A stretch of DNA of 64,000 nt from Bdellovibrionota bacterium. GTDB taxonomy: Bacteria > Bdellovibrionota > Bdellovibrionia > Bdellovibrionales > JAEYZS01. This document shows positions 1-64,000 of the stretch, piece by piece; the first letter of the stretch is position 1, and the number at the start of each line of letters is the position of its first letter. Below the pieces are notes generated by a model. That model had not been told where the DNA came from, made no database searches, and saw only the letters and a list, made by a program, of their open reading frames with translations. Made by a program: the position numbers and the translations under genes. The stretch is taken from contig JAZKEU010000019.1 of NCBI GenBank assembly GCA_040386775.1, positions 1 to 64,000 on the forward strand, read 5' to 3'.

Positions 1-16
1 GTCGCCAAAAGCGACT
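1..16. repeat. Partial REP-like hairpin at the window edge
   Basis: GTCGC, a 4-5 nt loop and GCGAC form a short hairpin cut by the window edge, followed by TAAGCACC. Arms and loop resemble the complete copy at 47511-47533 (AGTGGTCGC/GCGACCGCT), so it is probably a truncated view of the same intergenic hairpin family. The missing left flank makes this tentative. Confidence 0.4.
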
Positions 17-37
17 AAGCACCTTTTGGGAGAGTTG

Positions 38-1243
38 ATGAAGTTTCAGTTTGAAAAGACATTGCCGCGAGGGCCTTATGAATCCATTCCTATGGAGAAA
101 TGGCAGTCGTGGACATGGCAAGCAAGTCACGCCTTAAAGAATTTAAGCGATTTTGAGAAGGTTTATAAGCTTACAAATACAGAGATTGAAGGCTTTAAAA
201 ACGCGGAAGGTGCATTCCAGATAAGAACAACTCCTTACTATGCAACTTTAGCCCACCCTTTGAATGCTGAAGATCCACTGAGATTGATTCAGACGCCAAG
301 TTTTAAAGAACTAACTCCTGGATATCAACAAATGGTGGATCCCCTCGCTGAAGTTAAAAACTCTGTCACGTCAAGATTGCTTCATCGTTACCCTGATAGA
401 GTTTTATTTTTGGTTACAGATTTCTGCACGGTTTATTGCAGATTCTGTACGCGCAAACGTTTTACAGGAAATAACAAAGCATTTTTGACAGATGAGGATT
501 TCAATAAGTCTATCGAATACATAAAAGCTCACCCAGGAATCAGAGAGGTTATTCTTTCTGGCGGAGATCCACTCACGCTCTCCGATACGCAGCTTGAAAG
601 AGTTTTGAGCGAAATCAGAAAAATTGAGCACGTGGAAATCATTCGCATTGGAACCAGAATGCCTGTAGTGAATCCTTATCGTGTGACTGAAGAACTGGTG
701 AAGATGATGAGAAAGTATTCTCCAGTTTTTTTGATGACTCACTTCAATCATCCCAAAGAAATCACTCATGAAGCTGCTCAAAGTGTGAGTGCCTTTGTAG
801 ATCATGGAATTCCTGTGATGAATCAAATGGTGCTTCTCAATGGAATCAACAATCACCCTGCCATCATCCAAGCTGTATCCCGAAGAATGTTGTATCTGAG
901 AGCCAAGCCCTACTACATGTTCCAGTGTGATCCTTCAGAGGGCACAGATCATTTGCGAACTTCAATTGAAGATTCTTTGGAAATTCAAAAAGAACTCTGG
1001 GGAAATCTCTCGGGCCTTGCGATGCCTAACTTAAGTGTGGATGTTCCAAATGGCGGAGGAAAAGTCGGGTACAGTCCTAACTTTGAAATCCAAAGATCTC
1101 TGGAGAAAAGAACCTACAAAGGTTTTGATGGAGTCGAGGCGGACTATATCAATCCTCCAGCCAATCAAATTCTAAAGCCACAAAATATCGATCAATATAT
1201 TGCAGAGTGGGAACTTCTAAAGAACGCTAAGTCAGCACATTGA
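38..1243 (+). CDS. kamA: KamA-family radical SAM aminomutase (lysine 2,3-aminomutase type)
   Basis: This is a cytoplasmic radical SAM/PLP enzyme of the lysine 2,3-aminomutase family, which moves the alpha-amino group of lysine to the beta carbon. The cluster motif CTVYCRFC (Cys130, Cys134, Cys137) binds the 4Fe-4S cluster and is followed by TRKRF. SGGDPL supplies the SAM-binding glycines, and PNGGGK near residue 342 carries the expected PLP lysine. At 401 aa it fits the KamA family and is longer than EpmB. I start at the ATG at 38, because GGGAG lies 5 nt upstream; a TTG at 26 lacks this. The physiological substrate (free lysine or EF-P lysylation) cannot be decided, since the upstream neighbour is outside the window. 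Confidence 0.9.
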   Translation: MKFQFEKTLPRGPYESIPMEKWQSWTWQASHALKNLSDFEKVYKLTNTEIEGFKNAEGAFQIRTTPYYATLAHPLNAEDPLRLIQTPSFKELTPGYQQMVDPLAEVKNSVTSRLLHRYPDRVLFLVTDFCTVYCRFCTRKRFTGNNKAFLTDEDFNKSIEYIKAHPGIREVILSGGDPLTLSDTQLERVLSEIRKIEHVEIIRIGTRMPVVNPYRVTEELVKMMRKYSPVFLMTHFNHPKEITHEAAQSVSAFVDHGIPVMNQMVLLNGINNHPAIIQAVSRRMLYLRAKPYYMFQCDPSEGTDHLRTSIEDSLEIQKELWGNLSGLAMPNLSVDVPNGGGKVGYSPNFEIQRSLEKRTYKGFDGVEADYINPPANQILKPQNIDQYIAEWELLKNAKSAH

Positions 1244-1248
1244 TTTAT

Positions 1249-1271
1249 AAAGTAGAAATTTATGCTACTTT
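1249..1271. terminator. Hairpin between convergent kamA and antitoxin genes
   Basis: AAAGTAG (1249-1255) pairs with CTACTTT (1265-1271) around a 9-nt loop, with T-rich sequence after it. It lies just past kamA and overlaps the last codons of the convergent antitoxin gene, so it may terminate in both directions. The stem is short and AT-rich. Confidence 0.45.
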
Positions 1272-1598
1272 TAATTTTATAGAGGGTTTAATTATACTTA
1301 AAAGTTTAACGAGCTTATCTATTGTAAATCTTTGATATCTGTAGTGTACAATTTCACTAACTCTTGCTTCTCCAATCCCTAATTTTATTGCTAACTTTCT
1401 TTGATTTATATTTTTTGCTATACAATAACGAACAAACTGTTCGCACAAGTCATATTTTATTCTATCTACTGGCGATGCATTGATTGGCAGTATTAAAGAT
1501 GGGATCGTCTTCAAAAGATCTTTTTCAATTGCTTTCCATTCTTTGTCAGTAGGCCAGTCAGAAGGAGGAATTTGGGATACTTTTTTAGGCTTCATCAT
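1260..1598 (-). CDS. XRE/HigA-like helix-turn-helix antitoxin
   Basis: A 112-aa protein with a Cro/C1-type helix-turn-helix in its C-terminal half: NQRKLAIKLGIGEARVSEI is the HTH core, followed by a helix ending TIDKLVKLL. The N-terminal half (DWPTDKEWKAIEKDLL) probably contacts the toxin. I start at the ATG at 1598, which has AGGA about 7 nt upstream; a longer reading frame reaches 1628 without a better ribosome site. It overlaps the upstream toxin gene by 14 nt, so the two are translationally coupled. The toxin-first order resembles higBA. It probably represses its own promoter at the palindrome 1909-1924. The HTH is clear; the antitoxin role is inferred from context. Confidence 0.75.
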   Translation of the reverse strand: MMKPKKVSQIPPSDWPTDKEWKAIEKDLLKTIPSLILPINASPVDRIKYDLCEQFVRYCIAKNINQRKLAIKLGIGEARVSEIVHYRYQRFTIDKLVKLLSIIKPSIKLKVA

Positions 1599-1887
1599 AT
1601 TTTTTCCTATAGGCGTTCCTAATACCAATGTAGGATTTATTTGGTGGTATTACTAATATTAATCGGTACAATTTATAATCCTGCTCAATATCTAATTCAT
1701 AATACTTAAAACCGTTATTGCCTTCCTTTTGGGGTAAGTGCAATGTCTCATGGATACAATTTAACAACATTAAAATCAGTTTATCATTTATTGATCCTTT
1801 ATGCTTTTCCTCGTAATGAGGATCAATCCATGCTTCATTAAACTGAGTTTCATTAAAAATAATATCTATGTCGTAAATACGAAACAA
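1585..1887 (-). CDS. Probable type II toxin, first gene of a toxin-antitoxin pair
   Basis: A 100-aa protein that starts at TTG 1887. An in-frame stop lies immediately upstream (1891-1893), and AAGGTGG sits about 6 nt before the start. The C-terminal half alternates beta strands and basic residues (KLYRLILVIPP, then IGIRNAYRKKY), like small RelE/ParE/HigB-type toxins, but I cannot name a family. The assignment rests on size, the 14-nt overlap with an HTH partner, toxin-first order and the shared operator. Possible role: ribosome-dependent or free mRNA interferase acting in the cytoplasm. It could be another small protein co-regulated with an HTH repressor. Confidence 0.6.
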   Translation of the reverse strand: MFRIYDIDIIFNETQFNEAWIDPHYEEKHKGSINDKLILMLLNCIHETLHLPQKEGNNGFKYYELDIEQDYKLYRLILVIPPNKSYIGIRNAYRKKYDEA

Positions 1888-1902
1888 CTCCTACCACCTT
1901 AT

Positions 1903-1924
1903 ATTATATTTCCAAATTTGGAAA
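1903..1924 (-). promoter_or_regulatory. Toxin-antitoxin promoter with 16-bp palindromic operator
   Basis: TTTCCAAATTTGGAAA (1909-1924) is a perfect 16-bp palindrome. On the minus strand it directly abuts a consensus -10 hexamer TATAAT (1903-1908) and fills the -10/-35 spacer. It lies about 20 nt upstream of the toxin start. This is the expected place for an autorepressing HTH antitoxin dimer. Palindrome and -10 are seen directly; binding is inferred. The -35 hexamer is poor. Confidence 0.7.
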
Positions 1925-2158
1925 GCTTTTAGTATGCGTAACTTATTAATGCAAATTAAGGATCAAGCTTTAAATGCGTTTTATTAAATTAAAGTGCTGA
2001 TTTTCAACCAGATTTCGGATGGTGGCCAAATTTCGGATTATTGAGAGAAGTCTTAATATGGACCATGGCCTTGTGCTTAAATGCAGGAATTAAAACTGGC
2101 CCTCCCGAGGCTGAAATTCTGGATATACTCTAGGCATAACACCTAGGAGTTTTCAAAA

Positions 2159-3346
2159 ATGAAATATATTTTATTAAGTTTAATCTTTGTCAGTTTAATT
2201 AATATTCTTCCCGAAATTTCTTTTGCTCAAGGATATGACCTCAGTCATTTTAAAAATCGATTTGAATTAAAGGTCAATGAGACGGGTGAGAAGATCATCG
2301 TCGATAAAAGTTTATTGGAAGATCTAAGCATTGAAACCTACGTGAGAAGTTTGGCTACGTACTTAACTGCGGCTGATGCGGAACCCATTGATGTGCTCCC
2401 AACTTGTAAAGGTTATGAATACGAGAAGCCAGATCCTGAGCTTATGAAATCATTTTCAAAAGCGTTTGATTGGATGAAGAAATCAAACCTAGGAGCGATG
2501 CTTGTAGATCCTAAATTCTTAAAGTTCTTAAATGACGTGGATTTAGAAACTAAAAAAGTGATCAATGATCCACAGTTTGTTGTTGTGGCAAACCTAGATA
2601 ACTCAACATACTTCTATAAAAAGGCTTTCATAAAGTATTTGAGTAATAAATTGCAAGATCTTGCCAAATCATACTTCAACTCGACAGTTTTCTTAAAGCC
2701 CGTAACATATGTTGCCGATGATTATGCCAATTTCATTGTGCATAAAAAAATGTACCACCAAAATATTCTTTCTTATTATCTAGAAACTATGAACCCAGAG
2801 GATTTGGGATTAACAGAGATAGAGAAGAAGAGAGCGCTGTCTTCGATTCTTGATTCTAGATTATCATTTGGATTTGGTGGATATTGGGAATCTAGAAAAA
2901 TCAAAAATAACTTTGATGGACACGGATTCAATAAGCTTCAAGAAAGTGACAAGGGCGCCGAAAAACGTTGGTCTAAGCACGCAAATATTTTTGATGAAAG
3001 AATTTATAAAGTAAATTCTATTTTTAGTGGAGCTTTGTTCGGTGCAAATCCAATAATCATTAATTTGGGTTCAAAGAAAGAAAAAACAGATGATAAGCCA
3101 TCATTGGCTTTTGATGAGAAATGCCCAGATTTTTTGTATGAAAGTCGAAGAAGATTTGAATTTGCCAGAGTAGCACTTGGAATGGTATCAATCCCTTATT
3201 CCGGACAATTGTTCTCATTGGTAAAATCAAAATACCAACCTCAAGCATTGAGCGAAGGTATGTATTATGGATATTTGGAATCTACGAATCAATATGACAA
3301 AAAAGAAGCGGTTCTTAAGCAATCAATGAACCCACTGTTGAAATAG
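2159..3346 (+). CDS. Secreted protein of unknown function
   Basis: 395 aa. A Sec signal peptide is evident (hydrophobic core from residue 4 to 20, probable cleavage after ISFAQ). The mature protein is rich in Lys, Asp and aromatic residues, with no lipobox and no further membrane segment, so it is predicted periplasmic or exported. I recognise no domain. AGGAG lies about 9 nt before the ATG. The upstream 1925-2158 region has two ATTTCGGAT repeats and a TATACT hexamer at 2124 but no convincing full promoter. The gene ends one base before the convergent exporter gene; an inverted repeat CCCACT/AGTGGG spans its stop codon. Confidence 0.75.
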   Translation: MKYILLSLIFVSLINILPEISFAQGYDLSHFKNRFELKVNETGEKIIVDKSLLEDLSIETYVRSLATYLTAADAEPIDVLPTCKGYEYEKPDPELMKSFSKAFDWMKKSNLGAMLVDPKFLKFLNDVDLETKKVINDPQFVVVANLDNSTYFYKKAFIKYLSNKLQDLAKSYFNSTVFLKPVTYVADDYANFIVHKKMYHQNILSYYLETMNPEDLGLTEIEKKRALSSILDSRLSFGFGGYWESRKIKNNFDGHGFNKLQESDKGAEKRWSKHANIFDERIYKVNSIFSGALFGANPIIINLGSKKEKTDDKPSLAFDEKCPDFLYESRRRFEFARVALGMVSIPYSGQLFSLVKSKYQPQALSEGMYYGYLESTNQYDKKEAVLKQSMNPLLK

Positions 3347-3347
3347 T

Positions 3348-4565
3348 TTAGTGGGCGATATCCGGTGGCGCAAAATACTTTGTTATTCTGCGCCTTCCGA
3401 TGACAAAAATTAAAAGAGCTACAGTCGAAGAAGTAGCAAAGATCACAGTCAGTGGAATCATATCGTCGCTACTTAAAAATCCTACACATGAAGAGACCAA
3501 AGCTCCAATTCCCATTTGTAAGAAACCCATAAGTGCAGCAGCGCTTCCGGTATTCTTTGTGAATGGTGCTAAGGCGAGAGAAGCGGCATTTGGATTTGTA
3601 AGTCCTGCGCAAGCGAGCAAGCTAAAGATATGAAAAATTGTCCCGACAATTCCATACCATCCACTGAATGTCCCAACCAAAAATACTAAAGCCGATGTGG
3701 TCTGAAGAATTAATGCGCCTCTTAGAATTTGGTCATTTTGAAATTTATGAAGCAAGAAAATATTCAGCTGACTAAAGCCAATAAAGCCTACAGATAAGCC
3801 CGCAAAAATCCATCCATAAACTTGTGGGCTGACTTTATATATACTCATAAAGATCATTGGGGAGCTTGCAACGTAAACAAAAAGACCGGAGAATGCGAAA
3901 GCACCAGCAAGTACGTGAGTATAGAATTGTGGCTCCTTAAATATTGCTTTGTAAGTTTTAAAGATGGGACTTAGTTTCAAGGTTACTTCGGAATCGGGCG
4001 TATGACTTTCTGGAAGAAAAAAGAAAACCACTCCTAAGATCAAAAGTGAAATCAACGCCAACACTATAAATATAGAATGCCAACCAAACGCAAGGGTCAT
4101 ATAGCTTCCTGCCGTGGGAGCGATGAGAGGGGAGACTCCAAGAACCAGAATCAGAAGAGATAAAATTTTAGAACTTTCTTTAACTGAAAATAAATCTCTC
4201 ACAATAGACATGGCGGCAACACCAGCTGCGCACCCACCAAGAGCTTGGAAAAATCTAAAGCCAATCAAAGAATTTGATGAATCCGTCAGCAAACATCCAA
4301 AAGATGCTGCGGCATAAATCAATAGCCCAATATATAGCGGCTTCTTTCTTCCAAAGCGATCGAGTAGTGGTCCATAGATAAGCTGTCCGAAAGATAGTCC
4401 AACAAAGTAGCTGGAGATGGAAAGAGCAATCGTGGATACCGTTGTTCCAAAATCTTTTGCGATTTGAGGGAAGGCCGGCAAATACATGTCGATGGAGAAT
4501 GGACTAAGTGCAGTCATTGATCCTAGAATCAATATTAGAAAAAAATTATTTGGTTTTTTATTCAT
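3348..4565 (-). CDS. Bcr/CflA-family MFS multidrug efflux transporter
   Basis: A 405-aa inner-membrane protein with about 12 hydrophobic segments. MFS motif A is present after TM2 (GPLLDRFGRKKPL), the N-terminus shows SPFSIDMYLPAFP, typical of the Bcr/CflA drug:H+ antiporters, and AALMGFLQMG marks the second half. Likely role: proton-driven export of small drugs or metabolites. The start codon overlaps the stop of the upstream helicase gene by 4 nt (ATGA type), so the two are probably cotranscribed although functionally unrelated. Substrate cannot be predicted. Confidence 0.88.
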   Translation of the reverse strand: MNKKPNNFFLILILGSMTALSPFSIDMYLPAFPQIAKDFGTTVSTIALSISSYFVGLSFGQLIYGPLLDRFGRKKPLYIGLLIYAAASFGCLLTDSSNSLIGFRFFQALGGCAAGVAAMSIVRDLFSVKESSKILSLLILVLGVSPLIAPTAGSYMTLAFGWHSIFIVLALISLLILGVVFFFLPESHTPDSEVTLKLSPIFKTYKAIFKEPQFYTHVLAGAFAFSGLFVYVASSPMIFMSIYKVSPQVYGWIFAGLSVGFIGFSQLNIFLLHKFQNDQILRGALILQTTSALVFLVGTFSGWYGIVGTIFHIFSLLACAGLTNPNAASLALAPFTKNTGSAAALMGFLQMGIGALVSSCVGFLSSDDMIPLTVIFATSSTVALLIFVIGRRRITKYFAPPDIAH

Positions 4566-6784
4566 ACGCGCTCAAGTCTTGCGTATTTTAGGATGAATTT
4601 TTTTAAAGTGTGATTTTTAAACATTATGGTGATTTTTTGATCCTCGCCTTGGCCTTCAAGATGGTGAATCGTTCCTACGCCAAATGCAGGGTGACGAACT
4701 TTCATGCCTTTTGAAAATCCATTGGGATCGGAATCATCAAAAGTTTTTTCATAATCTGGGAATGGGTCATCTAGGTTTGTCATTTGGAAATTGTAAACTT
4801 CTTTTGTTTGGAAATTCTTCGGACGAACAATGCCAGAGCTCACTTCAATGTACTTTGAAGGGATTTCTTTTAAGAATCGGCTTGGAGGATTGATGAGTTC
4901 TTGTCCCCATTGCATTCTCTTTCGAGAATAGCTTAGGAATAGTTTTTCTTTTGCTCTTGTCATTCCTACGTAACATAATCTTCGTTCTTCTTCCATTTGC
5001 TCTGGATTTGCAGAGTCGATGGATTGATTCGAGGGAAATAGGCCTTCTTCAAATCCCACGATAAAAACGTAAGGATATTCTAATCCTTTAGAAATATGCA
5101 GAGTCATCATTTTTACTGAGTGTTGAGCGCTATCCAACTCATCAACGTCGGAGACCAAGGCCACTTCTTCTAAGAATTGTCCTAGCGTTGCTTCTTGGCC
5201 GCGTTCTTTTTCGAATTTTGATAAAACGTTAATCAATTCGTTTACGTTGTCGATTCTTTGTTGATGATCTTCTGGCTTTTCGAATTTTAGGTACTCGATA
5301 AACTGCAAGTGATCTATCATGAACTTTACAAAGTCCGATGGCTTTTGCTCTTGCGCTTGAACTCTTAAATACTGAACGATATTGACAAATGTTCCTAATT
5401 TTTTTGCAGATCCGGCATTGAGGCCGCCCCCATGATCGACAATTTCTTGTGCGGCTTTCATTAGAGATACGTTTCTAGAATGCGCAAAATCAATTATCTT
5501 ATCTGCTGTCACTTTTCCAATTCCACGTGTTGGAATATTGAGGACTCTCATAAATGAAACATCATCATTTTCATTCATTATGAGTCTAAGGTAGCAAATA
5601 AGATCCTTTACTTCCATGCGATCATAGAACTTCATGCCGCCAATGATTTGATAGGGAATTCTGTAAGATCTTAATTCTTCTTCAATTGCACGAGATTGAG
5701 AGTTGGTTCTGTAGAAGATTGCGATATCATCATAAGAAACAGAGTTGTCTTTCATGATGGTCTGAATTGTCTGAGCAACGAATTTTCCTTCGTCATACTC
5801 ACTCTGGGTTTCTTTGGCAAAAATCTTTTCGCCTTCTTTATTGTTTGTGTGGAGAGTTTTGTCTTTGCGAATAGTATTATTGCGTATGACCTCTGAAGCT
5901 GCATTTACAATCGTCTGTGTTGAGCGATAGTTTTCTTCGAGTTTAATAACCTGAGCCTCGTTGTAATCCGCTTCAAAACTTAAGATGTTTTCAATATTGG
6001 CCCCGCGCCATGAATAGATCGATTGATCTTCATCACCGACAACGCAGAGATTGCGATGCTTTTTTGCAAGCATATGAATGAGTTCGTACTGTAGAGTGCT
6101 CGTATCTTGGTACTCATCCACCATAATGAATTTTAATTCAGTTTGATAAAAATCCAAAACCTCTGGGCTCTTCTTAAAGAGTGCGATGGTTTTAATCATA
6201 AGATCATCAAAATCCAAAGCGTTGGCTTCTTTCATCTGTTTTTCGTAAAGCGCATAGACTTCGGCCATTTTCTTATCGACGCTGTGAACGGCTTCTTTCA
6301 TTAAATCTTCTGGAGAAACCCCGTAAACTTTTGAAGTGTTGATCGTAGATAAGAAAGCTTGAACAGAATAAGTTTTTGTATCGAGATTGAGTTTTTTAAA
6401 TATTTTTCTAACAAGTGCCAACTGATCTGCGCGATCGTAGATTGTAAAATCAGGACTGTATTCTAGGATATGAATGTAAGACCTTAAAACTTGTACGCAG
6501 AAAGAGTGAAACGTCGAAATCAGTGGTGGTTGTGACGAATATAAATTGAGTTTGTGCAAGAGATTGAGGGCTCTTTCTCTCATTTCTTTTGCGGCTTTAT
6601 TGGTGAAGGTGACGGCCAAAATATTTTGCGGCTCTGCCAATCTGTTCACAATGATATTTGCTATTCTGTGAGTCAAAACGCGGGTTTTTCCAGAGCCAGC
6701 GCCTGCTAAAATCAATAGCGGACCTTCTAGGGTCTCAACTGCTTTTAATTGCTCGGGATTTAAGTTCTGCGTGATTAAATTCAT
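4562..6784 (-). CDS. pcrA: ATP-dependent DNA helicase, PcrA/UvrD family
   Basis: 740 aa, normal for PcrA/UvrD superfamily 1A 3'-5' helicases in repair and replication-fork maintenance. Motifs in order: Walker A GAGSGKTR near residues 29-36, DEYQD (Walker B), GDEDQSIYSWRGA (motif III), EENYRST (IV), MTLHISKGLE (V) and YVGMTRAKEKL (VI). The C-terminus (GMKVRHPAFGVGTI onward) is the Tudor-like fold that contacts RNA polymerase in PcrA. ATG 6784 is preceded by AAGGA. It is the first gene of a two-gene unit with the MFS exporter. PcrA and UvrD naming is partly a matter of convention; Rep is less likely because of the Tudor-like tail. Confidence 0.93.
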   Translation of the reverse strand: MNLITQNLNPEQLKAVETLEGPLLILAGAGSGKTRVLTHRIANIIVNRLAEPQNILAVTFTNKAAKEMRERALNLLHKLNLYSSQPPLISTFHSFCVQVLRSYIHILEYSPDFTIYDRADQLALVRKIFKKLNLDTKTYSVQAFLSTINTSKVYGVSPEDLMKEAVHSVDKKMAEVYALYEKQMKEANALDFDDLMIKTIALFKKSPEVLDFYQTELKFIMVDEYQDTSTLQYELIHMLAKKHRNLCVVGDEDQSIYSWRGANIENILSFEADYNEAQVIKLEENYRSTQTIVNAASEVIRNNTIRKDKTLHTNNKEGEKIFAKETQSEYDEGKFVAQTIQTIMKDNSVSYDDIAIFYRTNSQSRAIEEELRSYRIPYQIIGGMKFYDRMEVKDLICYLRLIMNENDDVSFMRVLNIPTRGIGKVTADKIIDFAHSRNVSLMKAAQEIVDHGGGLNAGSAKKLGTFVNIVQYLRVQAQEQKPSDFVKFMIDHLQFIEYLKFEKPEDHQQRIDNVNELINVLSKFEKERGQEATLGQFLEEVALVSDVDELDSAQHSVKMMTLHISKGLEYPYVFIVGFEEGLFPSNQSIDSANPEQMEEERRLCYVGMTRAKEKLFLSYSRKRMQWGQELINPPSRFLKEIPSKYIEVSSGIVRPKNFQTKEVYNFQMTNLDDPFPDYEKTFDDSDPNGFSKGMKVRHPAFGVGTIHHLEGQGEDQKITIMFKNHTLKKFILKYARLERV

Positions 6785-6935
6785 TGGTCCTTACATCTTT
6801 AGGAACGGTTTTAAGAAAAAATACCAGGATTGTCTAGAGTTTGTACGACATTGACCGCGCGTTAAATGGCTCTTACGGGTAAAAGGTAGTTTTTACTGTG
6901 CAGAATGCTAACAGTTTCCAAAAACCGGATAATTC

Positions 6936-6941
6936 TATAAT
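6936..6941 (+). promoter_or_regulatory. Candidate -10 box upstream of the metalloprotease-like lipoprotein
   Basis: TATAAT lies 36 nt before the ATG at 6977. The best -35 match, TTTCCA (6915-6920), has only a 15-bp spacer, so the promoter is suggested mainly by the perfect -10 in a divergent intergenic region. Confidence 0.4.
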
Positions 6942-6976
6942 CTCACTTAACTTTTCCAAATAGTTTAAGGGTTATT

Positions 6977-8167
6977 ATGAAAGTTTTTGGATCATTATTG
7001 TTAACATTGGCGCTACTCTCAGCTTGTTCAAATCCAGTTGAGAAAGAGAAGTGTCCGTGCAAGGTTAAGGTGAGAGTTCTACAGCCCGATGGAACTTACA
7101 AGCGCGAAACAGTAGAGCTAAAAACTCTAGAAGATCCAAATTCAATTCAAAGTTCAAAAATTCGTATCACAATGAATCCAAGATTTTTTAAGGACGGCTC
7201 GGTCAGCGAATTGACTCCGGAAGCTCAATACTTTGTTAACGAAGACAATGTCATCGTTCCAAAGACTGCTTTGAGCGAACAGATGTTTACGCTTTACAAA
7301 ATCATGGAAGATTTATTTTTCTTTGATAAATCCATCGGTGCGGATCAAGTTCTGACTTATCCACGTTATGTTAGTATTTATGAGAGAGCGGATTCATCTA
7401 TGGATAATGGATTCTATATTCCGGCCTATGATCGTATTAGAATTCTTACGTACAATGGAGATAAAGCACCACTGTCGTGGAATTCGGGTGTTATTGCACA
7501 CGAACACTTCCATGCGATCTTTCAAAAAATTGTAAAATCAACTATCTATACGATCGGTTTGGATTACGAAGGGAAAGCTTTTTCTTCGCAAGCTGCTGCT
7601 GAAGAGGTAGATGCAAATACTGGGTACAATTATTTAATTTTAAAAGCACTTGATGAAGGTTTGGCCGATTATTGGGGCCAACTGCATACAGGGTTGTCGG
7701 ATTCTTATCAAACTTCTTACGAGTCATTTGATATCAATAGAAAAGTACTTCCTATTGTTTACAAGATGGATTCTCAGGAAAGTCTAAAGGATACTTTAGA
7801 CTTTAGAAGTTATGTGATTGAAGATCTAAGCAGCAAAGGTAAATCTCGGCCAATCAATGGATTGGTTTATGAAAAAGGTGTTAAGTATTCTAATTTGATA
7901 AAATCGATGTCAGATAAACTTTTCCCTGAAGATAATGCCGCATCACTTGAAGATAGAAAAAAATTGCAAGGCGAGTGGATCATCTCAAGTTTAAAAAAAC
8001 TTTCAGAAATTGTTTACACCAAAGGAAAATCAGAAGCCCTTTCGCAAGCAGACATTTTAAATAGCTTTGTTCCTGATGAAAAAGCTGGAAGATCTGAAAT
8101 TTGCTCGGACTTAAATACATTCTTAACAGTTCACGAAAGTAAAGTGGTAGCGTGTTTAGGTCAGTAA
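6977..8167 (+). CDS. Lipoprotein with HExxH zinc-metallopeptidase motif
   Basis: 396 aa. The N-terminus is a lipoprotein signal with lipobox LSAC (Cys17), followed by a CPCK motif, so the protein is membrane-anchored and faces the periplasm or cell surface. AHEHFH near residues 174-179 is an HExxH zinc site, and about 50 residues later DEGLADYWG offers the downstream Glu in the EGxAD context typical of gluzincins. I know no exact family. The catalytic geometry suggests an active peptidase, possibly acting on prey or envelope proteins (inference). Its 3' end overlaps the next gene by 16 nt. Confidence 0.72.
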   Translation: MKVFGSLLLTLALLSACSNPVEKEKCPCKVKVRVLQPDGTYKRETVELKTLEDPNSIQSSKIRITMNPRFFKDGSVSELTPEAQYFVNEDNVIVPKTALSEQMFTLYKIMEDLFFFDKSIGADQVLTYPRYVSIYERADSSMDNGFYIPAYDRIRILTYNGDKAPLSWNSGVIAHEHFHAIFQKIVKSTIYTIGLDYEGKAFSSQAAAEEVDANTGYNYLILKALDEGLADYWGQLHTGLSDSYQTSYESFDINRKVLPIVYKMDSQESLKDTLDFRSYVIEDLSSKGKSRPINGLVYEKGVKYSNLIKSMSDKLFPEDNAASLEDRKKLQGEWIISSLKKLSEIVYTKGKSEALSQADILNSFVPDEKAGRSEICSDLNTFLTVHESKVVACLGQ

Positions 8168-8700
8168 CTCATTTATTTTTTATTTTCTTTCTTCTCTTGA
8201 ACGTCCATATCGTGCATGCGAATGTCTTTTTGGGATTAGGTGGGGGCGTAAGATTAATTAAATCTGATGATAGTAATTTCGAAGGTAAGTTTACCCCGAT
8301 GCTTTATGGTGGATACAAAATTCTTCCTTGGGCATTTGCACTGGAAGCTTTGTACTATGATGATGAGAGCGACGCTGGAACTTCATACACGATAGAAAAT
8401 AAACATTACGAAGCCTCTATTTATGCTTTGAGATTTATCAATTACGAAGAGGGTAAAGCCATCAATCCTTACGTACTGGGAGGCTGGGGCTTATTTCAAG
8501 AAAGGCTAACGAGCAATTTCATGGGCGCAGTGGATAAAGATAAATCCAAGTTGAATTCTGCGGTCAAAATCGGTCTGGGGGCATGGGCTCCGTTAGGCTC
8601 TCTGGCTTTTATCAATCTTGAGGCAAAAGGAATGTATTCTAAAGACTTCACACCAGATTTGATATTTGAATTGTCATCAAAAGTCGGGGTTGATTTTTAA
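8152..8700 (+). CDS. Small outer-membrane beta-barrel-like protein
   Basis: 182 aa starting at GTG 8152, inside the last codons of the preceding lipoprotein gene. Signal peptide with probable cleavage after HIVHA. The mature part alternates aromatic/hydrophobic strands with Gly turns (FLGLGGGVRLI, YGGYKILPWAFALEALYYDD, NPYVLGGWGLF) and ends in Phe (KVGVDF), as in OmpW/OmpA-like 8-stranded barrels. The coupled reading suggests that it works with the metalloprotease-like lipoprotein. No specific family is recognised. Confidence 0.65.
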   Translation: MFRSVTHLFFIFFLLLNVHIVHANVFLGLGGGVRLIKSDDSNFEGKFTPMLYGGYKILPWAFALEALYYDDESDAGTSYTIENKHYEASIYALRFINYEEGKAINPYVLGGWGLFQERLTSNFMGAVDKDKSKLNSAVKIGLGAWAPLGSLAFINLEAKGMYSKDFTPDLIFELSSKVGVDF

Positions 8701-8704
8701 CTTT

Positions 8705-8732
8705 TTGCAAAACATGACGTTTTTGATATCCT
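8705..8732 (+). promoter_or_regulatory. Possible leaderless promoter for the EF-hand-like protein
   Basis: TTGCAA (8705-8710), a 16-bp spacer and TATCCT (8727-8732) are followed after 6 nt by the ATG at 8739. There is no Shine-Dalgarno, so transcription would begin at about the start codon. The hexamers each match consensus at 4 of 6 positions. Confidence 0.4.
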
Positions 8733-8738
8733 ATATTT

Positions 8739-9308
8739 ATGAAAACATCATTAATCGCAGTGTTAGCCTTGATTTCAATAAACTCATTTGCAAGTATTGA
8801 TAACCCACTCAAATCAGAGCATATCGATTTTTCGAAGATCGTGCTGAACAAGTACATCGAACCGAGAGCCGAAATCATTGTCGAAAAAATTCAATCCCAA
8901 GAAGACAATCGCGTAACGGCATATTTCATATTCGAAAAAAAGATCAACGATCTAGATAAAAAGTTAATCATGCATGTTTTTGATTTGAACGGTGATGGCC
9001 GCATGGACATGGCAAAGTTTTTTACAAATAAAACCATCGTAAAAGCAGAATACGATTTAGATTACGATGGCAAAGTCGATGACGTTAGTGAATACGATCC
9101 AAAGACCGGCGAGCTGATGAAGAAAACAATTTCTCAAGGAGCTTCTAACCTTTGGAAGTATTGGCACAAGGGCGAATTAAGACTGATGGAAACGGATCGC
9201 AACAATGACAAGAAGCCAGACATGTGGGTTCATTACAGAAAAGATAAAGTGGTCAAAACAGAAGTGGATTCTAGTTATGACGGAAAATCTATCAAGCCAG
9301 TAAAGTAA
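8739..9308 (+). CDS. Secreted protein with EF-hand/dockerin-like Asp repeats
   Basis: 189 aa with a signal peptide (probable cleavage after NSFAS). Three spaced calcium-loop-like segments are visible: DLNGDGRMD, DLDYDGKVDD and DRNNDKKPD, each followed by an aromatic/hydrophobic strand. This D-x-[DN]-x-[DNK]-x-x-D spacing suggests calcium binding outside the cytoplasm, without the flanking helices of true EF-hands. No enzyme motif is visible. The gene lacks a ribosome site. Function unknown. Confidence 0.7.
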   Translation: MKTSLIAVLALISINSFASIDNPLKSEHIDFSKIVLNKYIEPRAEIIVEKIQSQEDNRVTAYFIFEKKINDLDKKLIMHVFDLNGDGRMDMAKFFTNKTIVKAEYDLDYDGKVDDVSEYDPKTGELMKKTISQGASNLWKYWHKGELRLMETDRNNDKKPDMWVHYRKDKVVKTEVDSSYDGKSIKPVK

Positions 9309-9384
9309 TTCTCAAAAGGTACCCCTTAGTTTTTCGTACTGTCGTCGCGTCAGAACTTTCAACAAAGAAGTGGTTTGAGGCGAG

Positions 9385-9819
9385 CTATTTCTTAGTCCAA
9401 CAGTCGATCTGCGCACTTTTCGGTCCATTAATTAAAACCTTTGCGCTATTTGCGGCATCGCCCGCTGACAAGGGAAGCCTGATATCAAAACGTTTAAGAC
9501 TTTCCTTCGAATTAGGGCCGTACTTACCGTTAATATCTATATACTGCCAAACACTTATGGATCGTTCTTTCTCGACTAGCAATAGCCCTGATGCTTTATC
9601 ATAGCTAGCTTCACGACGAAGAAGCAATCGAGCCGGCCCTGTAATGTCCTCGATGGCAAACTTGAGAACAGGAGAGTCCTCAATGCTTGCACCCTCTACG
9701 CGAAACTCGAATTTTTGGTGTGTAGCTCCACTTCTGAAGTGACAGATATCAACTTCTGCGAACGCATTTGATGCCAATAAAGTTGCCAAGAGACAAATTG
9801 TGGAAAGTACTAATTTCAT
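9385..9819 (-). CDS. Small secreted protein of unknown function
   Basis: 144 aa. I start at ATG 9819 because AAAGGAG stands 5 nt upstream; a longer frame to 9849 has no such site and would bury the signal peptide. The signal peptide probably ends at NAFAE. The mature domain carries two Cys (VDICHF near the N-terminus and IDCWTKK at the C-terminus), likely a disulfide in the periplasm. It is otherwise beta-rich. No family is recognised. The downstream convergent gap 9309-9384 shows no clear terminator. Confidence 0.65.
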   Translation of the reverse strand: MKLVLSTICLLATLLASNAFAEVDICHFRSGATHQKFEFRVEGASIEDSPVLKFAIEDITGPARLLLRREASYDKASGLLLVEKERSISVWQYIDINGKYGPNSKESLKRFDIRLPLSAGDAANSAKVLINGPKSAQIDCWTKK

Positions 9820-9886
9820 AAAAACTCCTTTAGTTGAATTTAAACCCATTAAATCTACGAACTACATCACTTCTCATAAATATTTT

Positions 9887-10456
9887 TTATTGTTTCCAGC
9901 AATAGGTGTAGAACTCCCTTTCTTTTGGTGTGCCAAATCGTATGACTGTTTTTGAAATCACAAGGTTTTCATTTACTCTACTGAAATCTTTTATAGGCAT
10001 TACTTTCTTTGGATCATCAAATGGAAAAGATGGTGTAAGTGCTATTAAGTCGGTTGGAGTTTGGATCATAATTATTCTTGCAGCAATTGCCCTCACTTGG
10101 GAGTCTGTGCCCACTTCAAGAGCTTCAGCAAGGAGAATAGTTCTAGTTTTATCTGTGGCCTCAGGAAAAAGCGGGCCATGCGCGGGCTGACCCTTTTCGT
10201 ATACATAATTATATTTTTTTAGAGCAACTCCCTCTCTGATATAATTCCAATCTTTGCTTGCCTTCGCACAACGTATTGCACTGGAACTTTTGAAAATATC
10301 AAAATCTGAGAACTGCGCCGCAGTTGAGGACTCTTCATATAACATCTTTAAAACTTCATATGGACTTGCATTAGGATGTGCGGCTTGTATTCTTTCAACC
10401 GGGCTTGCCACTGATAAACTCGAACTGATAAAAATAGCAATAAAAATGAATTTCAT
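9887..10456 (-). CDS. Secreted protein of unknown function
   Basis: 189 aa from ATG 10456, preceded by AAAGGGG. A signal peptide ends near SVASP. The mature part begins with an amphipathic helix (VERIQAAHPNASPYEVLKMLYEE) and has two Cys (RCAKASK and YTYCWKQ at the extreme C-terminus), suggesting a disulfide-bonded periplasmic protein. It stands just upstream of the 9385-9819 gene on the same strand, separated by 67 nt, and both end with a Cys-Trp-Lys pattern, so they may form one transcription unit. Confidence 0.62.
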   Translation of the reverse strand: MKFIFIAIFISSSLSVASPVERIQAAHPNASPYEVLKMLYEESSTAAQFSDFDIFKSSSAIRCAKASKDWNYIREGVALKKYNYVYEKGQPAHGPLFPEATDKTRTILLAEALEVGTDSQVRAIAARIIMIQTPTDLIALTPSFPFDDPKKVMPIKDFSRVNENLVISKTVIRFGTPKEREFYTYCWKQ

Positions 10457-10594
10457 AAATTTTCCCCTTTCAAGGTCTAAAATTAAACTCACCATAATGG
10501 GAACATTTTAAAATTGAAATAGAGAACAATTTAAAATGTCACAATGTGGGGCAAAAAATGCACCACTAGGTATTTTTTTACAAAATTCATTTTT

Positions 10595-10625
10595 TTAACA
10601 AGCTCAAAACCTAATATGTTATAAC
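10595..10625 (+). promoter_or_regulatory. Promoter placing transcription start at the ATG of the TIGR02147 gene
   Basis: TTAACA (10595-10600, 5/6 match) and an extended -10, TG-T-TATAAC (10617-10625), precede the ATG at 10633 by 7 nt. The spacer is 19 bp, which the extended -10 could offset. No Shine-Dalgarno exists, so a leaderless message is predicted. Confidence 0.55.
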
Positions 10626-10632
10626 CCTCTCT

Positions 10633-11412
10633 ATGAACTTTATAGATACAAAGAACGAAGAATTTAGATTGCTCCTTCAACAGGAGTTTGCTCATCGTAC
10701 AGCTAAGAATCCAAATTACTCCTTACGTAGTTTTGCAAGATACTTAGACTTCGATCATAGCTCGCTATCAGGTATTTTATCAGGTAAACGCGCTATTACT
10801 CATAAAACTATTCAAAAACTTTCTCCTAAGCTGAATCTTAAACCTCGGGTTTATATGCATCTATTGAGTGGGTTGTCCTTTGCTGAAATGACGACAGATC
10901 ATCAAAGGTTAGAAGAAAGTACTTTCTCTTATATGTCAGAATGGGTTTATGATGCAGTTTTAGAATTGACACGCGTTAAGGGATTTAAGTTCTCAGATGA
11001 GACCGTAGCTAAAAAATTAGGAATTAATATCATTTATGCAAGATCAGTTATTCAGACTCTTTTAAGTTTAAAGCTTCTCTGTAAAGAGGGGAAAAACTAT
11101 AAATTAGCACTTAAAAGAACAACCAATTTATCTAGTAATGAGCACACCAGTGCTGCCTTAAGAAAATATCAAAAATCTTTGTTAGAAAAATCGATTCTTG
11201 CATTGGATACAGTTGAACGAAGCGAAAGAGATCATACGTCTTCTACATTTGCTATTAATAAAGAAGATCTCCCTAAAATAAAAAAAATAATTCAAAAATT
11301 TAGATATGAAATATCTGAATTTGTACAGAGGAAAGAAGAAAAAATGAATGACGTTTATAGCCTTCAGGTTTCATTTTTCCCCCTCACTCAAATACAAAAG
11401 AAGGAAAAATGA
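10633..11412 (+). CDS. TIGR02147-family regulator
   Basis: 259 aa. The N-terminal third is a lambda-repressor-like HTH (SLRSFARYLDFDHSSLSGILSGKRAITHKTIQKLS), followed by the conserved middle region with a second winged-helix-like part (VAKKLGINIIYARSVIQTLLSLKLL) and the C-terminal regulatory domain ending in a FFPLTQ-type strand. TIGR02147 (DUF4423) proteins are known mainly from Bdellovibrio and Fibrobacter relatives, so the gene is also a taxonomic pointer. It overlaps the next lipoprotein gene by 4 nt and probably controls it. It has no ribosome site. Its codons and those of its partner look AT-richer than the neighbours, by eye. Confidence 0.85.
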   Translation: MNFIDTKNEEFRLLLQQEFAHRTAKNPNYSLRSFARYLDFDHSSLSGILSGKRAITHKTIQKLSPKLNLKPRVYMHLLSGLSFAEMTTDHQRLEESTFSYMSEWVYDAVLELTRVKGFKFSDETVAKKLGINIIYARSVIQTLLSLKLLCKEGKNYKLALKRTTNLSSNEHTSAALRKYQKSLLEKSILALDTVERSERDHTSSTFAINKEDLPKIKKIIQKFRYEISEFVQRKEEKMNDVYSLQVSFFPLTQIQKKEK

Positions 11413-12617
11413 AACACTTTTTATTATCTGTAATATCTATCAATGTTCTATTTATAGGATGTGGAAGAAACAATCAGCAACCTTCGCATCCAGCGAACTC
11501 TAGTGTAACTCAAGAACAAGATCGCGGTGGTGGCAATTTTACGACAGCATTATTTTGGGAAAAAGCTTTGAGTGAAATTAAGCCTAAATTAGAATCCTTA
11601 GAAGATGAAACTATAATATCGAAAGAAGATAAAGAGAATCTAATTAAATTAATTGATAAAAATATTGTAGAAGTAAGGCTAACAGAAGAGCCACTCTATA
11701 TTGTAAAAGATAACGAATCAATTCCTGTTGATGCCGTTAATTATCCAGCACAAAAATTGATTGAATTGTATAAACCTGTTTGGATGGATATGGTCAAGGA
11801 CGGCTATGTTGTTAATTATCTTATCCTTCATGAATTTTTAGGATTAGCAAAAATAGATGATACAAATTATAAAGTCAGCGCAGAAATCATGCCAGCAGTA
11901 AAAATGAAAATTTCTTTTAGTTCTAATCAAGTGAGCTGTAGGGTTTCTGGAAAGTTTTTATTTTATGATGAAAAAGAATGGCTCATTCGTGATATGCCAG
12001 AGTCAGAACCTGTCGTAAAAAAATTTTCAGAACAACAATCTGTAAATAATGCTTCTTATAATAAAAATGATATTTCTATCAAAGCAATGCGTATGGATTT
12101 ACCTGTTGTTACTGATACACAAGCTCAACCTGATTCTGAATATTATGTTGTTGTGGATATTCAGCTTGTAAATTCTTACAAACATCGCGGAATATGGGAT
12201 GCATTCAATGAATTTTTCCATGAACCTGCAAAGCTAAATATTACATGGAGATTGTTAGAAAAATTTCCTAATGGAAAAATTGGTTCTCTTGCAATAGCTC
12301 AAAGTTCCACAAGCACTACTGATGAAATGAGTGATGGTGCGACTCTTTCCGAAAATATTCCGGTTTCTTCATTCGCTGAAAAATTATCACAAAATGGTTT
12401 TACATTGGGGTTGGCACCACACAAAGGAGAAATGAGTAGCATGTTTCATTCTTACAATATTGCAGGTTTTTTACAGCAAACAGCTTCTTCTCAGGGGCTA
12501 AAAGGTGAAGCCGCAAATTTATTTGTTATTAATAAAGTATTAAAAGGCTTCCCTAAGGCAATGCCATTTAGAGTTTGGGTGAGCTGTAGTTTATTAGCGC
12601 CAACATCAGTGGAATAG
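11409..12617 (+). CDS. Lipoprotein paired with the TIGR02147 regulator
   Basis: 402 aa with lipobox IGC (Cys18) after a hydrophobic signal, so it is lipid-anchored outside the cytoplasm. The start overlaps the regulator's stop by 4 nt (ATGA), indicating translational coupling. After a polar linker a DRGGGN motif and later LILHEFLGLAKIDDTNY recur as I know them from exported Bdellovibrio proteins; HEFLG looks like an HExxH site lacking the third ligand. No catalytic family can be assigned. The context suggests a regulated cell-surface or predation-linked lipoprotein (inference). Confidence 0.72.
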   Translation: MKHFLLSVISINVLFIGCGRNNQQPSHPANSSVTQEQDRGGGNFTTALFWEKALSEIKPKLESLEDETIISKEDKENLIKLIDKNIVEVRLTEEPLYIVKDNESIPVDAVNYPAQKLIELYKPVWMDMVKDGYVVNYLILHEFLGLAKIDDTNYKVSAEIMPAVKMKISFSSNQVSCRVSGKFLFYDEKEWLIRDMPESEPVVKKFSEQQSVNNASYNKNDISIKAMRMDLPVVTDTQAQPDSEYYVVVDIQLVNSYKHRGIWDAFNEFFHEPAKLNITWRLLEKFPNGKIGSLAIAQSSTSTTDEMSDGATLSENIPVSSFAEKLSQNGFTLGLAPHKGEMSSMFHSYNIAGFLQQTASSQGLKGEAANLFVINKVLKGFPKAMPFRVWVSCSLLAPTSVE

Positions 12618-12665
12618 AAACTATAGTATTCCGGCTACTTTTATTTCAATCCACCAAATCTAATT

Positions 12666-13526
12666 TTATTGAACGATTTGTCTGACGATTGCGCCTTTGA
12701 ATGAAGGATTTTCTTTGATTTTTTCTAGGTATTCCTTCGCAGACTTCACTGTACCGAAAGTTCCAACGCCCACTCTGTACCATGATTTTCCATCAACATT
12801 TGCAGAAATGTATGAAGCTACATAACCTTTGCTATTTAAATCACTAACTCTAGATTTTGCTTCTGTTTCTGTTTGGTGAGATGAAACCTGGATCGTGTAT
12901 TTTCCTTTTGCATCAGCAGAAACTGTTGCCGGGAGATCAGCCATTGCTTTTTTTGTGTCCGCAGGCTTTGCAACTGCTTCAAGAGGAGCTTTGTTGGAAG
13001 CGATTTTTTCGGCAGCTTTTTGGTTTAGATCTTTACCGTGATATTCATCAACTTTTTTTCCAGATCTTTCGGCAATTGATTTTGCAGCTTTTTCGCTAGC
13101 AGATTTTTCTTCTGAAGGCATTTTTGAATCGATTGGTTTGTTACCAGCAGCAGGTTTGTTATGCAATTCAATGTCGATTGAATTTGATTCTGTGTTAGCA
13201 ACAGTTCTTTCTGCTTTGTGTTCCGTGGGTTTCTTTTCTTGTACGAATTCTTCAGCAAGTTTTGCGACGTCTTCGTTGGAAAGAATTTCTGAAGGTTCAA
13301 CTTCAATTCCATCACCAGGGATTGATGCTGTTGAGCGGCTTTGGCCAGAATCTTTGTTGTACTCATTTTCAAGTGAAGCAAGTCTATGTTGGCTGTCTGA
13401 GAATTGTTTTCCAACGAATGTTCCTACGCTAAAAGACAATAGCGAAATAAAGAACACTAGAATTAACTTAACGATAGTATCGGTTTTTGAACCGCCACGT
13501 TGATTTATTAGATGATTTAACTTCAT
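12666..13526 (-). CDS. Membrane-anchored SPOR-domain protein
   Basis: 286 aa from ATG 13526, with GGGGAGAGA upstream; a longer frame to 13610 has an unlikely Tyr-rich leader. One transmembrane segment (near residues 17-39) follows a short cytoplasmic tail. A long low-complexity Lys/Ala/Glu linker crosses the periplasm. The C-terminal 75 residues (GKYTIQVSSHQTETEAKSRV to IVRQI) form a SPOR domain that binds denuded septal peptidoglycan, so a cell-division role like FtsN or DedD is likely. The gene stands alone between convergent and divergent neighbours. Confidence 0.85.
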   Translation of the reverse strand: MKLNHLINQRGGSKTDTIVKLILVFFISLLSFSVGTFVGKQFSDSQHRLASLENEYNKDSGQSRSTASIPGDGIEVEPSEILSNEDVAKLAEEFVQEKKPTEHKAERTVANTESNSIDIELHNKPAAGNKPIDSKMPSEEKSASEKAAKSIAERSGKKVDEYHGKDLNQKAAEKIASNKAPLEAVAKPADTKKAMADLPATVSADAKGKYTIQVSSHQTETEAKSRVSDLNSKGYVASYISANVDGKSWYRVGVGTFGTVKSAKEYLEKIKENPSFKGAIVRQIVQ

Positions 13527-13683
13527 AATACTCTCTCCCCGCGTAATGACACACAACCTAGTTTCATATCGGTAATAATAATAAAAGCTACATCTTTTAT
13601 TATTACACATAATATATGACTCACCATTTTATTTTTCTGGTGAATAAGATATTTGTCAAAGCCCGAATGCTTATTCTCTAAGC

Positions 13684-13714
13684 TTGACTAAAGGTTAGTT
13701 TGTGAGTCAAGACT
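13684..13714 (+). promoter_or_regulatory. Possible leaderless promoter of the inositol monophosphatase gene
   Basis: TTGACT (13684-13689) lies at the -35 distance from the ATG at 13721 if transcription starts there. The -10 region (near 13709-13714) is weak, and the gene has no Shine-Dalgarno. CTTGACT is also one arm of an inverted repeat with AGTCAAG at 13705-13711. Confidence 0.3.
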
Positions 13715-13720
13715 ATAGCC

Positions 13721-14521
13721 ATGAAACTCCCAAAAGTGAACGATAAATACTTGTCTGGCGTGTTGCGTGTAGCGGTTGAAGCTGCTTTGAAAGCGCGCAA
13801 AGTTCACATGATTTATTATAAAAAATTGACGAACATCCAAAACAAGCTCGATCAAAGTCTTGTGAGTGAGGCCGATCAGAAGAGTGAAAAGGTCATTCGA
13901 CATCTCATTCGTAAAAAGTTTCCTGATATTGACATTCTAGGAGAAGAAGAAGGCCTCGAAAAACGTGATGGAAGCCGCAGTAGGTGGTTGATTGATCCTC
14001 TCGACGGCACTACAAACTATGTGCATGGTTATCCATTTTTTTGTTCTAGCATTGCGTTAGAAGTGGATGGAATCATTCAAGTTGGCGTGGTGGACTCAGC
14101 CCTTTTTGAAAAAACCTATATTGCCGTTCGTGGGTATGGGGCCTTTGTAAACAATAAGAAAATTTCGGTTTCAAAATCCAAAACAATTCCCGAAAGCCTC
14201 GTGGCAACGGGTTTTTCTACTTACGGTGGAGCAAAGCTCGATCTTGAGATGACTGTTTTCCAAAAACTTATAGAAAGAAGTCGTGGAGTCAGAAGATCGG
14301 GTTCCGCCGCCCTTGAACTTTGTATGCTTGCGGAAGGTGCTCTCGATGGATTTTGGGAATATGGACTTAAGCCTTGGGACACAGGCGCTGGAAGCCTTAT
14401 GGTCGAAGAGGCTGGTGGAAAAGTGACAAATGAAAAAGGTCAAAAGTTTCATCCCGACCAAGACGTCGTTGTCGCAAGCAATGGCATAATTCACAAAGAA
14501 CTCATCAATCTCATCAAATAA
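13721..14521 (+). CDS. suhB: Inositol-1-monophosphatase family protein (SuhB-like)
   Basis: 266 aa, standard for the Mg/Li-sensitive inositol phosphatase family. Metal-site motifs are intact: GEEEG (metal Glu), WLIDPLDGTTNYVHG (DPxDGT signature, near residues 89-103) and PWDTGAGSLMVEEAGG near residue 220. It hydrolyses inositol-1-phosphate or related sugar phosphates in the cytoplasm; SuhB homologues also bind the transcription antitermination complex. It lies just upstream of the flagellar operon but is separated from it by a hairpin and the sigma-54 promoter, so it is probably a separate unit. Confidence 0.9.
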   Translation: MKLPKVNDKYLSGVLRVAVEAALKARKVHMIYYKKLTNIQNKLDQSLVSEADQKSEKVIRHLIRKKFPDIDILGEEEGLEKRDGSRSRWLIDPLDGTTNYVHGYPFFCSSIALEVDGIIQVGVVDSALFEKTYIAVRGYGAFVNNKKISVSKSKTIPESLVATGFSTYGGAKLDLEMTVFQKLIERSRGVRRSGSAALELCMLAEGALDGFWEYGLKPWDTGAGSLMVEEAGGKVTNEKGQKFHPDQDVVVASNGIIHKELINLIK

Positions 14522-14561
14522 ACAGAACAAGTAATAATTCGGATTTAAATCCCAATATTGT

Positions 14562-14622
14562 TGTCAAAAAATTAACTCGACTGTTCGAGTTTTGAGTCAA
14601 AATTCCAGAAGGGTTTTTGACA
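14562..14622 (+). promoter_or_regulatory. Cluster of TCAAAA elements upstream of the flagellar promoter
   Basis: TGTCAAAAA (14562-14570), GAGTCAAAA (around 14595-14603) and the inverted TTTTTGACA (14614-14622) share a TCAAAA core. They lie roughly 60-120 bp upstream of the sigma-54 promoter, where enhancer-binding activators usually bind. The repeats are seen; the enhancer role is inferred. Confidence 0.4.
14574..14591 (+). terminator. Hairpin after suhB
   Basis: AACTCGA (14574-14580) and TCGAGTT (14585-14591) form a 7-bp stem with a CTGT loop and a short T run. It may be a weak terminator for suhB or part of the upstream regulatory region of the flagellar promoter. Confidence 0.4.
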
Positions 14623-14681
14623 TCTGTTTGCCAATTCAAAAATATGAAATTTAAAACACATCATTTAGACGATGGTCCAGC

Positions 14682-14697
14682 TGGCACTATAGTTGCT
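14682..14697 (+). promoter_or_regulatory. Sigma-54 promoter of the fliL flagellar operon
   Basis: TGGCAC (14682-14687), five bases and TTGCT (14693-14697) match the -24/-12 consensus of sigma-54 exactly, including the invariant GG and GC pairs 10 bp apart. The predicted start near 14708 precedes the fliL ribosome site at 14731. It implies RpoN plus an enhancer-binding activator control of the export operon, as in many polar flagellates. Confidence 0.8.
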
Positions 14698-14743
14698 TTG
14701 TTTTACAGATGAGAGAGTTTTATCTAAGCAAAGGAGTCTAGTC

Positions 14744-15289
14744 GTGGCAGAAGAAAAAGCCAAAACCGAAGCAGCCCCAGCAGCATCAGATGCCGGAGCT
14801 ACTACAAAAGAAAAACCGACGCTGTTTATCGCGCTCAGTGTGTTCAATATTATTGTCGTTCTTGGGGTTGGCGTAATGCTTTTCCTTGGAAAGAAAAAAC
14901 AGGACCATGTTGCCACTATTGATCAAGTTGTTGAAGGCGAAAAGCACGAACAAGAAAAAGAAGCATCGGATGATCCGTTCATTGGTGAATTCATCCCAAT
15001 GGAAACGTTCTTTGTTAACCTGGCAGGAAGTCGTGGTGGGAAGATCGCACGCGTGACTCTAGAGCTAGAGATAGAAGATAAGAATTCTGATATCACAGAG
15101 GAAATCGAAAGAAGAAAACCTCAAATCAGAGACATCATTATTATTCTGCTCTCTAGTAAAACATATGAGCAAATTTCCAGCAAAGAAGGCAAAGATAATT
15201 TAAGAGAAGAAGTAAAAGGAAGACTGAACTCGTTCCTTACTAAGGGAAAAATTAAGAGCATTCTGTTTACAGAATTCTTGTTGAATTGA
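14744..15289 (+). CDS. fliL: Flagellar basal body-associated protein FliL
   Basis: 181 aa from GTG 14744, chosen because AAGGAG is 7 nt upstream; the open frame extends to 14693 but would overlap the sigma-54 promoter. A cytoplasmic Ala/Glu-rich tail, one transmembrane segment (FIALSVFNIIVVLGVGVMLF) and a periplasmic FliL domain (MNETFFVNLAGS-like start at MEТFFVNLAGSRGGKIARV, ending LFTEFLLN) are present. FliL forms rings around MotB in the stator. First gene of the operon. Confidence 0.9.
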   Translation: MAEEKAKTEAAPAASDAGATTKEKPTLFIALSVFNIIVVLGVGVMLFLGKKKQDHVATIDQVVEGEKHEQEKEASDDPFIGEFIPMETFFVNLAGSRGGKIARVTLELEIEDKNSDITEEIERRKPQIRDIIIILLSSKTYEQISSKEGKDNLREEVKGRLNSFLTKGKIKSILFTEFLLN

Positions 15290-15298
15290 TTGATTGGT

Positions 15299-15327
15299 TC
15301 AGCGCCGAAAAAATTGTCAGGCGCTGA
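15299..15327 (+). other. Intercistronic hairpin between fliL and fliM
   Basis: TCAGCGCC (15299-15306) and GGCGCTGA (15320-15327) form a GC-rich 8-bp stem with a 13-nt loop and no T run. It probably shapes message stability or differential expression within the operon rather than stopping transcription. Confidence 0.5.
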
Positions 15328-15350
15328 CACACGAATTGATGGAGTAATTC

Positions 15351-16340
15351 ATGAATCAAGTATTGTCACAAAGTGAAGTTGATGCCCTACTAGCGGCGGT
15401 CTCCGAAGGAGATTCGAACCAGTCGTCTGGCTCAGGTGGTGCTACGCAATCCAACGACAAGGGTGTTGTTGTTTACGATCTGACTTCCCAAGATAGAATT
15501 ATTAGAGCGAGATTTCCTCAGCTCGACGTGATCTATGAGAAATTCATGAGAGCCTTCAGGGTTTCTCTTTCTTCTGCATTGAGAAAGATCGCAACTCTGA
15601 ATCACGCTTCAACAGACTTCTTAAAATTCGGAGAGTTCATCAATACGCTTCCTTTGCCGACATCTATGTCTGTATTGAGATTCAACGAATTGAGAGGTTC
15701 TGCGCTTTTTGTTATCGAAAGTAAATTGGCTTATTCACTCGTAGATAGTTTCTTTGGTGGAACTGACCGTCCTTACACAAAGGCCGACGGAAAAGAATTT
15801 ACGCCAATCGAGTTATCAATAATTAGAAAAGTGGTTGAGCTTGCAATTACAGACCTAGAGAACGCTTGGTCTTCGGTGCATAGAATTGATTGTCACTTCG
15901 TTAGAACAGAAGTGAACCCACAATTCGTGGGTATTGTTCCGCCAACGGATGTGGTGATCGCATCAACGTTTGACGTTGAATTAGAGAACGCCAACGGAAC
16001 AATCACAGTGGTAATTCCATACGCTACGATCGAACCGATCAAACAAAAATTGGCGAGCGGATTCCAAATCGAATCAGATCAAACAGATAAAAATTTATGG
16101 AACTCAGTTTTAAAAGAACAATTGCTAGATACAGAAGCAGAGATTCTTGTTCAATTGGGTGAAACTTCAATTCAAATGGAAGATTTAATGCGCTTAAAGG
16201 TGGGAGACGTGATTCCTTTAAGCCAAGACGTGACGGGTGAATTTGATATGCAGATCGAAGGCGTAAAAAAATTCAAGTCTTACTATGGTGTGAGCCATGG
16301 AAATCGCGCAGTAAAACTAACTAGAAAGATAACGAAATAA
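15351..16340 (+). CDS. fliM: Flagellar motor switch protein FliM
   Basis: 329 aa, normal for FliM. The N-terminus MNQVLSQSEVDALLAAV contains the LSQSEIDALL-type CheY-P-binding segment. The middle CheC-like domain contains GSALFVIESKLAYSLVDSFFGG, and the C-terminal SpoA domain (LNNSVLKEQL-like region, LKVGDVIPL, GVSHGNRAVKLTRKI) joins FliN in the C-ring. GGAG precedes the ATG. Controls rotation direction and torque at the motor. Confidence 0.95.
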   Translation: MNQVLSQSEVDALLAAVSEGDSNQSSGSGGATQSNDKGVVVYDLTSQDRIIRARFPQLDVIYEKFMRAFRVSLSSALRKIATLNHASTDFLKFGEFINTLPLPTSMSVLRFNELRGSALFVIESKLAYSLVDSFFGGTDRPYTKADGKEFTPIELSIIRKVVELAITDLENAWSSVHRIDCHFVRTEVNPQFVGIVPPTDVVIASTFDVELENANGTITVVIPYATIEPIKQKLASGFQIESDQTDKNLWNSVLKEQLLDTEAEILVQLGETSIQMEDLMRLKVGDVIPLSQDVTGEFDMQIEGVKKFKSYYGVSHGNRAVKLTRKITK

Positions 16341-16386
16341 ACGTACTAAGAACATCGGATTCTTAGTGTATCCGGAGGAGATGAAC

Positions 16387-16749
16387 ATGGCAGATCAAAA
16401 CGCAGCGCCAAAAGTAGAGGCAGCACCGAACGCTGAACCACTTAAGGCAGTTCCGTTAGCGGCAGAGCCTGTTAAGAGTGCGGGAGCAGATAGAAATATC
16501 GACCTCATTTTAGACATTCCGCTGAAGTTAACGGTAGAACTAGGAAGAACAAAGATGCTCGTATCAGAGTTACTGAATCTAGGCCAAGGAAGTGTTGTTG
16601 AATTGAACAAACTTGCCGGTGAGCCCATGGAAATTTTAGTGAACGACAAATTGATCGCAAGAGGCGAGGCCGTTGTTGTGAACGAAAAATTTGGTGTGAG
16701 ATTAACGGACGTGATCTCTCCGCAAGAACGCGTAGAACAACTCAAATAG
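16387..16749 (+). CDS. fliN: Flagellar motor switch protein FliN
   Basis: 120 aa from ATG 16387, the ATG 6 nt after GGAGGAG (16374-16380); the ATG at 16381 abuts the Shine-Dalgarno. An Ala/Pro/Glu-rich N-terminal 38 residues precede the SpoA domain (DIPLKLTVELGRTKMLVSEL, NLGQGSVVEL, VNDKLIARGEAVVV). It forms the base of the C-ring together with FliM. The gap to fliO holds two CAAAGTTAGAG direct repeats around 16780-16800. Confidence 0.94.
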   Translation: MADQNAAPKVEAAPNAEPLKAVPLAAEPVKSAGADRNIDLILDIPLKLTVELGRTKMLVSELLNLGQGSVVELNKLAGEPMEILVNDKLIARGEAVVVNEKFGVRLTDVISPQERVEQLK

Positions 16750-16818
16750 TAACACTGTTTTTGCACCAGGCTTAACCAAAGTTAGAGGCCAAAGTTAGAG
16801 CATGAGGGGATTCGAAAA

Positions 16819-17826
16819 ATGAAATTATTGTTGATTATCGCAAGTGTACTTTTAAGTTTAACCAGTTTTTCAGGAGTTGCATTTGGGGCAACACTTCAAA
16901 AGGTTAGAAGTTATGCCAAAGACGGTGCGTTTTATACTGAATTGAGTTTTGATCAAGATGTTTCCGCAGATATGGTTTCTTTAGATTATATAAATGAAAC
17001 GGTTCAGGTCAACCTGTCCCAAACGTCCATGGACAAAAGCATTTCGACAAAAGTTTCTGATGACAAGGTGAGCAGTGTTTATACTTATAGATTAGATAAT
17101 GGTTCTGTAAGATCCAGAATCATTTACAAAAAAGGAATTCAGGCTTCTGAATTCCAAAATTCTACGACTTCTGAAGTTCAAGGTAATAAGATCATTGTTA
17201 AAGTTGTAGATAGAGTGCCTGCATCAGTTGCACAAGTTTCAGATAAGGTTTCAGATGAAGACATGGCTCAAGCTGCTCAGTGGATTGAATCAGCAGATAA
17301 AAAATCTGCGGAAGAAGAAGTAAAGATCGCTGCAGCAAATGCCCAATCCAAGGCTCTCGAGAATAAAAAAGAATCAGAAATTCCAGTTCTAGCTGCAAAG
17401 ACTGAATCTGTAGAGAAAAAAGGTTCTTCCACATCAAGAATTATTTTGAGCCTGGGATTGGTTCTTGGACTACTCTTCGGATTTTCAGTTTTCTTAAAAA
17501 AATTCTTAAGGAAAACTCCATTAAAAAAGAACTCACAAATCAAAGTTTTAACTCAACATTATCTAGGGCCTAAAAAATCCTTAGCCATCATCAGAGTTGC
17601 GGGCGAGAGCATGTTGATCGGGGTAACAGACAATAACATCAATCTCATTAAAACCTTAGCTCTTCTGGATGAAGAAATCCCGCAAGATACGCCAAGAGAT
17701 TTTTCTAAATCTTTGGATCAATCTATGGGTCTCAATGCTGCCGCTGATGACGAAGCAGAAGAATTCTCAATCTCAAAAATTAAAGATTTTGTATCTGGCC
17801 GCCTTAAAAATATGAAGGAGCTATAA
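16819..17826 (+). CDS. fliO: Flagellar biosynthesis protein FliO, extended form
   Basis: 335 aa, much longer than enteric FliO (about 120 aa). A signal peptide (cleavage near VAFGA) leads a periplasmic beta-rich domain resembling AMIN (QKVRSYAKDGAFYTELSF to VQVNLSQTSM), then a charged linker, a transmembrane segment (IILSLGLVLGLLFGFSVFL) near residue 210, and the short cytoplasmic FliO core (IKVLTQHYLGPKKSLAIIRV, MLIGVTDNNINLI). Place in the operon before fliP supports the call. FliO helps assemble the FliP ring of the export gate. The AMIN-like reading is tentative. Confidence 0.85.
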   Translation: MKLLLIIASVLLSLTSFSGVAFGATLQKVRSYAKDGAFYTELSFDQDVSADMVSLDYINETVQVNLSQTSMDKSISTKVSDDKVSSVYTYRLDNGSVRSRIIYKKGIQASEFQNSTTSEVQGNKIIVKVVDRVPASVAQVSDKVSDEDMAQAAQWIESADKKSAEEEVKIAAANAQSKALENKKESEIPVLAAKTESVEKKGSSTSRIILSLGLVLGLLFGFSVFLKKFLRKTPLKKNSQIKVLTQHYLGPKKSLAIIRVAGESMLIGVTDNNINLIKTLALLDEEIPQDTPRDFSKSLDQSMGLNAAADDEAEEFSISKIKDFVSGRLKNMKEL

Positions 17827-17829
17827 ACT

Positions 17830-18600
17830 TTGAAGAAGTCGTTACTTGCATCATTTGTTCTACCTGTAGGATTGCTCCTGACAATTTTTTTGGGTGGTGC
17901 ATCGGTTGCTCATGCTCAAGGTGTAACTTTACCAAATATCACGATGGGTTTTAAATCCACACAGAATCCAACGGAAGTTGTGAACACAATTAAGATCATT
18001 ATGATCTTAACGGTTTTGACTCTGGCTCCGGCGATTTTGATCATGATGACTTCCTTCACAAGGCTGATCATTGTGTTGTCTTTCTTAAGACAAGCGATCG
18101 GTACACAACAAATGCCACCTAATCAATTGTTGATTGGTCTATCGCTGTTTTTATCACTCTTCATTATGTCTCCCGCGATCAGTGAAATTAATGAGAAAGC
18201 ATTAAAACCTTATCTTGATGGAAAAGTAAGTCAAGAAGCGGCTTTTGACAATGCAATGGCTCCTTTAAGAAAATTCATGTTCAACCAAACAAGAGATGCG
18301 GATTTAGCATTGTTCACAAAACTTGCAAGAGTAGAGCAACCAAAAACGCGCGCTGATGTCCCGTCTGCAGTTTTAATTCCGGCATTTATTATTTCTGAAC
18401 TTAAAACCGCGTTCCAAATTGGATTTATTATTTATCTACCATTTCTAGTGATCGATCTTGTGGTGGCAAGCGTTCTTATGGCGATGGGTATGATGATGTT
18501 GCCTCCAGTGGTGGTGTCATTGCCGTTTAAAATTATGCTTTTTGTTTTAGTGGATGGATGGGGATTGATTATTGGCTCGCTCGTAAAGAGCTTCGGTTGA
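17830..18600 (+). CDS. fliP: Flagellar export gate protein FliP
   Basis: 256 aa from TTG 17830; AAGGAG lies at the end of fliO, about 8-9 nt before it. A cleavable-type signal (ending SVAHAQG) and four membrane segments are visible, with the conserved ILTVLTLAPAILIMMTSFTRLIIVLSFLRQA and the C-terminal MGMMMLPPVVVSLPFKIMLF regions (each cited in part). FliP forms the pentameric core of the type III export gate with FliQ and FliR. Confidence 0.96.
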   Translation: MKKSLLASFVLPVGLLLTIFLGGASVAHAQGVTLPNITMGFKSTQNPTEVVNTIKIIMILTVLTLAPAILIMMTSFTRLIIVLSFLRQAIGTQQMPPNQLLIGLSLFLSLFIMSPAISEINEKALKPYLDGKVSQEAAFDNAMAPLRKFMFNQTRDADLALFTKLARVEQPKTRADVPSAVLIPAFIISELKTAFQIGFIIYLPFLVIDLVVASVLMAMGMMMLPPVVVSLPFKIMLFVLVDGWGLIIGSLVKSFG

Positions 18601-18622
18601 TAATTGAAAAAGGTGGTGTGAA

Positions 18623-18892
18623 GTGACTGACGAATTAATCATGCAATTGGGTCAAGAGACATTAAAGACCGCGGCGTTGTTGTCTGCGCCAATTCTTATT
18701 ACGGCACTTGTTGTGGGTTTGGTGATCAGTGTTCTGCAAGCGATTACACAAATTAACGAGGCAACACTGACATTCATACCCAAAATTATCATCGTGGCGG
18801 TGGTCATCGTGATCACGGGACCATGGATGCTTGATATAATGAGCAGATTTACAATTAACTTATTAGAAAACATAACAGATTACGTAAGGTAA
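18623..18892 (+). CDS. fliQ: Flagellar export gate protein FliQ
   Basis: 89 aa starting at GTG 18623 with AAGGTGG upstream. Two transmembrane hairpin helices (TAALLSAPILITALVVGLVI and FIPKIIIVAVVIVITGPWML) flank the conserved SVLQAITQINEATL loop. The size matches the family exactly. It wraps around the FliP/FliR helical gate in the inner membrane. Confidence 0.96.
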   Translation: MTDELIMQLGQETLKTAALLSAPILITALVVGLVISVLQAITQINEATLTFIPKIIIVAVVIVITGPWMLDIMSRFTINLLENITDYVR

Positions 18893-18919
18893 AAACGTTT
18901 AAAGCATTAAGGATTAAAA

Positions 18920-19699
18920 GTGGAAAGTATTTATAACCTATCAGATGTTCAGATTGTAGGATTCGCCCTTGTGCTGATCCGCATCTCTGCATTCTTCGTA
19001 GCGTTCCCACTTGTTGAAGGCGCAAGTATGCCTCCAATGGTTAAGCTTCTTTTGTCACTTGCGATGACTATTATCATCTATCCAACAGTGAATTCCTCAG
19101 GGATTGATCCTGAAATCATGTCAGGATCATTATTTGTTTTGTCCATCAAAGAAGCTCTTATGGGTCTATTTGTAGGATTTATGGCAAGATTCTTTTTTCA
19201 TATTCTAGCGGTATGTGCAGAGATCATTACACTATCAGTGGGTCTTTCAGCAGATCAGGTTTTTAATCCACATATGGATAGAAGAGTAACTAGCATCGAG
19301 CAGTTCCACGTTTTGATCGGTGGTTTATTCTTCTTGGCTTTCAATGGTCATCATTATTTTATTCAAGGTTTGGTAGAGAGTTTCAACGCGGTTCCATTAT
19401 CACAAACATCATTTAATTTTGTAGTTTTGAGAGATATCGCAGTTGGAGTTCAATTCATATTGGTTATGGGGATTAAATTGTCGGCCCCGGTATTGGGTGC
19501 AATTTTCCTAGCGAATATGGCTATGGGTATTATTGGTAGAGCGGTTCCTCAAATTAATGTTTTGGTAACGAGCTGGCCAGTGAACATTATGTTGGGTTTT
19601 GCGGTGATGTTTGTATCACTTCCTTTGTTTATGTTGAGCATGGGTGAAACGTTAAATTGGAGTATTGAGAATTTGTTCGCAATACTGAAACACATTTAA
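18920..19699 (+). CDS. fliR: Flagellar export gate protein FliR
   Basis: 259 aa starting at GTG 18920 with a weak AAGGA nearby. Six membrane helices; typical RISAFFVAFPL near the N-terminus, a conserved LSADQVFNPH region and AVPQINVLVTSWPVNIMLG toward the C-terminus. FliR completes the FliP5-FliQ4-FliR1 export gate. It lies between fliQ and flhB, the usual order. Confidence 0.95.
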   Translation: MESIYNLSDVQIVGFALVLIRISAFFVAFPLVEGASMPPMVKLLLSLAMTIIIYPTVNSSGIDPEIMSGSLFVLSIKEALMGLFVGFMARFFFHILAVCAEIITLSVGLSADQVFNPHMDRRVTSIEQFHVLIGGLFFLAFNGHHYFIQGLVESFNAVPLSQTSFNFVVLRDIAVGVQFILVMGIKLSAPVLGAIFLANMAMGIIGRAVPQINVLVTSWPVNIMLGFAVMFVSLPLFMLSMGETLNWSIENLFAILKHI

Positions 19700-19722
19700 A
19701 ACTTAGAGGAATTTAAGGGAAT

Positions 19723-20823
19723 ATGTCGAGCGAAGAAAACGATTCGGAAAAAACGGAAGACCCAACGGCCCAGCGCCGCGAAGACTTCCGCAAGCAAGGT
19801 CAAGTTGCCCAGAGTAAAGAACTCGCAACGGTACTTATGCTTTTTGGAGCATCATTATTGATATGGATGCTTGGTCGTTATTTCTTTGCCCAAATGGCAG
19901 AGCTTTTTGTAAAATCTTATGGTGACTTTATTATTACGGCGGCTAGAGATGGCGATTACAAAACCGCAATTTTATTTGCCGGTAAAAAAGCTTTAAACGT
20001 TATTCTTCCGGTGTTTGGCTTAGTATTCCTTATAGGAATTTCTGCATCTCTATTTCAAATAGGGTTTTTGTCGACGTCAGAAACCATCTCTCCAAATTTT
20101 GATAAAATTAATCCGATTAACGGTTTAAAAAAGCTTTTATCAATGACTTCGGTAGTAGAAGGGCTAAAAGCCATTATAAAAGTATCGATCATAGGCTTTG
20201 TAGTTTACACGATCATTAAAACAGAAATTTTAAAATCACCATTCATGATCAATTACACGATTGAGCAGTTGTCAGGATACTTTGGTGATATTTCATTTAG
20301 ACTTATCTTTGGTGTGGCGATTGCTATGACCTTCTTGGCTCTTTTCGATTACGGTTTTCAGCGTTGGGAAATGGAAAAGAAAATGAGAATGACAAAACAA
20401 GAAATCAAAGAGGAAGTGAAAACCAGAGAAGGGGATCCGCACATCAAGGCTCGTATTCGCAGAATTCAAAGAGAATTAGCGAACAAGAGAATGATGACCG
20501 AAGTTCCAAAGGCAGACGTGATTATCACCAACCCTACACATTTATCTATCGCGCTTAAATACAGCGCAAATCTTCCGGCACCCCAAGTGATTGCAAAAGG
20601 TGCGGGCGCAGTGGCTCTTAGAATTAGAGAGCTTGCAAAAGAACACGAGATTCCAATTGTTGAGAACAAGCCTTTGGCGAGAACAATTTTTAAAACTCTT
20701 AAAGTGGGACAAATAATTCCGAGAGAGCTTTTTAATGCGGTAGCTGAAGTACTTGCATATGTTTATAAATTGAGACGCAAAAGAAGACCAAGCAGTGCAA
20801 GACAACCGGAAATGGGGCTGTAG
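19723..20823 (+). CDS. flhB: Flagellar export switch protein FlhB
   Basis: 366 aa. The N-terminus (ENDSEKTEDPTAQRREDFRKQG) is the family signature, four membrane segments follow, and the cytoplasmic domain carries the autocleavage motif NPTH at about residues 270-273. Cleavage there switches export from rod/hook to filament substrates. The C-terminus is basic (KLRRKRRPSSARQ). The stop codon directly abuts the ATG of flhA. Confidence 0.96.
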   Translation: MSSEENDSEKTEDPTAQRREDFRKQGQVAQSKELATVLMLFGASLLIWMLGRYFFAQMAELFVKSYGDFIITAARDGDYKTAILFAGKKALNVILPVFGLVFLIGISASLFQIGFLSTSETISPNFDKINPINGLKKLLSMTSVVEGLKAIIKVSIIGFVVYTIIKTEILKSPFMINYTIEQLSGYFGDISFRLIFGVAIAMTFLALFDYGFQRWEMEKKMRMTKQEIKEEVKTREGDPHIKARIRRIQRELANKRMMTEVPKADVIITNPTHLSIALKYSANLPAPQVIAKGAGAVALRIRELAKEHEIPIVENKPLARTIFKTLKVGQIIPRELFNAVAEVLAYVYKLRRKRRPSSARQPEMGL

Positions 20824-22917
20824 ATGGAAGGTTTATTCCAGTTTATTAAAAAATTTGATGGAATTACAAAGAACACCGATCTCTTGATGGCGTTCGGCTT
20901 AATCGCCGTGATCATCTTTATGATCATTCCGCTTCCGCCATTCTTGCTAGACGTTGCTTTGACAATGTCTTTAGCACTCAGCTTATTGATTTTACTTTCT
21001 GCTTTGTATGCGACTAAAGCTTTAGATTTCAGTGTGTTCCCGTCATTACTTTTGGTGGCCACACTTTTCCGGTTGTCACTAAACATTGCTACGACAAGAT
21101 TAGTTTTAAGTCACGGACACGAAGGTACAGCCGCAGCTGGACATGTTGTTGAAGCTTTCGGCGGCTTCGTTGTTGGTGATAATTACATTATCGGTTTGAT
21201 TCTCTTCCTCATTTTGATTGTGATCAACTTTGTCGTTATCACAAAGGGTTCTGGAAGAGTTGCCGAAGTTGCTGCGAGATTTACATTGGATGCAATGCCA
21301 GGTAAACAAATGTCAATTGATGCAGACTTAAATGCAGGTCTTATCAACGAAGAAGAAGCAAGACGCAGAAGAAAAGAAATCGAAGCCGAAGCTGATTTCT
21401 ATGGATCTATGGATGGTGCCAGCAAGTTCGTAAGAGGGGATGCCATAGCCGGTATCGTAATCACAGGGATTAACATTCTTGGAGGATTATTGATCGGCGT
21501 TCTACAAAAAGGCTTAGATATTTCAACAGCCGCTGAGTATTACACAAAATTAACTATTGGAGACGGCCTCGTATCTCAAATACCCGCACTTATCATTTCT
21601 ACAGCCGCAGGTACAATTGTAACTCGCTCTTCAAGTGGTAAGAACATGGGTACCGAAATGGCGAAGCAGTTATTCTTAAAACCTAGAGCTGTGAATATCG
21701 CATCTGTTGTTATGATTTTATTGGGCCTTATCCCAGGTTTCCCATTCTTTCCATTCGCGATCATGTCAGCAGGAACTGCGCTGATCGCTTGGTTTATGAC
21801 AAAGCTAGAGGCGGAAAAAGCTCAAGAAGAAATCACAAAGGCTCAGGACGCTGCTGCAAAACCAAAGGAAAACGTGGAAGGACTTCTTGCGCTGGACACT
21901 TTGGAACTCGAAGTTGGTTATGGCTTAATAAGTGTAGTTGAGAGTTCAAACTCTGGCGACTTATTAGAAAGAATCGTAAGCATTAGAAAACAATTTGCCC
22001 TTGATCTTGGAATCGTGGTTCCGAGTATTCATATCAGAGATAATTTACAATTGAATCCGGGCGAATACCGCATCCTTATTAAAGGAGCAACGGTCGGTAA
22101 AGGTATATTGCAAACAGACAGTCTTCTTGCGATGGATCCAGGAAATGTTCTTAGAGGAGTTGATGGAACTCCTACAAAAGAACCTGCCTTCGGTCTTGAC
22201 GCTCTTTGGATTTCTGAGGCAACGAGAGACGAGGCGGAACTTGCTGGTTACACCGTGGTGGATTTACCGACAGTCATTGCTACGCACTTGACGGAAGTGG
22301 TAAGAACAAATGCACATGAGTTGATTGGTCGCCAAGAAGTGACGAAGCTCGTGGATGGAATCAAGAAAACTCATCCAAAAGTTGTTGAAGAACTTATCCC
22401 TGAGCACATGTCGATTGGTTCTCTTGTACAAGTTCTCAAAGGTCTCCTCAAAGAACAAGTTTCTATTAGAGATCTACTTACGATCATGGAAACTTTGGGT
22501 GATGAGTCTCAAAAAACAAAAGACATTGAAATGCTTGTTGAGGGCACAAGAAAACGTTTATCAAGAAGCATCACTCGAAAATACACCAACGACGAAGGAA
22601 TTATTCCGGTCTTGTCACTTTCTCCAATGGTGGAAGAGACGATTACAAATTCACTTCTGCAAACTGAAAATGGCATTCAGTTGGTGATGGATCCGCATAC
22701 CGCAAATAAATTAATCATGGAGCTTTCAAGACAGATTGAAAGAAACCCTGACATCGCTTCATCTCCGATTCTTTTGACGTCGCCGACGATCAGAAGACAC
22801 ATACATAAATTAACATCTAGATTCATACCTCAATTGGTTGTTCTTTCTCATAACGAATTAACATCAGATGCTCAGGTGAGCTCTGTAGGAACTGTGGAGA
22901 TAGCAAATGCAGGTTAA
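20824..22917 (+). CDS. flhA: Flagellar export apparatus protein FlhA
   Basis: 697 aa, full length. The N-terminal half has about eight membrane segments with the FHIPEP-family signature around SVFPSLLLVATLFRLSLNIA and GDAIAGIVITGINILGG, and a conserved cytoplasmic loop with the RRRKEIEAEADFYGSMDGA region. The C-terminal cytoplasmic domain (from about residue 350) forms the nonameric substrate-docking ring. It starts on the base after the flhB stop and overlaps flhF by 11 nt, so translation is coupled. Confidence 0.96.
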   Translation: MEGLFQFIKKFDGITKNTDLLMAFGLIAVIIFMIIPLPPFLLDVALTMSLALSLLILLSALYATKALDFSVFPSLLLVATLFRLSLNIATTRLVLSHGHEGTAAAGHVVEAFGGFVVGDNYIIGLILFLILIVINFVVITKGSGRVAEVAARFTLDAMPGKQMSIDADLNAGLINEEEARRRRKEIEAEADFYGSMDGASKFVRGDAIAGIVITGINILGGLLIGVLQKGLDISTAAEYYTKLTIGDGLVSQIPALIISTAAGTIVTRSSSGKNMGTEMAKQLFLKPRAVNIASVVMILLGLIPGFPFFPFAIMSAGTALIAWFMTKLEAEKAQEEITKAQDAAAKPKENVEGLLALDTLELEVGYGLISVVESSNSGDLLERIVSIRKQFALDLGIVVPSIHIRDNLQLNPGEYRILIKGATVGKGILQTDSLLAMDPGNVLRGVDGTPTKEPAFGLDALWISEATRDEAELAGYTVVDLPTVIATHLTEVVRTNAHELIGRQEVTKLVDGIKKTHPKVVEELIPEHMSIGSLVQVLKGLLKEQVSIRDLLTIMETLGDESQKTKDIEMLVEGTRKRLSRSITRKYTNDEGIIPVLSLSPMVEETITNSLLQTENGIQLVMDPHTANKLIMELSRQIERNPDIASSPILLTSPTIRRHIHKLTSRFIPQLVVLSHNELTSDAQVSSVGTVEIANAG

Positions 22918-24445
22918 GAAATTTGAAGCACCAACAATGAAAGAGGCATTAGAAATGGTAAAAAGCCATTTGGGGCCCGGTGCAATCATCCTCAATGCAA
23001 AAGACAATAGCCGCGGATTTGGCCTTATGGGAAAAAACAGCATCGAGATCACAGCAGCTATTTCCGAAGTGGAATTAAAAAAGAAACAATGGGCGGAGAG
23101 CCGACTCAAAGACGAACAACTTGCGCTTTTAAGACAGAAATCAATGAAGATTCAAAAAGAATTTATTGAGAAGAGCGTAAGAAGGTATACCGACAATAAG
23201 GATGAAGACGAAAAGAAAAGACGTCCACCTACTCAAATGAGATACATCGATATCGATGACGGACGTAACAATCAATTGTCAGATCAAATGAATTACGAGG
23301 AAGCTAGGGCCAGATCTCAATCTAGAACTGTGGATGATCTGCTCAAAGAGATTGGTCAGCCGCAAAGATTTGTGGAAACCACCAAGCAAAGCTACTCCAC
23401 AATTCAAGATGCTCCTACAAAGGCAACAACCGCCGATCAAAGAGTGAGAACTGCCGCACAAATGGCTTTGAGAGCTTTTGAAGATGCGGAGATTGCTCGC
23501 GCACAAGAAAAGCCAAAGGCAAAAGTATCCACTCAGACTTCTATGAACGAAGTTCAAGCGCTAAAAAATGAAATTTTAAATCTAAGAAGCATGATTCAGA
23601 ACTTCCAACAAGTTCCTCAAGCCAAGGCGCAAGAAGTGGCCTCGCATTCGGGTGCCGCTCAAGGAATTAGTTTTGAATTGAGTGGAATCTATAACAAGTT
23701 AACTCAAGCCGGAATTTCTGAAGAACACGCAGTAAGACTTTTGAATCTTGCAAAAAGTGGCCTAACAAATATTTCCGGCAGACAATCACTTGTTGAAGGT
23801 TATATTGCCAAGCACATGATGAGCGAAATCAATGTGTGCGAACCGACCGACGCTTCACCCATCCAAATGTTCTTAGGTACAACGGGAAGTGGAAAATCGG
23901 CTTCACTGATCAAGTTAGCAAGTCATTATGTGATTAACCAAAATAAAAAAGTAGGAATTTTAACTGCGGACACCGAAAAAGTAGGAGCAGTTGAACAGTT
24001 GAGAACTTACTCGCAAATTTTGAATGTTCCATTTGGTGTGTTAAAGAAACCAGAAGATTGGAGATCGGTAGTTGAGTCGTTAAGAAATCTCGACTACGTT
24101 TTGATCGATTTCCCTGGAAACACTCTAAAGGAAATGGAAGCCATCGAAAGAATAAGAAAGATGCTTCCTCCGGATCAAGCACCTTGTGATCGTCACTTGG
24201 TGATTTCATCTACATTCAAAGACAAAGACGCTTTTGAAATTGCAGAAAGATATAGAATCGCAAAACCAACGGACATTATCTTTAGCAAATTAGACGAAGC
24301 GGTGACGCATGGATTGATTTACAACTTCCAAAAGAAGTTTGATTTACCAATCTTCTCATTCGGTACGGGCCCAGGTCTTCCGGAAGATTTTGAGTTCGCA
24401 TCCAAAGAAAGAGTTATTGATTTAATCTTTAGAATTACAAAGTAA
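22907..24445 (+). CDS. flhF: Flagellar-placement GTPase FlhF with altered GTPase motifs
   Basis: 512 aa. The N-terminal B domain begins MQVKKFEAPTMKEALEMVK. A long charged, disordered-looking linker (residues about 65-215) is followed by N and G domains of the SRP-GTPase family. G1 is GTTGSGKS (near 324-331), G4 is SKLD (near 461). G2 reads DTEKVGAVEQLR where DTYRIGAVEQLR is usual, and G3 reads DFPGN where DTAGR is usual, so the catalytic arginines are missing. FlhF recruits the flagellum to the pole; this form may bind GTP but hydrolyse it poorly. Position before flhG confirms identity. Confidence 0.92.
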   Translation: MQVKKFEAPTMKEALEMVKSHLGPGAIILNAKDNSRGFGLMGKNSIEITAAISEVELKKKQWAESRLKDEQLALLRQKSMKIQKEFIEKSVRRYTDNKDEDEKKRRPPTQMRYIDIDDGRNNQLSDQMNYEEARARSQSRTVDDLLKEIGQPQRFVETTKQSYSTIQDAPTKATTADQRVRTAAQMALRAFEDAEIARAQEKPKAKVSTQTSMNEVQALKNEILNLRSMIQNFQQVPQAKAQEVASHSGAAQGISFELSGIYNKLTQAGISEEHAVRLLNLAKSGLTNISGRQSLVEGYIAKHMMSEINVCEPTDASPIQMFLGTTGSGKSASLIKLASHYVINQNKKVGILTADTEKVGAVEQLRTYSQILNVPFGVLKKPEDWRSVVESLRNLDYVLIDFPGNTLKEMEAIERIRKMLPPDQAPCDRHLVISSTFKDKDAFEIAERYRIAKPTDIIFSKLDEAVTHGLIYNFQKKFDLPIFSFGTGPGLPEDFEFASKERVIDLIFRITK

Positions 24446-24473
24446 GGCAGAATTACAAACGGCAAGTAGAGCT

Positions 24474-24495
24474 AGTGCTCACCAGAGTGAGCACT
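24474..24495. repeat. REP-like hairpin between flhF and flhG
   Basis: AGTGCTCAC (24474-24482) and GTGAGCACT (24487-24495) are perfect 9-bp arms with a CAGA loop. Near-identical hairpins occur at 44846-44867 and 47426-47447. It sits inside an operon, so it may tune message stability rather than terminate; there is no T run. Confidence 0.65.
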
Positions 24496-24515
24496 GAGAC
24501 CAGAGGAGTTATTAA

Positions 24516-25364
24516 ATGTCGAGTGCGTACAATTCAGATCTAGAATCAGCATCCAACAGTAAGCTGACAAGAACTTTAACAATTACATCTGGTAAGGGTG
24601 GAGTAGGGAAGACGACTCTCGTGAGTAACCTAGCCCTTACACTGGCATCACAAGGAAAGAAAGTTTTGATTCTTGATGGTGACTTGGGGATGGCGAACGT
24701 GGACATCATGTTTGGAAAACAAGTGCATAAGAACATTTTGAGTGTTCTTGAAGGAGACGCGCCACTCATCGACAGTATCGCTGAACTTCATCCGAATATT
24801 TATTTACTTTCGGGTGGAAGTGGAATCAGAGAATTACAAAAAATAAATGATCATCAAAGACAATTACTATTAGATCAGGTTGCGGCTTTACCAATGCACT
24901 TCGATTATTTGTTGATCGACACGGCTCCCGGAATTGATGACAACGTTCTGTATCTGAATGCGTGCGCACACGAGAGAAATATTATCGTGACGCCAGATCC
25001 AGCAAGCTTAACAGATTCATACGCATTGATTAAAGTTCTACATAAGACATACAAATTAAATAGATTCTCAATCATTGCAAACTTTGTTCGTGATGAAGCA
25101 GAGGGATTAGCACTTTACAAGCGCATGAGTGATGTTGCAGAAAAGTTTTTAAACATCAGTTTGGACTACAAAGGTAGCATCCCAATGGACGTAGCTGTAA
25201 GACGTGCAACAAAGGCGCAACAGTTGGTGGTGGTTTCATCACCTCACTCTCCGTCTAGTCTGGGTATCAAGAATGTAGCCAAACAACTGAACAACGTGAG
25301 TGATATCGAAGAGATCCATGGCGGAATGAAGTTTTTTTGGAACCACCTCTTTGGTGTAGCCTAG
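24516..25364 (+). CDS. flhG: MinD-like ATPase FlhG (FleN)
   Basis: 282 aa. The deviant Walker A SGKGGVGKTT (near residues 28-37), LILDGDLGMANVDIMFG (switch I and the FlhG signature) and LLIDTAPGIDDNVL (Walker B) are intact. It restricts flagellar number with FlhF. The N-terminal 20 residues are Ser/Asn-rich and lack an obvious DQAxxLR helix, the element that stimulates FlhF GTPase in studied species. AGAGGAG precedes the ATG at 24516. The REP-like hairpin lies between it and flhF. Confidence 0.93.
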   Translation: MSSAYNSDLESASNSKLTRTLTITSGKGGVGKTTLVSNLALTLASQGKKVLILDGDLGMANVDIMFGKQVHKNILSVLEGDAPLIDSIAELHPNIYLLSGGSGIRELQKINDHQRQLLLDQVAALPMHFDYLLIDTAPGIDDNVLYLNACAHERNIIVTPDPASLTDSYALIKVLHKTYKLNRFSIIANFVRDEAEGLALYKRMSDVAEKFLNISLDYKGSIPMDVAVRRATKAQQLVVVSSPHSPSSLGIKNVAKQLNNVSDIEEIHGGMKFFWNHLFGVA

Positions 25365-25470
25365 GAAAATATTTATATGTTTAAAGGTATCAATTTGATA
25401 AAATAATGACTGGGGAACAATAAAACAGCTACACGGAAATGCGAGAAATTTTTATTGTTTAGGGGATGAA

Positions 25471-26256
25471 ATGAAGAAGAATGCGCCGTTACTTAAAAAG
25501 TACAAAGAGAGTCCTACAAAACTCACTTCACAGCAAAAAGACAAACTCATTCTAGAGTATGCTCCGCTGATTAAATTTATCGCGCAAAAAATTGCGGTGA
25601 GACTTCCGGCAAACATTGAATTGGATGATCTGATTTCATCTGGTGTGATTGGTTTAATGGATGCTATAGAGAAGTATGATTCAAGTCGTGATAATACATT
25701 CAAAACCTACGCCGAATTTAGAATTCGTGGTGCGATCCTTGATGAATTGAGAGCCCAAGACTGGGTTCCAAGATCGGTGAGAGATAAAGCCAAGCTTTTA
25801 GATCGTACAATGGTAAAATTAGAATCTGATCTGGGAAGAATCGCAAGTGAAGAAGAAGTTGCTGTAGCTCTTAATATGAACATGGATGAATTCCATGGAT
25901 TAGTGAACCAAGTAAGACCGGTGTCACTACTTTCTATCGATGAAGCGGCTACATTCTCAAACGTGGATAAAAAATCTATTTTGAACTTACTAGAAGGTTG
26001 CAAATTTTCAAATCCATTCAATCAATTGAATTTAAAAGCAGTAAAAGAAATCGTAACTAAGGCAATCGAAGAGCTTCCGGAGAAGCAAAGATTAGTGCTT
26101 TCTTTATATTACTACGAAGATCTGAACTTGAAAGAGATCGGACAAGTATTGAGAGTGACAGAGTCGAGAGTGTCTCAATTGCACGCTCAAGCGGTATCTC
26201 GTCTCAGAGGAAAGCTAGCAAGCCACTTTGAGATCGTAGATGAAATTGCTTCTTAA
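25471..26256 (+). CDS. fliA: Flagellar sigma factor FliA (sigma-28)
   Basis: 261 aa. Region 2 (LILEYAPLIKFIAQKIAVRLP, ELDDLISSGVIGLMDAIEKYD and FKTYAEFRIRGAILDELR) and region 4 (LPEKQRLVLSLYYYEDLNLKEIG, HTH RVTESRVSQLHAQAVSRL) are complete and of FliA/WhiG type (motifs given in separated parts). It directs late flagellar genes. Last gene of the operon, ending 26 nt before a strong terminator, so the class III sigma factor is under the sigma-54 promoter at 14682. No anti-sigma FlgM gene is near. Confidence 0.94.
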   Translation: MKKNAPLLKKYKESPTKLTSQQKDKLILEYAPLIKFIAQKIAVRLPANIELDDLISSGVIGLMDAIEKYDSSRDNTFKTYAEFRIRGAILDELRAQDWVPRSVRDKAKLLDRTMVKLESDLGRIASEEEVAVALNMNMDEFHGLVNQVRPVSLLSIDEAATFSNVDKKSILNLLEGCKFSNPFNQLNLKAVKEIVTKAIEELPEKQRLVLSLYYYEDLNLKEIGQVLRVTESRVSQLHAQAVSRLRGKLASHFEIVDEIAS

Positions 26257-26281
26257 TTAAAAATAAAATTTTAAAATTATC

Positions 26282-26310
26282 AAAGCACCAATGAACTTGG
26301 TGCTTTTTTT
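26282..26310 (+). terminator. Rho-independent terminator of the flagellar operon
   Basis: AAAGCACCAA (26282-26291) pairs with TTGGTGCTTT (26297-26306) across a TGAAC loop, followed by a seven-T run to 26310. Classic intrinsic terminator; its end touches the stop codon of the convergent protease gene. Confidence 0.92.
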
Positions 26311-27226
26311 ATTTAGAATTTAGCTTTTCAACTCGAGCACCTGCAATCTTTCTGCCGGCCAAACCCATTTCACCTTCAAACATTTGGCTGGTCACTCCGA
26401 CTAAAAGCACTTTTCCGTTGCGGACTACAGTGTGTGGGCCACCAGAATAACCTCTCACAATAGATTCATCACAGTATTCTATAATGGCTGTTTCGTAGAA
26501 TTTCTTATATCTTGCAAGCTTAAATGACTTTGTATCAATAATTTTCATCTTAGATTTAGAAGAGCGTGGAATTCTTCCTGTGCTAGCTCCTACAGTTTCT
26601 ATCATGAAGTTGTATGCAGGTAGGCCTGCGATACATCGAATGACATTCATCTTTCCTTCGAGATACATTCCTCCTTGACCAGCCAAGTAGATATCTTCTC
26701 CGTCTATGTATTCAGAGATTTGAATAATATCGGAGTTAATAGGTTGAGAAAGAAATGCTCTTGCCACATCAAACTCTGGTTCTGGCGCATTTTCAGTGTT
26801 CTCAATGCCTTTTGCACTTTTGATATAACCGGGGTGAAGTTCAGTATGGGTTATTTTAGGAATTTGTTTTAGAATATTTTTAACTTTATTAATATTGCGG
26901 CCTTCAATTTTGGAATCAGAATTTTTCAACGAATTAATTGTAACTCCTAAGCCTTCACTCGTAACTCCATCGATATCAAAATAGTAAGATTCCGGATAAG
27001 GAGATATTTCGTGTGTAGCTCGATAAAAACAGTGAGTTGCAGTGATGATTGTGTTTTTCTCTTCCAAAACTCCAGAGCAGATATTATCCACTCTTAAGAA
27101 ATCTGGCCCATGTTGTACGCGAATGATTCTGCCAGTTGATTTAAGTAGTGCGGCTGAAGCAATGTCATAATTGCTAGCTAGTGCTAGTGTTGAAAATAAG
27201 CTGATCAGAAGAATTATCGTTTTCAA
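26309..27226 (-). CDS. Secreted trypsin-like serine protease with GYSGGP active site
   Basis: 305 aa. Signal peptide ends near LALAS. Chymotrypsin-fold catalytic residues are recognisable: His in ITATHCF, probable Asp in EFDVARAFL, and Ser in RGYSGGPH. The usual GDSGGP is changed to GYSGGP; the Asp that normally pairs with the activated N-terminus is therefore Tyr, which suggests a different activation route. Three further Cys may form disulfides. Predicted periplasmic or secreted. It is first encountered in a tandem of three related genes, but it is more divergent than the other two. Confidence 0.82.
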   Translation of the reverse strand: MKTIILLISLFSTLALASNYDIASAALLKSTGRIIRVQHGPDFLRVDNICSGVLEEKNTIITATHCFYRATHEISPYPESYYFDIDGVTSEGLGVTINSLKNSDSKIEGRNINKVKNILKQIPKITHTELHPGYIKSAKGIENTENAPEPEFDVARAFLSQPINSDIIQISEYIDGEDIYLAGQGGMYLEGKMNVIRCIAGLPAYNFMIETVGASTGRIPRSSKSKMKIIDTKSFKLARYKKFYETAIIEYCDESIVRGYSGGPHTVVRNGKVLLVGVTSQMFEGEMGLAGRKIAGARVEKLNSK

Positions 27227-27250
27227 TTTTGCCCCTCCCCAGAGACTTAG

Positions 27251-27979
27251 TTAATTGCAATCTAAGTTATACCCACATATTTGAAGATTATATTTTTCGG
27301 TTTTTTGCGTTATGAATTCCTTAAAAGCTTCAGAGTTTGTTCTGATGTCACCGGTATATTTGGACAAATCCGTATAAACGTGAACCCCTACAATTCCTAA
27401 TTGCTTACTAGAATTGTAAGCCAAAGTTGGTCCTCCGGAATCACCAGGACAAGCGTAGTCATTCTTTGTCGAGTCATTTGAGATCATATGTCTTTTAAAG
27501 CCTTCTTCAAAATCAGTTTTAACATAGAATCCACTCAAAATATTTTGCCCTCGTCCATATCCTAGAACAATCATGGGTTCTCGATATTTTTCAAAATGGA
27601 TAGAAAGAGGCTTGATATTTTTTATGGATGTGTGAACTAATCCTAAAGCAACATCAGGTTTAAGATCTGTACGAATATCTTTGCCGGTTCGAGTGGATGG
27701 AATAAAAGTAAAAGTAAAATTTTTCCCGTTCACAGAAAAGGATCCAGTTTTCCCTTCAGGAATCACATTTTCAAGATTTTTATTTTTCTCATAACCACAG
27801 TGAGCGGCAGTAAGAATAGTATTCGGTCCTACGATGGTGGCAGTACATTTTCCTTGTGAAGCAGTTACCTGAATCACGGCCGGATATTTTTCTTTAGGAA
27901 TAATAGTTTCGTCGACTTGGCAGATATCTTTTGCATGGACGGCACAGCTCAATAAAAGAATAAATAAAATCCCCTTCAT
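27251..27979 (-). CDS. Secreted trypsin-like serine protease
   Basis: 242 aa from ATG 27979 with GAGGAA 5 nt upstream. Signal peptide ends near AVHAK. His in LTAAHCG, Asp in KPDVALGLV and Ser in CPGDSGGPT complete the chymotrypsin triad. The C-terminus (NLQICGYNLDCN) is nearly identical to that of the upstream gene (NLKICGYNLDCD), which shows a recent tandem duplication. Predicted exported endoprotease, possibly for prey or extracellular protein digestion (inference from lifestyle). Confidence 0.88.
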   Translation of the reverse strand: MKGILFILLLSCAVHAKDICQVDETIIPKEKYPAVIQVTASQGKCTATIVGPNTILTAAHCGYEKNKNLENVIPEGKTGSFSVNGKNFTFTFIPSTRTGKDIRTDLKPDVALGLVHTSIKNIKPLSIHFEKYREPMIVLGYGRGQNILSGFYVKTDFEEGFKRHMISNDSTKNDYACPGDSGGPTLAYNSSKQLGIVGVHVYTDLSKYTGDIRTNSEAFKEFITQKTEKYNLQICGYNLDCN

Positions 27980-27987
27980 AGTATTCC

Positions 27988-28725
27988 TCAATCACAATCC
28001 AAGTTGTATCCACAAATTTTAAGATTTTCTTTCTCCGCCATGGTCTGCACAAATTTTTTGACTTGTGCGGTATCGGTTCTGAGGTCTCCAGTCATGTATG
28101 TTCTAGTTGAAAAATAATGAATCCCATTGATTCTTAATTTTAAATCTAGATTGTACGCAACCGTAGGTCCACCCGAATCACCACCACAAGCATAGACTTT
28201 CTTGTTGGGATCGCTGGAAACCAATGATCTCGAGTCGTCTCCAGTTCCTTGTGCTATGACATATGTTTCCGCAAGATATTCTTTAGTGCAGCCGTAACCC
28301 AGCATGATCATTTTTTTGCCAAGCTTTTCGTTAAAGCTAATGGTCATAGGTTTTACCTCTTGAACATTCTGATCTACAATGCCGATTGCCATATCTAAAT
28401 TTTCATTCATCACTTCTTGATGCGTATAAAATTTAAAATTGTATTTTTTCTTTCCAATATAGAAATGACCAAATTTATGAATAACAGTTTCTTCTTCAAA
28501 TTTATCATCAGCGCAGTGGGTAGCTGTTAGAATCACATTGGGTCCAACAAGAGTCGCAGAACAGTGCCAACCTTTCCGGCCCATATCTATACGCACAACG
28601 GCAGGGTAGCGAGATTTCGAAACGATATAACCGCCCCCGCGAGTTTCAATAACTTGAGCATGAGTTATGAGAGAAAAAGAACTGCTCACAAAAATAAAAA
28701 TTAAAAATTTCCCCAACTTCCCCAC
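27988..28725 (-). CDS. Secreted trypsin-like serine protease, tandem paralogue
   Basis: 245 aa starting at GTG 28725 with GGAGAG upstream. Signal peptide (cleavage near THAQV). Triad: His in LTATHCA, Asp in NLDMAIGIV, Ser in CGGDSGGPT. The same C-terminal ICGYNLDCD tail as the downstream copy. The 8-nt gap to the next gene indicates one message. Its sequence has drifted around the catalytic Asp (MAIGI against VALGL), so substrate preference probably differs. Confidence 0.88.
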   Translation of the reverse strand: MGKLGKFLIFIFVSSSFSLITHAQVIETRGGGYIVSKSRYPAVVRIDMGRKGWHCSATLVGPNVILTATHCADDKFEEETVIHKFGHFYIGKKKYNFKFYTHQEVMNENLDMAIGIVDQNVQEVKPMTISFNEKLGKKMIMLGYGCTKEYLAETYVIAQGTGDDSRSLVSSDPNKKVYACGGDSGGPTVAYNLDLKLRINGIHYFSTRTYMTGDLRTDTAQVKKFVQTMAEKENLKICGYNLDCD

Positions 28726-28893
28726 CGAACCTCTCCGAACTTTAAATTACCACCACGGAAAAAATGTAAAGCCTCAGCTAAGAAAACTGAATTTTATATG
28801 CAAAGGTTATAAGGAATATCCCTGTAGGAAGTATCAAATGATGAAAAATGTAGTGAGGCCAGAAGCAGAAGTTTGGGCAGGTATAAGTAATTC

Positions 28894-29967
28894 TTAGTCT
28901 TCGATTTTAGATAGAATACTGTCATTCGCAATGGCCAAGAATTTCTCTTTTAGGTTCTTCAGTAATCGCTCTTCGAGCTGCCTAGCCCGTTCTCTACTAA
29001 TTCCGTATTTATCCCCAATTTCTTGCAGAGTTTGAGGTTCGTCGGCGAGGATTCTGTTCTCGAGGATGTCGAGTTCTTTATCGTTGAGGGAAGGTTTTAT
29101 CTCTTCGATTTTATCCTTCAAAAGATCGATCAGCTCTAGGACTTCAAGCTCTGACTCTGGATTGCTAGAGTCACTTTGTAAATCAACCAAATGTGTGTTT
29201 CCATCCTCGTCGACGGGAGCATCGAGAGAAACATCTTTTCCACCCATTCTCTGTTCCATGAGGCGAACATCTCGTTCAGGAATATTCAATCTAGAGCTCA
29301 AGAGCGCCGTTGTAGATTGCTCTCCTTCTTGGAGAAGTTTTCTTTTTTCTTTTTCTAAATTATAAAATAATTTCTTTTGATTTTGAGTCGTTCCAATTTT
29401 CACCATCGAATATTGTTTCAACAAATATTCTCGAATGTAACCGCGAATCCACCAAACAGCATAAGTGATAAGCTTTACCCCTTTATAAGGGTTATACTCT
29501 TTCACGGCATGCATCAGTCCAACGTTACCTTCTTGGACAATGTCCATCATCTTTGCGCCCATTTTGGCGTACTCGAGAGCAATTTTTACGACGAATCTGA
29601 GGTTGCTAGTCACCAATTTTTCAGCAGCAAGGGGATCGCCTTTTTCAAAATAGCGAACAGCCAATTCCTTTTCTTCTTCCGGTGTAAGGAGCGGATACTT
29701 TCTGATTTCATTAAGGTACTGCTGGAGGGGATCCGAAGGGACAATTCCGCTCTCATCATGTTTTGCGATATCAAAAGTAGGTATTTTTACCGGAACATTT
29801 TCATCCATGATCTCGGGATCGTGAATGGTGATGAGTTCTTTTATCGAAGATTTTTTCGGTAAGACCTTTTTTTTCGTAGCACCCTTGATCGTCGTTTTTT
29901 TAGACGGCTTTGCGGGCTTAACCTTTTTTGCAGGACTTTTTTTTGAGGTCTTTTTCTTTTTGGCCAT
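28894..29967 (-). CDS. rpoH: RNA polymerase sigma-32-type factor RpoH
   Basis: 357 aa. A Lys/Pro-rich N-terminal extension of about 45 residues precedes a standard group 3 sigma factor: region 1.2 (DPLQQYLNEIRKYPLLTPEEE), region 2 (NLRFVVKIALEYA, MDIVQEGNVGLMHAV, YAVWWIRGYIREYLL), and region 4 HTH (TLQEIGDKYGISRERARQLEE). QNQKKLFYNL matches the RpoH box. It directs heat-shock transcription. The extension resembles histone tails and could bind DNA nonspecifically. It follows the 29979-30284 gene by 11 nt. Housekeeping RpoD is excluded by the small size and RpoH box. Confidence 0.88.
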   Translation of the reverse strand: MAKKKKTSKKSPAKKVKPAKPSKKTTIKGATKKKVLPKKSSIKELITIHDPEIMDENVPVKIPTFDIAKHDESGIVPSDPLQQYLNEIRKYPLLTPEEEKELAVRYFEKGDPLAAEKLVTSNLRFVVKIALEYAKMGAKMMDIVQEGNVGLMHAVKEYNPYKGVKLITYAVWWIRGYIREYLLKQYSMVKIGTTQNQKKLFYNLEKEKRKLLQEGEQSTTALLSSRLNIPERDVRLMEQRMGGKDVSLDAPVDEDGNTHLVDLQSDSSNPESELEVLELIDLLKDKIEEIKPSLNDKELDILENRILADEPQTLQEIGDKYGISRERARQLEERLLKNLKEKFLAIANDSILSKIED

Positions 29968-29978
29968 GGCTATGGATT

Positions 29979-30284
29979 TTATCCAAGGAGCTTGTCGAGC
30001 TTTTTGTTTAGGGTATTCTCTACTAATCCTTTGAAAGGCATAAGTAGAAGGGGAAGGTCTACTGTAATTTCAACTTTGCTTTGATCTCCATTAGGAGATA
30101 CTTGCATCTGAGCATTGAATTTTTGGCCCTTAGCAGAACCAGTTAATTTATCATCCTCAAATTGACACTTATAGCTAGAATCTAGCATTTTAAGGTCTGG
30201 GTCTGCTGAGAGGAATTGCTTGATCTTCTCAAAGGATTCTTGGGGCTTCATTGATGTTGTTTTTTCAACTTTGAACTTAGGCAT
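29979..30284 (-). CDS. Small protein of polyhydroxyalkanoate-granule (PHA_gran_rgn) type
   Basis: 101 aa, cytoplasmic, no signal. The pattern MPKFKVEKTTSMKPQESFEKI, GSAKGQKFNAQMQV and VEITVDLPLLLMPFKGLVEN, ending in KLDKLL, resembles the PHA_gran_rgn family, often found beside unrelated housekeeping genes in delta-type proteobacteria. AGGAAA lies upstream of the ATG. It is the first gene of a unit with rpoH, 11 nt apart, and may be a START-like lipid or hydrophobic-ligand binder. Identification from memory of the pattern, so moderate. Confidence 0.6.
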   Translation of the reverse strand: MPKFKVEKTTSMKPQESFEKIKQFLSADPDLKMLDSSYKCQFEDDKLTGSAKGQKFNAQMQVSPNGDQSKVEITVDLPLLLMPFKGLVENTLNKKLDKLLG

Positions 30285-30425
30285 TTAATATTTCCTATAT
30301 TTCCTGCGCATTTCCTGCATCGGTGCGTTTTCTTTCTAAAGTTTTAACTGGTTTCCTCTGGCGTGTCTAGAGAATCTTGTTTTGCTCTTTGACTGAGGAG
30401 TAGACTGCGTGCGAAATTAATAAAG

Positions 30426-31700
30426 ATGAAATTAACGTCCATAAAGGGTATGAATGATATTCTGCCCCCAGAAATTCACATTTGGCAGACACTCGAGCAA
30501 AGCTTGCGCTTTATCTGCACAAGATTTGGCTTTGAAGAAATTAGAACGCCTGTTCTAGAACAAACCGCTTTATTCAAACGCGGTGTTGGCGAAGATACAG
30601 ATATCGTTGAAAAAGAAATGTATTCTTTCACTGACAAAGGTGGAGAAAATATCTCACTTCGTCCGGAGGGCACAGCTTCAGTTGTAAGATCTCTCGTCGA
30701 GAACAGTTGGTTCAGAGCAAACCCTGTTACAAAACTTTATTACATCGGTCCGATGTATAGGTATGAGCGTCCGCAAAAAGGAAGGTTCAGGCAATTCAAT
30801 CAATTTGGCATTGAGCTTCTGGGGGTTCAAGATTCAACGGCCGATGTTGAAGTAATCGCTTTGATGGATATGCTTTTGCAAATGTTCAAACTTGAAAATG
30901 TAGAACTGCATTTATCTAGCATTGGTTGTGATGTTTGCCGTCCTCCTTACAAAAAAATATTAATCAAAGAATTAGAAAAAATTAAAGATCAACTTCCACA
31001 AGATTTCTTGCCACGGATCCAAACGAATCCTCAAAGAGTTTTTGACTTGAAAGACGAGAACGCAAAAAAACTTTCAGAGAATTTGCCAGTATTGATGGAT
31101 CACTTATGTCCGGAATGTGCGAATCACTTTGATGGCGTAAAAAAAGGTTTAACGGTTCTTCAAATTCCATTCGTCATCGACCCTAAAATTGTGCGTGGAC
31201 TTGATTACTACACAAAAACAGCATTTGAATTTGTGAGTTCTGATCTCGGCGCCCAATCCACGGTTTGTGGAGGTGGTAGATATGATAAACTCGTAGAGCA
31301 ATTCGGTGGACCGGCAACTCCAGCCGTGGGATTTGGAATGGGTCTAGAGAGATTTGTTCTGATTCTCCAAGAGAAAGGCTATAACGTACCTACGAATATG
31401 GAAGTTTCAGTGGTCTACGATGAAGCGGCAAAGGACACAGCCTTCACCCTTTCGCATTCATTGAGAGCCCATGGATTTAAAGTGGATATCGATTTACAAA
31501 GTAAAAATATAAAAAATCAACTCAAGCGTGCAGACAAAGTGGGATCGCTGGCCTCCATCGTGATTGGTTCTCAGGAATTGGGCAGCAATACGGTGATGCT
31601 GAAAGACATGAAAGCCCATGATCAAAAAGCCATTCCCGCGGACATTAAAACTGTCATTGAAGAATTAAACCAAATATTAAGAAGAATTAAACGAGACTAG
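30426..31700 (+). CDS. hisS: Histidyl-tRNA synthetase
   Basis: 424 aa, class II synthetase that charges tRNA-His. Motif 1 region (IRTPVLEQTALFKRGVGEDT), motif 2 (YRYERPQKGRFRQFNQFGIELLG, in part) and the histidine motifs VRGLDYYTKTAFEF and GGGRYDKLVEQFGG are intact; the C-terminal anticodon domain follows (FKVDIDLQSKNIKNQLKRAD, in part). The upstream region has TTGACT at 30389 at -35 distance but a poor -10, and only AAAG as a ribosome site. aspS follows after 8 nt. Confidence 0.96.
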   Translation: MKLTSIKGMNDILPPEIHIWQTLEQSLRFICTRFGFEEIRTPVLEQTALFKRGVGEDTDIVEKEMYSFTDKGGENISLRPEGTASVVRSLVENSWFRANPVTKLYYIGPMYRYERPQKGRFRQFNQFGIELLGVQDSTADVEVIALMDMLLQMFKLENVELHLSSIGCDVCRPPYKKILIKELEKIKDQLPQDFLPRIQTNPQRVFDLKDENAKKLSENLPVLMDHLCPECANHFDGVKKGLTVLQIPFVIDPKIVRGLDYYTKTAFEFVSSDLGAQSTVCGGGRYDKLVEQFGGPATPAVGFGMGLERFVLILQEKGYNVPTNMEVSVVYDEAAKDTAFTLSHSLRAHGFKVDIDLQSKNIKNQLKRADKVGSLASIVIGSQELGSNTVMLKDMKAHDQKAIPADIKTVIEELNQILRRIKRD

Positions 31701-31708
31701 AGGACAAA

Positions 31709-33532
31709 ATGAAATTCGTTTCTGAATTAAAGAGAACGCATTACTGTGGAGATTTAAACGCACAAGCCGAAGGCAAGAAAGTCATCTTGATGGGCTGGGT
31801 GGATGGAAGACGCGATCATGGCGGTCTTGTATTCATCGATTTAAGAGACCGAACAGGTCTGGTGCAATTGGTTTTAAATCCCAGCGAAGCAGCAATGTCT
31901 ACGGCAAAGGATTTTAGAGGCGAATACGTGATCGCGATTTCTGGAACCGTGAGAAAGCGTCCTGAGGGAATGGTAAATACAAAGCTTCCAACTGGTGCAG
32001 TGGAAGTTTCTTGTGATAGATCCGAGGTATTGAGTGTTGCTAAAACTACGCCTTTCCAAATCCAAGATAAAAACGTTTCGGAAAATTTAAGATTAAAATA
32101 TCGCTATTTGGATTTACGTTCTCAGAATTTACAGAAAAATCTAATGGTTAGACACAAGCTCAATCAAATCGTAAGAAATCATTTGAGCAACAGCAATTTC
32201 TTAGAAGTGGAAACCCCAATTCTTTATAAAAGTACGCCAGAGGGTGCGAGAGATTATCTTGTTCCATCAAGAGTGAGTCCTGGGAAGTTCTATGCTCTTC
32301 CACAATCTCCACAGACATTAAAACAATTGTTGATGATTTCTGGTTACGATCGTTATTTCCAAATCGCAAGATGCTTTAGAGATGAAGACTTAAGAGCAGA
32401 GAGACAACCAGAGTTCACCCAGATCGATATCGAAATGAGTTTTATTGATGTTGAAGACATCGTACAAACCGCGGAAGGTTTGTTCAGAGAAATCTGGAAG
32501 GGCATTAAGGGTGTTGATCTCGGAAAAATTCCACGCATGAGTTACGTAGAAGCGATGGATAGATTCGGTAACGACAAACCCGATATGAGATTCGGAATGG
32601 AACTCATCAACCTTGCAGAAGTGGTCAAAGGTTGTGGATTTAAAGTTTTTGAAGACACGGTGGCAAGAGGCGATCTCGTGAAAGGTGTCGTTGCTCCAAA
32701 AGCTGGAAGTTACTCTAGAAGCCAAATTGATAAATTAGTAAAACTAGCACAAACACTTGGCGGTAAAGGTCTGGTATGGGTGAAATCTGATGCTGCCGGA
32801 GTTTTAACTTCGAGCATTTCAAAAGTGATTTCAGAAGATCAGTTGAAAAATATTTTCACAAAGAGTGGCGCTAAAAATGGCGATATGCTTTTGATCGTGG
32901 CAGACAGCTACGATACAACGGCAAAAGTTCTTTCTCAGTTGAGATTGGATCTGGGTGAAGAATTAGGTTTGATCGACAAAACAAAAGATTCGTTCTTATG
33001 GGTACTGGATTTCCCATTGTTCGAGTACGACACAGACAACAAACGTTGGGCTGCAAAACATCATCCGTTCACTTCACCATCAGACAAGGGAATGGAGGTT
33101 TTAGTTGAGGGTAGAGAAAAAGAATTTGGTACACTCAATGCAAAAGCTTATGACTTAGTTTGTAATGGCTATGAGCTTGGCGGCGGCAGTATTAGAATTT
33201 ACAATTCAGATGTGCAAGCGGCAATGTTCAAAGCCTTAGGACTGGGACCTGAAGAAGTGAAACTAAAATTTGGATTCTTTATCGAAGCTCTTTCTTACGG
33301 AACACCTCCACATGGAGGTATCGCATTCGGTGTCGATAGAATTTGTATGATTTTGTGTAATACCGAATCGATCCGAGATGTCATTGCATTCCCGAAAACA
33401 GCAAAAGCTTCGGACCTAATGGCAGGAGCTCCAAACATCGTGGATAGATCCCAACTTTTAGAATTGGGAATAAGGCTTTCTCAACAGGCTGAAGAACTAC
33501 TCAAAAAAGACGAAATCGACGGCACTTTATAA
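31709..33532 (+). CDS. aspS: Aspartyl-tRNA synthetase (bacterial type)
   Basis: 607 aa, the bacterial long form with an internal GAD insertion. N-terminal OB anticodon domain (GWVDGRRDHGGLVFIDLRDRTG), motif 1-2 (ARCFRDEDLRAERQPEFTQID), and motif 3 (YGTPPHGGIAFGVDRICMIL) are complete. It may charge both tRNA-Asp and tRNA-Asn if GatCAB is present elsewhere, which cannot be seen here. Its stop overlaps the start of the lipid kinase gene by one base (TAATG). Confidence 0.96.
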   Translation: MKFVSELKRTHYCGDLNAQAEGKKVILMGWVDGRRDHGGLVFIDLRDRTGLVQLVLNPSEAAMSTAKDFRGEYVIAISGTVRKRPEGMVNTKLPTGAVEVSCDRSEVLSVAKTTPFQIQDKNVSENLRLKYRYLDLRSQNLQKNLMVRHKLNQIVRNHLSNSNFLEVETPILYKSTPEGARDYLVPSRVSPGKFYALPQSPQTLKQLLMISGYDRYFQIARCFRDEDLRAERQPEFTQIDIEMSFIDVEDIVQTAEGLFREIWKGIKGVDLGKIPRMSYVEAMDRFGNDKPDMRFGMELINLAEVVKGCGFKVFEDTVARGDLVKGVVAPKAGSYSRSQIDKLVKLAQTLGGKGLVWVKSDAAGVLTSSISKVISEDQLKNIFTKSGAKNGDMLLIVADSYDTTAKVLSQLRLDLGEELGLIDKTKDSFLWVLDFPLFEYDTDNKRWAAKHHPFTSPSDKGMEVLVEGREKEFGTLNAKAYDLVCNGYELGGGSIRIYNSDVQAAMFKALGLGPEEVKLKFGFFIEALSYGTPPHGGIAFGVDRICMILCNTESIRDVIAFPKTAKASDLMAGAPNIVDRSQLLELGIRLSQQAEELLKKDEIDGTL

Positions 33533-34464
33533 TGAAATCTGTAGTCATCATCAATCCGAAGAGCGCGAGTGGCAATACGGTAAAAATGTGGAGAGAGATC
33601 CAAGCTTCGATTCAAAGAAGTTTAGGAACAATCGAAGTACTAATGACCGAGTATCCTCATCACGCAACAAAACTCGCAAAAGAAATCGCACAAGAAACAG
33701 ACCCGTCTAAAAAAGTCGACTGTCTCATTGTCATGGGCGGCGATGGAAGTATCCACGAAGTCGTCAATGGTCTTATTGATGAGAATGGCAATGTGATCAA
33801 TCCTCAGTTGAAGGTTGGAATTTTAAATTCAGGAAGAGGTTGTGATTTCATTCGAACCCTCGGAGTTCCAGTGATCGCCGGCGAGGCGGTTTCAAAGCTT
33901 GTCGATGGTCACACCAAAGCTATAGACATAGGAAGAATTAAACTTCAAAAAAACGGAAAAACTGAAGTTCATTATTTTATAAATTCATTTTCATACGGGT
34001 TGGGCGGTGAAGTCGCAAGAAATATTCAGCGCAATGAATCTATGTTTTCTCCGACCACGACTTATTTTATTGCGAGTACTTTGGGCTTCTTAAAATCAAA
34101 GCCATTTGAAATTGAATTCACTTTGAATGGAGATACTACATTTAAAAAAGAATGCATGAATGTTTTTGTTATGAACGGAAGATATTCAGGTGGAGGAATG
34201 CACTGGGCTCCTCCTGGAAGACTAGATGATGGATTGCTGGATTTGATTGTTATAGAAAAATTAGCAAAATTTAAACTCGCCATGATCACGCCAAAAGTTT
34301 ACGATGGAACATTCTTGGATGTAAAAGAAGTGAAGCACAATCAGGTTTCCAGCGTTAAAATAAAATCTTCAAAAGAAATGTATCTAGAAATGGACGGCGA
34401 AGTGACTCAAAGCCGAGATATCGAAATCACAGTATTACCAAAAGCCATTCAATTTATCTGCTGA
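33532..34464 (+). CDS. Diacylglycerol/sphingosine-kinase-family lipid kinase
   Basis: 310 aa. DAGK catalytic domain with the nucleotide loop MGGDGSIHEVVNGL (near residues 67-80), NSGRGCDFIRTLG, and the C-terminal DGLLDLIVIEKL and YLEMDGE motifs as in YegS/BmrU enzymes. It probably phosphorylates a membrane lipid such as diacylglycerol or phosphatidylglycerol at the inner face of the membrane. TAATG coupling with aspS puts it third in the hisS-aspS unit. The substrate is not determined. Confidence 0.88.
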   Translation: MKSVVIINPKSASGNTVKMWREIQASIQRSLGTIEVLMTEYPHHATKLAKEIAQETDPSKKVDCLIVMGGDGSIHEVVNGLIDENGNVINPQLKVGILNSGRGCDFIRTLGVPVIAGEAVSKLVDGHTKAIDIGRIKLQKNGKTEVHYFINSFSYGLGGEVARNIQRNESMFSPTTTYFIASTLGFLKSKPFEIEFTLNGDTTFKKECMNVFVMNGRYSGGGMHWAPPGRLDDGLLDLIVIEKLAKFKLAMITPKVYDGTFLDVKEVKHNQVSSVKIKSSKEMYLEMDGEVTQSRDIEITVLPKAIQFIC

Positions 34465-34469
34465 TAGAT

Positions 34470-34862
34470 CTAGGCGTATAAATCTAAAGGTTGATATTCA
34501 GAAGCTTCTTCTGGAGCTACTTCTACCGATGTCTCTCCGGATGTCTCGCCTGATGTCCCTAAAGTACTCAAATCAATAACTTGCTCCACTTTTGGTTCTT
34601 CTCTTTCAGAATGACCCTTAAAGCTGAGCGTGATCTTATCAATGATTCCGGTATGACGTAATACATCTGGGGAATTGATTTTGGCAGAGGTCACGGCAGC
34701 CATGGGGTTCATCAGTTCTTGTTCTTTTTCAATTTTTTTAAAAGTTTGTGTTGCTTCACTCACGGGTTGTCCGTATGTCGGTGCGCCTGCTCTCACGGGT
34801 CTTTCTTTGCTCATGTCGACTTTGTTCTTTGATGAGCTAATGATGCTGCTAATTTTGTCCAT
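34470..34862 (-). CDS. Hypothetical polar protein downstream of cpaF
   Basis: 130 aa from ATG 34862; GGAGG lies 9 nt upstream, while the open frame to 34901 has no ribosome site. Low-complexity, without signal or membrane segment. The C-terminal third is acidic with TSGETSGETSVEVAPEE, a short repeat. It is on the same strand as cpaF, 79 nt downstream, so it may be the last gene of the Tad unit. No homology recognised. Confidence 0.5.
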   Translation of the reverse strand: MDKISSIISSSKNKVDMSKERPVRAGAPTYGQPVSEATQTFKKIEKEQELMNPMAAVTSAKINSPDVLRHTGIIDKITLSFKGHSEREEPKVEQVIDLSTLGTSGETSGETSVEVAPEEASEYQPLDLYA

Positions 34863-34941
34863 GACCTGCACCTCCATGTGCTTGTTTGGTTTCTTTCTCA
34901 TACTCTGTATCGGAATGAGACAGAATTTTATTTAACGTTTT

Positions 34942-36033
34942 CTAAAGAATATTTTCCAAAAGAAATCCAAAACTCTCGAGCCCTGAGATCTTATGGATAT
35001 TTTTCACAGACCTTTGTCCATGCTCATCGCGCTCTATACATATAATATAGTGAAGTGAAAAATAAATAAGTCTTCGAATGGCTTCCAGACTCCATTGAGG
35101 AGCGCCCAATTGAATCAGCATTTCTAGACGGATCAGAGCTTCTTGCGCCGAGACAGCATGCAGAGTTCCGATACTTCCTTCATGTCCTGTCGAGAGTGCT
35201 AGTAGAAGATCCTTCGCTTCTGGACCACGGACCTCACCCAGAACTAAGCGGTCAGGTCTCATTCTCAAGGCCTCTCTTATCAATATCGTCAAGTCTATAG
35301 GACTGAGGAGCCCATGAGAGTCCTTACGAGTGAGAAGTTTTGTGCTCACGCCGTTGGGAATAACTAATTCCGAAGTATCTTCTATAATCACTGTGCGATC
35401 ATCGGCATTTAAAAGTTTTAAACAACAATTCAAAAAAGTAGTTTTACCAGTTCCGGTTGCGCCAATGACTAAGAAATTTTTCCGATCCTTCATCAAGCCC
35501 AGAATAAATTTGAACTGAGAAGCGGTAAGTGATTTTTTCTCCAAGAGATCATTCATCGACCATCTTTTCTTTCGGTGCTTTCTGATGGACAGAGTAAAGT
35601 CTTCTCCGGAGATGGAGGGCGAAACAATGTGATACCTAAAATTCTCTTGAGTGATACATAAAAATGGCTGATCAAAAGTAAGTTGAGCTTTCAGCATTTT
35701 ACAAAGTCTATGCACATAGTTGTGGTAAGTGGTTTGACTTAAGAAAGTATCTTGAGATTCAAAAAATTTCCCGCCTTTTTCATACCAAATATCTTTCCAA
35801 GAATTGATGATGATTTCGGTTACATCTTCATCATCAATCAAATGGTCGAGGGGCCCATTTCCAAAGAATTCTCCTTGAAGTCTTAATCTGCATTCGACAT
35901 TGTGATTTTTAATCTCTTGATTTAAAATTTTCTCTAAGCGATCGCTTCCTGTTTCTAAAGATACAATATCGATGCTAGGTGAGATTTTAATTTTATTGCA
36001 AATGTCTTTGACGATGATTTGAAGTGGATTCAT
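34942..36033 (-). CDS. cpaF: CpaF/TadA-type secretion ATPase
   Basis: 363 aa. This is the motor ATPase of Tad/Flp pilus assembly. The Walker A GATGTGKTT stands near residues 191-199, with IIEDTSEL (Asp box), RMRPDRLVLGEVRGPEA (Walker B and catalytic Glu) and GHEGSIGTLHA (His box). The N-terminal domain (FFGNGPLDHLIDDEDVTEIIIN) is CpaF-like. The family is usually 420-480 aa; the missing part is in the N-terminal extension. Its start overlaps the cpaC secretin by 4 nt (ATGA). Confidence 0.9.
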   Translation of the reverse strand: MNPLQIIVKDICNKIKISPSIDIVSLETGSDRLEKILNQEIKNHNVECRLRLQGEFFGNGPLDHLIDDEDVTEIIINSWKDIWYEKGGKFFESQDTFLSQTTYHNYVHRLCKMLKAQLTFDQPFLCITQENFRYHIVSPSISGEDFTLSIRKHRKKRWSMNDLLEKKSLTASQFKFILGLMKDRKNFLVIGATGTGKTTFLNCCLKLLNADDRTVIIEDTSELVIPNGVSTKLLTRKDSHGLLSPIDLTILIREALRMRPDRLVLGEVRGPEAKDLLLALSTGHEGSIGTLHAVSAQEALIRLEMLIQLGAPQWSLEAIRRLIYFSLHYIICIERDEHGQRSVKNIHKISGLESFGFLLENIL

Positions 36034-37331
36034 TTCGCCACTCCTTCGCTAAGAACTTTGGGAGTTACAAAAACCACAAGATCAGTTCGGTCTTCTCGAA
36101 AATCCTCACTAGAAAATAAAAGTCCTAGTACCGGAATATTTTTTAAAAACGCGAGTCCTTGATGAGATCTCCCGATGTGTTCCTTAATTAATCCTGAGAT
36201 CGCTATGGTTTGAGTTTGTTTGAGGTCAAGATGACTTTCCACGCGATTGACGAGTAATCCTGGAACGCCATCGATGGCTTGGGATTGATCGAGCATCGAA
36301 ATTTCTGCCGTCAGCGAAAGGCTCATTTTCCCTGAGCGATCAGCGATGGGTTTGAAGGTGAGTAAGATTCCATGTTTCTTCCACTGAATCTCATTGGTTT
36401 GAAAATTCATAATTTTAATAGGGATTTCTCCGCCAGCAAGAAAGGTAGCTTCTTTTCCGCTGCGGCAACTGAGATGGGGGGATGCGATGATCTTGGCATT
36501 TCCATCTTGCTCAAGCGCATTCAATGCCATTTGAAATGGATTGCCCACAATTTTAAAATTTTCTGCTGGGAGAACTTGTGCCGCGTAGTTCTGCGGAAAA
36601 TCCACGCCCAATTTTTTAAATGAATTTTTCTTGAGCTCTACCATTTGCACATTCAGATCCACCATGGGTTCTAATTGAAGCGCATTTTTATCTTCTATCA
36701 TCTTAAATCCTAGAGGCTCTAAAAGCTGATGGTAGCGTTCGATATAATTTTTTTGTTGAGAGGATATAACGGCTTGAAGTTCGGGACTTACGGAAAGTGA
36801 AGGAATAGGTAAGGACGCATCTTGAATGTCTTGATTGATTCTATCCGTAATTGCAGTTTCGAATTCTTTTGATATTTTGGCTTTTAGAATCCAGCGGAGG
36901 TTTTTTTCTTGGGCAAGATTAGCGATTTTTTCCCAATCACTGAGTCTCAAGAGCTCTCCGGTCACATAGACCCGGTTATCTAAGATATCAACTTTTAGTC
37001 CTCTCATATTTTGGATAATTTTTGAAAGAGCATTGTAAGAGTCGATATCTTTTTGTTCCAAAACATAAGTTTTATATTTCTTCGACTGATTGGTCAGGGT
37101 AAGCTCACCGGGAGAAGTGCCTGTGGCCAAGATTCTCCCGCCTTGTTCTCGCAATTTTAAAATCTTCCCATTGGACACATGAATATAGGAATAAGGCTTG
37201 AAAGGAAGCGCCTCCGTTTTTCCCACGGGAACCAGAATAATATCATCAGCATTTGCCACGATCCCAACCAGCAAAAATAAAATAATGCCAGTCACCTTAT
37301 TTTTTAAGTAAGAAATTTTTAAAATATTCAT
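36030..37331 (-). CDS. cpaC: CpaC/RcpA-type pilus secretin
   Basis: 433 aa. N-terminal signal/membrane segment (TGIILFLLVGIVANA), a pilus-associated POTRA-like domain (LSKIIQNMRGLKVDILDNRVYVTG, in part), then the secretin core (IIASPHLSCRSGKEATFLAGG, HGILLTFKPIADRSG, and GLIKEH to VLGLLFSSEDFREDRTDLVVFVTP). It builds the outer-membrane pore of the Tad system. The ATG at 37331 has GGAG 9 nt upstream and lies inside the RAYT-like gene, overlapping it by 35 nt. Confidence 0.9.
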   Translation of the reverse strand: MNILKISYLKNKVTGIILFLLVGIVANADDIILVPVGKTEALPFKPYSYIHVSNGKILKLREQGGRILATGTSPGELTLTNQSKKYKTYVLEQKDIDSYNALSKIIQNMRGLKVDILDNRVYVTGELLRLSDWEKIANLAQEKNLRWILKAKISKEFETAITDRINQDIQDASLPIPSLSVSPELQAVISSQQKNYIERYHQLLEPLGFKMIEDKNALQLEPMVDLNVQMVELKKNSFKKLGVDFPQNYAAQVLPAENFKIVGNPFQMALNALEQDGNAKIIASPHLSCRSGKEATFLAGGEIPIKIMNFQTNEIQWKKHGILLTFKPIADRSGKMSLSLTAEISMLDQSQAIDGVPGLLVNRVESHLDLKQTQTIAISGLIKEHIGRSHQGLAFLKNIPVLGLLFSSEDFREDRTDLVVFVTPKVLSEGVAK

Positions 37332-37968
37332 ATTTTTTTACTCCATCATCATTGGGAAATTCAAAGACACTTTTTTCTAAAGCCGTTCTTACTTGCTCGG
37401 TGTAATAGACATCATCTGTATGGTTGATCCAAGCTAACAGCTGATTTCGACTTTCTGGAATGTAGGAGTCGAAACTCTGGGGTTGTTCGATGATAAGTTT
37501 ATTTTTGTACTTAGAATATTTTTTTGAATCTATTGTAGACCATTTGTAGTTTTCTATGGAATTTTCAATTCCAGCTCTGAGTGGATGTGAATATAAATAC
37601 TTAAATGCATGTGCATAATTTTCTGGGCTAGTGATAAGTGTTCTCTCGTATTTTGATTTCCAAACTCTATGGGTTTTATTAGTAAGAAAGCCAATAGCTT
37701 TGCTAGTGGTGGTCATAAAATAGAGTATAGCTTTATCTATATTTTCATCAGGTGTAGAAGCTAGCAGATGAATATGATTATTGATCATCAGAAAGGCATG
37801 AATTTGCAGGTTAAATTTTTTCTGAGTATCCATCAAGACATGACAAAAAAGATTCCAACAATCTTTTTCATTAAGATCGAACAACTCTTTGTTATTCGGC
37901 CTATTATTTAATTTAGCGACTATGCAATACATATATTCGGTTGTTTGGACTAATAATTTTTTTCTCAT
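37297..37968 (-). CDS. RAYT/Y1-transposase-like protein
   Basis: 223 aa. Y1_Tnp (IS200/REP-associated tyrosine transposase) fold: IHAFLMINNHIHLLAST contains the HUH pair (HIH), and a Tyr in FKYLYSHPLRAG (near residue 118) is the candidate nucleophile. No flanking terminal hairpins of an IS element are seen and only one copy is in the window, so it resembles a domesticated RAYT that mobilises REP hairpins. It is embedded in the Tad unit: its 3' end overlaps the cpaC start by 35 nt. No good ribosome site precedes 37968. Confidence 0.78.
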   Translation of the reverse strand: MRKKLLVQTTEYMYCIVAKLNNRPNNKELFDLNEKDCWNLFCHVLMDTQKKFNLQIHAFLMINNHIHLLASTPDENIDKAILYFMTTTSKAIGFLTNKTHRVWKSKYERTLITSPENYAHAFKYLYSHPLRAGIENSIENYKWSTIDSKKYSKYKNKLIIEQPQSFDSYIPESRNQLLAWINHTDDVYYTEQVRTALEKSVFEFPNDDGVKKYEYFKNFLLKK

Positions 37969-38091
37969 GCTGGAATGAGATGCAAGAACGGATACCTGCT
38001 TATAGTAAAATTAAAGCACTCTGAGGAACAAAGCGGATCCAGTTTCTGAATTATATTCGATTTTCGGACAGTATCTTTCGGTAAATTATTA

Positions 38092-39189
38092 CTATATAGA
38101 AAAAGAAACGGTGATTTGTTTTTTTGAGCTTTCGATTTTTAGGGTGGACCCTAAGCGTTTTAGAATGGACTGTGAAATACTCAAGCCCAAGCCTAAACCT
38201 TTTGAATGGTTCATGATGTTTTCGTTTAAGGCAAAAGGTTTTAAGATTTTTTCGATGGTGTCTTTTGAAATGTCTTTTCCGGAATTTGTGATTTCAAATT
38301 TGATTTTTCCAGTGGCATCATCTTTTGATGTTTCAATTGTGATGGGCTCTGAGTTGTCGCCATGCTGAATGGCATTTTTAATCACTCTCACCAAAACATT
38401 ATCTAGCATTTGGGTATCGCTTTCGAAAGTTTCTTCGCAGAAAATAGTTTTGATTCGGATTTTCTTTTCGTCTGCCAAGCTCGAAAGCTTTCCGATGGCC
38501 TGATCCACAATTTTTTTATCTTGGATTTTATTTTTCTGTAATTTTGTCTGTTCCAGTTCGCTGGAAACCAATTCTAGGGAGTCCATAATGATCTCATGGA
38601 GTTTGTCTGAGCTTTTATTTATTCTAGAAATATATTTTTTTTGGTCTTCATCTAATGAAGTCTGAGAAAGGAGTTCCATAAAGCTTAAGAGTGATGTGAG
38701 GGGAGTTTTTAATTCGTGATTGATCAAAATCATAAATTGGCTCTTTGCCTGATCCAAAGTTTTTAATTCATTCAAGGCTTTTTCTAATTTTTGGTTCTTA
38801 ACTTTGAGTTCACTTTCGAGTTCGAATTTTTCGACAGCTTGATCGACGGTGATTTGCAGATCTCTCGTATCCCAGGGTTTTGTGATGTAACGATAGACTT
38901 GCCCGGAGTTGATCGCGGCAATGACCGAATCTAGATCTGTGTAACCAGTTAAAAGAATGCGAATGCAATTGGGGTGGGTCTTCATGGATTTTTCTAGGAA
39001 TTCTACGCCCGTCATTTCGGGCATTCTCTGGTCACTGATGATCACTGAAATATCGTCTTGTTCTTTAAGGATCTTCAGCGCTTCAGGCCCGGAGCTACAC
39101 TTGAGCACATTGTACTTCTTGCGAAAGACTCTCTCTAGAGCGTCAAGGTTGTCGGTCTCATCATCGATGAACATCAAGGTGTGCTTCAT
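38092..39189 (-). CDS. Response regulator-histidine kinase hybrid
   Basis: 365 aa from ATG 39189 (a TTG-initiated frame reaches 39228 but adds no domain). Order: REC receiver (MFIDDETDNLDAL start, phospho-acceptor Asp in IISDQRMPEMTG, LLTGYTD, ITKPWD), a coiled linker (ELKVKNQKLEKALNELK), then HisKA (NHELKTPL) and HATPase (IKNAIQHGDN, GLGLGLSIS). A receiver before the kinase, no membrane segment: cytoplasmic phosphorelay protein that receives phosphate or a partner at REC. No separate output regulator is adjacent. Its place inside the Tad region suggests control of piliation (inference). Weak ribosome site. Confidence 0.87.
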   Translation of the reverse strand: MKHTLMFIDDETDNLDALERVFRKKYNVLKCSSGPEALKILKEQDDISVIISDQRMPEMTGVEFLEKSMKTHPNCIRILLTGYTDLDSVIAAINSGQVYRYITKPWDTRDLQITVDQAVEKFELESELKVKNQKLEKALNELKTLDQAKSQFMILINHELKTPLTSLLSFMELLSQTSLDEDQKKYISRINKSSDKLHEIIMDSLELVSSELEQTKLQKNKIQDKKIVDQAIGKLSSLADEKKIRIKTIFCEETFESDTQMLDNVLVRVIKNAIQHGDNSEPITIETSKDDATGKIKFEITNSGKDISKDTIEKILKPFALNENIMNHSKGLGLGLSISQSILKRLGSTLKIESSKKQITVSFSI

Positions 39190-39262
39190 AAATAATGTTT
39201 CGGTTGCGAGATAAAAGTCCTGAAGCAAGTGTTTATAGTTTCTAAGGATAAATAAAAGAATG

Positions 39263-39388
39263 TACTATGAAATGTGGCAATTTGAGACGGCGGCCCAAAC
39301 TATGGTCTTGTTTCGTTCACTTAGCTTTAGATGTATCTAAAATAAGACGAAAAGCTTTCTGTAATAGTGGTTTGTCTCAAACAGGAGA
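39263..39388 (+). promoter_or_regulatory. Promoter and nested structured leader of the glycine-rich protein gene
   Basis: TACTAT (39263-39268) is a candidate -10. Immediately after it, nested inverted repeats fill the leader: TTTGAGAC (39281-39288) with GTCTCAAA (39374-39381); inside it TTTCGT (39311-39316) with ACGAAA (39347-39352); innermost TTTAGAT (39326-39332) with ATCTAAA (39335-39341). The outer right arm ends 1 nt before the AGGAG Shine-Dalgarno (39383-39387). AGCTTT (39323-39328) could pair alternatively with AAAGCT (39351-39356). A switch controlling access to the ribosome site is conceivable. Confidence 0.5.
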
Positions 39389-39392
39389 AGTC

Positions 39393-41180
39393 ATGAGACT
39401 TTTTAAATTTTTATCAGTTTTTGTAATATCAATTTTTGCTAGCGATTCTTTCGCTCAAGCTTATGCCGGGGCAAGTGCCAGTGCATATGCGGGTTTTCAG
39501 CCACACATACCTGGTCAATACGGTGGAACGCAAGCTTGTCCTTACCCGATGAATAGTGGTGGAAGTGGTAATAGCCAAATCGATAAGCTTACTTCTGATA
39601 TTGAAGAATTAGAAAGTGCCATCGAAGACATTCAAGATGAGCAAGATGAAATGATGGACGGATCTCACGATAGATATGGGGACGATGATTTACCTTTGAA
39701 GCCAGAGGTGAGAGAGGGTTTACTAACGATCGTGGAATTGGGAGGAAAAAACCTGTGCGACGGTTCAACGACAATCACTCAGCCTATCCAAAAGATGTTT
39801 GATGCGATCGGCGAAGATCCTGGGGTTTATTGCGAAAACAACGGAACTCTCTATGGTGATAATATTTGTGATTCTGATAGCGCCTACACAGACACTAAAA
39901 ATATAACAAGAGCAAAAGGCATTTGTAAAAAAATGCTAGATCGTTATGACACTTTGGAAAAAACAAAAAACAAACGCCAGAAGACGAGAGATAAATTAGA
40001 TGATAAACTTTTTGATCTAGAAGAAAAAAGAGAAGACAGACAATTGAAAGCCATGGAAAGTGGTAAACCTCTTCCGCCGGAAGGTAATTGCATGACTGGT
40101 GACTGTTATGGTGCACCAGAACCAAAAACTCCGGGTTGGAAACAAATTGCTGCAGCAGGGTTTGGAGATATAGCTCTTAACTGGCTATGGGGCCGTGAAG
40201 TTATTAGACCTTTGGGTGAAAAGGCTATCGATGCAACAACTGCATTAGGTTTTGAAACTAAACGAAATATTGGCCATAACTTCCCTTCCTTGGGTACACC
40301 AATGTCAGGTGCATTGTGGGCAAGCTATGCTGGAAGACAAGGCGCAAACATCGCATGTAGCCCAGGCAATGGTTACGGTTACGGACCAGGTGGTTCATAT
40401 GGAAGTCCTTACGGATCATCTCCATACGGCGTATGCGGTGGAGCATTTTACGGTGGATGTGGTCCTGGTGCTGGCGGAGGATCTCTCTTCGGTCCTCAAT
40501 TTGGATTTGGTGGTGGTCTTGGTGGTGGTTATGGACCAGGCGGTTTCGGAGGATTCCCAGGAATGGGAGGAGTCGGTGGTTTTGGCGGCGGCTATGGACC
40601 AGGAATTTGGCCAGGTGGTTTCGGAGTTCAAGGCGGATTGGGTGGTGGTCTTGGCGGAGGATTCCCAGGAATGGGCGGTCTCGGTGGCGGCTACGGACCT
40701 GGATTTGGCGGCGGACTTGGTGGAGGATTCGGTTCTCCATACGGTATGAATCCTTACGGTGGAGCAGGTGGACTCGGTGGCGGTTATGGCCCGATGGGTG
40801 GCTTAGGCGGATATGGTTCTCCATATGGAATGGGTGGCTTAGGCGGTGGACAATACCAAGCGCAAATGATTCAAATGCAAATACAACAACAGCAAGCATA
40901 CGCGCAAGCTCAGGCGAGAGTTTTCCAAAATCAGCAGATTATTGGCTCGCAATTGCAGTCAGCAGTCTATCAAGCTCAACAGGCCCAACAACGTATAGAT
41001 TATTTGTACCAACAATTAAATTCCTTAGGTGGTGGCGGTGTTGGCTTGGGTGGAGGATTCGGATTAGGAGTTAACTTTGGTTTAGGACTTGGCGGTAATA
41101 TATACGGCGGTGGCGGCGTAGGCTCAGGCCCCGTTCCATACACTGGCGGAACAGGCGGCTCAGGACTTCCTTCTCGCTAA
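39393..41180 (+). CDS. Secreted coiled-coil, glycine-rich protein inside the Tad region
   Basis: 595 aa from ATG 39393 with AGGAG upstream. Signal peptide (cleavage after DSFAQ). A first charged coiled-coil (about residues 65-90) and a second (about 175-225), with several Cys between them, precede a Gly/Tyr/Pro-rich zone (residues about 328-488, modules GGYGPG, GGFPGMGG, GSPYGM), then a Gln/Ala-rich helix (MIQMQIQQQQAYAQAQA) and a second Gly-rich tail. It resembles elastic or adhesive surface proteins. It faces opposite to the Tad genes that flank it on both sides. Possible surface fibre or pilus-associated adhesin (inference). No named family. Confidence 0.75.
   Translation: MRLFKFLSVFVISIFASDSFAQAYAGASASAYAGFQPHIPGQYGGTQACPYPMNSGGSGNSQIDKLTSDIEELESAIEDIQDEQDEMMDGSHDRYGDDDLPLKPEVREGLLTIVELGGKNLCDGSTTITQPIQKMFDAIGEDPGVYCENNGTLYGDNICDSDSAYTDTKNITRAKGICKKMLDRYDTLEKTKNKRQKTRDKLDDKLFDLEEKREDRQLKAMESGKPLPPEGNCMTGDCYGAPEPKTPGWKQIAAAGFGDIALNWLWGREVIRPLGEKAIDATTALGFETKRNIGHNFPSLGTPMSGALWASYAGRQGANIACSPGNGYGYGPGGSYGSPYGSSPYGVCGGAFYGGCGPGAGGGSLFGPQFGFGGGLGGGYGPGGFGGFPGMGGVGGFGGGYGPGIWPGGFGVQGGLGGGLGGGFPGMGGLGGGYGPGFGGGLGGGFGSPYGMNPYGGAGGLGGGYGPMGGLGGYGSPYGMGGLGGGQYQAQMIQMQIQQQQAYAQAQARVFQNQQIIGSQLQSAVYQAQQAQQRIDYLYQQLNSLGGGGVGLGGGFGLGVNFGLGLGGNIYGGGGVGSGPVPYTGGTGGSGLPSR
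40375..40857 (+). repeat. Glycine-codon repeat tract
   Basis: Degenerate tandem modules rich in GGT/GGA/GGC codons encode repeated GGYGPG and GGFPGMGG units; for example AGGATTCCCAGGAATGGG recurs near 40551 and 40660. The tract lies inside the 39393-41180 gene and is prone to length change by slippage or recombination. Confidence 0.8.
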
Positions 41181-41205
41181 TCCAAAAAATTTAAAATAGA
41201 AAAAA

Positions 41206-42237
41206 CTAAAACCCATTCACTGTTTCGTGAGTGGGTTTTTCTTTTCTACTTTCGTTTACCGCATAAATCACGGTGCTCGCAGCAATGATTCCCATCGTAA
41301 CTAAAAACCATTTTTTCTTATAAAAAGGTTCTTCACCCTCGCTAATTCTAGACGTGAAATCATAAGCGGGAACAGGCTCAATATCCTGCTGAATTTTAGA
41401 TTCTACTTTGGTTCCTTTCCCAAAAGCCAATTCCCACCTCGTTCCATTTTGATGTTTTAGACAATCCTTAGAGTAATAAACTGCAATCTTAGATTTTATT
41501 TCCCCTTCGTTATTCACAAAAGGTCTTTCACAATTGCCTGAAACAAAAGGAATTCTTGTGGGAACCAAGAGTGGAATCTGCTGCGAACTCACCTGATAAG
41601 TTTGCAGTTTGTAAACATCGGATAAAAAAGTAAGCCTAAACTTTCCCGAAGGAATTTTCACATTTTCAATTTTTTTAAGATCAACAATGTGCCCATTGAT
41701 CAAAATATAATTAAAATCATTCTTAAAAGCCGAAACCTGCCAATGAATAGTTTGCTTGGTAAAATTATTCTTGGCAGCCAAGACTTTCTTAAGCGTATCT
41801 TTATTTAAATTCAGCTTCTTAGGATCCGTATCCAAAGAAAATCTTAGAGCCTGCAATATCCAGTCTTCTTGATTCTCCGGATTGAGTTCACTCAAGCGAA
41901 TGTAAGATAAGAAAATAATTTTTCTATGAACGTCTCTCCATTCATCCATATCGCTGTAGGAAATGACTCTTTCAAAATACTGTCTCGCCAATTCATTGGA
42001 TTTTACGAGGTAATACTTTTGAGCATTTTCAAATTCATTTAGAAGGTTCTCCACATTTTTCTCTTTAGGGTAATTTGTAAGGTAGTACTCCGAAAAAGAC
42101 TGATAGTTTTTATTCAGATTCACGGGAAGATCTCTTTCCTCCAGCTGCACCAGAGGTGAGACCAATAGAACTGTGTCCTTGGCAAAGCTTTGAGAAGTAA
42201 AACAAATCAGGGTTAAAGCTAAAGTAAAAAATTTCAT
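41206..42237 (-). CDS. Exported protein of the Tad region with C-terminal membrane anchor
   Basis: 343 aa. A signal peptide (cleavage near QSFAK) leads a periplasmic helical region (LLNEFENAQKYYLVKSNELARQYFERV, in part; TPR-like character) and a beta-rich part (GKFRLTFLSDVYKLQTYQVSS). A transmembrane helix WFLVTMGIIAASTVIYAV lies about 20 residues before the C-terminus. It is unlike any Tad protein I know but abuts the CpaB-like gene (1-nt gap), so it probably works in the same envelope machine. Its last codons contain the terminator of the convergent glycine-rich gene. Confidence 0.65.
   Translation of the reverse strand: MKFFTLALTLICFTSQSFAKDTVLLVSPLVQLEERDLPVNLNKNYQSFSEYYLTNYPKEKNVENLLNEFENAQKYYLVKSNELARQYFERVISYSDMDEWRDVHRKIIFLSYIRLSELNPENQEDWILQALRFSLDTDPKKLNLNKDTLKKVLAAKNNFTKQTIHWQVSAFKNDFNYILINGHIVDLKKIENVKIPSGKFRLTFLSDVYKLQTYQVSSQQIPLLVPTRIPFVSGNCERPFVNNEGEIKSKIAVYYSKDCLKHQNGTRWELAFGKGTKVESKIQQDIEPVPAYDFTSRISEGEEPFYKKKWFLVTMGIIAASTVIYAVNESRKEKPTHETVNGF
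41208..41239 (+). terminator. Terminator of the glycine-rich gene, inside the convergent gene's 3' end
   Basis: AAAACCCATTCAC (41208-41220) pairs with GTGAGTGGGTTTT (41227-41239), one G-T wobble, with a short loop and further T residues (TCTTTT). Good intrinsic terminator for the plus-strand gene ending at 41180; it also encodes the last residues of the minus-strand 41206-42237 protein. Confidence 0.85.
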
Positions 42238-42238
42238 A

Positions 42239-42727
42239 TTAGATCTCCGTCACGATTTGTGTGCGTAATTGTTTTTTATCTTTATTGAATCTTGTCTTTT
42301 GCGTTTTAGGATTAAGCACCGTTACAAAGAAAGCGCCCGGATGCTGCGCGATTTGAGGTGCATTTTCCTCTAGTACGAGGACGGCAAACACATCAGGATT
42401 GAGTGGCGCCCGCATGATTTTGATTCCGGAGGCGATCTTCTTTGGAGCTCTATTTTCTTCAAAGGACGGAAGGTAGAGGTCCACCACCCCAAAATCTCCT
42501 AAAATATTTTTTAGTGCTTCAATATTTTGAATTTCGATAGGAATTAAAGTCATTCCTTCAGGAATGTAGGTATCCACGCTGGTAGGATCGACTGGTGCTG
42601 GGATATCGTTTTTCTTTTGATCTAATATAAAAGACAAAACACCTAAAACAATAAATCCAATCACAATGTATTTGGTCTTTAAATTTCTAACCCAATTTTT
42701 AATATGGTGTAAATCCAGTCTTTTCAT
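42239..42727 (-). CDS. CpaB/RcpC-like pilus assembly protein
   Basis: 162 aa. One N-terminal membrane segment (YIVIGFIVLGVLSFIL) followed by a periplasmic region in which YIPEGMTLIPIEIQNIEAL and the following beta pattern resemble the SAF/RcpC part of CpaB, although the protein is much shorter than CpaB (about 250-300 aa). Position between TadE-like genes and the secretin unit supports the call. It overlaps the upstream small TadE-like gene by 1 nt. Identification from context and weak pattern. Confidence 0.5.
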   Translation of the reverse strand: MKRLDLHHIKNWVRNLKTKYIVIGFIVLGVLSFILDQKKNDIPAPVDPTSVDTYIPEGMTLIPIEIQNIEALKNILGDFGVVDLYLPSFEENRAPKKIASGIKIMRAPLNPDVFAVLVLEENAPQIAQHPGAFFVTVLNPKTQKTRFNKDKKQLRTQIVTEI

Positions 42728-42912
42728 TACTTGTCTCCATTGCGGTATTCTTTAAAGTTTAAAATCTGTTTACTCTTAATGATCTTCTGTTTTGAAAATC
42801 TTCCTCTTTTATGCGCATTGAAATCCAAAAGCGTAGAGAATAAAACCGCCAATACAATCATAAGTAGCGCGCATTCAATTAAAATTTGGCCAGATGAAGT
42901 TTTGGATTCCAT
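42727..42912 (-). CDS. Minimal TadE-like pseudopilin
   Basis: 61 aa. The N-terminus SGQILIECALLMIVLAVLFSTLL has the G-x-x-x-[ILV]-E pseudopilin signature (Glu five residues after Gly) followed by the hydrophobic helix; the rest is a short basic tail. Strong Shine-Dalgarno AAAGGAG at 5 nt supports translation despite a 34-nt overlap with the upstream gene. It would be processed by a Tad prepilin peptidase, which is not in this window. Unusually short for TadE (about 150-200 aa). Confidence 0.68.
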   Translation of the reverse strand: MESKTSSGQILIECALLMIVLAVLFSTLLDFNAHKRGRFSKQKIIKSKQILNFKEYRNGDK

Positions 42913-43553
42913 ACATCTCCTTTCTTAATAAGAGTGGCGGCACATCTTCCCGCAACCTCTCTTGGGTAATTTGTTTTAGCAAAAATATCTAAAATAATTT
43001 GCGGGACAAATTCCGATATAGGAAGTCTCCAATTCGCCTTGAGAGTTTGCACTTCAGTAAAGAACGGTAAAGTTTCATGATCGGGCGCAATTGCCAGAGG
43101 CGGTGTTTTGTACACTTTTAAATTTATAGGAGAGTACTTTACTCCTTTAATCTTAAAAGGCAGATTCGCCATAATTCTTTGGGCTTCAAATTTTGCCGAA
43201 GCGAGGATGATTTCTTGTTGGCCTCGCAAAATTCCTTGCTGAAGTTGATTTACATTCAGGCGAGCTTGTAAAATTGCAGCGAGAGGAGGAATTGCCCTAG
43301 CCGCAATCAGGGCAATCCTTAATGCTCGCTCTTGTGCTCGCAGAGTCCTTGCGCGGGGATTGAGATCCATAAGGTCTTTTAGTTTTTTACCCAAAGTCTG
43401 TTGTGCTTTAAGAACATGAGTGCGACATTCTTTTTGGATGTCAGTATACTTTGCAATGAGATGATAACTTCCTACAACTGTGGTGAATCCAAAAAAGAGA
43501 ATTGGAATCAGAAAACAAATATTCAAAAATGAAAATCCCATCTGATTTTTCAT
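42879..43553 (-). CDS. TadE/TadF-like pilus protein
   Basis: 224 aa. The N-terminus MGFSFLNICFLIPILFFGFTTVVGSY is a single membrane helix preceded by a Gly (cited in part: GFSFLNICFLIPILFFG), like a TadE/F or TadG pseudopilin but lacking a clear Glu5. A helical region with Arg-rich RARTLRAQERALRIALIAARA follows, then a beta-rich C-terminus with a pair of Cys across the protein. The 1-nt gap after the 43555-43917 gene and the 34-nt overlap with the next gene place it in the pilin unit. Confidence 0.62.
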   Translation of the reverse strand: MKNQMGFSFLNICFLIPILFFGFTTVVGSYHLIAKYTDIQKECRTHVLKAQQTLGKKLKDLMDLNPRARTLRAQERALRIALIAARAIPPLAAILQARLNVNQLQQGILRGQQEIILASAKFEAQRIMANLPFKIKGVKYSPINLKVYKTPPLAIAPDHETLPFFTEVQTLKANWRLPISEFVPQIILDIFAKTNYPREVAGRCAATLIKKGDVWNPKLHLAKF

Positions 43554-43554
43554 A

Positions 43555-43917
43555 TTAAATCTCTAGCCTTTTAACGTAGTTAAAAATAAAAGGATCCAGT
43601 AGCGGAAGATGCATCTTCATTCTTACGGTGGCTTGGGTTCCCCAAGGGCTTCCCGTCAATTTCATTTCATAAGCTTCTTTGAAAAATAAAATAGATTTTA
43701 TTTTTTGTTTTGCCTCATGAAGACAGACCTGTTTTTGTCCGCGCTCTTGTGTGCATATCAAGGATTCATACATAATGTGCTCGACCCAATATGAGGAATA
43801 CATCAGGTACATGGTACCTAAGAATACGACGATAAAAATAACCAGCATCAATGCCATCAGCGCCGCTTCAAGAGAGGATTGTCCTTTCTGGTTTTTGGAA
43901 AAATTTGGAATCGTCAT
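43555..43917 (-). CDS. TadE-like pseudopilin
   Basis: 120 aa. The N-terminus KNQKGQSSLEAALMALMLVIF has the TadE signature (G-Q-S-S-L-E then hydrophobic helix), which marks a prepilin-peptidase substrate (residues cited are near 9-29, in part). The remaining periplasmic part has two Cys (CTQERGQKQVC) likely joined by a disulfide. It overlaps flp by 4 nt (ATGA), so the minor pilin is coupled to the major pilin. Confidence 0.8.
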   Translation of the reverse strand: MTIPNFSKNQKGQSSLEAALMALMLVIFIVVFLGTMYLMYSSYWVEHIMYESLICTQERGQKQVCLHEAKQKIKSILFFKEAYEMKLTGSPWGTQATVRMKMHLPLLDPFIFNYVKRLEI

Positions 43918-44201
43918 TCAGGATCATCTTGTTGTGCGCTACCATTAGAGCGATTGACCGAACCTTTGAAGAAGCTGCCCATATCTTTTTTTTGGTAATG
44001 AGATGCCCGAACTTCGGACATGGCAGCCTTACCGCTGGAGTCGCCTTGAATTGCTTTTGCCACATTTGCAAATTGTGCTTGGACGTTTTGTCCAACGACT
44101 TTCATAATGGCAATGCCTGCCACAGCGACGAGGGCCACAATAACAAGATATTCGATTAGGCCTTGGCCACGTTGATTGGATAAACACTTAATGATTTTCA
44201 T
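43914..44201 (-). CDS. flp: Flp-type pilin
   Basis: 95 aa. Short basic leader then RGQGLIEYLVIVALVAVAG, the canonical Flp motif (G then x-G-L-I-E-Y and a hydrophobic helix) at residues 11-30. Cleavage after the first Gly by a Tad peptidase is expected. A C-terminal hydrophilic tail (about 45 residues) is longer than in typical Flp pilins (50-75 aa total). GAGGAG precedes the ATG. First gene of the pilin block. Confidence 0.9.
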   Translation of the reverse strand: MKIIKCLSNQRGQGLIEYLVIVALVAVAGIAIMKVVGQNVQAQFANVAKAIQGDSSGKAAMSEVRASHYQKKDMGSFFKGSVNRSNGSAQQDDPE

Positions 44202-44288
44202 ACTAACTCCTCTGTAGATCCGGATGAGTGCCGGAAATATATAAGGAGTTTAGATGCAAGATGGGGTCAGGCTTTTAAAGCTTTATAT

Positions 44289-44318
44289 AAAAAAAGAGCG
44301 TCGAAAGATTCGACGCTC
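44289..44318 (-). terminator. Terminator of the histone-like gene
   Basis: GAGCGTCGAA (44296-44305) and TTCGACGCTC (44309-44318) make a perfect 10-bp stem with an AGA loop. On the minus strand it is followed by a seven-T run (A run 44289-44295), so it ends the 44359-44826 gene and insulates flp. Confidence 0.9.
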
Positions 44319-44358
44319 GGATTTTTGTTATGTTTTTCGGACAGATATTTAAAAAGAA

Positions 44359-44826
44359 TTATTTCTTCTTTTTCTTAGCCGGTGCAGCTTTTGCTTTAGC
44401 AGCTGGCTTTGCAATGCTTTTCGAAGCTTTAGGTGCCGCAGCTTTCTTAGCCACAGGAGCTGCAACCTTTGCGGTCTTTACCGCTTTAGGAGCAGCGACT
44501 TTTGCTTCAACTTTAGGAGTTTTCACAGGAGCTTTTTCAGCTTTCTTCGGAGCAGCTACGATTGCAGATTTAAGTGCCTGTTGAGCGGCATCTTTGGCTT
44601 TCTTTAAAGCTTCTAAAGGCTTCTTCATCTTTATTGCTTTACGAGCCAAGTAGATACGATCGATAACTTGTAGAGCTTCTTTACGGAGATCATTTTCAAA
44701 AATGAAACGATAAAAACCTTCGAGCTCAGGACCTTGTCTAAATTTCTTAGGTGATACTGGAACTTTATCAGACTGTGCGAAATCGATCGACGCCCCGTCT
44801 TTTGAGATTTTTACTTTATTTTCCAT
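44359..44826 (-). CDS. Histone H1-like Lys/Ala/Pro-rich protein
   Basis: 155 aa from ATG 44826 with AGAGGAG upstream. The N-terminal 80 residues form a helical domain (FYRFIFENDLRKEALQVIDRI, in part). The C-terminal 75 are Ala/Lys/Pro repeats (AAPKKAEKAPVKTP, KVAAPVAKKAAAPKA) that end in KKKKK, like bacterial H1-like nucleoid proteins. It probably binds DNA or RNA by charge. It could also be a ribosome- or membrane-associated basic protein. Monocistronic, with its own terminator. Confidence 0.7.
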   Translation of the reverse strand: MENKVKISKDGASIDFAQSDKVPVSPKKFRQGPELEGFYRFIFENDLRKEALQVIDRIYLARKAIKMKKPLEALKKAKDAAQQALKSAIVAAPKKAEKAPVKTPKVEAKVAAPKAVKTAKVAAPVAKKAAAPKASKSIAKPAAKAKAAPAKKKKK

Positions 44827-44845
44827 TGATTCTCCTCTGATTTTC

Positions 44846-44867
44846 AGTGCTTGCTGTAGCAAGCGCT
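44846..44867. repeat. REP-like hairpin upstream of the histone-like gene
   Basis: AGTGCTTGC (44846-44854) and GCAAGCGCT (44859-44867) with a TGTA loop and one wobble pair. The preceding TTTTC and the arms match the copy at 47426. It lies in the divergent region between the H1-like gene and folD. Confidence 0.65.
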
Positions 44868-45013
44868 AGAGCCTATTTTTTAAGCTCTTAACTGTTGGTC
44901 ATTATAGAGATCATGACTGGATGGGTCAATAGCTAAAGATTTCAATATGCTGTCTAATGTCTAAACACTTTAGCTCGTTGTAATTTCAGTGAAATTCTTT
45001 AAGTATCGAATCC

Positions 45014-45886
45014 ATGCTTTTATTAGACGGAAAAATAGTGGCAAAAGCCATCAAAGATAGAGTGAAAACTCGCTTAAATGAATTGTCAGGTGAGGGTTTG
45101 AAATCCAAGCCCGGTTTGGCCGTGGTTTTGGTGGGCAACGATCCCGCAAGTGAAGTTTATGTCGGACATAAAATCAAAACTTGCAAGGAACTCGGACTCG
45201 AATCTTTCCTTTACAGAGTGGCGGCAACAGATGCTCCGGAAAAACTCTACGAACAAATCGAAGAGCTAAATAAAAACGAAAATGTTCACGGAATCTTAGT
45301 GCAAATGCCTCTACCAAAAAATTTCTCCGAAGAAAAAGTAATGGATTTAATTGATCCCCGAAAAGACGTCGATGGCTTAACGCCTGAGAACGTGGGCTTG
45401 GCTTGGAGTGGGAGAGCGCGAGTTTATCCCTGTACTCCGAGTGGAATCATCGAAATTTTAAATCACTACAAAGTCTCAATCGAAAGAAAACACGTTGTGG
45501 TGGTGGGCAGAAGCGAAATTGTCGGAAAGCCCATGGCGCAGATGTTTTTAGAAAGAAATGCCACGGTGACAATCTGTCATTCAAAAACAAAATCTCTCGA
45601 AGAATTCACAAAGCAAGCAGACATCGTGGTGGTGGCTGTAGGTAAAAGAAATTTCTTTGGAAAAGATTTCTTCACAAGCGACACGGTAGTGATCGACGTC
45701 GGTATGCATAGGTTGGAACAGGGTTTACTTTGTGGCGATGTTTTCTTTAAAGACGTGAATGAGAATGTAAGAGCCTTAACTCCGGTTCCGGGTGGCGTCG
45801 GCCCCATGACCATCGCCATGCTTATGCAAAATACCCTAAAACTTTATGAACAGAAACTTTACGAACAGAAGATAGAAAAAAATTAG
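45014..45886 (+). CDS. folD: Methylenetetrahydrofolate dehydrogenase/cyclohydrolase FolD
   Basis: 290 aa, bifunctional enzyme of one-carbon metabolism (5,10-methylene-THF to 10-formyl-THF). YVGHKIKTCKELG carries the catalytic Tyr-Lys pair, VQMPLPKNF and DVDGLTPENVG are family signatures, and VVVGRSEIVGKPMA is the NADP-binding loop; PGGVGPMTIAML is near the C-terminus. A short tail repeats LYEQKLYEQK. No Shine-Dalgarno; TTGTAA at 44978 lies at -35 distance from the ATG. gcvT follows after 7 nt, which links folate carriers to glycine cleavage. Confidence 0.95.
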   Translation: MLLLDGKIVAKAIKDRVKTRLNELSGEGLKSKPGLAVVLVGNDPASEVYVGHKIKTCKELGLESFLYRVAATDAPEKLYEQIEELNKNENVHGILVQMPLPKNFSEEKVMDLIDPRKDVDGLTPENVGLAWSGRARVYPCTPSGIIEILNHYKVSIERKHVVVVGRSEIVGKPMAQMFLERNATVTICHSKTKSLEEFTKQADIVVVAVGKRNFFGKDFFTSDTVVIDVGMHRLEQGLLCGDVFFKDVNENVRALTPVPGGVGPMTIAMLMQNTLKLYEQKLYEQKIEKN

Positions 45887-45893
45887 GCGGTAA

Positions 45894-46982
45894 ATGATGT
45901 CTATAAAAAGAACTCCACTCTATGAAGAGCACTTAAAACTAAATGCAAGAATGGTCGATTTCGCAGGCTGGGAAATGCCCGTGCAGTATTTGGGCTTAAG
46001 AGAAGAGCATGACAATGTGAGAACAAATGTCGGCCTTTTTGATGTCTCTCACATGGGAGAGGTTTTTATTAGAGGCGAGAATGCACTTAAAACCCTTCAA
46101 TGGATTACAACTAACGACGTAGCAAAACTTAAAAAAGGCCAAGCCCAGTATTCTATTCTGACAAATCCTACGGGCGGCATCGTCGATGATATTTTCGTTT
46201 ATTGTCTTGAGGAAAATAAAGAATATCTCGTGTGTGTCAATGCATCGAATGTTGAAAAAGATTTTGAGTGGATGAAGAAAAATAACAAAGGTGCGGAGAT
46301 CACAAACGAGAGTTCAAAGTGGTCACAGATCGCGGTTCAAGGTCCAAAAGCCTTTGGTCTTTTAGAAAAAATCTTTCCCAAAGTTTCAGAACTACAAAAA
46401 AACCAATGTGAATATTTCTCATTTAACGGATCAAAAGTTTTGATCGCAGCAACGGGTTATACTGGCGAACAAGGCGTAGAGATTTTTGTTCCAAACGAAA
46501 AAGCCGCAGCGTTGTGGTCCGAGTTAGTGAAAAAAGGTGAAGAATTTGGCGTTCAAGCTATCGGCTTGGGTGCAAGAGATACACTCAGAACTGAAATGAA
46601 ATACTCGCTTTATGGAAATGAGATCACGGATCTTACAAATCCGATCGAAGCGGGGCTCGGCTGGGTTGTAAAATTAGACAAAGGCGACTTCATTGGCCGT
46701 GAACCCATCCAAAAAATGAAAGAAAATGGCCCAAAAAGAAAGCTCATTGGCTTTAAAATGCTCGATCGAGGTATTCCAAGACATGATTACAAGCTCTTAT
46801 CCCTTGATGGTGAAGAAGTGGGCATCGTGACAAGCGGCACCATGTCACCAACCCTTGATGAAGCGGTCGGAATTGGGTATCTAAGAGAAGACTTAAGCAA
46901 GATTGGTTCCGAATTTTTTGTTGAAATTCGTGGTCGAAAAACTAAAGCACAAGTGGTACAAACACCATTCGTTAAAAAATAG
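45894..46982 (+). CDS. gcvT: Aminomethyltransferase GcvT (glycine cleavage T protein)
   Basis: 362 aa. It transfers the aminomethyl carbon from lipoyl GcvH to tetrahydrofolate, giving methylene-THF and ammonia. MVDFAGWEMPVQY, LFDVSHMGE, YTGEQGVEIFVP and the C-terminal GTMSPTLDEAVGIGYL motifs are intact (partial citations). Two successive ATGs (45894, 45897) are possible starts. It lies between folD and gcvH; all three act on the folate one-carbon pool. gcvP is not in the window. Confidence 0.95.
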   Translation: MMSIKRTPLYEEHLKLNARMVDFAGWEMPVQYLGLREEHDNVRTNVGLFDVSHMGEVFIRGENALKTLQWITTNDVAKLKKGQAQYSILTNPTGGIVDDIFVYCLEENKEYLVCVNASNVEKDFEWMKKNNKGAEITNESSKWSQIAVQGPKAFGLLEKIFPKVSELQKNQCEYFSFNGSKVLIAATGYTGEQGVEIFVPNEKAAALWSELVKKGEEFGVQAIGLGARDTLRTEMKYSLYGNEITDLTNPIEAGLGWVVKLDKGDFIGREPIQKMKENGPKRKLIGFKMLDRGIPRHDYKLLSLDGEEVGIVTSGTMSPTLDEAVGIGYLREDLSKIGSEFFVEIRGRKTKAQVVQTPFVKK

Positions 46983-47025
46983 TCAAATAAAGTAAAAGCA
47001 TTAATTCGCATTAGCGGGAGAAACT

Positions 47026-47415
47026 ATGAAGTACAACGTTCCAGAAGAATACTATTACACAAAAGATCACGAGTGGGCTCAAGTGGACGAGAATATCGTT
47101 ACCGTTGGGATCACAGACTATGCTCAATCAAATTTGGGTGAAGTTGTTTACGTTGAACTTCCTGAAGAAGGCCAAAAAGTAACACAGAACGAACCCTTTG
47201 GTGTTGTTGAAAGTGTAAAAGCTGTAAGTGACTTATTTTCTCCTGTGACTGGAACAGTTATCGAAGTGAATAACGGTCTTACGGAAGATCCTGGGCATCT
47301 TAATGATGATCCCATGGAAGAAGGCTGGCTCATTAGAATCGAAATGGATTCTGAAAGAGAATTAGCAAACCTTATGAAGGCCGTGGACTACAAAGCTTTG
47401 ATTGCCAAAAAGTAG
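47026..47415 (+). CDS. gcvH: Glycine cleavage H protein
   Basis: 129 aa lipoyl carrier of the glycine cleavage complex. FGVVESVKAVSDLFSPVTG contains the lipoylated Lys (near residue 65). KDHEWAQVDENIVTVGITDYA at the N-terminus is typical (in part). GGGAGAA precedes the ATG. Two REP-like hairpins follow, and no gcvP gene comes next; tRNA-Leu does. Confidence 0.96.
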   Translation: MKYNVPEEYYYTKDHEWAQVDENIVTVGITDYAQSNLGEVVYVELPEEGQKVTQNEPFGVVESVKAVSDLFSPVTGTVIEVNNGLTEDPGHLNDDPMEEGWLIRIEMDSERELANLMKAVDYKALIAKK

Positions 47416-47425
47416 TGCCGATTTC

Positions 47426-47447
47426 AGTGCTCGCTGTTGCGAGCACT
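47426..47447. repeat. REP-like hairpin after gcvH
   Basis: AGTGCTCGC (47426-47434) and GCGAGCACT (47439-47447) are perfect arms around a TGTT loop. This is the closest relative of the 44846 copy, including the preceding TTTC. It lies 10 nt after the gcvH stop and has no T run. Confidence 0.7.
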
Positions 47448-47510
47448 AAGCAACAAATTACTTGCCTAGTAAGCATGGGTTGCTTATAAATACTTTTCTT
47501 TCCTTATTCC

Positions 47511-47533
47511 AGTGGTCGCCATCAGCGACCGCT
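47511..47533. repeat. REP-like hairpin before tRNA-Leu
   Basis: AGTGGTCGC (47511-47519) and GCGACCGCT (47525-47533), one wobble pair, with a CATCA loop. It ends 4 nt before the tRNA and lies 63 nt after the previous REP-like hairpin, giving a pair in one intergenic region. Confidence 0.6.
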
Positions 47534-47537
47534 ATGC

Positions 47538-47621
47538 GCCCGGGTGGTGGAATGGCAGACACGCTAGACTTAGGATCTAGTGCCGAAAGGTGTGCAGGTT
47601 CAAGTCCTGTCCCGGGTACCA
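47538..47621 (+). tRNA. tRNA-Leu, anticodon UAG
   Basis: 84 nt including an encoded CCA (47619-47621). The acceptor arm GCCCGGG (47538-47544) pairs with CCCGGGT (47611-47617, first pair G-U), with discriminator A. The anticodon arm CTAGA/TCTAG encloses CTTAGGA with anticodon TAG, reading CUA codons. The long variable arm of a class II tRNA (TGCCGAAAGGTGT) and the T-arm GCAGG-TTCAAGT-CCTGT are clear. Confidence 0.97.
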
Positions 47622-47686
47622 CTTAAAAATCCTTGGAGATTTTTATATAATTCAAGATCAAAAATTAAAGCTATAGAGATTTTAAA

Positions 47687-48154
47687 ATGTCTAAATCAAT
47701 CGAACCCCAGTTCCGAATTGCCACGCAAAACGACCTTCCGCAGATTTTGCATTTGTTAGCAGATGATGAATTAGGAAGGACCCGCGAAGCGCAATCTGAA
47801 ACGGTAGGACCTGAATATCAAATGGCGTTCACGGAAATCGAATCAGACGCTAATAACGAACTAATCGTTGGAATACAAGGTAGTGAAGTCATTGCCGTTC
47901 TTCAGATTACCTATATTCCAAATCTTACGCTTAAGGGAACGAAACGAGCTCAAATTGAGGGAGTCAGAGTATCCTCGAAAATTCGAGGGCAAGGTGTTGG
48001 GCAAAAGTTATTTAACTATGCCATTCAGCGAGCGCGAAATCGAGGCTGCAAACTTGCGCAGCTTACCACGAACAAGTCCCGCAACGACGCCATTCGATTT
48101 TACGAAAATCTAGGATTTGTTATCACGCACGAAGGAATGAAACTTCAACTCTGA
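47687..48154 (+). CDS. GNAT-family N-acetyltransferase
   Basis: 155 aa. The GNAT core is clear: beta-hairpin AVLQITYIPNLTLKG, the acetyl-CoA pyrophosphate loop VRVSSKIRGQGVGQKLFNYA (Q/RxxGxG/A, near residues 96-107) and NKSRNDAIRFYENLGF. Cytoplasmic. The substrate is unknown (protein, antibiotic or metabolite). It starts 65 nt after tRNA-Leu and has its own terminator. Confidence 0.87.
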   Translation: MSKSIEPQFRIATQNDLPQILHLLADDELGRTREAQSETVGPEYQMAFTEIESDANNELIVGIQGSEVIAVLQITYIPNLTLKGTKRAQIEGVRVSSKIRGQGVGQKLFNYAIQRARNRGCKLAQLTTNKSRNDAIRFYENLGFVITHEGMKLQL

Positions 48155-48191
48155 TTAAAATCCCTCCTAAAGTAACCAAATTGAAATCAAC

Positions 48192-48226
48192 AAACCTCCG
48201 TAGATCGATACGCAGGTTTTGTTTTT
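48192..48226 (+). terminator. Terminator after the GNAT gene
   Basis: AAACCTCCGTA (48192-48202) pairs with TACGCAGGTTT (48209-48219) with one C-C mismatch and a 6-nt loop; TTTTGTTTTT follows. Strong intrinsic terminator. Confidence 0.85.
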
Positions 48227-48279
48227 CGACGTATTTGAAAGATCTCGTTATTATAAACTCATGTACTAAGGTTGGTGAA

Positions 48280-48618
48280 TTAATCTAAGTTTGGAATGTC
48301 TTCTAAAGAATAGAAAACTTTGCCGCCTATGCTTTTAACAAGCTCAACTTCCTGATCTGCACCCGCAGAGTCCCCACCGATTCTTAGAATTGCGTCACAA
48401 CGTTTTGCTAGCCCCAACGAAAGCGGCATCATAATTGATCTGTATTCACTCTCGCCAGCTTCAGCTATAATCGGTAAAGCCATATTGACTCCAATAATTG
48501 GAGTATGTCCTTTCCGAAGTACAGAAAGTGCAGCACGATTCAATAAAGATAAATTCTTATGCCATTGATTTGGGTCATCAGTGTTTGATTTGTAAGGTCC
48601 TGCAATCATGATTAACAT
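48280..48618 (-). CDS. DUF4406/nucleoside-deoxyribosyltransferase-like protein
   Basis: 112 aa from ATG 48618; the frame extends to a TTG at 48654 that overlaps a TTGACC promoter-like hexamer. The Rossmann-like N-terminus (MLIMIAGPYKSN) and the later AILRIGGDSAGADQEVEL resemble the small DUF4406/NDT-like fold, which uses a nucleoside or nucleotide-sugar substrate. Catalytic residues cannot be confirmed. No Shine-Dalgarno. Isolated gene. Confidence 0.55.
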   Translation of the reverse strand: MLIMIAGPYKSNTDDPNQWHKNLSLLNRAALSVLRKGHTPIIGVNMALPIIAEAGESEYRSIMMPLSLGLAKRCDAILRIGGDSAGADQEVELVKSIGGKVFYSLEDIPNLD

Positions 48619-48761
48619 GCGACTATTTGTACATTGGTCTCCCTGAAGGGTCAACAGAGGCCGTGAGCTTTGAGACAGACCAAGGGCTAGTCGTCAGGTA
48701 ATACTAATAATTTAGTCGAGCCCGTATACAAATCTAACTCCAATCAGCCGATTTTATATTA

Positions 48762-49580
48762 GTGAAAACACTCGGAAAATATTTATTACTCATTGCGTTT
48801 CTGATTCTAATCGTGAATAGAGGAGCGTACGCAGAAGTTCCGCCCGAAATAAAAAAAATATTGAAGCGGGGAGAATTGGTCGTTGCCATGTATGACCAAG
48901 ACATTCCGCCTTACTTTGAAAACAAAAACAAAACCCTTTCTGGTCTCGACGTTGATTTGTGTGAAGCTCTCGCAAAGTCTTTGGGAGTTAAACTGAAAAT
49001 AAAATTGATTCCAAAAGCGGATCAATACTCTGACATTCTAAAACAGTTAGATGATAAAAATGTAGATCTCGTGGCCGCCGCACTCTATCCTTCTTTGGAT
49101 CGATCCAAAGAAGTTCGTTTTACAGAATCCTACGACACTGTAGACTTTTTGTTTCTCCTGAATAGAAAAACTTTGGCAAAAGAAAATTTAAAAGTACAAA
49201 AAATCCAAGATCTCAATAAGAAAAGTGTGAACCTTACGACATTCACAACTTCCATTTTTGATCCCATTCAAACATTGTTACCTATGGCAAGCATCACCAG
49301 ATCTGAAAAAAGAGAAGTTGTTCATGGTGCATGCGTTAAAGACGGAAACCATGGCTGTTACATCGATGAATTGGATTACTTGAGATGGAAAAAGAAAGAT
49401 CCAGCTGTAGGTCTTTTGTTGGACAAATTAAAAACCAGTTATAAACGCCCAGTCTCTCTGGCGGTCCATTGGAAGAATCAACACCTTTCATATTGGGTCG
49501 ATCAAGCTATAAAATCATACAAGTCCGATGGAACTCTGGACGCCATATTTAAAAAGCACAACTGGAGATTGGTAGAATGA
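48762..49580 (+). CDS. SBP_bac_3-type periplasmic solute-binding protein
   Basis: 272 aa starting at GTG 48762. Signal peptide (cleavage near GAYAE), then the family-3 binding fold: LKRGELVVAMYDQDIPPYFE, SGLDVDLCEALAKSLGVKLK (in part) and the C-terminal WVDQAIKSYKSDGTLDAIFKK. This family normally delivers amino acids to ABC importers. No ABC permease or ATPase follows; the stop overlaps a DAACS symporter gene by 4 nt instead. No Cys lipobox, so it is soluble in the periplasm. Confidence 0.86.
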   Translation: MKTLGKYLLLIAFLILIVNRGAYAEVPPEIKKILKRGELVVAMYDQDIPPYFENKNKTLSGLDVDLCEALAKSLGVKLKIKLIPKADQYSDILKQLDDKNVDLVAAALYPSLDRSKEVRFTESYDTVDFLFLLNRKTLAKENLKVQKIQDLNKKSVNLTTFTTSIFDPIQTLLPMASITRSEKREVVHGACVKDGNHGCYIDELDYLRWKKKDPAVGLLLDKLKTSYKRPVSLAVHWKNQHLSYWVDQAIKSYKSDGTLDAIFKKHNWRLVE

Positions 49581-50803
49581 AATGGAGTAAATTCCTATCC
49601 AATCCATTGGCTCTTGCGATCGCATCTCTTTTGGGTGTTCTTGTTGGTGTATTAAAGCCCGGTTTTTTCAAAAATTGGATGTGGGCTGAGGAAATCGTGT
49701 TTGGCCTTATTCAAATGACAGTTCTTCCAATCATATTGGTTTCGCTACTGCTCTCAGTAATAAGGCTTTTTAGCTCTCAGCTCAGTACGCGGGTGATCTT
49801 TAAAATTATTATAGCATTCATTGGTCCACTTTTCTTAGTCGCGGCATTATCTGGATTCTACGCAAATATTTTTGGACCATCGCAATCCGAGAGAGAACGC
49901 TTGCAGGTAGAACTTGGCAGTTCCTTAGAAGAATCCGCACAAAAAGCCCCTCAGTCCATTGAGGATAAAAAAGTAGAATATATACCTACAAATATTTTCC
50001 AGGCACTGGCAAGTGGAAACCTGGTTGGATTGCTGACGTTTATTTTTCTCTTTGGTGCTGCTATAGGATTAAATGTTGTGTATTCAAGTTCGACGCTGAT
50101 TAAAATTTTGGAATCAGCAAATGAAGCTCTTTTGAGGATGTTCAATTGGTTTCTAACTTTCTTGGCGGTTGCCATTATGATTTCTATCAGTAAAACTATC
50201 GAGCAGGTTGGAGTTGAATTGCTTTCAGATTTAAGAAGTTTCTTCGTGTGTTTCTTAAGCTGGGTTATAATTTTTATTTTTGGAATGCTCGCCTATGCAA
50301 AATCTCTTTCTAATATGAATTTTGTAGAATTTTGGAAGAGTATTGAGAAATCCTTATCCGTATCATTTTTCTCAGGAAGTAGCTCAAGTGCCCTGCCTTC
50401 ACTTATGGAGAGCTTAAAAGAAAAATTCAAGGTGGACACTTGGGTCGTGGATTTGATTGCGCCACTTTCATTATCAGCTTTCAAGTTAGGCTCAGTTGCA
50501 CTACTAGCGATGTTGTCAGTTCTACTTTGTCAGCTGTTTGATATCGAGCTTTCTATTTCTAGTTTCTTTATTATCGTTCTTGCCTCTGTCCTGCAATCCA
50601 TTTGTGGGGGCGGCGAGGGAGCGGCAGCAGTTATGGTATTGGCATTTATGTTGCGACCTCTGGGATTGTCAGAAGAAATTTTAGTCATGCTATTTGTTGC
50701 ATTAAGACCCGTGCTGAGTTTTGCTGTGGCCATTATGAATACAGCTAGCTCTTTGGCAATCATCCTCAGTGCTGGAAGATGGCTCCCAAGAAAAGAAATC
50801 TAA
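49577..50803 (+). CDS. DAACS-family dicarboxylate/amino acid:cation symporter
   Basis: 408 aa with about eight membrane segments. Conserved GLIQMTVLPIILVSLLLSV region, FSGSSSSALPSLMESL (the Ser-rich HP1 hairpin) and CGGGEGAAAVM (HP2-like) are features of the Glt/DctA family, which carries glutamate, aspartate or C4-dicarboxylates with Na+ or H+. Coupled by a 4-nt overlap to a periplasmic binding protein, which is not normal for this family. The C-terminus is short (GRWLPRKEI). Confidence 0.85.
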   Translation: MKWSKFLSNPLALAIASLLGVLVGVLKPGFFKNWMWAEEIVFGLIQMTVLPIILVSLLLSVIRLFSSQLSTRVIFKIIIAFIGPLFLVAALSGFYANIFGPSQSERERLQVELGSSLEESAQKAPQSIEDKKVEYIPTNIFQALASGNLVGLLTFIFLFGAAIGLNVVYSSSTLIKILESANEALLRMFNWFLTFLAVAIMISISKTIEQVGVELLSDLRSFFVCFLSWVIIFIFGMLAYAKSLSNMNFVEFWKSIEKSLSVSFFSGSSSSALPSLMESLKEKFKVDTWVVDLIAPLSLSAFKLGSVALLAMLSVLLCQLFDIELSISSFFIIVLASVLQSICGGGEGAAAVMVLAFMLRPLGLSEEILVMLFVALRPVLSFAVAIMNTASSLAIILSAGRWLPRKEI

Positions 50804-50842
50804 GATACTGTGAATATCTATTTAGCGATTTTAAAAAAATTA

Positions 50843-51709
50843 TTAATTTTCTAATTTATTTAGAGCTTTTGAAAAAAATTTGATTGCTTCTATAGAAGAC
50901 AAAGCTACTGCCGTATTCATAATGGCGTAATCTTCTCCATATTCAGTTTCACACTTTGTTTCAAGAGTGCTGAGAACAGCAGTAACTTGTCCGTTATCAA
51001 AAACTGGGGCGCCAGAGTCGCCAATGTCTCCAATGGGATCCAAGTATTGAGAGATTATGGCAAATCTTTTTTCGCCGGTTCTCCAAATTTTACTTTTACC
51101 CAATCTCAAATCATTTGGTTGAGGGTCTGAGAAGGGAATACTTACTTCAAATGAGCTTGCTGTCATTCCATAACCTAGGAACTCTATAGAATCTCCTGCG
51201 GAATGGATTTTCTGAAAATTAATTTGTGCCCAAGTCCGAAAAGTTTTGTTCGGAAACTTTAATAAAGCCAAATCTGGTGTTTTTGTAAGTACCATAGGTT
51301 TTTCGCCAGGTGAGCATCCAGGTGTAGTCTTTCCGTGTTTATTCTGCTCATCTTTAATTTTTTGTAAATCCTCAGGAATAAACTCTGTGTAAGATTGCAG
51401 TACTGAAATGATTTCTTCTGTTTTATTTTCTTTGAAACGGTGGAGAACAATAGTATTATTTTTTTCTTCATTAAAATTCCCTGTTACACAATGCCCGGCT
51501 GTTAACACCAGTGAATCAGAAATAGCAGTTCCCGTGCAACGACCATTATCAACTTGATCTAAAAGCGAATCTTTATCTTTATAAAGTATAAGTCGCACAA
51601 CTTCAGGTCTTTGAGAGTTTAAAAGTTCTTTTCCATTCACAATAGCTTGTGATTTTTGAGCGCATAGAACCGCAATTGCAAATACGATTACAAAAAATTG
51701 ATAGAGCAT
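50843..51709 (-). CDS. Secreted trypsin-like serine protease with IVNG propeptide site
   Basis: 288 aa. Signal peptide, then KSQAIVNGKELL: IVNG is the trypsin mature N-terminus, produced here by cleavage after Ala. Triad: His in LTAGHCV, Asp in TPDLALLKF and Ser in GDIGDSGAPVF. Additional Cys could form trypsin-like disulfides. It differs from the 26309-28725 cluster by its GDSGAP site. Predicted extracellular or periplasmic. GGGGAAA precedes the ATG. Monocistronic. Confidence 0.87.
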   Translation of the reverse strand: MLYQFFVIVFAIAVLCAQKSQAIVNGKELLNSQRPEVVRLILYKDKDSLLDQVDNGRCTGTAISDSLVLTAGHCVTGNFNEEKNNTIVLHRFKENKTEEIISVLQSYTEFIPEDLQKIKDEQNKHGKTTPGCSPGEKPMVLTKTPDLALLKFPNKTFRTWAQINFQKIHSAGDSIEFLGYGMTASSFEVSIPFSDPQPNDLRLGKSKIWRTGEKRFAIISQYLDPIGDIGDSGAPVFDNGQVTAVLSTLETKCETEYGEDYAIMNTAVALSSIEAIKFFSKALNKLEN

Positions 51710-51900
51710 TTCCCCTTACCCCACGCGCTTACCCCAGCGCATGAGTGAGAGAGTCACTCTTTGAGGAACAAATCACAATACAAATAAAATAAAGGTAAAT
51801 TTATTTACGGTTTCAAAGGTCTAGTATAAGTGAAAGAATTACGAGGTATTAATGATTATTTGGGGTTGCTTTTATATTTAAAAAAAGTCAAAATTATTAT

Positions 51901-53151
51901 ATGCAAATCAACCTGACTCGCACTCGTGTATTTACAATTGTGTTGTTTTCTTTTTTGATCGCCATTTCTGGATGGATGTTTATTAAGAAAGACTCTAATT
52001 TTGATATGTCAAAGCAAAGACTTCAAAGTATTCAGCATGTTAGAGCGCAGATCCGCGACCAAATTTCGCCTTTTATCAAAAAAAATGAAGTTACGCCGCA
52101 CGTGTATTTTGAAAAATTTGGCGCCTTTGAAAAGACAGACGTTCAATATACGTTCAATCCAACTCTACAAAATCAAGCGAACAAACTTTTAAGACAATAC
52201 AAACCAGATTATGCATCCATCGTAGCGATTGATGCAAAAACAGGCAGAGTACTGGCCCTGGCAAATTATCTCAAAGAAGATACAACTCCGGGAAATCTTG
52301 CGATTAAGGCAACGTTTCCCGCAGCTTCTATTTTTAAAATTATTCCAGCGTCGGTGGCTTTGGACAAATACATGTTAGAAGCCAATCTTTTGCTTCCATT
52401 CAATGGATCTTCGCACACGCTCTACAGAAAAAATGTAATGTCAGACACGATCAATAGATGGACCAGATCGATTTCTTTGAAGCAAGCGTTTGCTCAATCG
52501 GTAAATACTTTTTTTGCAAGATTAGCGCTTAAGAAAATGCAACCTGATGATTTAAAAGAATACGCAGCCAAATTCCAATTCAATACACCGATTGTTACAG
52601 ATTTTCCAATCGACATGAGTACGGCGGTGATTCCAAATGAAAAAGGTTATGAACTTGCGGAAGTGGCATCAGGGTTCAACAAAACAAACACGTTATCTCC
52701 AGTGCAAGGTGCAATGATGGCGGCAGCGATTGCTGATGATGGAATCATGAGAAATCCTTACATCGTAGATTCATTAACAAATGAAGCGGGTGAAATGGTT
52801 TATCATGGAGAGTCTGTAGAACTCGCAAGAGCTCTCACTCCTGAAGGCGCAGAAAAAATGCGTGAACTTATGCAAGCGACCATCATTCAAGGCACAAGTA
52901 GGAAGTCATTCCGTCCTCTAGTTAAAAACAATCAATTCGTTGCTCTCGAGCTTGGTGGAAAAACAGGATCACTCACTGGTGATGAGCCGAAGGGCAAAGT
53001 GGATTGGTTTGTGGGTTACGCGATTCATGGTGACCAAAAAATTGCAATCGCAGCAATCACAGTCAATAAAAAATACTGGACAGTAAAATCGGCATTCCTT
53101 GCTCAGAGTATTATTAAGAATCACTTCAAAGAAGATGTTGCGGCTAGGTAA
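51901..53151 (+). CDS. Penicillin-binding transpeptidase (single-domain PBP)
   Basis: 416 aa. A short cytoplasmic tail and one membrane segment (FTIVLFSFLIAISGWMFI) anchor a periplasmic transpeptidase. Penicillin-fold motifs are intact: SIFK (SxxK, near residue 142), SVN (near 201) and KTG (near 354). It lacks the large N-terminal pedestal of class B PBPs and is closest in layout to PbpA-like enzymes. It cross-links peptidoglycan. No Shine-Dalgarno; a TTGCTT hexamer at 51866 lies at -35 distance from the ATG. Monocistronic. Confidence 0.85.
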   Translation: MQINLTRTRVFTIVLFSFLIAISGWMFIKKDSNFDMSKQRLQSIQHVRAQIRDQISPFIKKNEVTPHVYFEKFGAFEKTDVQYTFNPTLQNQANKLLRQYKPDYASIVAIDAKTGRVLALANYLKEDTTPGNLAIKATFPAASIFKIIPASVALDKYMLEANLLLPFNGSSHTLYRKNVMSDTINRWTRSISLKQAFAQSVNTFFARLALKKMQPDDLKEYAAKFQFNTPIVTDFPIDMSTAVIPNEKGYELAEVASGFNKTNTLSPVQGAMMAAAIADDGIMRNPYIVDSLTNEAGEMVYHGESVELARALTPEGAEKMRELMQATIIQGTSRKSFRPLVKNNQFVALELGGKTGSLTGDEPKGKVDWFVGYAIHGDQKIAIAAITVNKKYWTVKSAFLAQSIIKNHFKEDVAAR

Positions 53152-53163
53152 CTAGGGAAGATC

Positions 53164-53189
53164 GTCGCCCGTCAAATGAGACAGGCGAC
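53164..53189. terminator. Hairpin between convergent PBP and OmpA-like genes
   Basis: GTCGCCCGTC (53164-53173) and GACAGGCGAC (53180-53189) pair with one mismatch around AAATGA. No T run, so it may block read-through by structure or serve as a 3' stabiliser for either gene. Its arms share GTCGCC with the REP-like hairpins but not the AGTG ends. Confidence 0.5.
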
Positions 53190-53200
53190 AGCTCTACACT

Positions 53201-54544
53201 TTAAAGTGGCGAGATAAGAATATCTACTCTTCGATTTTGAGCTCTACCTTGTGGTGTTTTGTTAGTCGTAATGGGTTTTTCATCTGCAAAACCTGAGGAT
53301 CTTACATCCGATTCATTTACCGCGCTATTTTGAACCAAATAATTTTTAACAGCCTCTGCTCTCTTTTCAGAAAGACGAGCATTAACATCTTTTGATCCTA
53401 GGGCATCAGTATGACCTTCGACTTCAATTTCAGAACTACCCAAAGATTTAATCACAGATTGAACTTTTGTCATCAGAGGATAGCTAGCCGCAGTTAAATC
53501 TGCTTGCCCACTTGGAAACTTCAATCCTTTAAGACGGATTAAAAGCTTATCTCCATCTCTAAATACTTCAGCCTCATTTGTTGAAAATTGTGATTTGGCA
53601 TTTTTTAGTTTTTCATCCAATGCCACCTGATCTGAAAGCTGTGAACTTTCAGCAGAAACTACAGCCAATGCGGATGTTGTTGCACCGAGTTCGCTTTTAG
53701 TTGAATCTAGCTCACCAGAGAGTTCTCTTTGAGCACTCTGTTCTGCTTCCATTTCGAGAGCCAATTGCTCTAAAGTTTTGTTTTTATTGATTTTTGATTC
53801 TCTTGTGATTCTCAAGGCCCGCTCCGACTCTTTGGTCGCAAGAGTTGCCATTCGATCAATTCCAGTAGCATCTTGTCTATTGGAAGTAATAAATAGATCG
53901 GCATCCTTCATTCTTTTTTGCGCTAAGGCCAGAGTTTTAGGAGCAACTTTTTTTGCGCCTTCTCTTTCTGCCGCACTAAGATTTGCACTTGCTGTTCCAA
54001 GTTTATCTCCTTTGATGGCAGATAGTTCTACGCTCATATATTCATTTAGTAAATCTTTTCTGTCTTCTAGATCAACACTGAAATCTCCATCTTCAAAGTC
54101 TTTACCAAATTTTTTAAGTTCATGATCAGCATCGTTCAAAAGGTCTTTGGCGTGAGTCGCAGCTTTTGCTTCTAAAGCTCTTGCTCTCATATCAACAATG
54201 TCAGGAATATTATCGGCTCCTCTTTCAGCCGTATCATTGGCCTTAAGTAACCATGCATTGCCGATGGCTACTTCTTTTAGTATTTCTTTATTCCCATCGT
54301 TAGCACTACGAGCCTCTTTGGCTTCCCTAAGATGTTTTTCTGCTTTTTTGTAGTTGTTGGGCGAGAGGACATTCACTTGGTCAGTTTGTGCTTTTTCTAT
54401 ATTTCTTTGAAGAGCGTTAATCTCTTCAGAGGGATTAGCTGTCGATGAAAACTCTTGCACGGGTGGAGTGGTTGAGCAGGCAGCTAAAAATAAAAAGGAC
54501 ATAAAGAGTCCTAGTATTCCTTTGTTCTGTGAGCGTTGTAACAT
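53201..54544 (-). CDS. OmpA-family lipoprotein with long coiled-coil linker
   Basis: 447 aa. Lipobox LAAC (Cys23) with lipid anchoring. The middle two-thirds is Ala/Lys/Glu-rich helical (DUF4398-like repeats with YKKAEKHLREAKEARS, then AQKRMKDADLFI), predicted to span the periplasm. The C-terminal OmpA domain binds peptidoglycan: EVEGHTDALGS, ARLSEKRAEAVKNYL and RAQNRRVDILI are intact. It tethers the outer membrane or a surface complex to the wall. AGGAGAAA precedes the ATG. A 23-codon hydrophobic ORF lies 43 nt upstream on the same strand. Confidence 0.85.
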   Translation of the reverse strand: MLQRSQNKGILGLFMSFLFLAACSTTPPVQEFSSTANPSEEINALQRNIEKAQTDQVNVLSPNNYKKAEKHLREAKEARSANDGNKEILKEVAIGNAWLLKANDTAERGADNIPDIVDMRARALEAKAATHAKDLLNDADHELKKFGKDFEDGDFSVDLEDRKDLLNEYMSVELSAIKGDKLGTASANLSAAEREGAKKVAPKTLALAQKRMKDADLFITSNRQDATGIDRMATLATKESERALRITRESKINKNKTLEQLALEMEAEQSAQRELSGELDSTKSELGATTSALAVVSAESSQLSDQVALDEKLKNAKSQFSTNEAEVFRDGDKLLIRLKGLKFPSGQADLTAASYPLMTKVQSVIKSLGSSEIEVEGHTDALGSKDVNARLSEKRAEAVKNYLVQNSAVNESDVRSSGFADEKPITTNKTPQGRAQNRRVDILISPL

Positions 54545-54587
54545 AATCTTTCTCCTGTGGTTTCACTAAGATGTTCTTAGTAATTAA

Positions 54588-54659
54588 TTAGTTTGTTAAA
54601 ATCAGCATTGTCGTGGCAAGAAAGACCAATAAAAGTGAGATCTTTAAAAATATCATCAT
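54588..54659 (-). CDS. Predicted 23-aa hydrophobic membrane peptide
   Basis: A very short reading frame (23 codons plus TAA) beginning with two ATG codons. It has AAGGAGG 8 nt upstream, one of the best Shine-Dalgarno sequences in the window. The product is MMIFLKIS followed by an almost wholly aliphatic stretch ending in TN, i.e. a single membrane-spanning helix with one Lys near the N-terminus. It is on the strand of the OmpA-like lipoprotein gene, 43 nt upstream, and could be cotranscribed with it. Function unknown; possibly a regulator or subunit of an envelope complex. A leader peptide is an alternative. Confidence 0.62.
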   Translation of the reverse strand: MMIFLKISLLLVFLATTMLILTN

Positions 54660-54794
54660 AGAATTACCCTCCTTCCAAAATCGACGGTCATAAAAAAAAT
54701 AATAACATCGTGATGTGTTTTAAGGTGTCTAGTTACTTACATAAAATCTAGAAGAGCCCTTTAAGTATTATTTATTGTGTAGTTGCTAACACAC

Positions 54795-54823
54795 TTGTAA
54801 AAATCGTTTCTCTAAAATATGTT
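54795..54823 (+). promoter_or_regulatory. Leaderless-type promoter of the methyltransferase gene
   Basis: TTGTAA (54795-54800), exactly 17 bp, TATGTT (54818-54823) and 6 nt to the ATG at 54830. There is no Shine-Dalgarno. The A of ATG is the predicted +1. Confidence 0.45.
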
Positions 54824-54829
54824 TAGCAT

Positions 54830-55738
54830 ATGTCTGATACGCCTCTTCATCTTTATGTTGCTCACTCTGACTTCAAGAAAGAACTTTTGAAAGAGATAAA
54901 ATCCACAAAAATGGATTTCGAAAATTATTTGATCAGTGAAAATAAGATTGAAGACTCTATCTGGGCACAAGACATTTGGTTTGATCTAAAAGAAATAAAA
55001 TTTGAATCCATTTCTCAAGCGGTTAAAGAACTCAAAAAAAATCACTCACATTGGGCTTCAGACTCTTTGAGTCATCATCGCAGGGCAAAACTCATTCAGG
55101 AGCAGTTGAATTTTTATAAACATCCATCTCTAGAATTCATGGGCAATTTACCTAAGCAAAAATTTGGTAGATGGTTAATGGTGAATGAAAATACGATCTG
55201 GGCCTCAAAAGATTGTAGATCACCAATTCCTTTTGGAAAAATTGAATTCAACGAAGATAAAAAAATTCCTCCATCTCGAGCCTACTTAAAACTATGGGAA
55301 GTGTTTACTATCCATGGCGCGATTCCAAGGAAGAACTCTCGATGCATTGATCTTGGAAGTTGTCCCGGCGGATGGTCATGGGTGCTTTCGCAACTTGGCT
55401 GTGATGTGATCAGCGTGGATAAAGCTCCCTTAGATCCAAAGATTGCTAAGATTAAAAACATTCAATTTCTAAAAAAAGACGCCTTTAAACTTAAGCCCGA
55501 AGAGGTCGGAAAAATCGACTGGTTGTTTTCTGATATTATTTGTGAGCCGGCGAGGCTTTTTGAACTGGTTCAGGTATGGAAAAATTCCGGGGTTAAGAAC
55601 TTTGTCTGCACTATAAAATTTAAAGGAAAAACCGATTTTGAGGTTGTAGAGCGCTTTAAAAAGATCTCAGGTGCGAGACTCCTTCATCTTTATCACAACA
55701 AACATGAAATCACTTGGATTTTGACTGAAAAAGAGTAA
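54830..55738 (+). CDS. RlmM-like FtsJ-family rRNA 2'-O-methyltransferase
   Basis: 302 aa. The SAM-binding motif I is CIDLGSCPGGWSWVL (near residues 167-181), followed by the VISVDKAPL motif. The RrmJ/RlmM catalytic tetrad K-D-K-E is recognisable: Lys in SRAYLKLWE, Asp in WLFSDIICEP, Lys in CTIKFKG, Glu in HEITWIL. RlmM modifies C2498 of 23S rRNA; the N-terminal part here is shorter than in E. coli (366 aa). The exact target is not proven. The next gene begins 13 nt later. Confidence 0.8.
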   Translation: MSDTPLHLYVAHSDFKKELLKEIKSTKMDFENYLISENKIEDSIWAQDIWFDLKEIKFESISQAVKELKKNHSHWASDSLSHHRRAKLIQEQLNFYKHPSLEFMGNLPKQKFGRWLMVNENTIWASKDCRSPIPFGKIEFNEDKKIPPSRAYLKLWEVFTIHGAIPRKNSRCIDLGSCPGGWSWVLSQLGCDVISVDKAPLDPKIAKIKNIQFLKKDAFKLKPEEVGKIDWLFSDIICEPARLFELVQVWKNSGVKNFVCTIKFKGKTDFEVVERFKKISGARLLHLYHNKHEITWILTEKE

Positions 55739-55751
55739 GTTCTCCGGTCTT

Positions 55752-56312
55752 ATGAAAAACTTATTTTTAGCACTATTAGTCGTCTTTTCTGTTCAATCTG
55801 TATTTGCTCAAATTGTTTCCAAAGAAGCTTGGAAGCCTGAGGGTTTTTCAAAACTCAGCGCTTTTGAGCAGACAATTATTTCTAAACTCTCACCTGTCGA
55901 TCAAAAAAATAAAATTTTTGTTCAGCTATTATTGGACACTGGTGTTTTTAAATCCTGTGGATTGGGCACAACATTGAGGCATGATAAATTATTTATTTCT
56001 GTGATTGATAAAAAAACAGCGATGCGATATTCTTATGTTTTGGATTTTAATAGAGCACTAGTGAATCAAGACGTTTTCGTGGGCGAAGCAGGTGTGCAGA
56101 TACATGTTTTGGTTTTTGATCAAGCAATCCAAAATTTATCGGGTGAGTTGTTTGAAGAAACTGTTTTTATGTATTTCTTTTTTGATAAAGAAGGACAATT
56201 GGTTCAGATGGTTATAAAAGCTACGAAAAATTCCGGAGTGGGTTTGCCAATAATTTCGAAATTCCCAGAGAGCACTCAAGGGGCATACGAAGTTAATTGC
56301 GAAGCAAGGTAA
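55752..56312 (+). CDS. Secreted protein of unknown function
   Basis: 186 aa. Signal peptide (cleavage near SVFAQ). The mature part has two Cys (KSCGLGTT and EVNCEAR at the C-terminus) and alternating strands (VQIHVLVFDQA, TVFMYFFFDKEGQL), predicted small beta-rich periplasmic protein. It follows the methyltransferase by 13 nt without an own ribosome site, so it may be cotranscribed. I recognise no family. Confidence 0.62.
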   Translation: MKNLFLALLVVFSVQSVFAQIVSKEAWKPEGFSKLSAFEQTIISKLSPVDQKNKIFVQLLLDTGVFKSCGLGTTLRHDKLFISVIDKKTAMRYSYVLDFNRALVNQDVFVGEAGVQIHVLVFDQAIQNLSGELFEETVFMYFFFDKEGQLVQMVIKATKNSGVGLPIISKFPESTQGAYEVNCEAR

Positions 56313-56331
56313 TCATTCAAAACCTTTGCGC

Positions 56332-56817
56332 CTAAAAACCTTTACACTCTAACCCAGGATTATAAACTCCGGCGCCCTGCTGGTAGGTGAGAGTGGCTCC
56401 TAAGTGTGAAGTGTAAGCTAAACTTGCAGTGCCGCTTAAAACCAAAATCAAATTTAAAGCCACAAAGAATTTAGTGTATTTCAAAAGTAATGTTTCACTC
56501 AAAATATGGAATAAAATAAAAGCCGTAAACATATAAGCAACATAATAAGAAAAGTCCTCATGATTTAGGCGAATTTCCGGGTCACACAACATGGGGCCCA
56601 CAACGTCTTCAGCGAGCGAACCTGTAAAGATAGAAATCCAAGCTGTCGTGGTACCAATAACAATCAATAAAAATGAAAATTTTCTTAGAGACTTAAAGTA
56701 ATCATGTTTTAGAAAAATGCTTAACACATAAAAAACAGAACCTACAATAAGTAGAGCGATAGGGAAATGCACAGAAAGAGGGTGGAGGAGTTCACTCCTC
56801 CACATCGATGGCAGCAT
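56332..56817 (-). CDS. DUF2231 membrane protein
   Basis: 161 aa with four membrane segments. The N-terminal ELLHPLSVHFPIALLIVGSVF is the DUF2231 signature (conserved His pair), followed by ITGxLAEDxxGPxL-type and RLNHEDFSYYVAYMF. The family is often paired with a small soluble partner and with heme or cytochrome-linked proteins; here a periplasmic beta-rich protein lies 9 nt upstream. Function unknown; ligand binding by the two His in the membrane is plausible (inference). Confidence 0.78.
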   Translation of the reverse strand: MLPSMWRSELLHPLSVHFPIALLIVGSVFYVLSIFLKHDYFKSLRKFSFLLIVIGTTTAWISIFTGSLAEDVVGPMLCDPEIRLNHEDFSYYVAYMFTAFILFHILSETLLLKYTKFFVALNLILVLSGTASLAYTSHLGATLTYQQGAGVYNPGLECKGF

Positions 56818-56826
56818 GAATAAACC

Positions 56827-57129
56827 TTATTTTACTGTCTCAGCTAAGATTTCAACTTTAACTGGGTCTAATCTTCTACCTACTTTTTTTGCATCCACTT
56901 TTACTTTTTGATCTACTTTTAGAGCATCAAATGCAGCTGGGGCACCGTTTTGAACTAATTCAGTGTTTTCTTGGAAGTAAAATTCGTGTTTTTTACCTTC
57001 AGCCATGACATAAATTTCTTTTTTTGCAGGAACAACTTTCGAAATAGTTCCTTCAACTGTAGTTATATCTACAGCGAATGCTGAAGAGCTAAGTAACGCA
57101 ATTGCTAACGATAGAATCATTTCTTTCAT
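56827..57129 (-). CDS. Small exported OB-like protein, DUF2231 partner
   Basis: 100 aa. Signal peptide (cleavage near SAFAV), then a compact beta-rich domain (TTVEGTISKVVPAKKEIYVMAEGKKHEFYF) that resembles DUF5666-like OB folds (in part). It probably works in the periplasm. The ATG is preceded by GGAG, and the DUF2231 gene follows after 9 nt, so the two form one unit. Confidence 0.65.
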   Translation of the reverse strand: MKEMILSLAIALLSSSAFAVDITTVEGTISKVVPAKKEIYVMAEGKKHEFYFQENTELVQNGAPAAFDALKVDQKVKVDAKKVGRRLDPVKVEILAETVK

Positions 57130-57193
57130 GTGGTACTCCTAATGAATGCCCAAAAATCTAAGTCTTCGGTGCGGTTTTAAAAACAAAACAAAG

Positions 57194-57211
57194 CTAACAC
57201 AAGTCTAACGG
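57194..57211 (+). promoter_or_regulatory. Pho-box-like direct repeat upstream of pstS
   Basis: CTAACAC (57194-57200), 4 nt, CTAACGG (57205-57211): two 7-bp repeats with the 11-bp period of PhoB binding sites, 51 nt before the pstS start. The half-sites share CTAAC rather than the enteric CTGTCA, so this may be a divergent Pho box. Only one repeat pair is evident. Confidence 0.45.
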
Positions 57212-57261
57212 GAATAAAAATGAAAATATGGATATAGTTTTCCATACAAATTGGAGGATAT

Positions 57262-58272
57262 ATGAACAAATTTTTGGTGTCGTTTTTCATTATGGTTTCA
57301 TTTACAGCGGTAGCGTCAGCTGCTCAATTGATCAATGGCGCAGGTGCAACGTTCCCTTATCCTCTTTATTCAAAGTGGTTTAGTGAATACAATAAACAAA
57401 ATCCAAATGTAAAAATCAATTATCAATCGGTTGGAAGTGGTGCGGGCATTAAGCAGTTACTTGCAAAAACGGTAGACTTTGGTGCCTCTGACGCTCCCAT
57501 GAAAGATGATGAATTAAAATCAGCAGGTGCTCCCGTCGTTCATATTCCAACAGTTCTGGGTGCAGTAGTGGTGAGTTACAATATTCCAGGAGTTTCAACT
57601 TCGATCAATTTATCACCAACTCTAGTTTCAGATATCTTTATGGGAAAAATAAAAAAATGGAACGATCCAAAAATTGCTGCTGAAAATGCAGGAGTGAAAT
57701 TCCCAGATACAGCAGTAACGCCAGTTTATCGTTCCGATGGTAGTGGAACAACTTCAGTATTTACGGACTATCTAGCAAAAGTTTCTCCGGAATGGTCAGA
57801 AAAAGTAGGTGCTGGAAAAGCCGTGAAATGGCCCACAGGTCTTGGTGGAAAAGGAAATGAAGGCGTAGCGGGTGTATTGAAACAAACTCCTGGAAGCGTG
57901 GGTTATGTTGAGCAAGTTTATGCCGTCACAAATAAACTACCAGTGGCTTCGATTAAAAATGCTGCTGGAAAATATGTTCAACCTTCTTTTGAGTCTGTGT
58001 CTGCCGCTGCAGAAGGCGCATTAAAGACTATGCCTGCTGACTATAGAGTTTCAATTACCAATGCTGCGGGTGCGACTTCATATCCTATCGCTGCGTTCAC
58101 GTACATTCTTGTGTATAAGAAAATGAATGCCACGACAGGGAAAGACTTCGTTCAATTCTTAAAATGGTCCATGGGCCAAGGACAATCTTTTGCAAAAGAT
58201 TTGGCTTATGCACCTCTCCCTAAATCTCTAGTCACAAAAGTCGAAGCAACTATTTCTCAATTGGAGTTCTAA
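57262..58272 (+). CDS. pstS: Periplasmic phosphate-binding protein PstS
   Basis: 336 aa, standard length. Signal peptide (cleavage near SASAA), phosphate-binding loops NGAGATFPYPLYSKW, SVGSGAGIKQL, FGASDAPM and YRSDGSGTTSVF (partial citations). High-affinity phosphate capture for the PstCAB ABC importer. GGAGG precedes the ATG. First gene of pstSCAB-phoU; likely induced under phosphate limitation through the upstream repeat. Confidence 0.96.
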   Translation: MNKFLVSFFIMVSFTAVASAAQLINGAGATFPYPLYSKWFSEYNKQNPNVKINYQSVGSGAGIKQLLAKTVDFGASDAPMKDDELKSAGAPVVHIPTVLGAVVVSYNIPGVSTSINLSPTLVSDIFMGKIKKWNDPKIAAENAGVKFPDTAVTPVYRSDGSGTTSVFTDYLAKVSPEWSEKVGAGKAVKWPTGLGGKGNEGVAGVLKQTPGSVGYVEQVYAVTNKLPVASIKNAAGKYVQPSFESVSAAAEGALKTMPADYRVSITNAAGATSYPIAAFTYILVYKKMNATTGKDFVQFLKWSMGQGQSFAKDLAYAPLPKSLVTKVEATISQLEF

Positions 58273-58324
58273 GATATATCAGATAAGATTCCTCTATAAC
58301 TTTCGAGGGAACGTATAGAGATCG

Positions 58325-59260
58325 ATGGCAAAAAAAAGAAAAGACTTACATATTGGTGATAAGGCTTTTTATTGGATCCTAAAGGTCATGGCCTTTGGGA
58401 TCATTTTGCTTTTGCTTGCGTTCTTCGTGCTGCTTTTCAAGATGTCATGGCCGGTGCTTTCTAAAGTTGGTCCTTCTTTTTTTTGGTTCAATGATTGGAA
58501 TCCCGTAACAGAAGAGTACGGAGCGCTTCCATTTATCTTTGGAACAATCGCAACTTCGTTGATAGCTTTATTCCTCGCAGTCCCTATCAGTTTGGGAGCA
58601 GCACTTTTAATTACAGAGATTGCCGATGGTGGAGTCAGAAAAATTTTAGGATTCTTAGTTGAAATGCTGGCCGCCATTCCCAGTGTCGTTTACGGGTTGT
58701 GGGGACTCTTTGTCGTAGTTCCTTTTTTAAGAGAAACGGTTCAGCCATTTTTATCTAAGTACTTTGGAGTTCTTCCCATATTTGAGGGCGCTCCGTTGGG
58801 CGTAGGATTGATGGCCTCAGGTATTGTGCTAGCGATTATGATTACTCCGACAATCGCCACAATCTCTAGAGAAATATTTTTAACAATTCCAAAAGTTTAT
58901 AAAGAAGGTGCGTTGGCGTTGGGTGCTACAAGATGGGAAATGATTAGGCTTTCTATTTTAAAAAGTTCTGTATCAGGAATTTTGGGTGCTTCTATTTTAG
59001 GATTGGGTCGCGCTCTTGGAGAGACTATGGCTGTAGCTATGGTGATAGGAAATAGAGCGGAGATATCAGCTTCATTGTTTAGTCCAGCCCAGAGCATGGC
59101 AAGTTTGATTGCAAACGAATACGCCGAAGCGTCTGGTGATATGCACTTGGCCTCACTTACGGCAATTGGTTTTGGTTTGTTGATCGTTTCATTTTTTATG
59201 AACTCTACTGCTCGAATTATTGTTTGGCGAGTAGAGCGTAAGTACAAGGGGACGAGATGA
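58325..59260 (+). CDS. pstC: Phosphate ABC transporter permease PstC
   Basis: 311 aa with six membrane segments; EAA loop region EGALALGATRWEMIRLSILKSS (in part) contacts PstB. The N-terminal GALPFIFGTIATSLIALFLAV is typical of PstC. Overlaps pstA by 4 nt. No strong Shine-Dalgarno; the operon position explains expression. Confidence 0.95.
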   Translation: MAKKRKDLHIGDKAFYWILKVMAFGIILLLLAFFVLLFKMSWPVLSKVGPSFFWFNDWNPVTEEYGALPFIFGTIATSLIALFLAVPISLGAALLITEIADGGVRKILGFLVEMLAAIPSVVYGLWGLFVVVPFLRETVQPFLSKYFGVLPIFEGAPLGVGLMASGIVLAIMITPTIATISREIFLTIPKVYKEGALALGATRWEMIRLSILKSSVSGILGASILGLGRALGETMAVAMVIGNRAEISASLFSPAQSMASLIANEYAEASGDMHLASLTAIGFGLLIVSFFMNSTARIIVWRVERKYKGTR

Positions 59261-60117
59261 GAGAAAAGCTGAAGAGTGTCCTCAGTGTTAATGATTTTAG
59301 GAGAAAAGTAATTAACGTCACGATGATCTCTTTGATTGTGATTTCTTCTCTTATTGCCATTTTTCCACTTATGAGTGTTTTTGTCTTTGTTTTTCAAAAA
59401 GGATTTTCAACATTATCCCTTAACTTCTTCACAAGTTTACCAGCTCCCGTTGGTGAAATGGGTGGAGGGATGGCGCAAAGTTTATTGGGAAGTGCAATGC
59501 TGATTGGTCTTGCGAGTCTCATTGGTGTCCCTTGGGGAATTGCCTCTGGGATTTATATTACCGAATATGGCCACGGGAAGAGTGCTTGGTTCTTGAGATT
59601 TTCAAATGATCTTCTTATGGGAATTCCCTCCATTGTAGTGGGTCTCTTTACGTATTCATTCATTGTGGCGCCGATGAAAGGGTTTTCGTTGTTAGCAGGA
59701 AGTATTGCGCTTGGGATTATTATGATTCCAATTGTTTCCAGATCCACCGAAGAAATTCTAAAAACTGTACCGCAACATATTCGCGAAGCGGGTCTCGCTC
59801 TTGGTATTTCTAGATACCGCGTGATCTTAAATATTATTTTGCGTGGAAGTTGGGGCGGAATTTTAACGGGAGTTATTCTGAGTGTGGCGAGAATCAGCGG
59901 GGAGACTGCGCCTCTTCTCTTTACATCATTTAATAATCAATATTGGTCAGGATCGTTGACTCAGCCGATCTCTTCGTTGCCTGTACAGATTTACACTTAC
60001 GCGATCAGTCCCTTTGAAGATTGGCAGAAACAAGCCTGGGCGGGAGCCTTGGTTTTAATTTTATTTATTTTTACGATCAATGTTACTGTGAGATTTATTT
60101 TTAGAAAAAATAAGTAG
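59257..60117 (+). CDS. pstA: Phosphate ABC transporter permease PstA
   Basis: 286 aa with six membrane segments. Second permease subunit, with EAA-loop [23 protein letters not shown] (in part) and [15 protein letters not shown] near the N-terminal half. Start overlaps pstC (ATGA type). Forms the translocation pore with PstC. Confidence 0.95.
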
Positions 60118-60127
60118 AGGATATTTT

Positions 60128-60895
60128 ATGGAAAAGTCGGAAGAACTTTTATCGGTCAGAAATTTGAATGCCTGGTTTGATAATTTTCACGCCGTGAAGA
60201 ACATCAATTTGTCGGTGCAAAAGAATGATATTTTGGCTTTGATCGGGCCATCAGGTTGTGGAAAATCGACTTTCATTCGTTGTATCAATAGACTTCACGA
60301 AGAAGTACCAAAAGCGAGAGTTTCTGGCGAAGTTTTCATTCAGGGTGAAAATATTTACGACAGTGGCACGGATCCGGTGAAAGTCAGAAGACAAGTGGGA
60401 ATGGTATTTCAAAAACCAAATCCATTTCCAGGATTAACAATTTTTGAAAATGTTGCTATTGGATTAAAGCTTTCTGGAATTAAAAGAAAATCCATTTTAA
60501 GTGAAATTGTAGAAAAATCTCTTAAGCAAGCAGCCATCTGGGAAGAAGTTAAGGATAAGCTCAATCAACCTGGAACGAGTTTGTCTGGCGGACAGCAACA
60601 AAGACTTTGCATTGCGAGAGCGTTGGCCGTAAGCCCTCCAATTTTATTGATGGATGAACCTACGAGTGCTCTAGATCCAATTTCTACGGCGAGAATTGAA
60701 GATCTTTTGCAGGAATTAAAAAAGCATGTCACAATCGTTATTGTGACTCACAATATGCAACAGGCATCGAGAGTCTCATCAAAGACCGCATTCTTTCTGA
60801 TGGGTGACCTCGTAGAATTCGGTGATACGAGTTTGATATTTACAAAACCTAAAGTAACAAAAACAGAAGAATATATTACCGGTCGATTCGGTTGA
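60128..60895 (+). CDS. pstB: Phosphate ABC transporter ATPase PstB
   Basis: 255 aa. Walker [10 protein letters not shown] (near residues 39-47), Q-loop ([16 protein letters not shown]), signature [16 protein letters not shown] and Walker [13 protein letters not shown] are complete; the [15 protein letters not shown] segment is specific to PstB. Drives phosphate import with PstCA. 10 nt after pstA, with GAGGATATT upstream of the ATG. Confidence 0.97.
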
Positions 60896-60920
60896 TTATA
60901 AAAATGTAAGGTGAATTAAA

Positions 60921-61580
60921 ATGGTAGAAGAATTAAAAAACTTACAGCAACTTAAGAACTTTTTAGCATCCATGGGTGGATACGTTGAGGAATCTTTAAA
61001 GCAAGCCACTCAAGCCCTGATTGATAGAAATCCCAACAATCACGAAAATGTTGAAAAGATTGAACAAAAAATCAATGAGTGCCATCTTCAAGTGGATCAA
61101 ACTTGCATGAACTTACTAGCAAAGCTTTCTCCATTCGCTTCGGATCTGAGGCTTATACTTGCTTGTTATAAAATGAATAATGACCTTGAGAGAATGGGCG
61201 ATCATGCAAGGAACATTTCAAGAGGCACGAGCCAATACTTATCTAAAAAAGAAATTCCGCACGAAAAGGACTTCTTGCAGCTCATCAACGAAACTCGAAG
61301 CATGGTGAAAGAGTCTTTGGATAGCTTTGTGAATAAAGACATAGAAAAAGCCAAAGAAGTTTTACTCAGAGATGATATCGTCGACGAATTAAAAAATACT
61401 CTGACGATTCAGATGAAAGAACTCATGAAGAAAGATCCCGACTATGTGGAGTCTGCATTGGACTTTATTCTATTTGCTAGAAATCTAGAGCGTATTGGCG
61501 ATCTAGCCACCAATATAGCTGAGGAAGTGATCTTTATCACTTCAGGGGATGACGTGAGGCACGGTGGGTTCTTGAAGTAG
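60921..61580 (+). CDS. phoU: Phosphate signalling protein PhoU
   Basis: 219 aa. Two three-helix PhoU repeats with metal-site motifs ERMGDHARN (near residues 91-99) and ERIGDLATNIAEEV near the C-terminus. It connects Pst transport state to PhoR signalling. Last gene of the pst operon; phoR/phoB are not present here. An imperfect inverted repeat overlaps its stop codon but has no T run. Confidence 0.95.
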   Translation: MVEELKNLQQLKNFLASMGGYVEESLKQATQALIDRNPNNHENVEKIEQKINECHLQVDQTCMNLLAKLSPFASDLRLILACYKMNNDLERMGDHARNISRGTSQYLSKKEIPHEKDFLQLINETRSMVKESLDSFVNKDIEKAKEVLLRDDIVDELKNTLTIQMKELMKKDPDYVESALDFILFARNLERIGDLATNIAEEVIFITSGDDVRHGGFLK

Positions 61581-61590
61581 CTCACCGTCT

Positions 61591-61770
61591 ATGAAAAAAC
61601 AAGAATACAATATCCCTCAAAAGGGAGCGGTAAAAAAATTACGAGAAGTTTATAATGAGCAACTGAAAAGAAAACCTTCAGATACTCTTATAGAAATCTT
61701 ACGAGAACCTTCCGCTCGCCTTGGGTGCATAGTTGATACAAGTATTTTATTTTCTGCTAACAGGGTATAA
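61591..61770 (+). CDS. Doubtful 59-aa reading frame after phoU
   Basis: An ATG frame of 59 codons (MKKQEYNIPQKGAVKKLREV, basic in its first half) starts 11 nt after phoU. No Shine-Dalgarno and no recognisable domain. Its stop overlaps a TATAAT hexamer (61766-61771). It could be a gene remnant or noise. Confidence 0.2.
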   Translation: MKKQEYNIPQKGAVKKLREVYNEQLKRKPSDTLIEILREPSARLGCIVDTSILFSANRV

Positions 61771-61830
61771 TAGAAGAATGGATGCTGATGAAGACAAATG
61801 CGAACTTAACGAATTACCTTAGTTTTATAT

Positions 61831-61859
61831 AAGTCTTGTATTAAATTGATACAAGACTT
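61831..61859 (+). terminator. Strong hairpin, possible terminator of pst operon or small RNA
   Basis: AAGTCTTGTAT (61831-61841) and ATACAAGACTT (61849-61859) are perfect 11-bp arms around TAAATTG, followed by TCATTC with few Ts. Best terminator-like element after phoU. Confidence 0.6.
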
Positions 61860-61992
61860 TCATTCACTCAATACAATCCTCTAAAGGGTTATAGTAAACT
61901 TGGCGATCTTCTTAGCTTCTGACCATCTTAAAATTCAATCGAGTAGACCTAACTCTATACAAAAAAGTACTGTTTTTGCCGAATAAAGAAGA

Positions 61993-63435
61993 ATGATGCG
62001 AACGTTTTTTACTCTAATTACAATATTTTGCCTTAATTTTATTAACCATCTAAGTATGGCCAATTCTCTTGTAATATGTACGGCTTCTAGTTCCGGATCT
62101 AACGCAAATATTGGCGTAATTGAAGAAGTTATTAAAAAATCTTTAATTCAAAATATTCACAGTTTATGTAATAAGACCGCGTTGGGCGCTACCAAATCTT
62201 TCAAAGATGTACCAAGGTTAATGGGCACTACTATAACAGATGAAACTATTGTTGGTAACGCGTGGCTAAGTTCACTTATTCCAGATATTGAACACAAAGA
62301 AGGTCTCTTTAAAGAATGCACAAAAAGACAATATTGTTATAATGCATATACGAGTACAATTCCGAAAATACGTAAATACATTCAAGGCGATATACCCCCA
62401 GAGGTAGTAAAACGGCTTAGCGGACAGGGATATACCCTAGAGGAAATAGCTTCAAAAAAGAGTTCACATTTAGATTTAAAATTCGTATCGAATGAATTAG
62501 TTAGAAGAGCTGTTTGCTCAGGTGTTACTATTCTTAACAACTCCGATTGCGCCGCGGGGCTTGGAAAAATTTTAGAATACGCCGCTCCTAACGACTCAGA
62601 GATAACAGGATTATCCAGCTATAAAGAGGTGCTCTCTAATCCAAAATATCTTAAAGGCACTCAGCGAGCCGCCTTATTGATTTTAGATAGATTTGAAAAG
62701 AATAAAGTTTCTGGATCAAATTTGTTTGATGATATTTTTCAGTCTTTCAAAAAAGAAGGAATGTCTTCAAAGGATGCCGACAATGCCACATGGGAAATCT
62801 TAGCTATTGTAGCAAGCGGTGGCCCTAATACATCGATTCGTTTGCGGTCATTTAAAGTTTCAGAAGAACAAAAACCATTGAAATGGGCACTCAGCGCTAT
62901 AGCACTTGCGCTTCCAAAGCTAGATTTTATATCAGCAAAATCAGGCCACCCTTATAGTATGCCCCCAAATATTACCACCACTTGTGACATTGGAAAACCT
63001 TATCATTTTTGGATGACGGCGTATCTTGCGCGTAAATTAACTAAAGAAGGACTATCTCCGATGGGAAGCGCTAGTGCTGCGTACCTTGCGCAAAAAGGTT
63101 ACGAAGTAAAATCAACTACGACTGGGCGCGATCCTAATAGGGTCTTTACTCAGGATTCGTTTGGTGACTGGAATAATGTCTTACGAGTAGACACAGCTTT
63201 TTCATCAGCTGCGGCAGTTTTTGGTGCAAATCATGCACAAGGAAAAATACCACGAATGAATATTGATGAAGGTTTAAAAAAAATTATTATGGCTGGATCG
63301 ATCCAGCCAAAACTTTCAAATGAAGAAGCTCAAAAACTTTGGAATGGCTCAGGAAGAAGTGCTTATGATCGCTGGAACAAAATCATCAACTCAGACAGTG
63401 GATTCGAATATCATCTAAAAAGTCTTGTTAATTAA
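61993..63435 (+). CDS. Secreted protein of unknown function
   Basis: 480 aa; two adjacent ATGs, with AAAGAAGA upstream as a weak ribosome site. A hydrophobic N-terminal signal (cleavage near SMANS) directs export. Several Cys (VICTASSSGSN, HSLCNK, KECTKRQYCYN, AVCSG, DCAAG) are probably in disulfides. No catalytic motif is recognised. The gene looks AT-rich compared with the operons before it, by eye. It overlaps the convergent 63432-63815 gene by 4 nt. Confidence 0.72.
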   Translation: MMRTFFTLITIFCLNFINHLSMANSLVICTASSSGSNANIGVIEEVIKKSLIQNIHSLCNKTALGATKSFKDVPRLMGTTITDETIVGNAWLSSLIPDIEHKEGLFKECTKRQYCYNAYTSTIPKIRKYIQGDIPPEVVKRLSGQGYTLEEIASKKSSHLDLKFVSNELVRRAVCSGVTILNNSDCAAGLGKILEYAAPNDSEITGLSSYKEVLSNPKYLKGTQRAALLILDRFEKNKVSGSNLFDDIFQSFKKEGMSSKDADNATWEILAIVASGGPNTSIRLRSFKVSEEQKPLKWALSAIALALPKLDFISAKSGHPYSMPPNITTTCDIGKPYHFWMTAYLARKLTKEGLSPMGSASAAYLAQKGYEVKSTTTGRDPNRVFTQDSFGDWNNVLRVDTAFSSAAAVFGANHAQGKIPRMNIDEGLKKIIMAGSIQPKLSNEEAQKLWNGSGRSAYDRWNKIINSDSGFEYHLKSLVN

Positions 63436-63815
63436 GGCTTTTTAGTTTTTCTCAACTGAGATGTTAATTGAGCATCTGATATTATGAAAGCTCCGCCATT
63501 CATAACAATAGCTAACTTACTTGCTTCATTATGGCAGATCAAAGTAGATTGAACTCGGAATTCACGAAGTGATTTTTGTTCTTTGAAGTGTCTAACCAAT
63601 TGAATTACAAAGTCCGGTCCGCAAGCTGCGGTAGTTAGATATGTTTGTTTTGAACTCTCTATCGTTAAATCTATCCTATTCATTTGGCTTAATCGAACAA
63701 CATAAGCCTGTTCTTCGCTACTTAAATGAATAGCTTGGTTCTCATATTGAGCTTTTGTATTAAGAGGAGATAATGACATTAAAAGACCCAATGTAAACAA
63801 TTTATACAGCTTCAT
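63432..63815 (-). CDS. Small secreted protein of unknown function
   Basis: 127 aa. Signal peptide (cleavage near NTKAQ), then a mature domain of about 105 residues with two Cys (TAACGPDF and STLICHNE), likely a disulfide. Shine-Dalgarno AGGAGAAA precedes the ATG at 63815. The convergent 4-nt overlap of stop codons with the 61993 gene suggests paired orientation rather than shared transcription. No family recognised. Confidence 0.68.
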   Translation of the reverse strand: MKLYKLFTLGLLMSLSPLNTKAQYENQAIHLSSEEQAYVVRLSQMNRIDLTIESSKQTYLTTAACGPDFVIQLVRHFKEQKSLREFRVQSTLICHNEASKLAIVMNGGAFIISDAQLTSQLRKTKKP

Positions 63816-63952
63816 AGATTTCTCCTGAAAGAGAGTTGTTTTAAAACGTTATATATCTTCGTGTGCAATTTACATGCTAGAAATAGACTATATTTTTGAG
63901 CGGTAACTTCCCTGCCGCCCTCCCGGAAATCATATAAAAATTGGATGGTTCA

Positions 63953-63981
63953 ATATTTTGAAACACATTGGTTCAAAATAT
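63953..63981. repeat. Inverted repeat near the right window edge
   Basis: ATATTTTGAA (63953-63962) and TTCAAAATAT (63972-63981), 10-bp arms with a 9-nt spacer, in an AT-rich intergenic region. It might be an operator or hairpin; the flank is cut by the window edge. Confidence 0.45.
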
Positions 63982-64000
63982 ATATTCAAATGATTTCATC

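Follow-up and report, generated by a model that had tools for sequence, protein, structure and literature searches.

Does a Tad-type gene set that has its own pilin, secretin and motor ATPase, with no linked TadB/TadC platform, no TadZ and no prepilin peptidase at the locus, represent the remains of an ordinary Tad locus, or does it specify a machine in its own right? We addressed this question for a locus in a 64,000-nt stretch of a Bdellovibrionota contig, the whole of which we refer to as the window. All of the ORFs named in the original prediction are present in the window, with the same coordinates and strands; the features of the locus, listed from the region upstream of flp to cpaF, are as follows.

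44359..44862, minus strand: small basic protein encoded immediately before flp, a conserved neighbour of uncertain membership (matches beside the flp of relatives, E 1e-18 to 1e-29)
43914..44201, minus strand: Flp (flp3-type) major pilin, 95 aa, with a GQGLIEY site (matched by phmmer to Flp proteins encoded at the corresponding site in relatives)
43555..43917, minus strand: TadE-like minor pilin, 120 aa, motif GQSSLE (E5 prepilin motif in 25/25 orthologous loci; synteny)
42879..43553, minus strand: TadG-like minor pilin, 224 aa, with a GF leader lacking Glu5 and two conserved Cys
42727..42912, minus strand: mini-pilin, 61 aa, motif GQILIE (small ORF with a GQxxxE prepilin motif at the same site in 22/25 loci)
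42239..42727, minus strand: short, periplasmic, membrane-anchored protein in the CpaB position, 162 aa (family conservation)
41206..42237, minus strand: secreted protein with a C-terminal membrane anchor (family alignment, synteny, low-confidence model)
39393..41180, plus (opposite) strand: secreted coiled-coil/Gly-rich protein with a C-terminal Arg (orthologues at the same site)
38092..39189, minus strand: REC + HisKA + HATPase protein, a conserved member (orthologue at the same site, E 1e-74 to 1e-132)
37297..37968, minus strand: RAYT/REP-associated tyrosine transposase, a local insertion outside the machine
36030..37331, minus strand: CpaC/RcpA-type secretin (Secretin match; hhalign)
34942..36033, minus strand: CpaF/TadA-type ATPase with the Walker A motif GATGTGKT (T2SSE and TadA family model matches)

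By profile comparison, the assignments of CpaF and CpaC are secure: CpaF matched T2SSE (E 5e-34) and the TadA family model TIGR03819 (E 1e-64, under the equivalog cut-off), and CpaC matched Secretin (E 1e-33) and aligned with reference CpaCs in hhalign (E 3e-53). The match of Flp to Flp_Fap is weak (E 6e-7; 29.7 bits, where the cut-off is 32.2), and the C-terminal tail of the protein resembles the K-K-D-[LF]-x-x-F-[FM] motif of the family. The GQGLIEY-type motif was detected automatically in 23 of 25 loci; one of the other two had no Flp gene in the fetched stretch, and the second was missed by the motif filter. The TadE-like protein, the mini-pilin and the TadG-like protein, the last lacking Glu5 in all 25 loci, had no significant Pfam match, and their motifs and gene order fit TadE/F/G.

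The short protein between the pilins and the anchored protein had been called CpaB-like, a label that rests on its position, its size and its one N-terminal membrane helix. Profile comparison does not support that identity (hhalign probabilities of 0.4 and 1.3), and neither does a Foldseek search with a low-confidence model, which returned no useful match; CpaB identity was unsupported in three tests. The protein is present in 130 of 141 genomes of the order and in all three genomes of the sister order, and in none of the 225 other genomes in the phylum sample. For the neighbouring anchored protein, a low-confidence model (two-sequence alignment, pLDDT 52), from which only secondary structure was read, has a helical repeat-like core.

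The original prediction described the locus as reduced and rearranged, with inserted genes. Instead, the order flp, tadE-like, tadG-like, mini-pilin, short CpaB-like, anchored protein, opposite-strand Gly-rich, REC-kinase, cpaC, cpaF is fixed, at one chromosomal position, throughout Bdellovibrionales and the sister order, and we found this arrangement nowhere else in the phylum sample. Synteny indicates that the gene set is an ancestral, order-wide arrangement and, together with the existence of a separate ordinary locus, rules out a remnant or rearranged ordinary Tad locus. The genes for the Gly-rich and anchored proteins are linked to Tad genes in relatives, consistent with the earlier view of a distinct set, with its own pilin, minor pilins, secretin, ATPase, and anchored and Gly-rich proteins, that belongs together and is separate from the ordinary locus. 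Insertion is the correct description only for the RAYT gene, whereas the genes for the REC-kinase and the Gly-rich protein belong to the conserved set, an orthologous reverse-strand ORF for the latter occurring at the same site in nearly all complete loci. The RAYT protein matched NCBIfam REP_Tyr_transpos with 54 bits, under the 80-bit cut-off of that model, and its gene is missing from the corresponding site in the relatives examined; we therefore rejected it as a component of the system.

Elsewhere in the window genome, contigs C9/C3 carry a Tad/hit-type locus of the ordinary kind, encoding TadB, TadV and a TadZ-CpaF fusion, as well as TadC. Because this ordinary Tad set is complete and separate, the window set is paralogous. 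The predicted absence of TadB/TadC and of the peptidase therefore holds for the locus but not for the genome, in which two A24 peptidases, one in the C9 Tad locus and one on C7, could serve the window set in trans.

In addition to the ordinary platform, contig C24 encodes a strongly diverged, shortened pair that is unlinked to the locus, TadB2 (~250 aa) and TadC2 (~143 aa, about half as long as TadC), such that the idea of a genome with no further platform can be rejected. PF00482 alone missed this pair (E 1), and it was weak matches in complete genomes that pointed to it; weak PF00482 matches on contig C23 did not correspond to a platform pair there. In hhalign comparisons, TadB2 matched reference TadB (probability 97.6, E 3e-12) and TadC2 matched reference TadC (probability 96.7, E 3e-10), each scoring higher with its own counterpart than with the other one. 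Every genome of the order that is at least 90% complete has a TadB2 match (weakest E 2e-12), including the one that we take to be HD100, where the pair lies at 3,669,307-3,670,511, and the sufficiently complete genomes all carry the pair apart from the locus; in the sister order, matches to the TadB2 profile are weak (E about 1e-7), and ordinary TadB proteins elsewhere in the phylum score alike. Comparing the absences of the locus CpaF (CpaF2) with those of TadB2 gave no information, as almost all genomes of the order have each of them.

We propose that the locus probably encodes most of a second, split filament machine of the Tad type (type IVc), separate from the Kil/hit-type Tad pilus also specified by these cells, a reading supported by the conserved gene order, the profile matches of TadB2/TadC2 and the co-variation of TadB2 with the locus CpaF. 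TadV or a type IVa peptidase would cleave the pilins, and a CpaF hexamer would power TadB2/TadC2 in building an Flp3 filament below a TadE/mini/TadG tip. This filament would cross the CpaC secretin, and the short CpaB-like protein would serve as the alignment ring; the REC-kinase may gate the system, and the Gly-rich protein may be a filament partner or anchor at the cell surface. The likeliest job would be contact or attachment under a condition that is absent with laboratory prey, because flp3 (bd3297) of B. bacteriovorus HD100 is silent and dispensable under laboratory conditions (PMC5430801), which would also be why no filament has been seen.

An alternative is that the locus is an accessory set whose pilins, secretin and motor dock on the ordinary TadB/TadC, with TadB2/TadC2 serving a third CpaF or another partner. 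Most genomes have three to four CpaF-type matches, compared with one conventional TadB and one TadC, and the third CpaF (contig C12; probably bd0793), which has no pilin or secretin neighbours, could be the partner of TadB2/TadC2. Indeed, PilB, PilT and PilU share one PilC, and the main tadC (Bd0470) is reported to be necessary for predation (PMC6561027). Nonetheless, we consider a shared platform unlikely, because AspS-corrected distances of TadB2 follow those of the locus CpaF (partial r 0.79, n=24) as well as those of its own operon mate TadC2 (0.79), and more closely than those of the main CpaF (0.65) or the main TadB (0.55); the association with the locus CpaF was still 0.64 after further correction for the main Tad proteins.

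A further possibility is a pseudopilus-type machine in which a short piston of Flp3 and minor pilins would push the Gly-rich protein out through the CpaC secretin. The gene for this protein almost always lies next to the others, its orthologues have an N-terminus like that of Sec-secreted proteins and a last residue, Arg in 16/16, that could be a sorting signal, and the TadG-like protein lacks Glu5, as does GspK. We regard such a secretion machine as improbable, given that the Gly-rich gene is on the opposite strand and is missing from one locus that is otherwise kept (L062, genome G068), and that Flp3 resembles Flp, not GspG. This set has neither the GspG-type major pseudopilin nor the GspF-size platform expected of type II secretion, and GspF/PilC-size two-domain proteins sit at other loci. 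Lastly, the silence of flp3 in HD100 and the lack of a phenotype upon its deletion (PMC5430801) might suggest a decaying relic with no current function; this is very improbable, since the ORFs are intact in very diverse genera, including those with 1.2-1.5 Mb genomes, with fixed gene order and invariant motifs.

If the locus does encode a second filament machine, it might further be viewed, tentatively, as a distinct minimal Tad subtype of the class Bdellovibrionia ("Tad2"), with split genes, a platform of 250-aa TadB2 and half-size TadC2, a short alignment protein specific to the lineage, an Flp pilin with a tail and a Gly-rich partner at the surface, all maintained by strong selection for a contact role that laboratory predation assays overlook. 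Predators of the Bdellovibrio type are under study as living antibiotics, and pili are central to their entry into prey. If flp3 is one component of a second machine that is complete and conserved and has a motor, a secretin and a cryptic platform of its own, mutants in the known locus are no test of it, and a half-size TadC would be informative about the minimal platform for a type IV filament.

HD100 has four known Flp pilins, and its flp3 region, bd3297 to bd3307, has the same gene set at the same place as the window locus; the locus that we take to be that of HD100 (L161) has 11 genes from flp to cpaF, which fits the interval from bd3297 (flp3) to bd3306/bd3307. The window copy differs in lacking an amidohydrolase gene and in carrying the RAYT insertion. 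The system is therefore not wholly undescribed, as had been suggested: flp3 has been treated as non-TAD-associated (PMC5430801), and bd3306 (a pilQ-type secretin) and bd3307 (cpaF) have been named, the latter being reported at a lower level for host-independent strains than for attack phase (PMC3818213). We found no paper in the literature searched that names the bd3297-bd3307 set as a Tad system. The short protein shares with the RcpC/CpaB alignment complex (PMC12307814) one N-terminal membrane helix and secretin-system neighbours, but is half the length, with no detectable SAF domain and no significant profile match. Tad pili with minor-pilin tips have been described (PMC12075869), and the Myxococcus Kil Tad pilus with its Tip complexes (PMC12075869, PMC8460266) has in common with the window set a TadE/F/G-like minor-pilin trio (KilL/M/N) and a Tad core; the window minor pilins are much smaller. 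Compared with the ordinary Tad/Kil-type locus of Bdellovibrio (bd0108-bd0119, and bd0470 tadC), which has Flp, TadE-type pilins, CpaC, CpaF, TadB and TadC and a counterpart on C9/C3, the window set lacks a linked platform, TadZ and peptidase, has CpaF and CpaC paralogues of its own, and carries the C-terminal tail motif in its pilins.

Every open reading frame listed in the original prediction was found on contig C19 of this 2.86 Mb genome. CpaF and CpaC are securely assigned by Pfam and NCBIfam; Flp has a canonical GQGLIEY site and a weak Flp_Fap match, and the remaining small genes match no family yet carry prepilin motifs. Across 25 loci, Gly-1 and Glu5 are kept, where the open reading frame was found, in 23 Flp, 25 TadE-like and 22 mini-pilin proteins; these counts come from a second, loosened motif filter, the first having missed mini-pilins. 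Ala replaces Gly-1 in two TadE-like proteins, and Glu5 is missing from the TadG-like protein in all 25 loci. The flp3-type pilins (window 43914-44201) share a C-terminal tail, KKD[LF]xxF[FM], that was not seen in the ordinary Flp of the same genome. Neither profile nor fold tests supported the short CpaB-like protein as a CpaB. A low-confidence predicted model of the anchored 41206 protein shows a core of helices and a membrane helix at the C-terminus. In all 16 orthologues examined, the last residue of the Gly-rich protein (39393-41180) is Arg.

The locus had been described as reduced and rearranged, but synteny over about 40 loci (open reading frame calling and phmmer) revealed one common gene order, found also in the sister order: flp, tadE-like, tadG-like, mini-pilin, short CpaB-like, anchored protein, Gly-rich protein (opposite strand), REC-kinase, cpaC, cpaF. 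It is flanked by FolD and a small basic protein on one side and by AspS/HisS on the other. Two sister-order loci keep this arrangement through to cpaF; a third, truncated by the end of its contig, shows the part from flp to CpaB-like. The short CpaB-like profile matched 130/141 Bdellovibrionales genomes and 3/3 of the sister order, with no match among the other 225 genomes sampled from the phylum. The window secretin matched 139/141 genomes of the order; in a minority of them the top match is just some other secretin. Relatives named among the matches listed include several Bdellovibrionaceae and Bdellovibrionales metagenome-assembled genomes. Many relatives (L063-L065, L072, L074, L161-L164, L174) have an opposite-strand amidohydrolase gene between the anchored and Gly-rich genes, which is absent from the window cluster; L161 lies in G004, which we take to be B. 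bacteriovorus HD100. The L062 locus (G068) has no Gly-rich gene. Unrelated genes are inserted at the REC-kinase/cpaC junction in several genomes (L066, L075, L173), including the window-specific RAYT gene (37297-37968), and these varied insertions suggest that cpaC-cpaF is a separate transcription unit. The small basic protein, immediately upstream of flp (44359-44862), is kept in nearly all loci examined. Adjoining cpaF is a small conserved protein (34470-34901), which shares the strand of cpaF in the window; in L062, among other loci, it is encoded on the opposite one.

An ordinary Tad locus lies elsewhere in the genome, with the types of gene (TadB, TadC, peptidase) that the original prediction noted as absent here. 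Contig C9 (178-194.6 kb) encodes TadB, a TadZ-CpaF fusion, CpaC, CpaB, two TadE-type proteins, Flp proteins and a TadV-type peptidase, and TadC lies on C3 with FHA-type genes. This makes the window set a second one, paralogous to the ordinary set. Besides the fusion on C9, CpaF open frames of 722-756 aa were seen in G069, G071, G072, G090, G138 and G140.

Features of the same genome outside the window
L023 5606-7768 (contig C9): a single 720-aa open reading frame of the ordinary Tad locus that joins a TadZ-like ATPase to CpaF
L026 4975-6078 (contig C12): third CpaF-type ATPase, without Tad neighbours, adjoining a histidine kinase
C24:53657-54427: TadB2, matched by the TadB2 profile

Throughout the order, conventional TadB and TadC were found once apiece, against mostly three or four CpaF-type ATPases per genome. 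Searching complete genomes for T2SSF gave weak, adjacent matches, which in HD100 correspond to two genes, one TadB-like of 259 aa (tadB2) and one TadC-like of 145 aa (tadC2), a pair conserved in Bdellovibrio and relatives. The TadB2 profile matched 131/141 genomes, and a broader one had a match in all Bdellovibrionales genomes of at least 90% completeness. Compared with reference loci, TadB2 is closer to TadB (probability 97.6, E 3e-12) than to TadC (88.2), and TadC2 closer to TadC (96.7, E 3e-10) than to TadB (70.1); 5/18 TadC2 and 1/23 TadB2 members reach Pfam T2SSF. The pair's common neighbours are an Mla-type ABC operon on one side and cysteine synthase on the other; the setting differs in the lineage of the window genome. 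The genes that follow the pair often encode a small protein that looks secreted and a kinase-like product of ~390 aa (L229 8816-9196; L232, L237, L241-L245).

We compared FastTree patristic distances from 26 genomes, with AspS-corrected partial correlations in 24. TadB2 co-varied with TadC2 (r 0.79) and with the window-set CpaF, CpaF2 (0.79), and TadC2 with CpaF2 (0.66); TadB2 values were 0.65 with the main CpaF, 0.55 with the main TadB and a weak 0.47 with CpaC2, which was no longer significant under the strictest variants (P 0.10-0.14). TadB2-CpaF2 stayed at 0.64 with main TadB and main CpaF as added covariates, and at 0.61 after six close relatives were also dropped. Linear and log variants, with and without close relatives and with two covariate sets, all gave the same direction. 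This is support rather than proof, because the matrices have phylogeny in common, the long distances are probably saturated, and the comparison excluded the third CpaF.

We read the window set as part of a second, split Tad-type machine of the class Bdellovibrionia. Its structural parts are well supported and its partnership with TadB2/TadC2 moderately so; any function is putative. Counted from flp to cpaF, the L161 locus of the presumed HD100 genome contains exactly 11 genes, matching the interval bd3297-bd3307, since published numbering places flp3 at bd3297 (PMC5430801) and cpaF at bd3307, with bd3306 a pilQ-type secretin (PMC3818213). flp3 was reported to be silent and dispensable and was termed not TAD-associated (PMC5430801), and bd3307 is among the genes lower in host-independent strains than in attack phase (PMC3818213). 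The third CpaF-type ATPase is probably the published bd0793. The ordinary locus on C9 also holds an RHS-repeat-type protein, so read from YD-type repeats in its sequence and PMC4267844, which resembles the published description of Bd0109 (PMC4267844).
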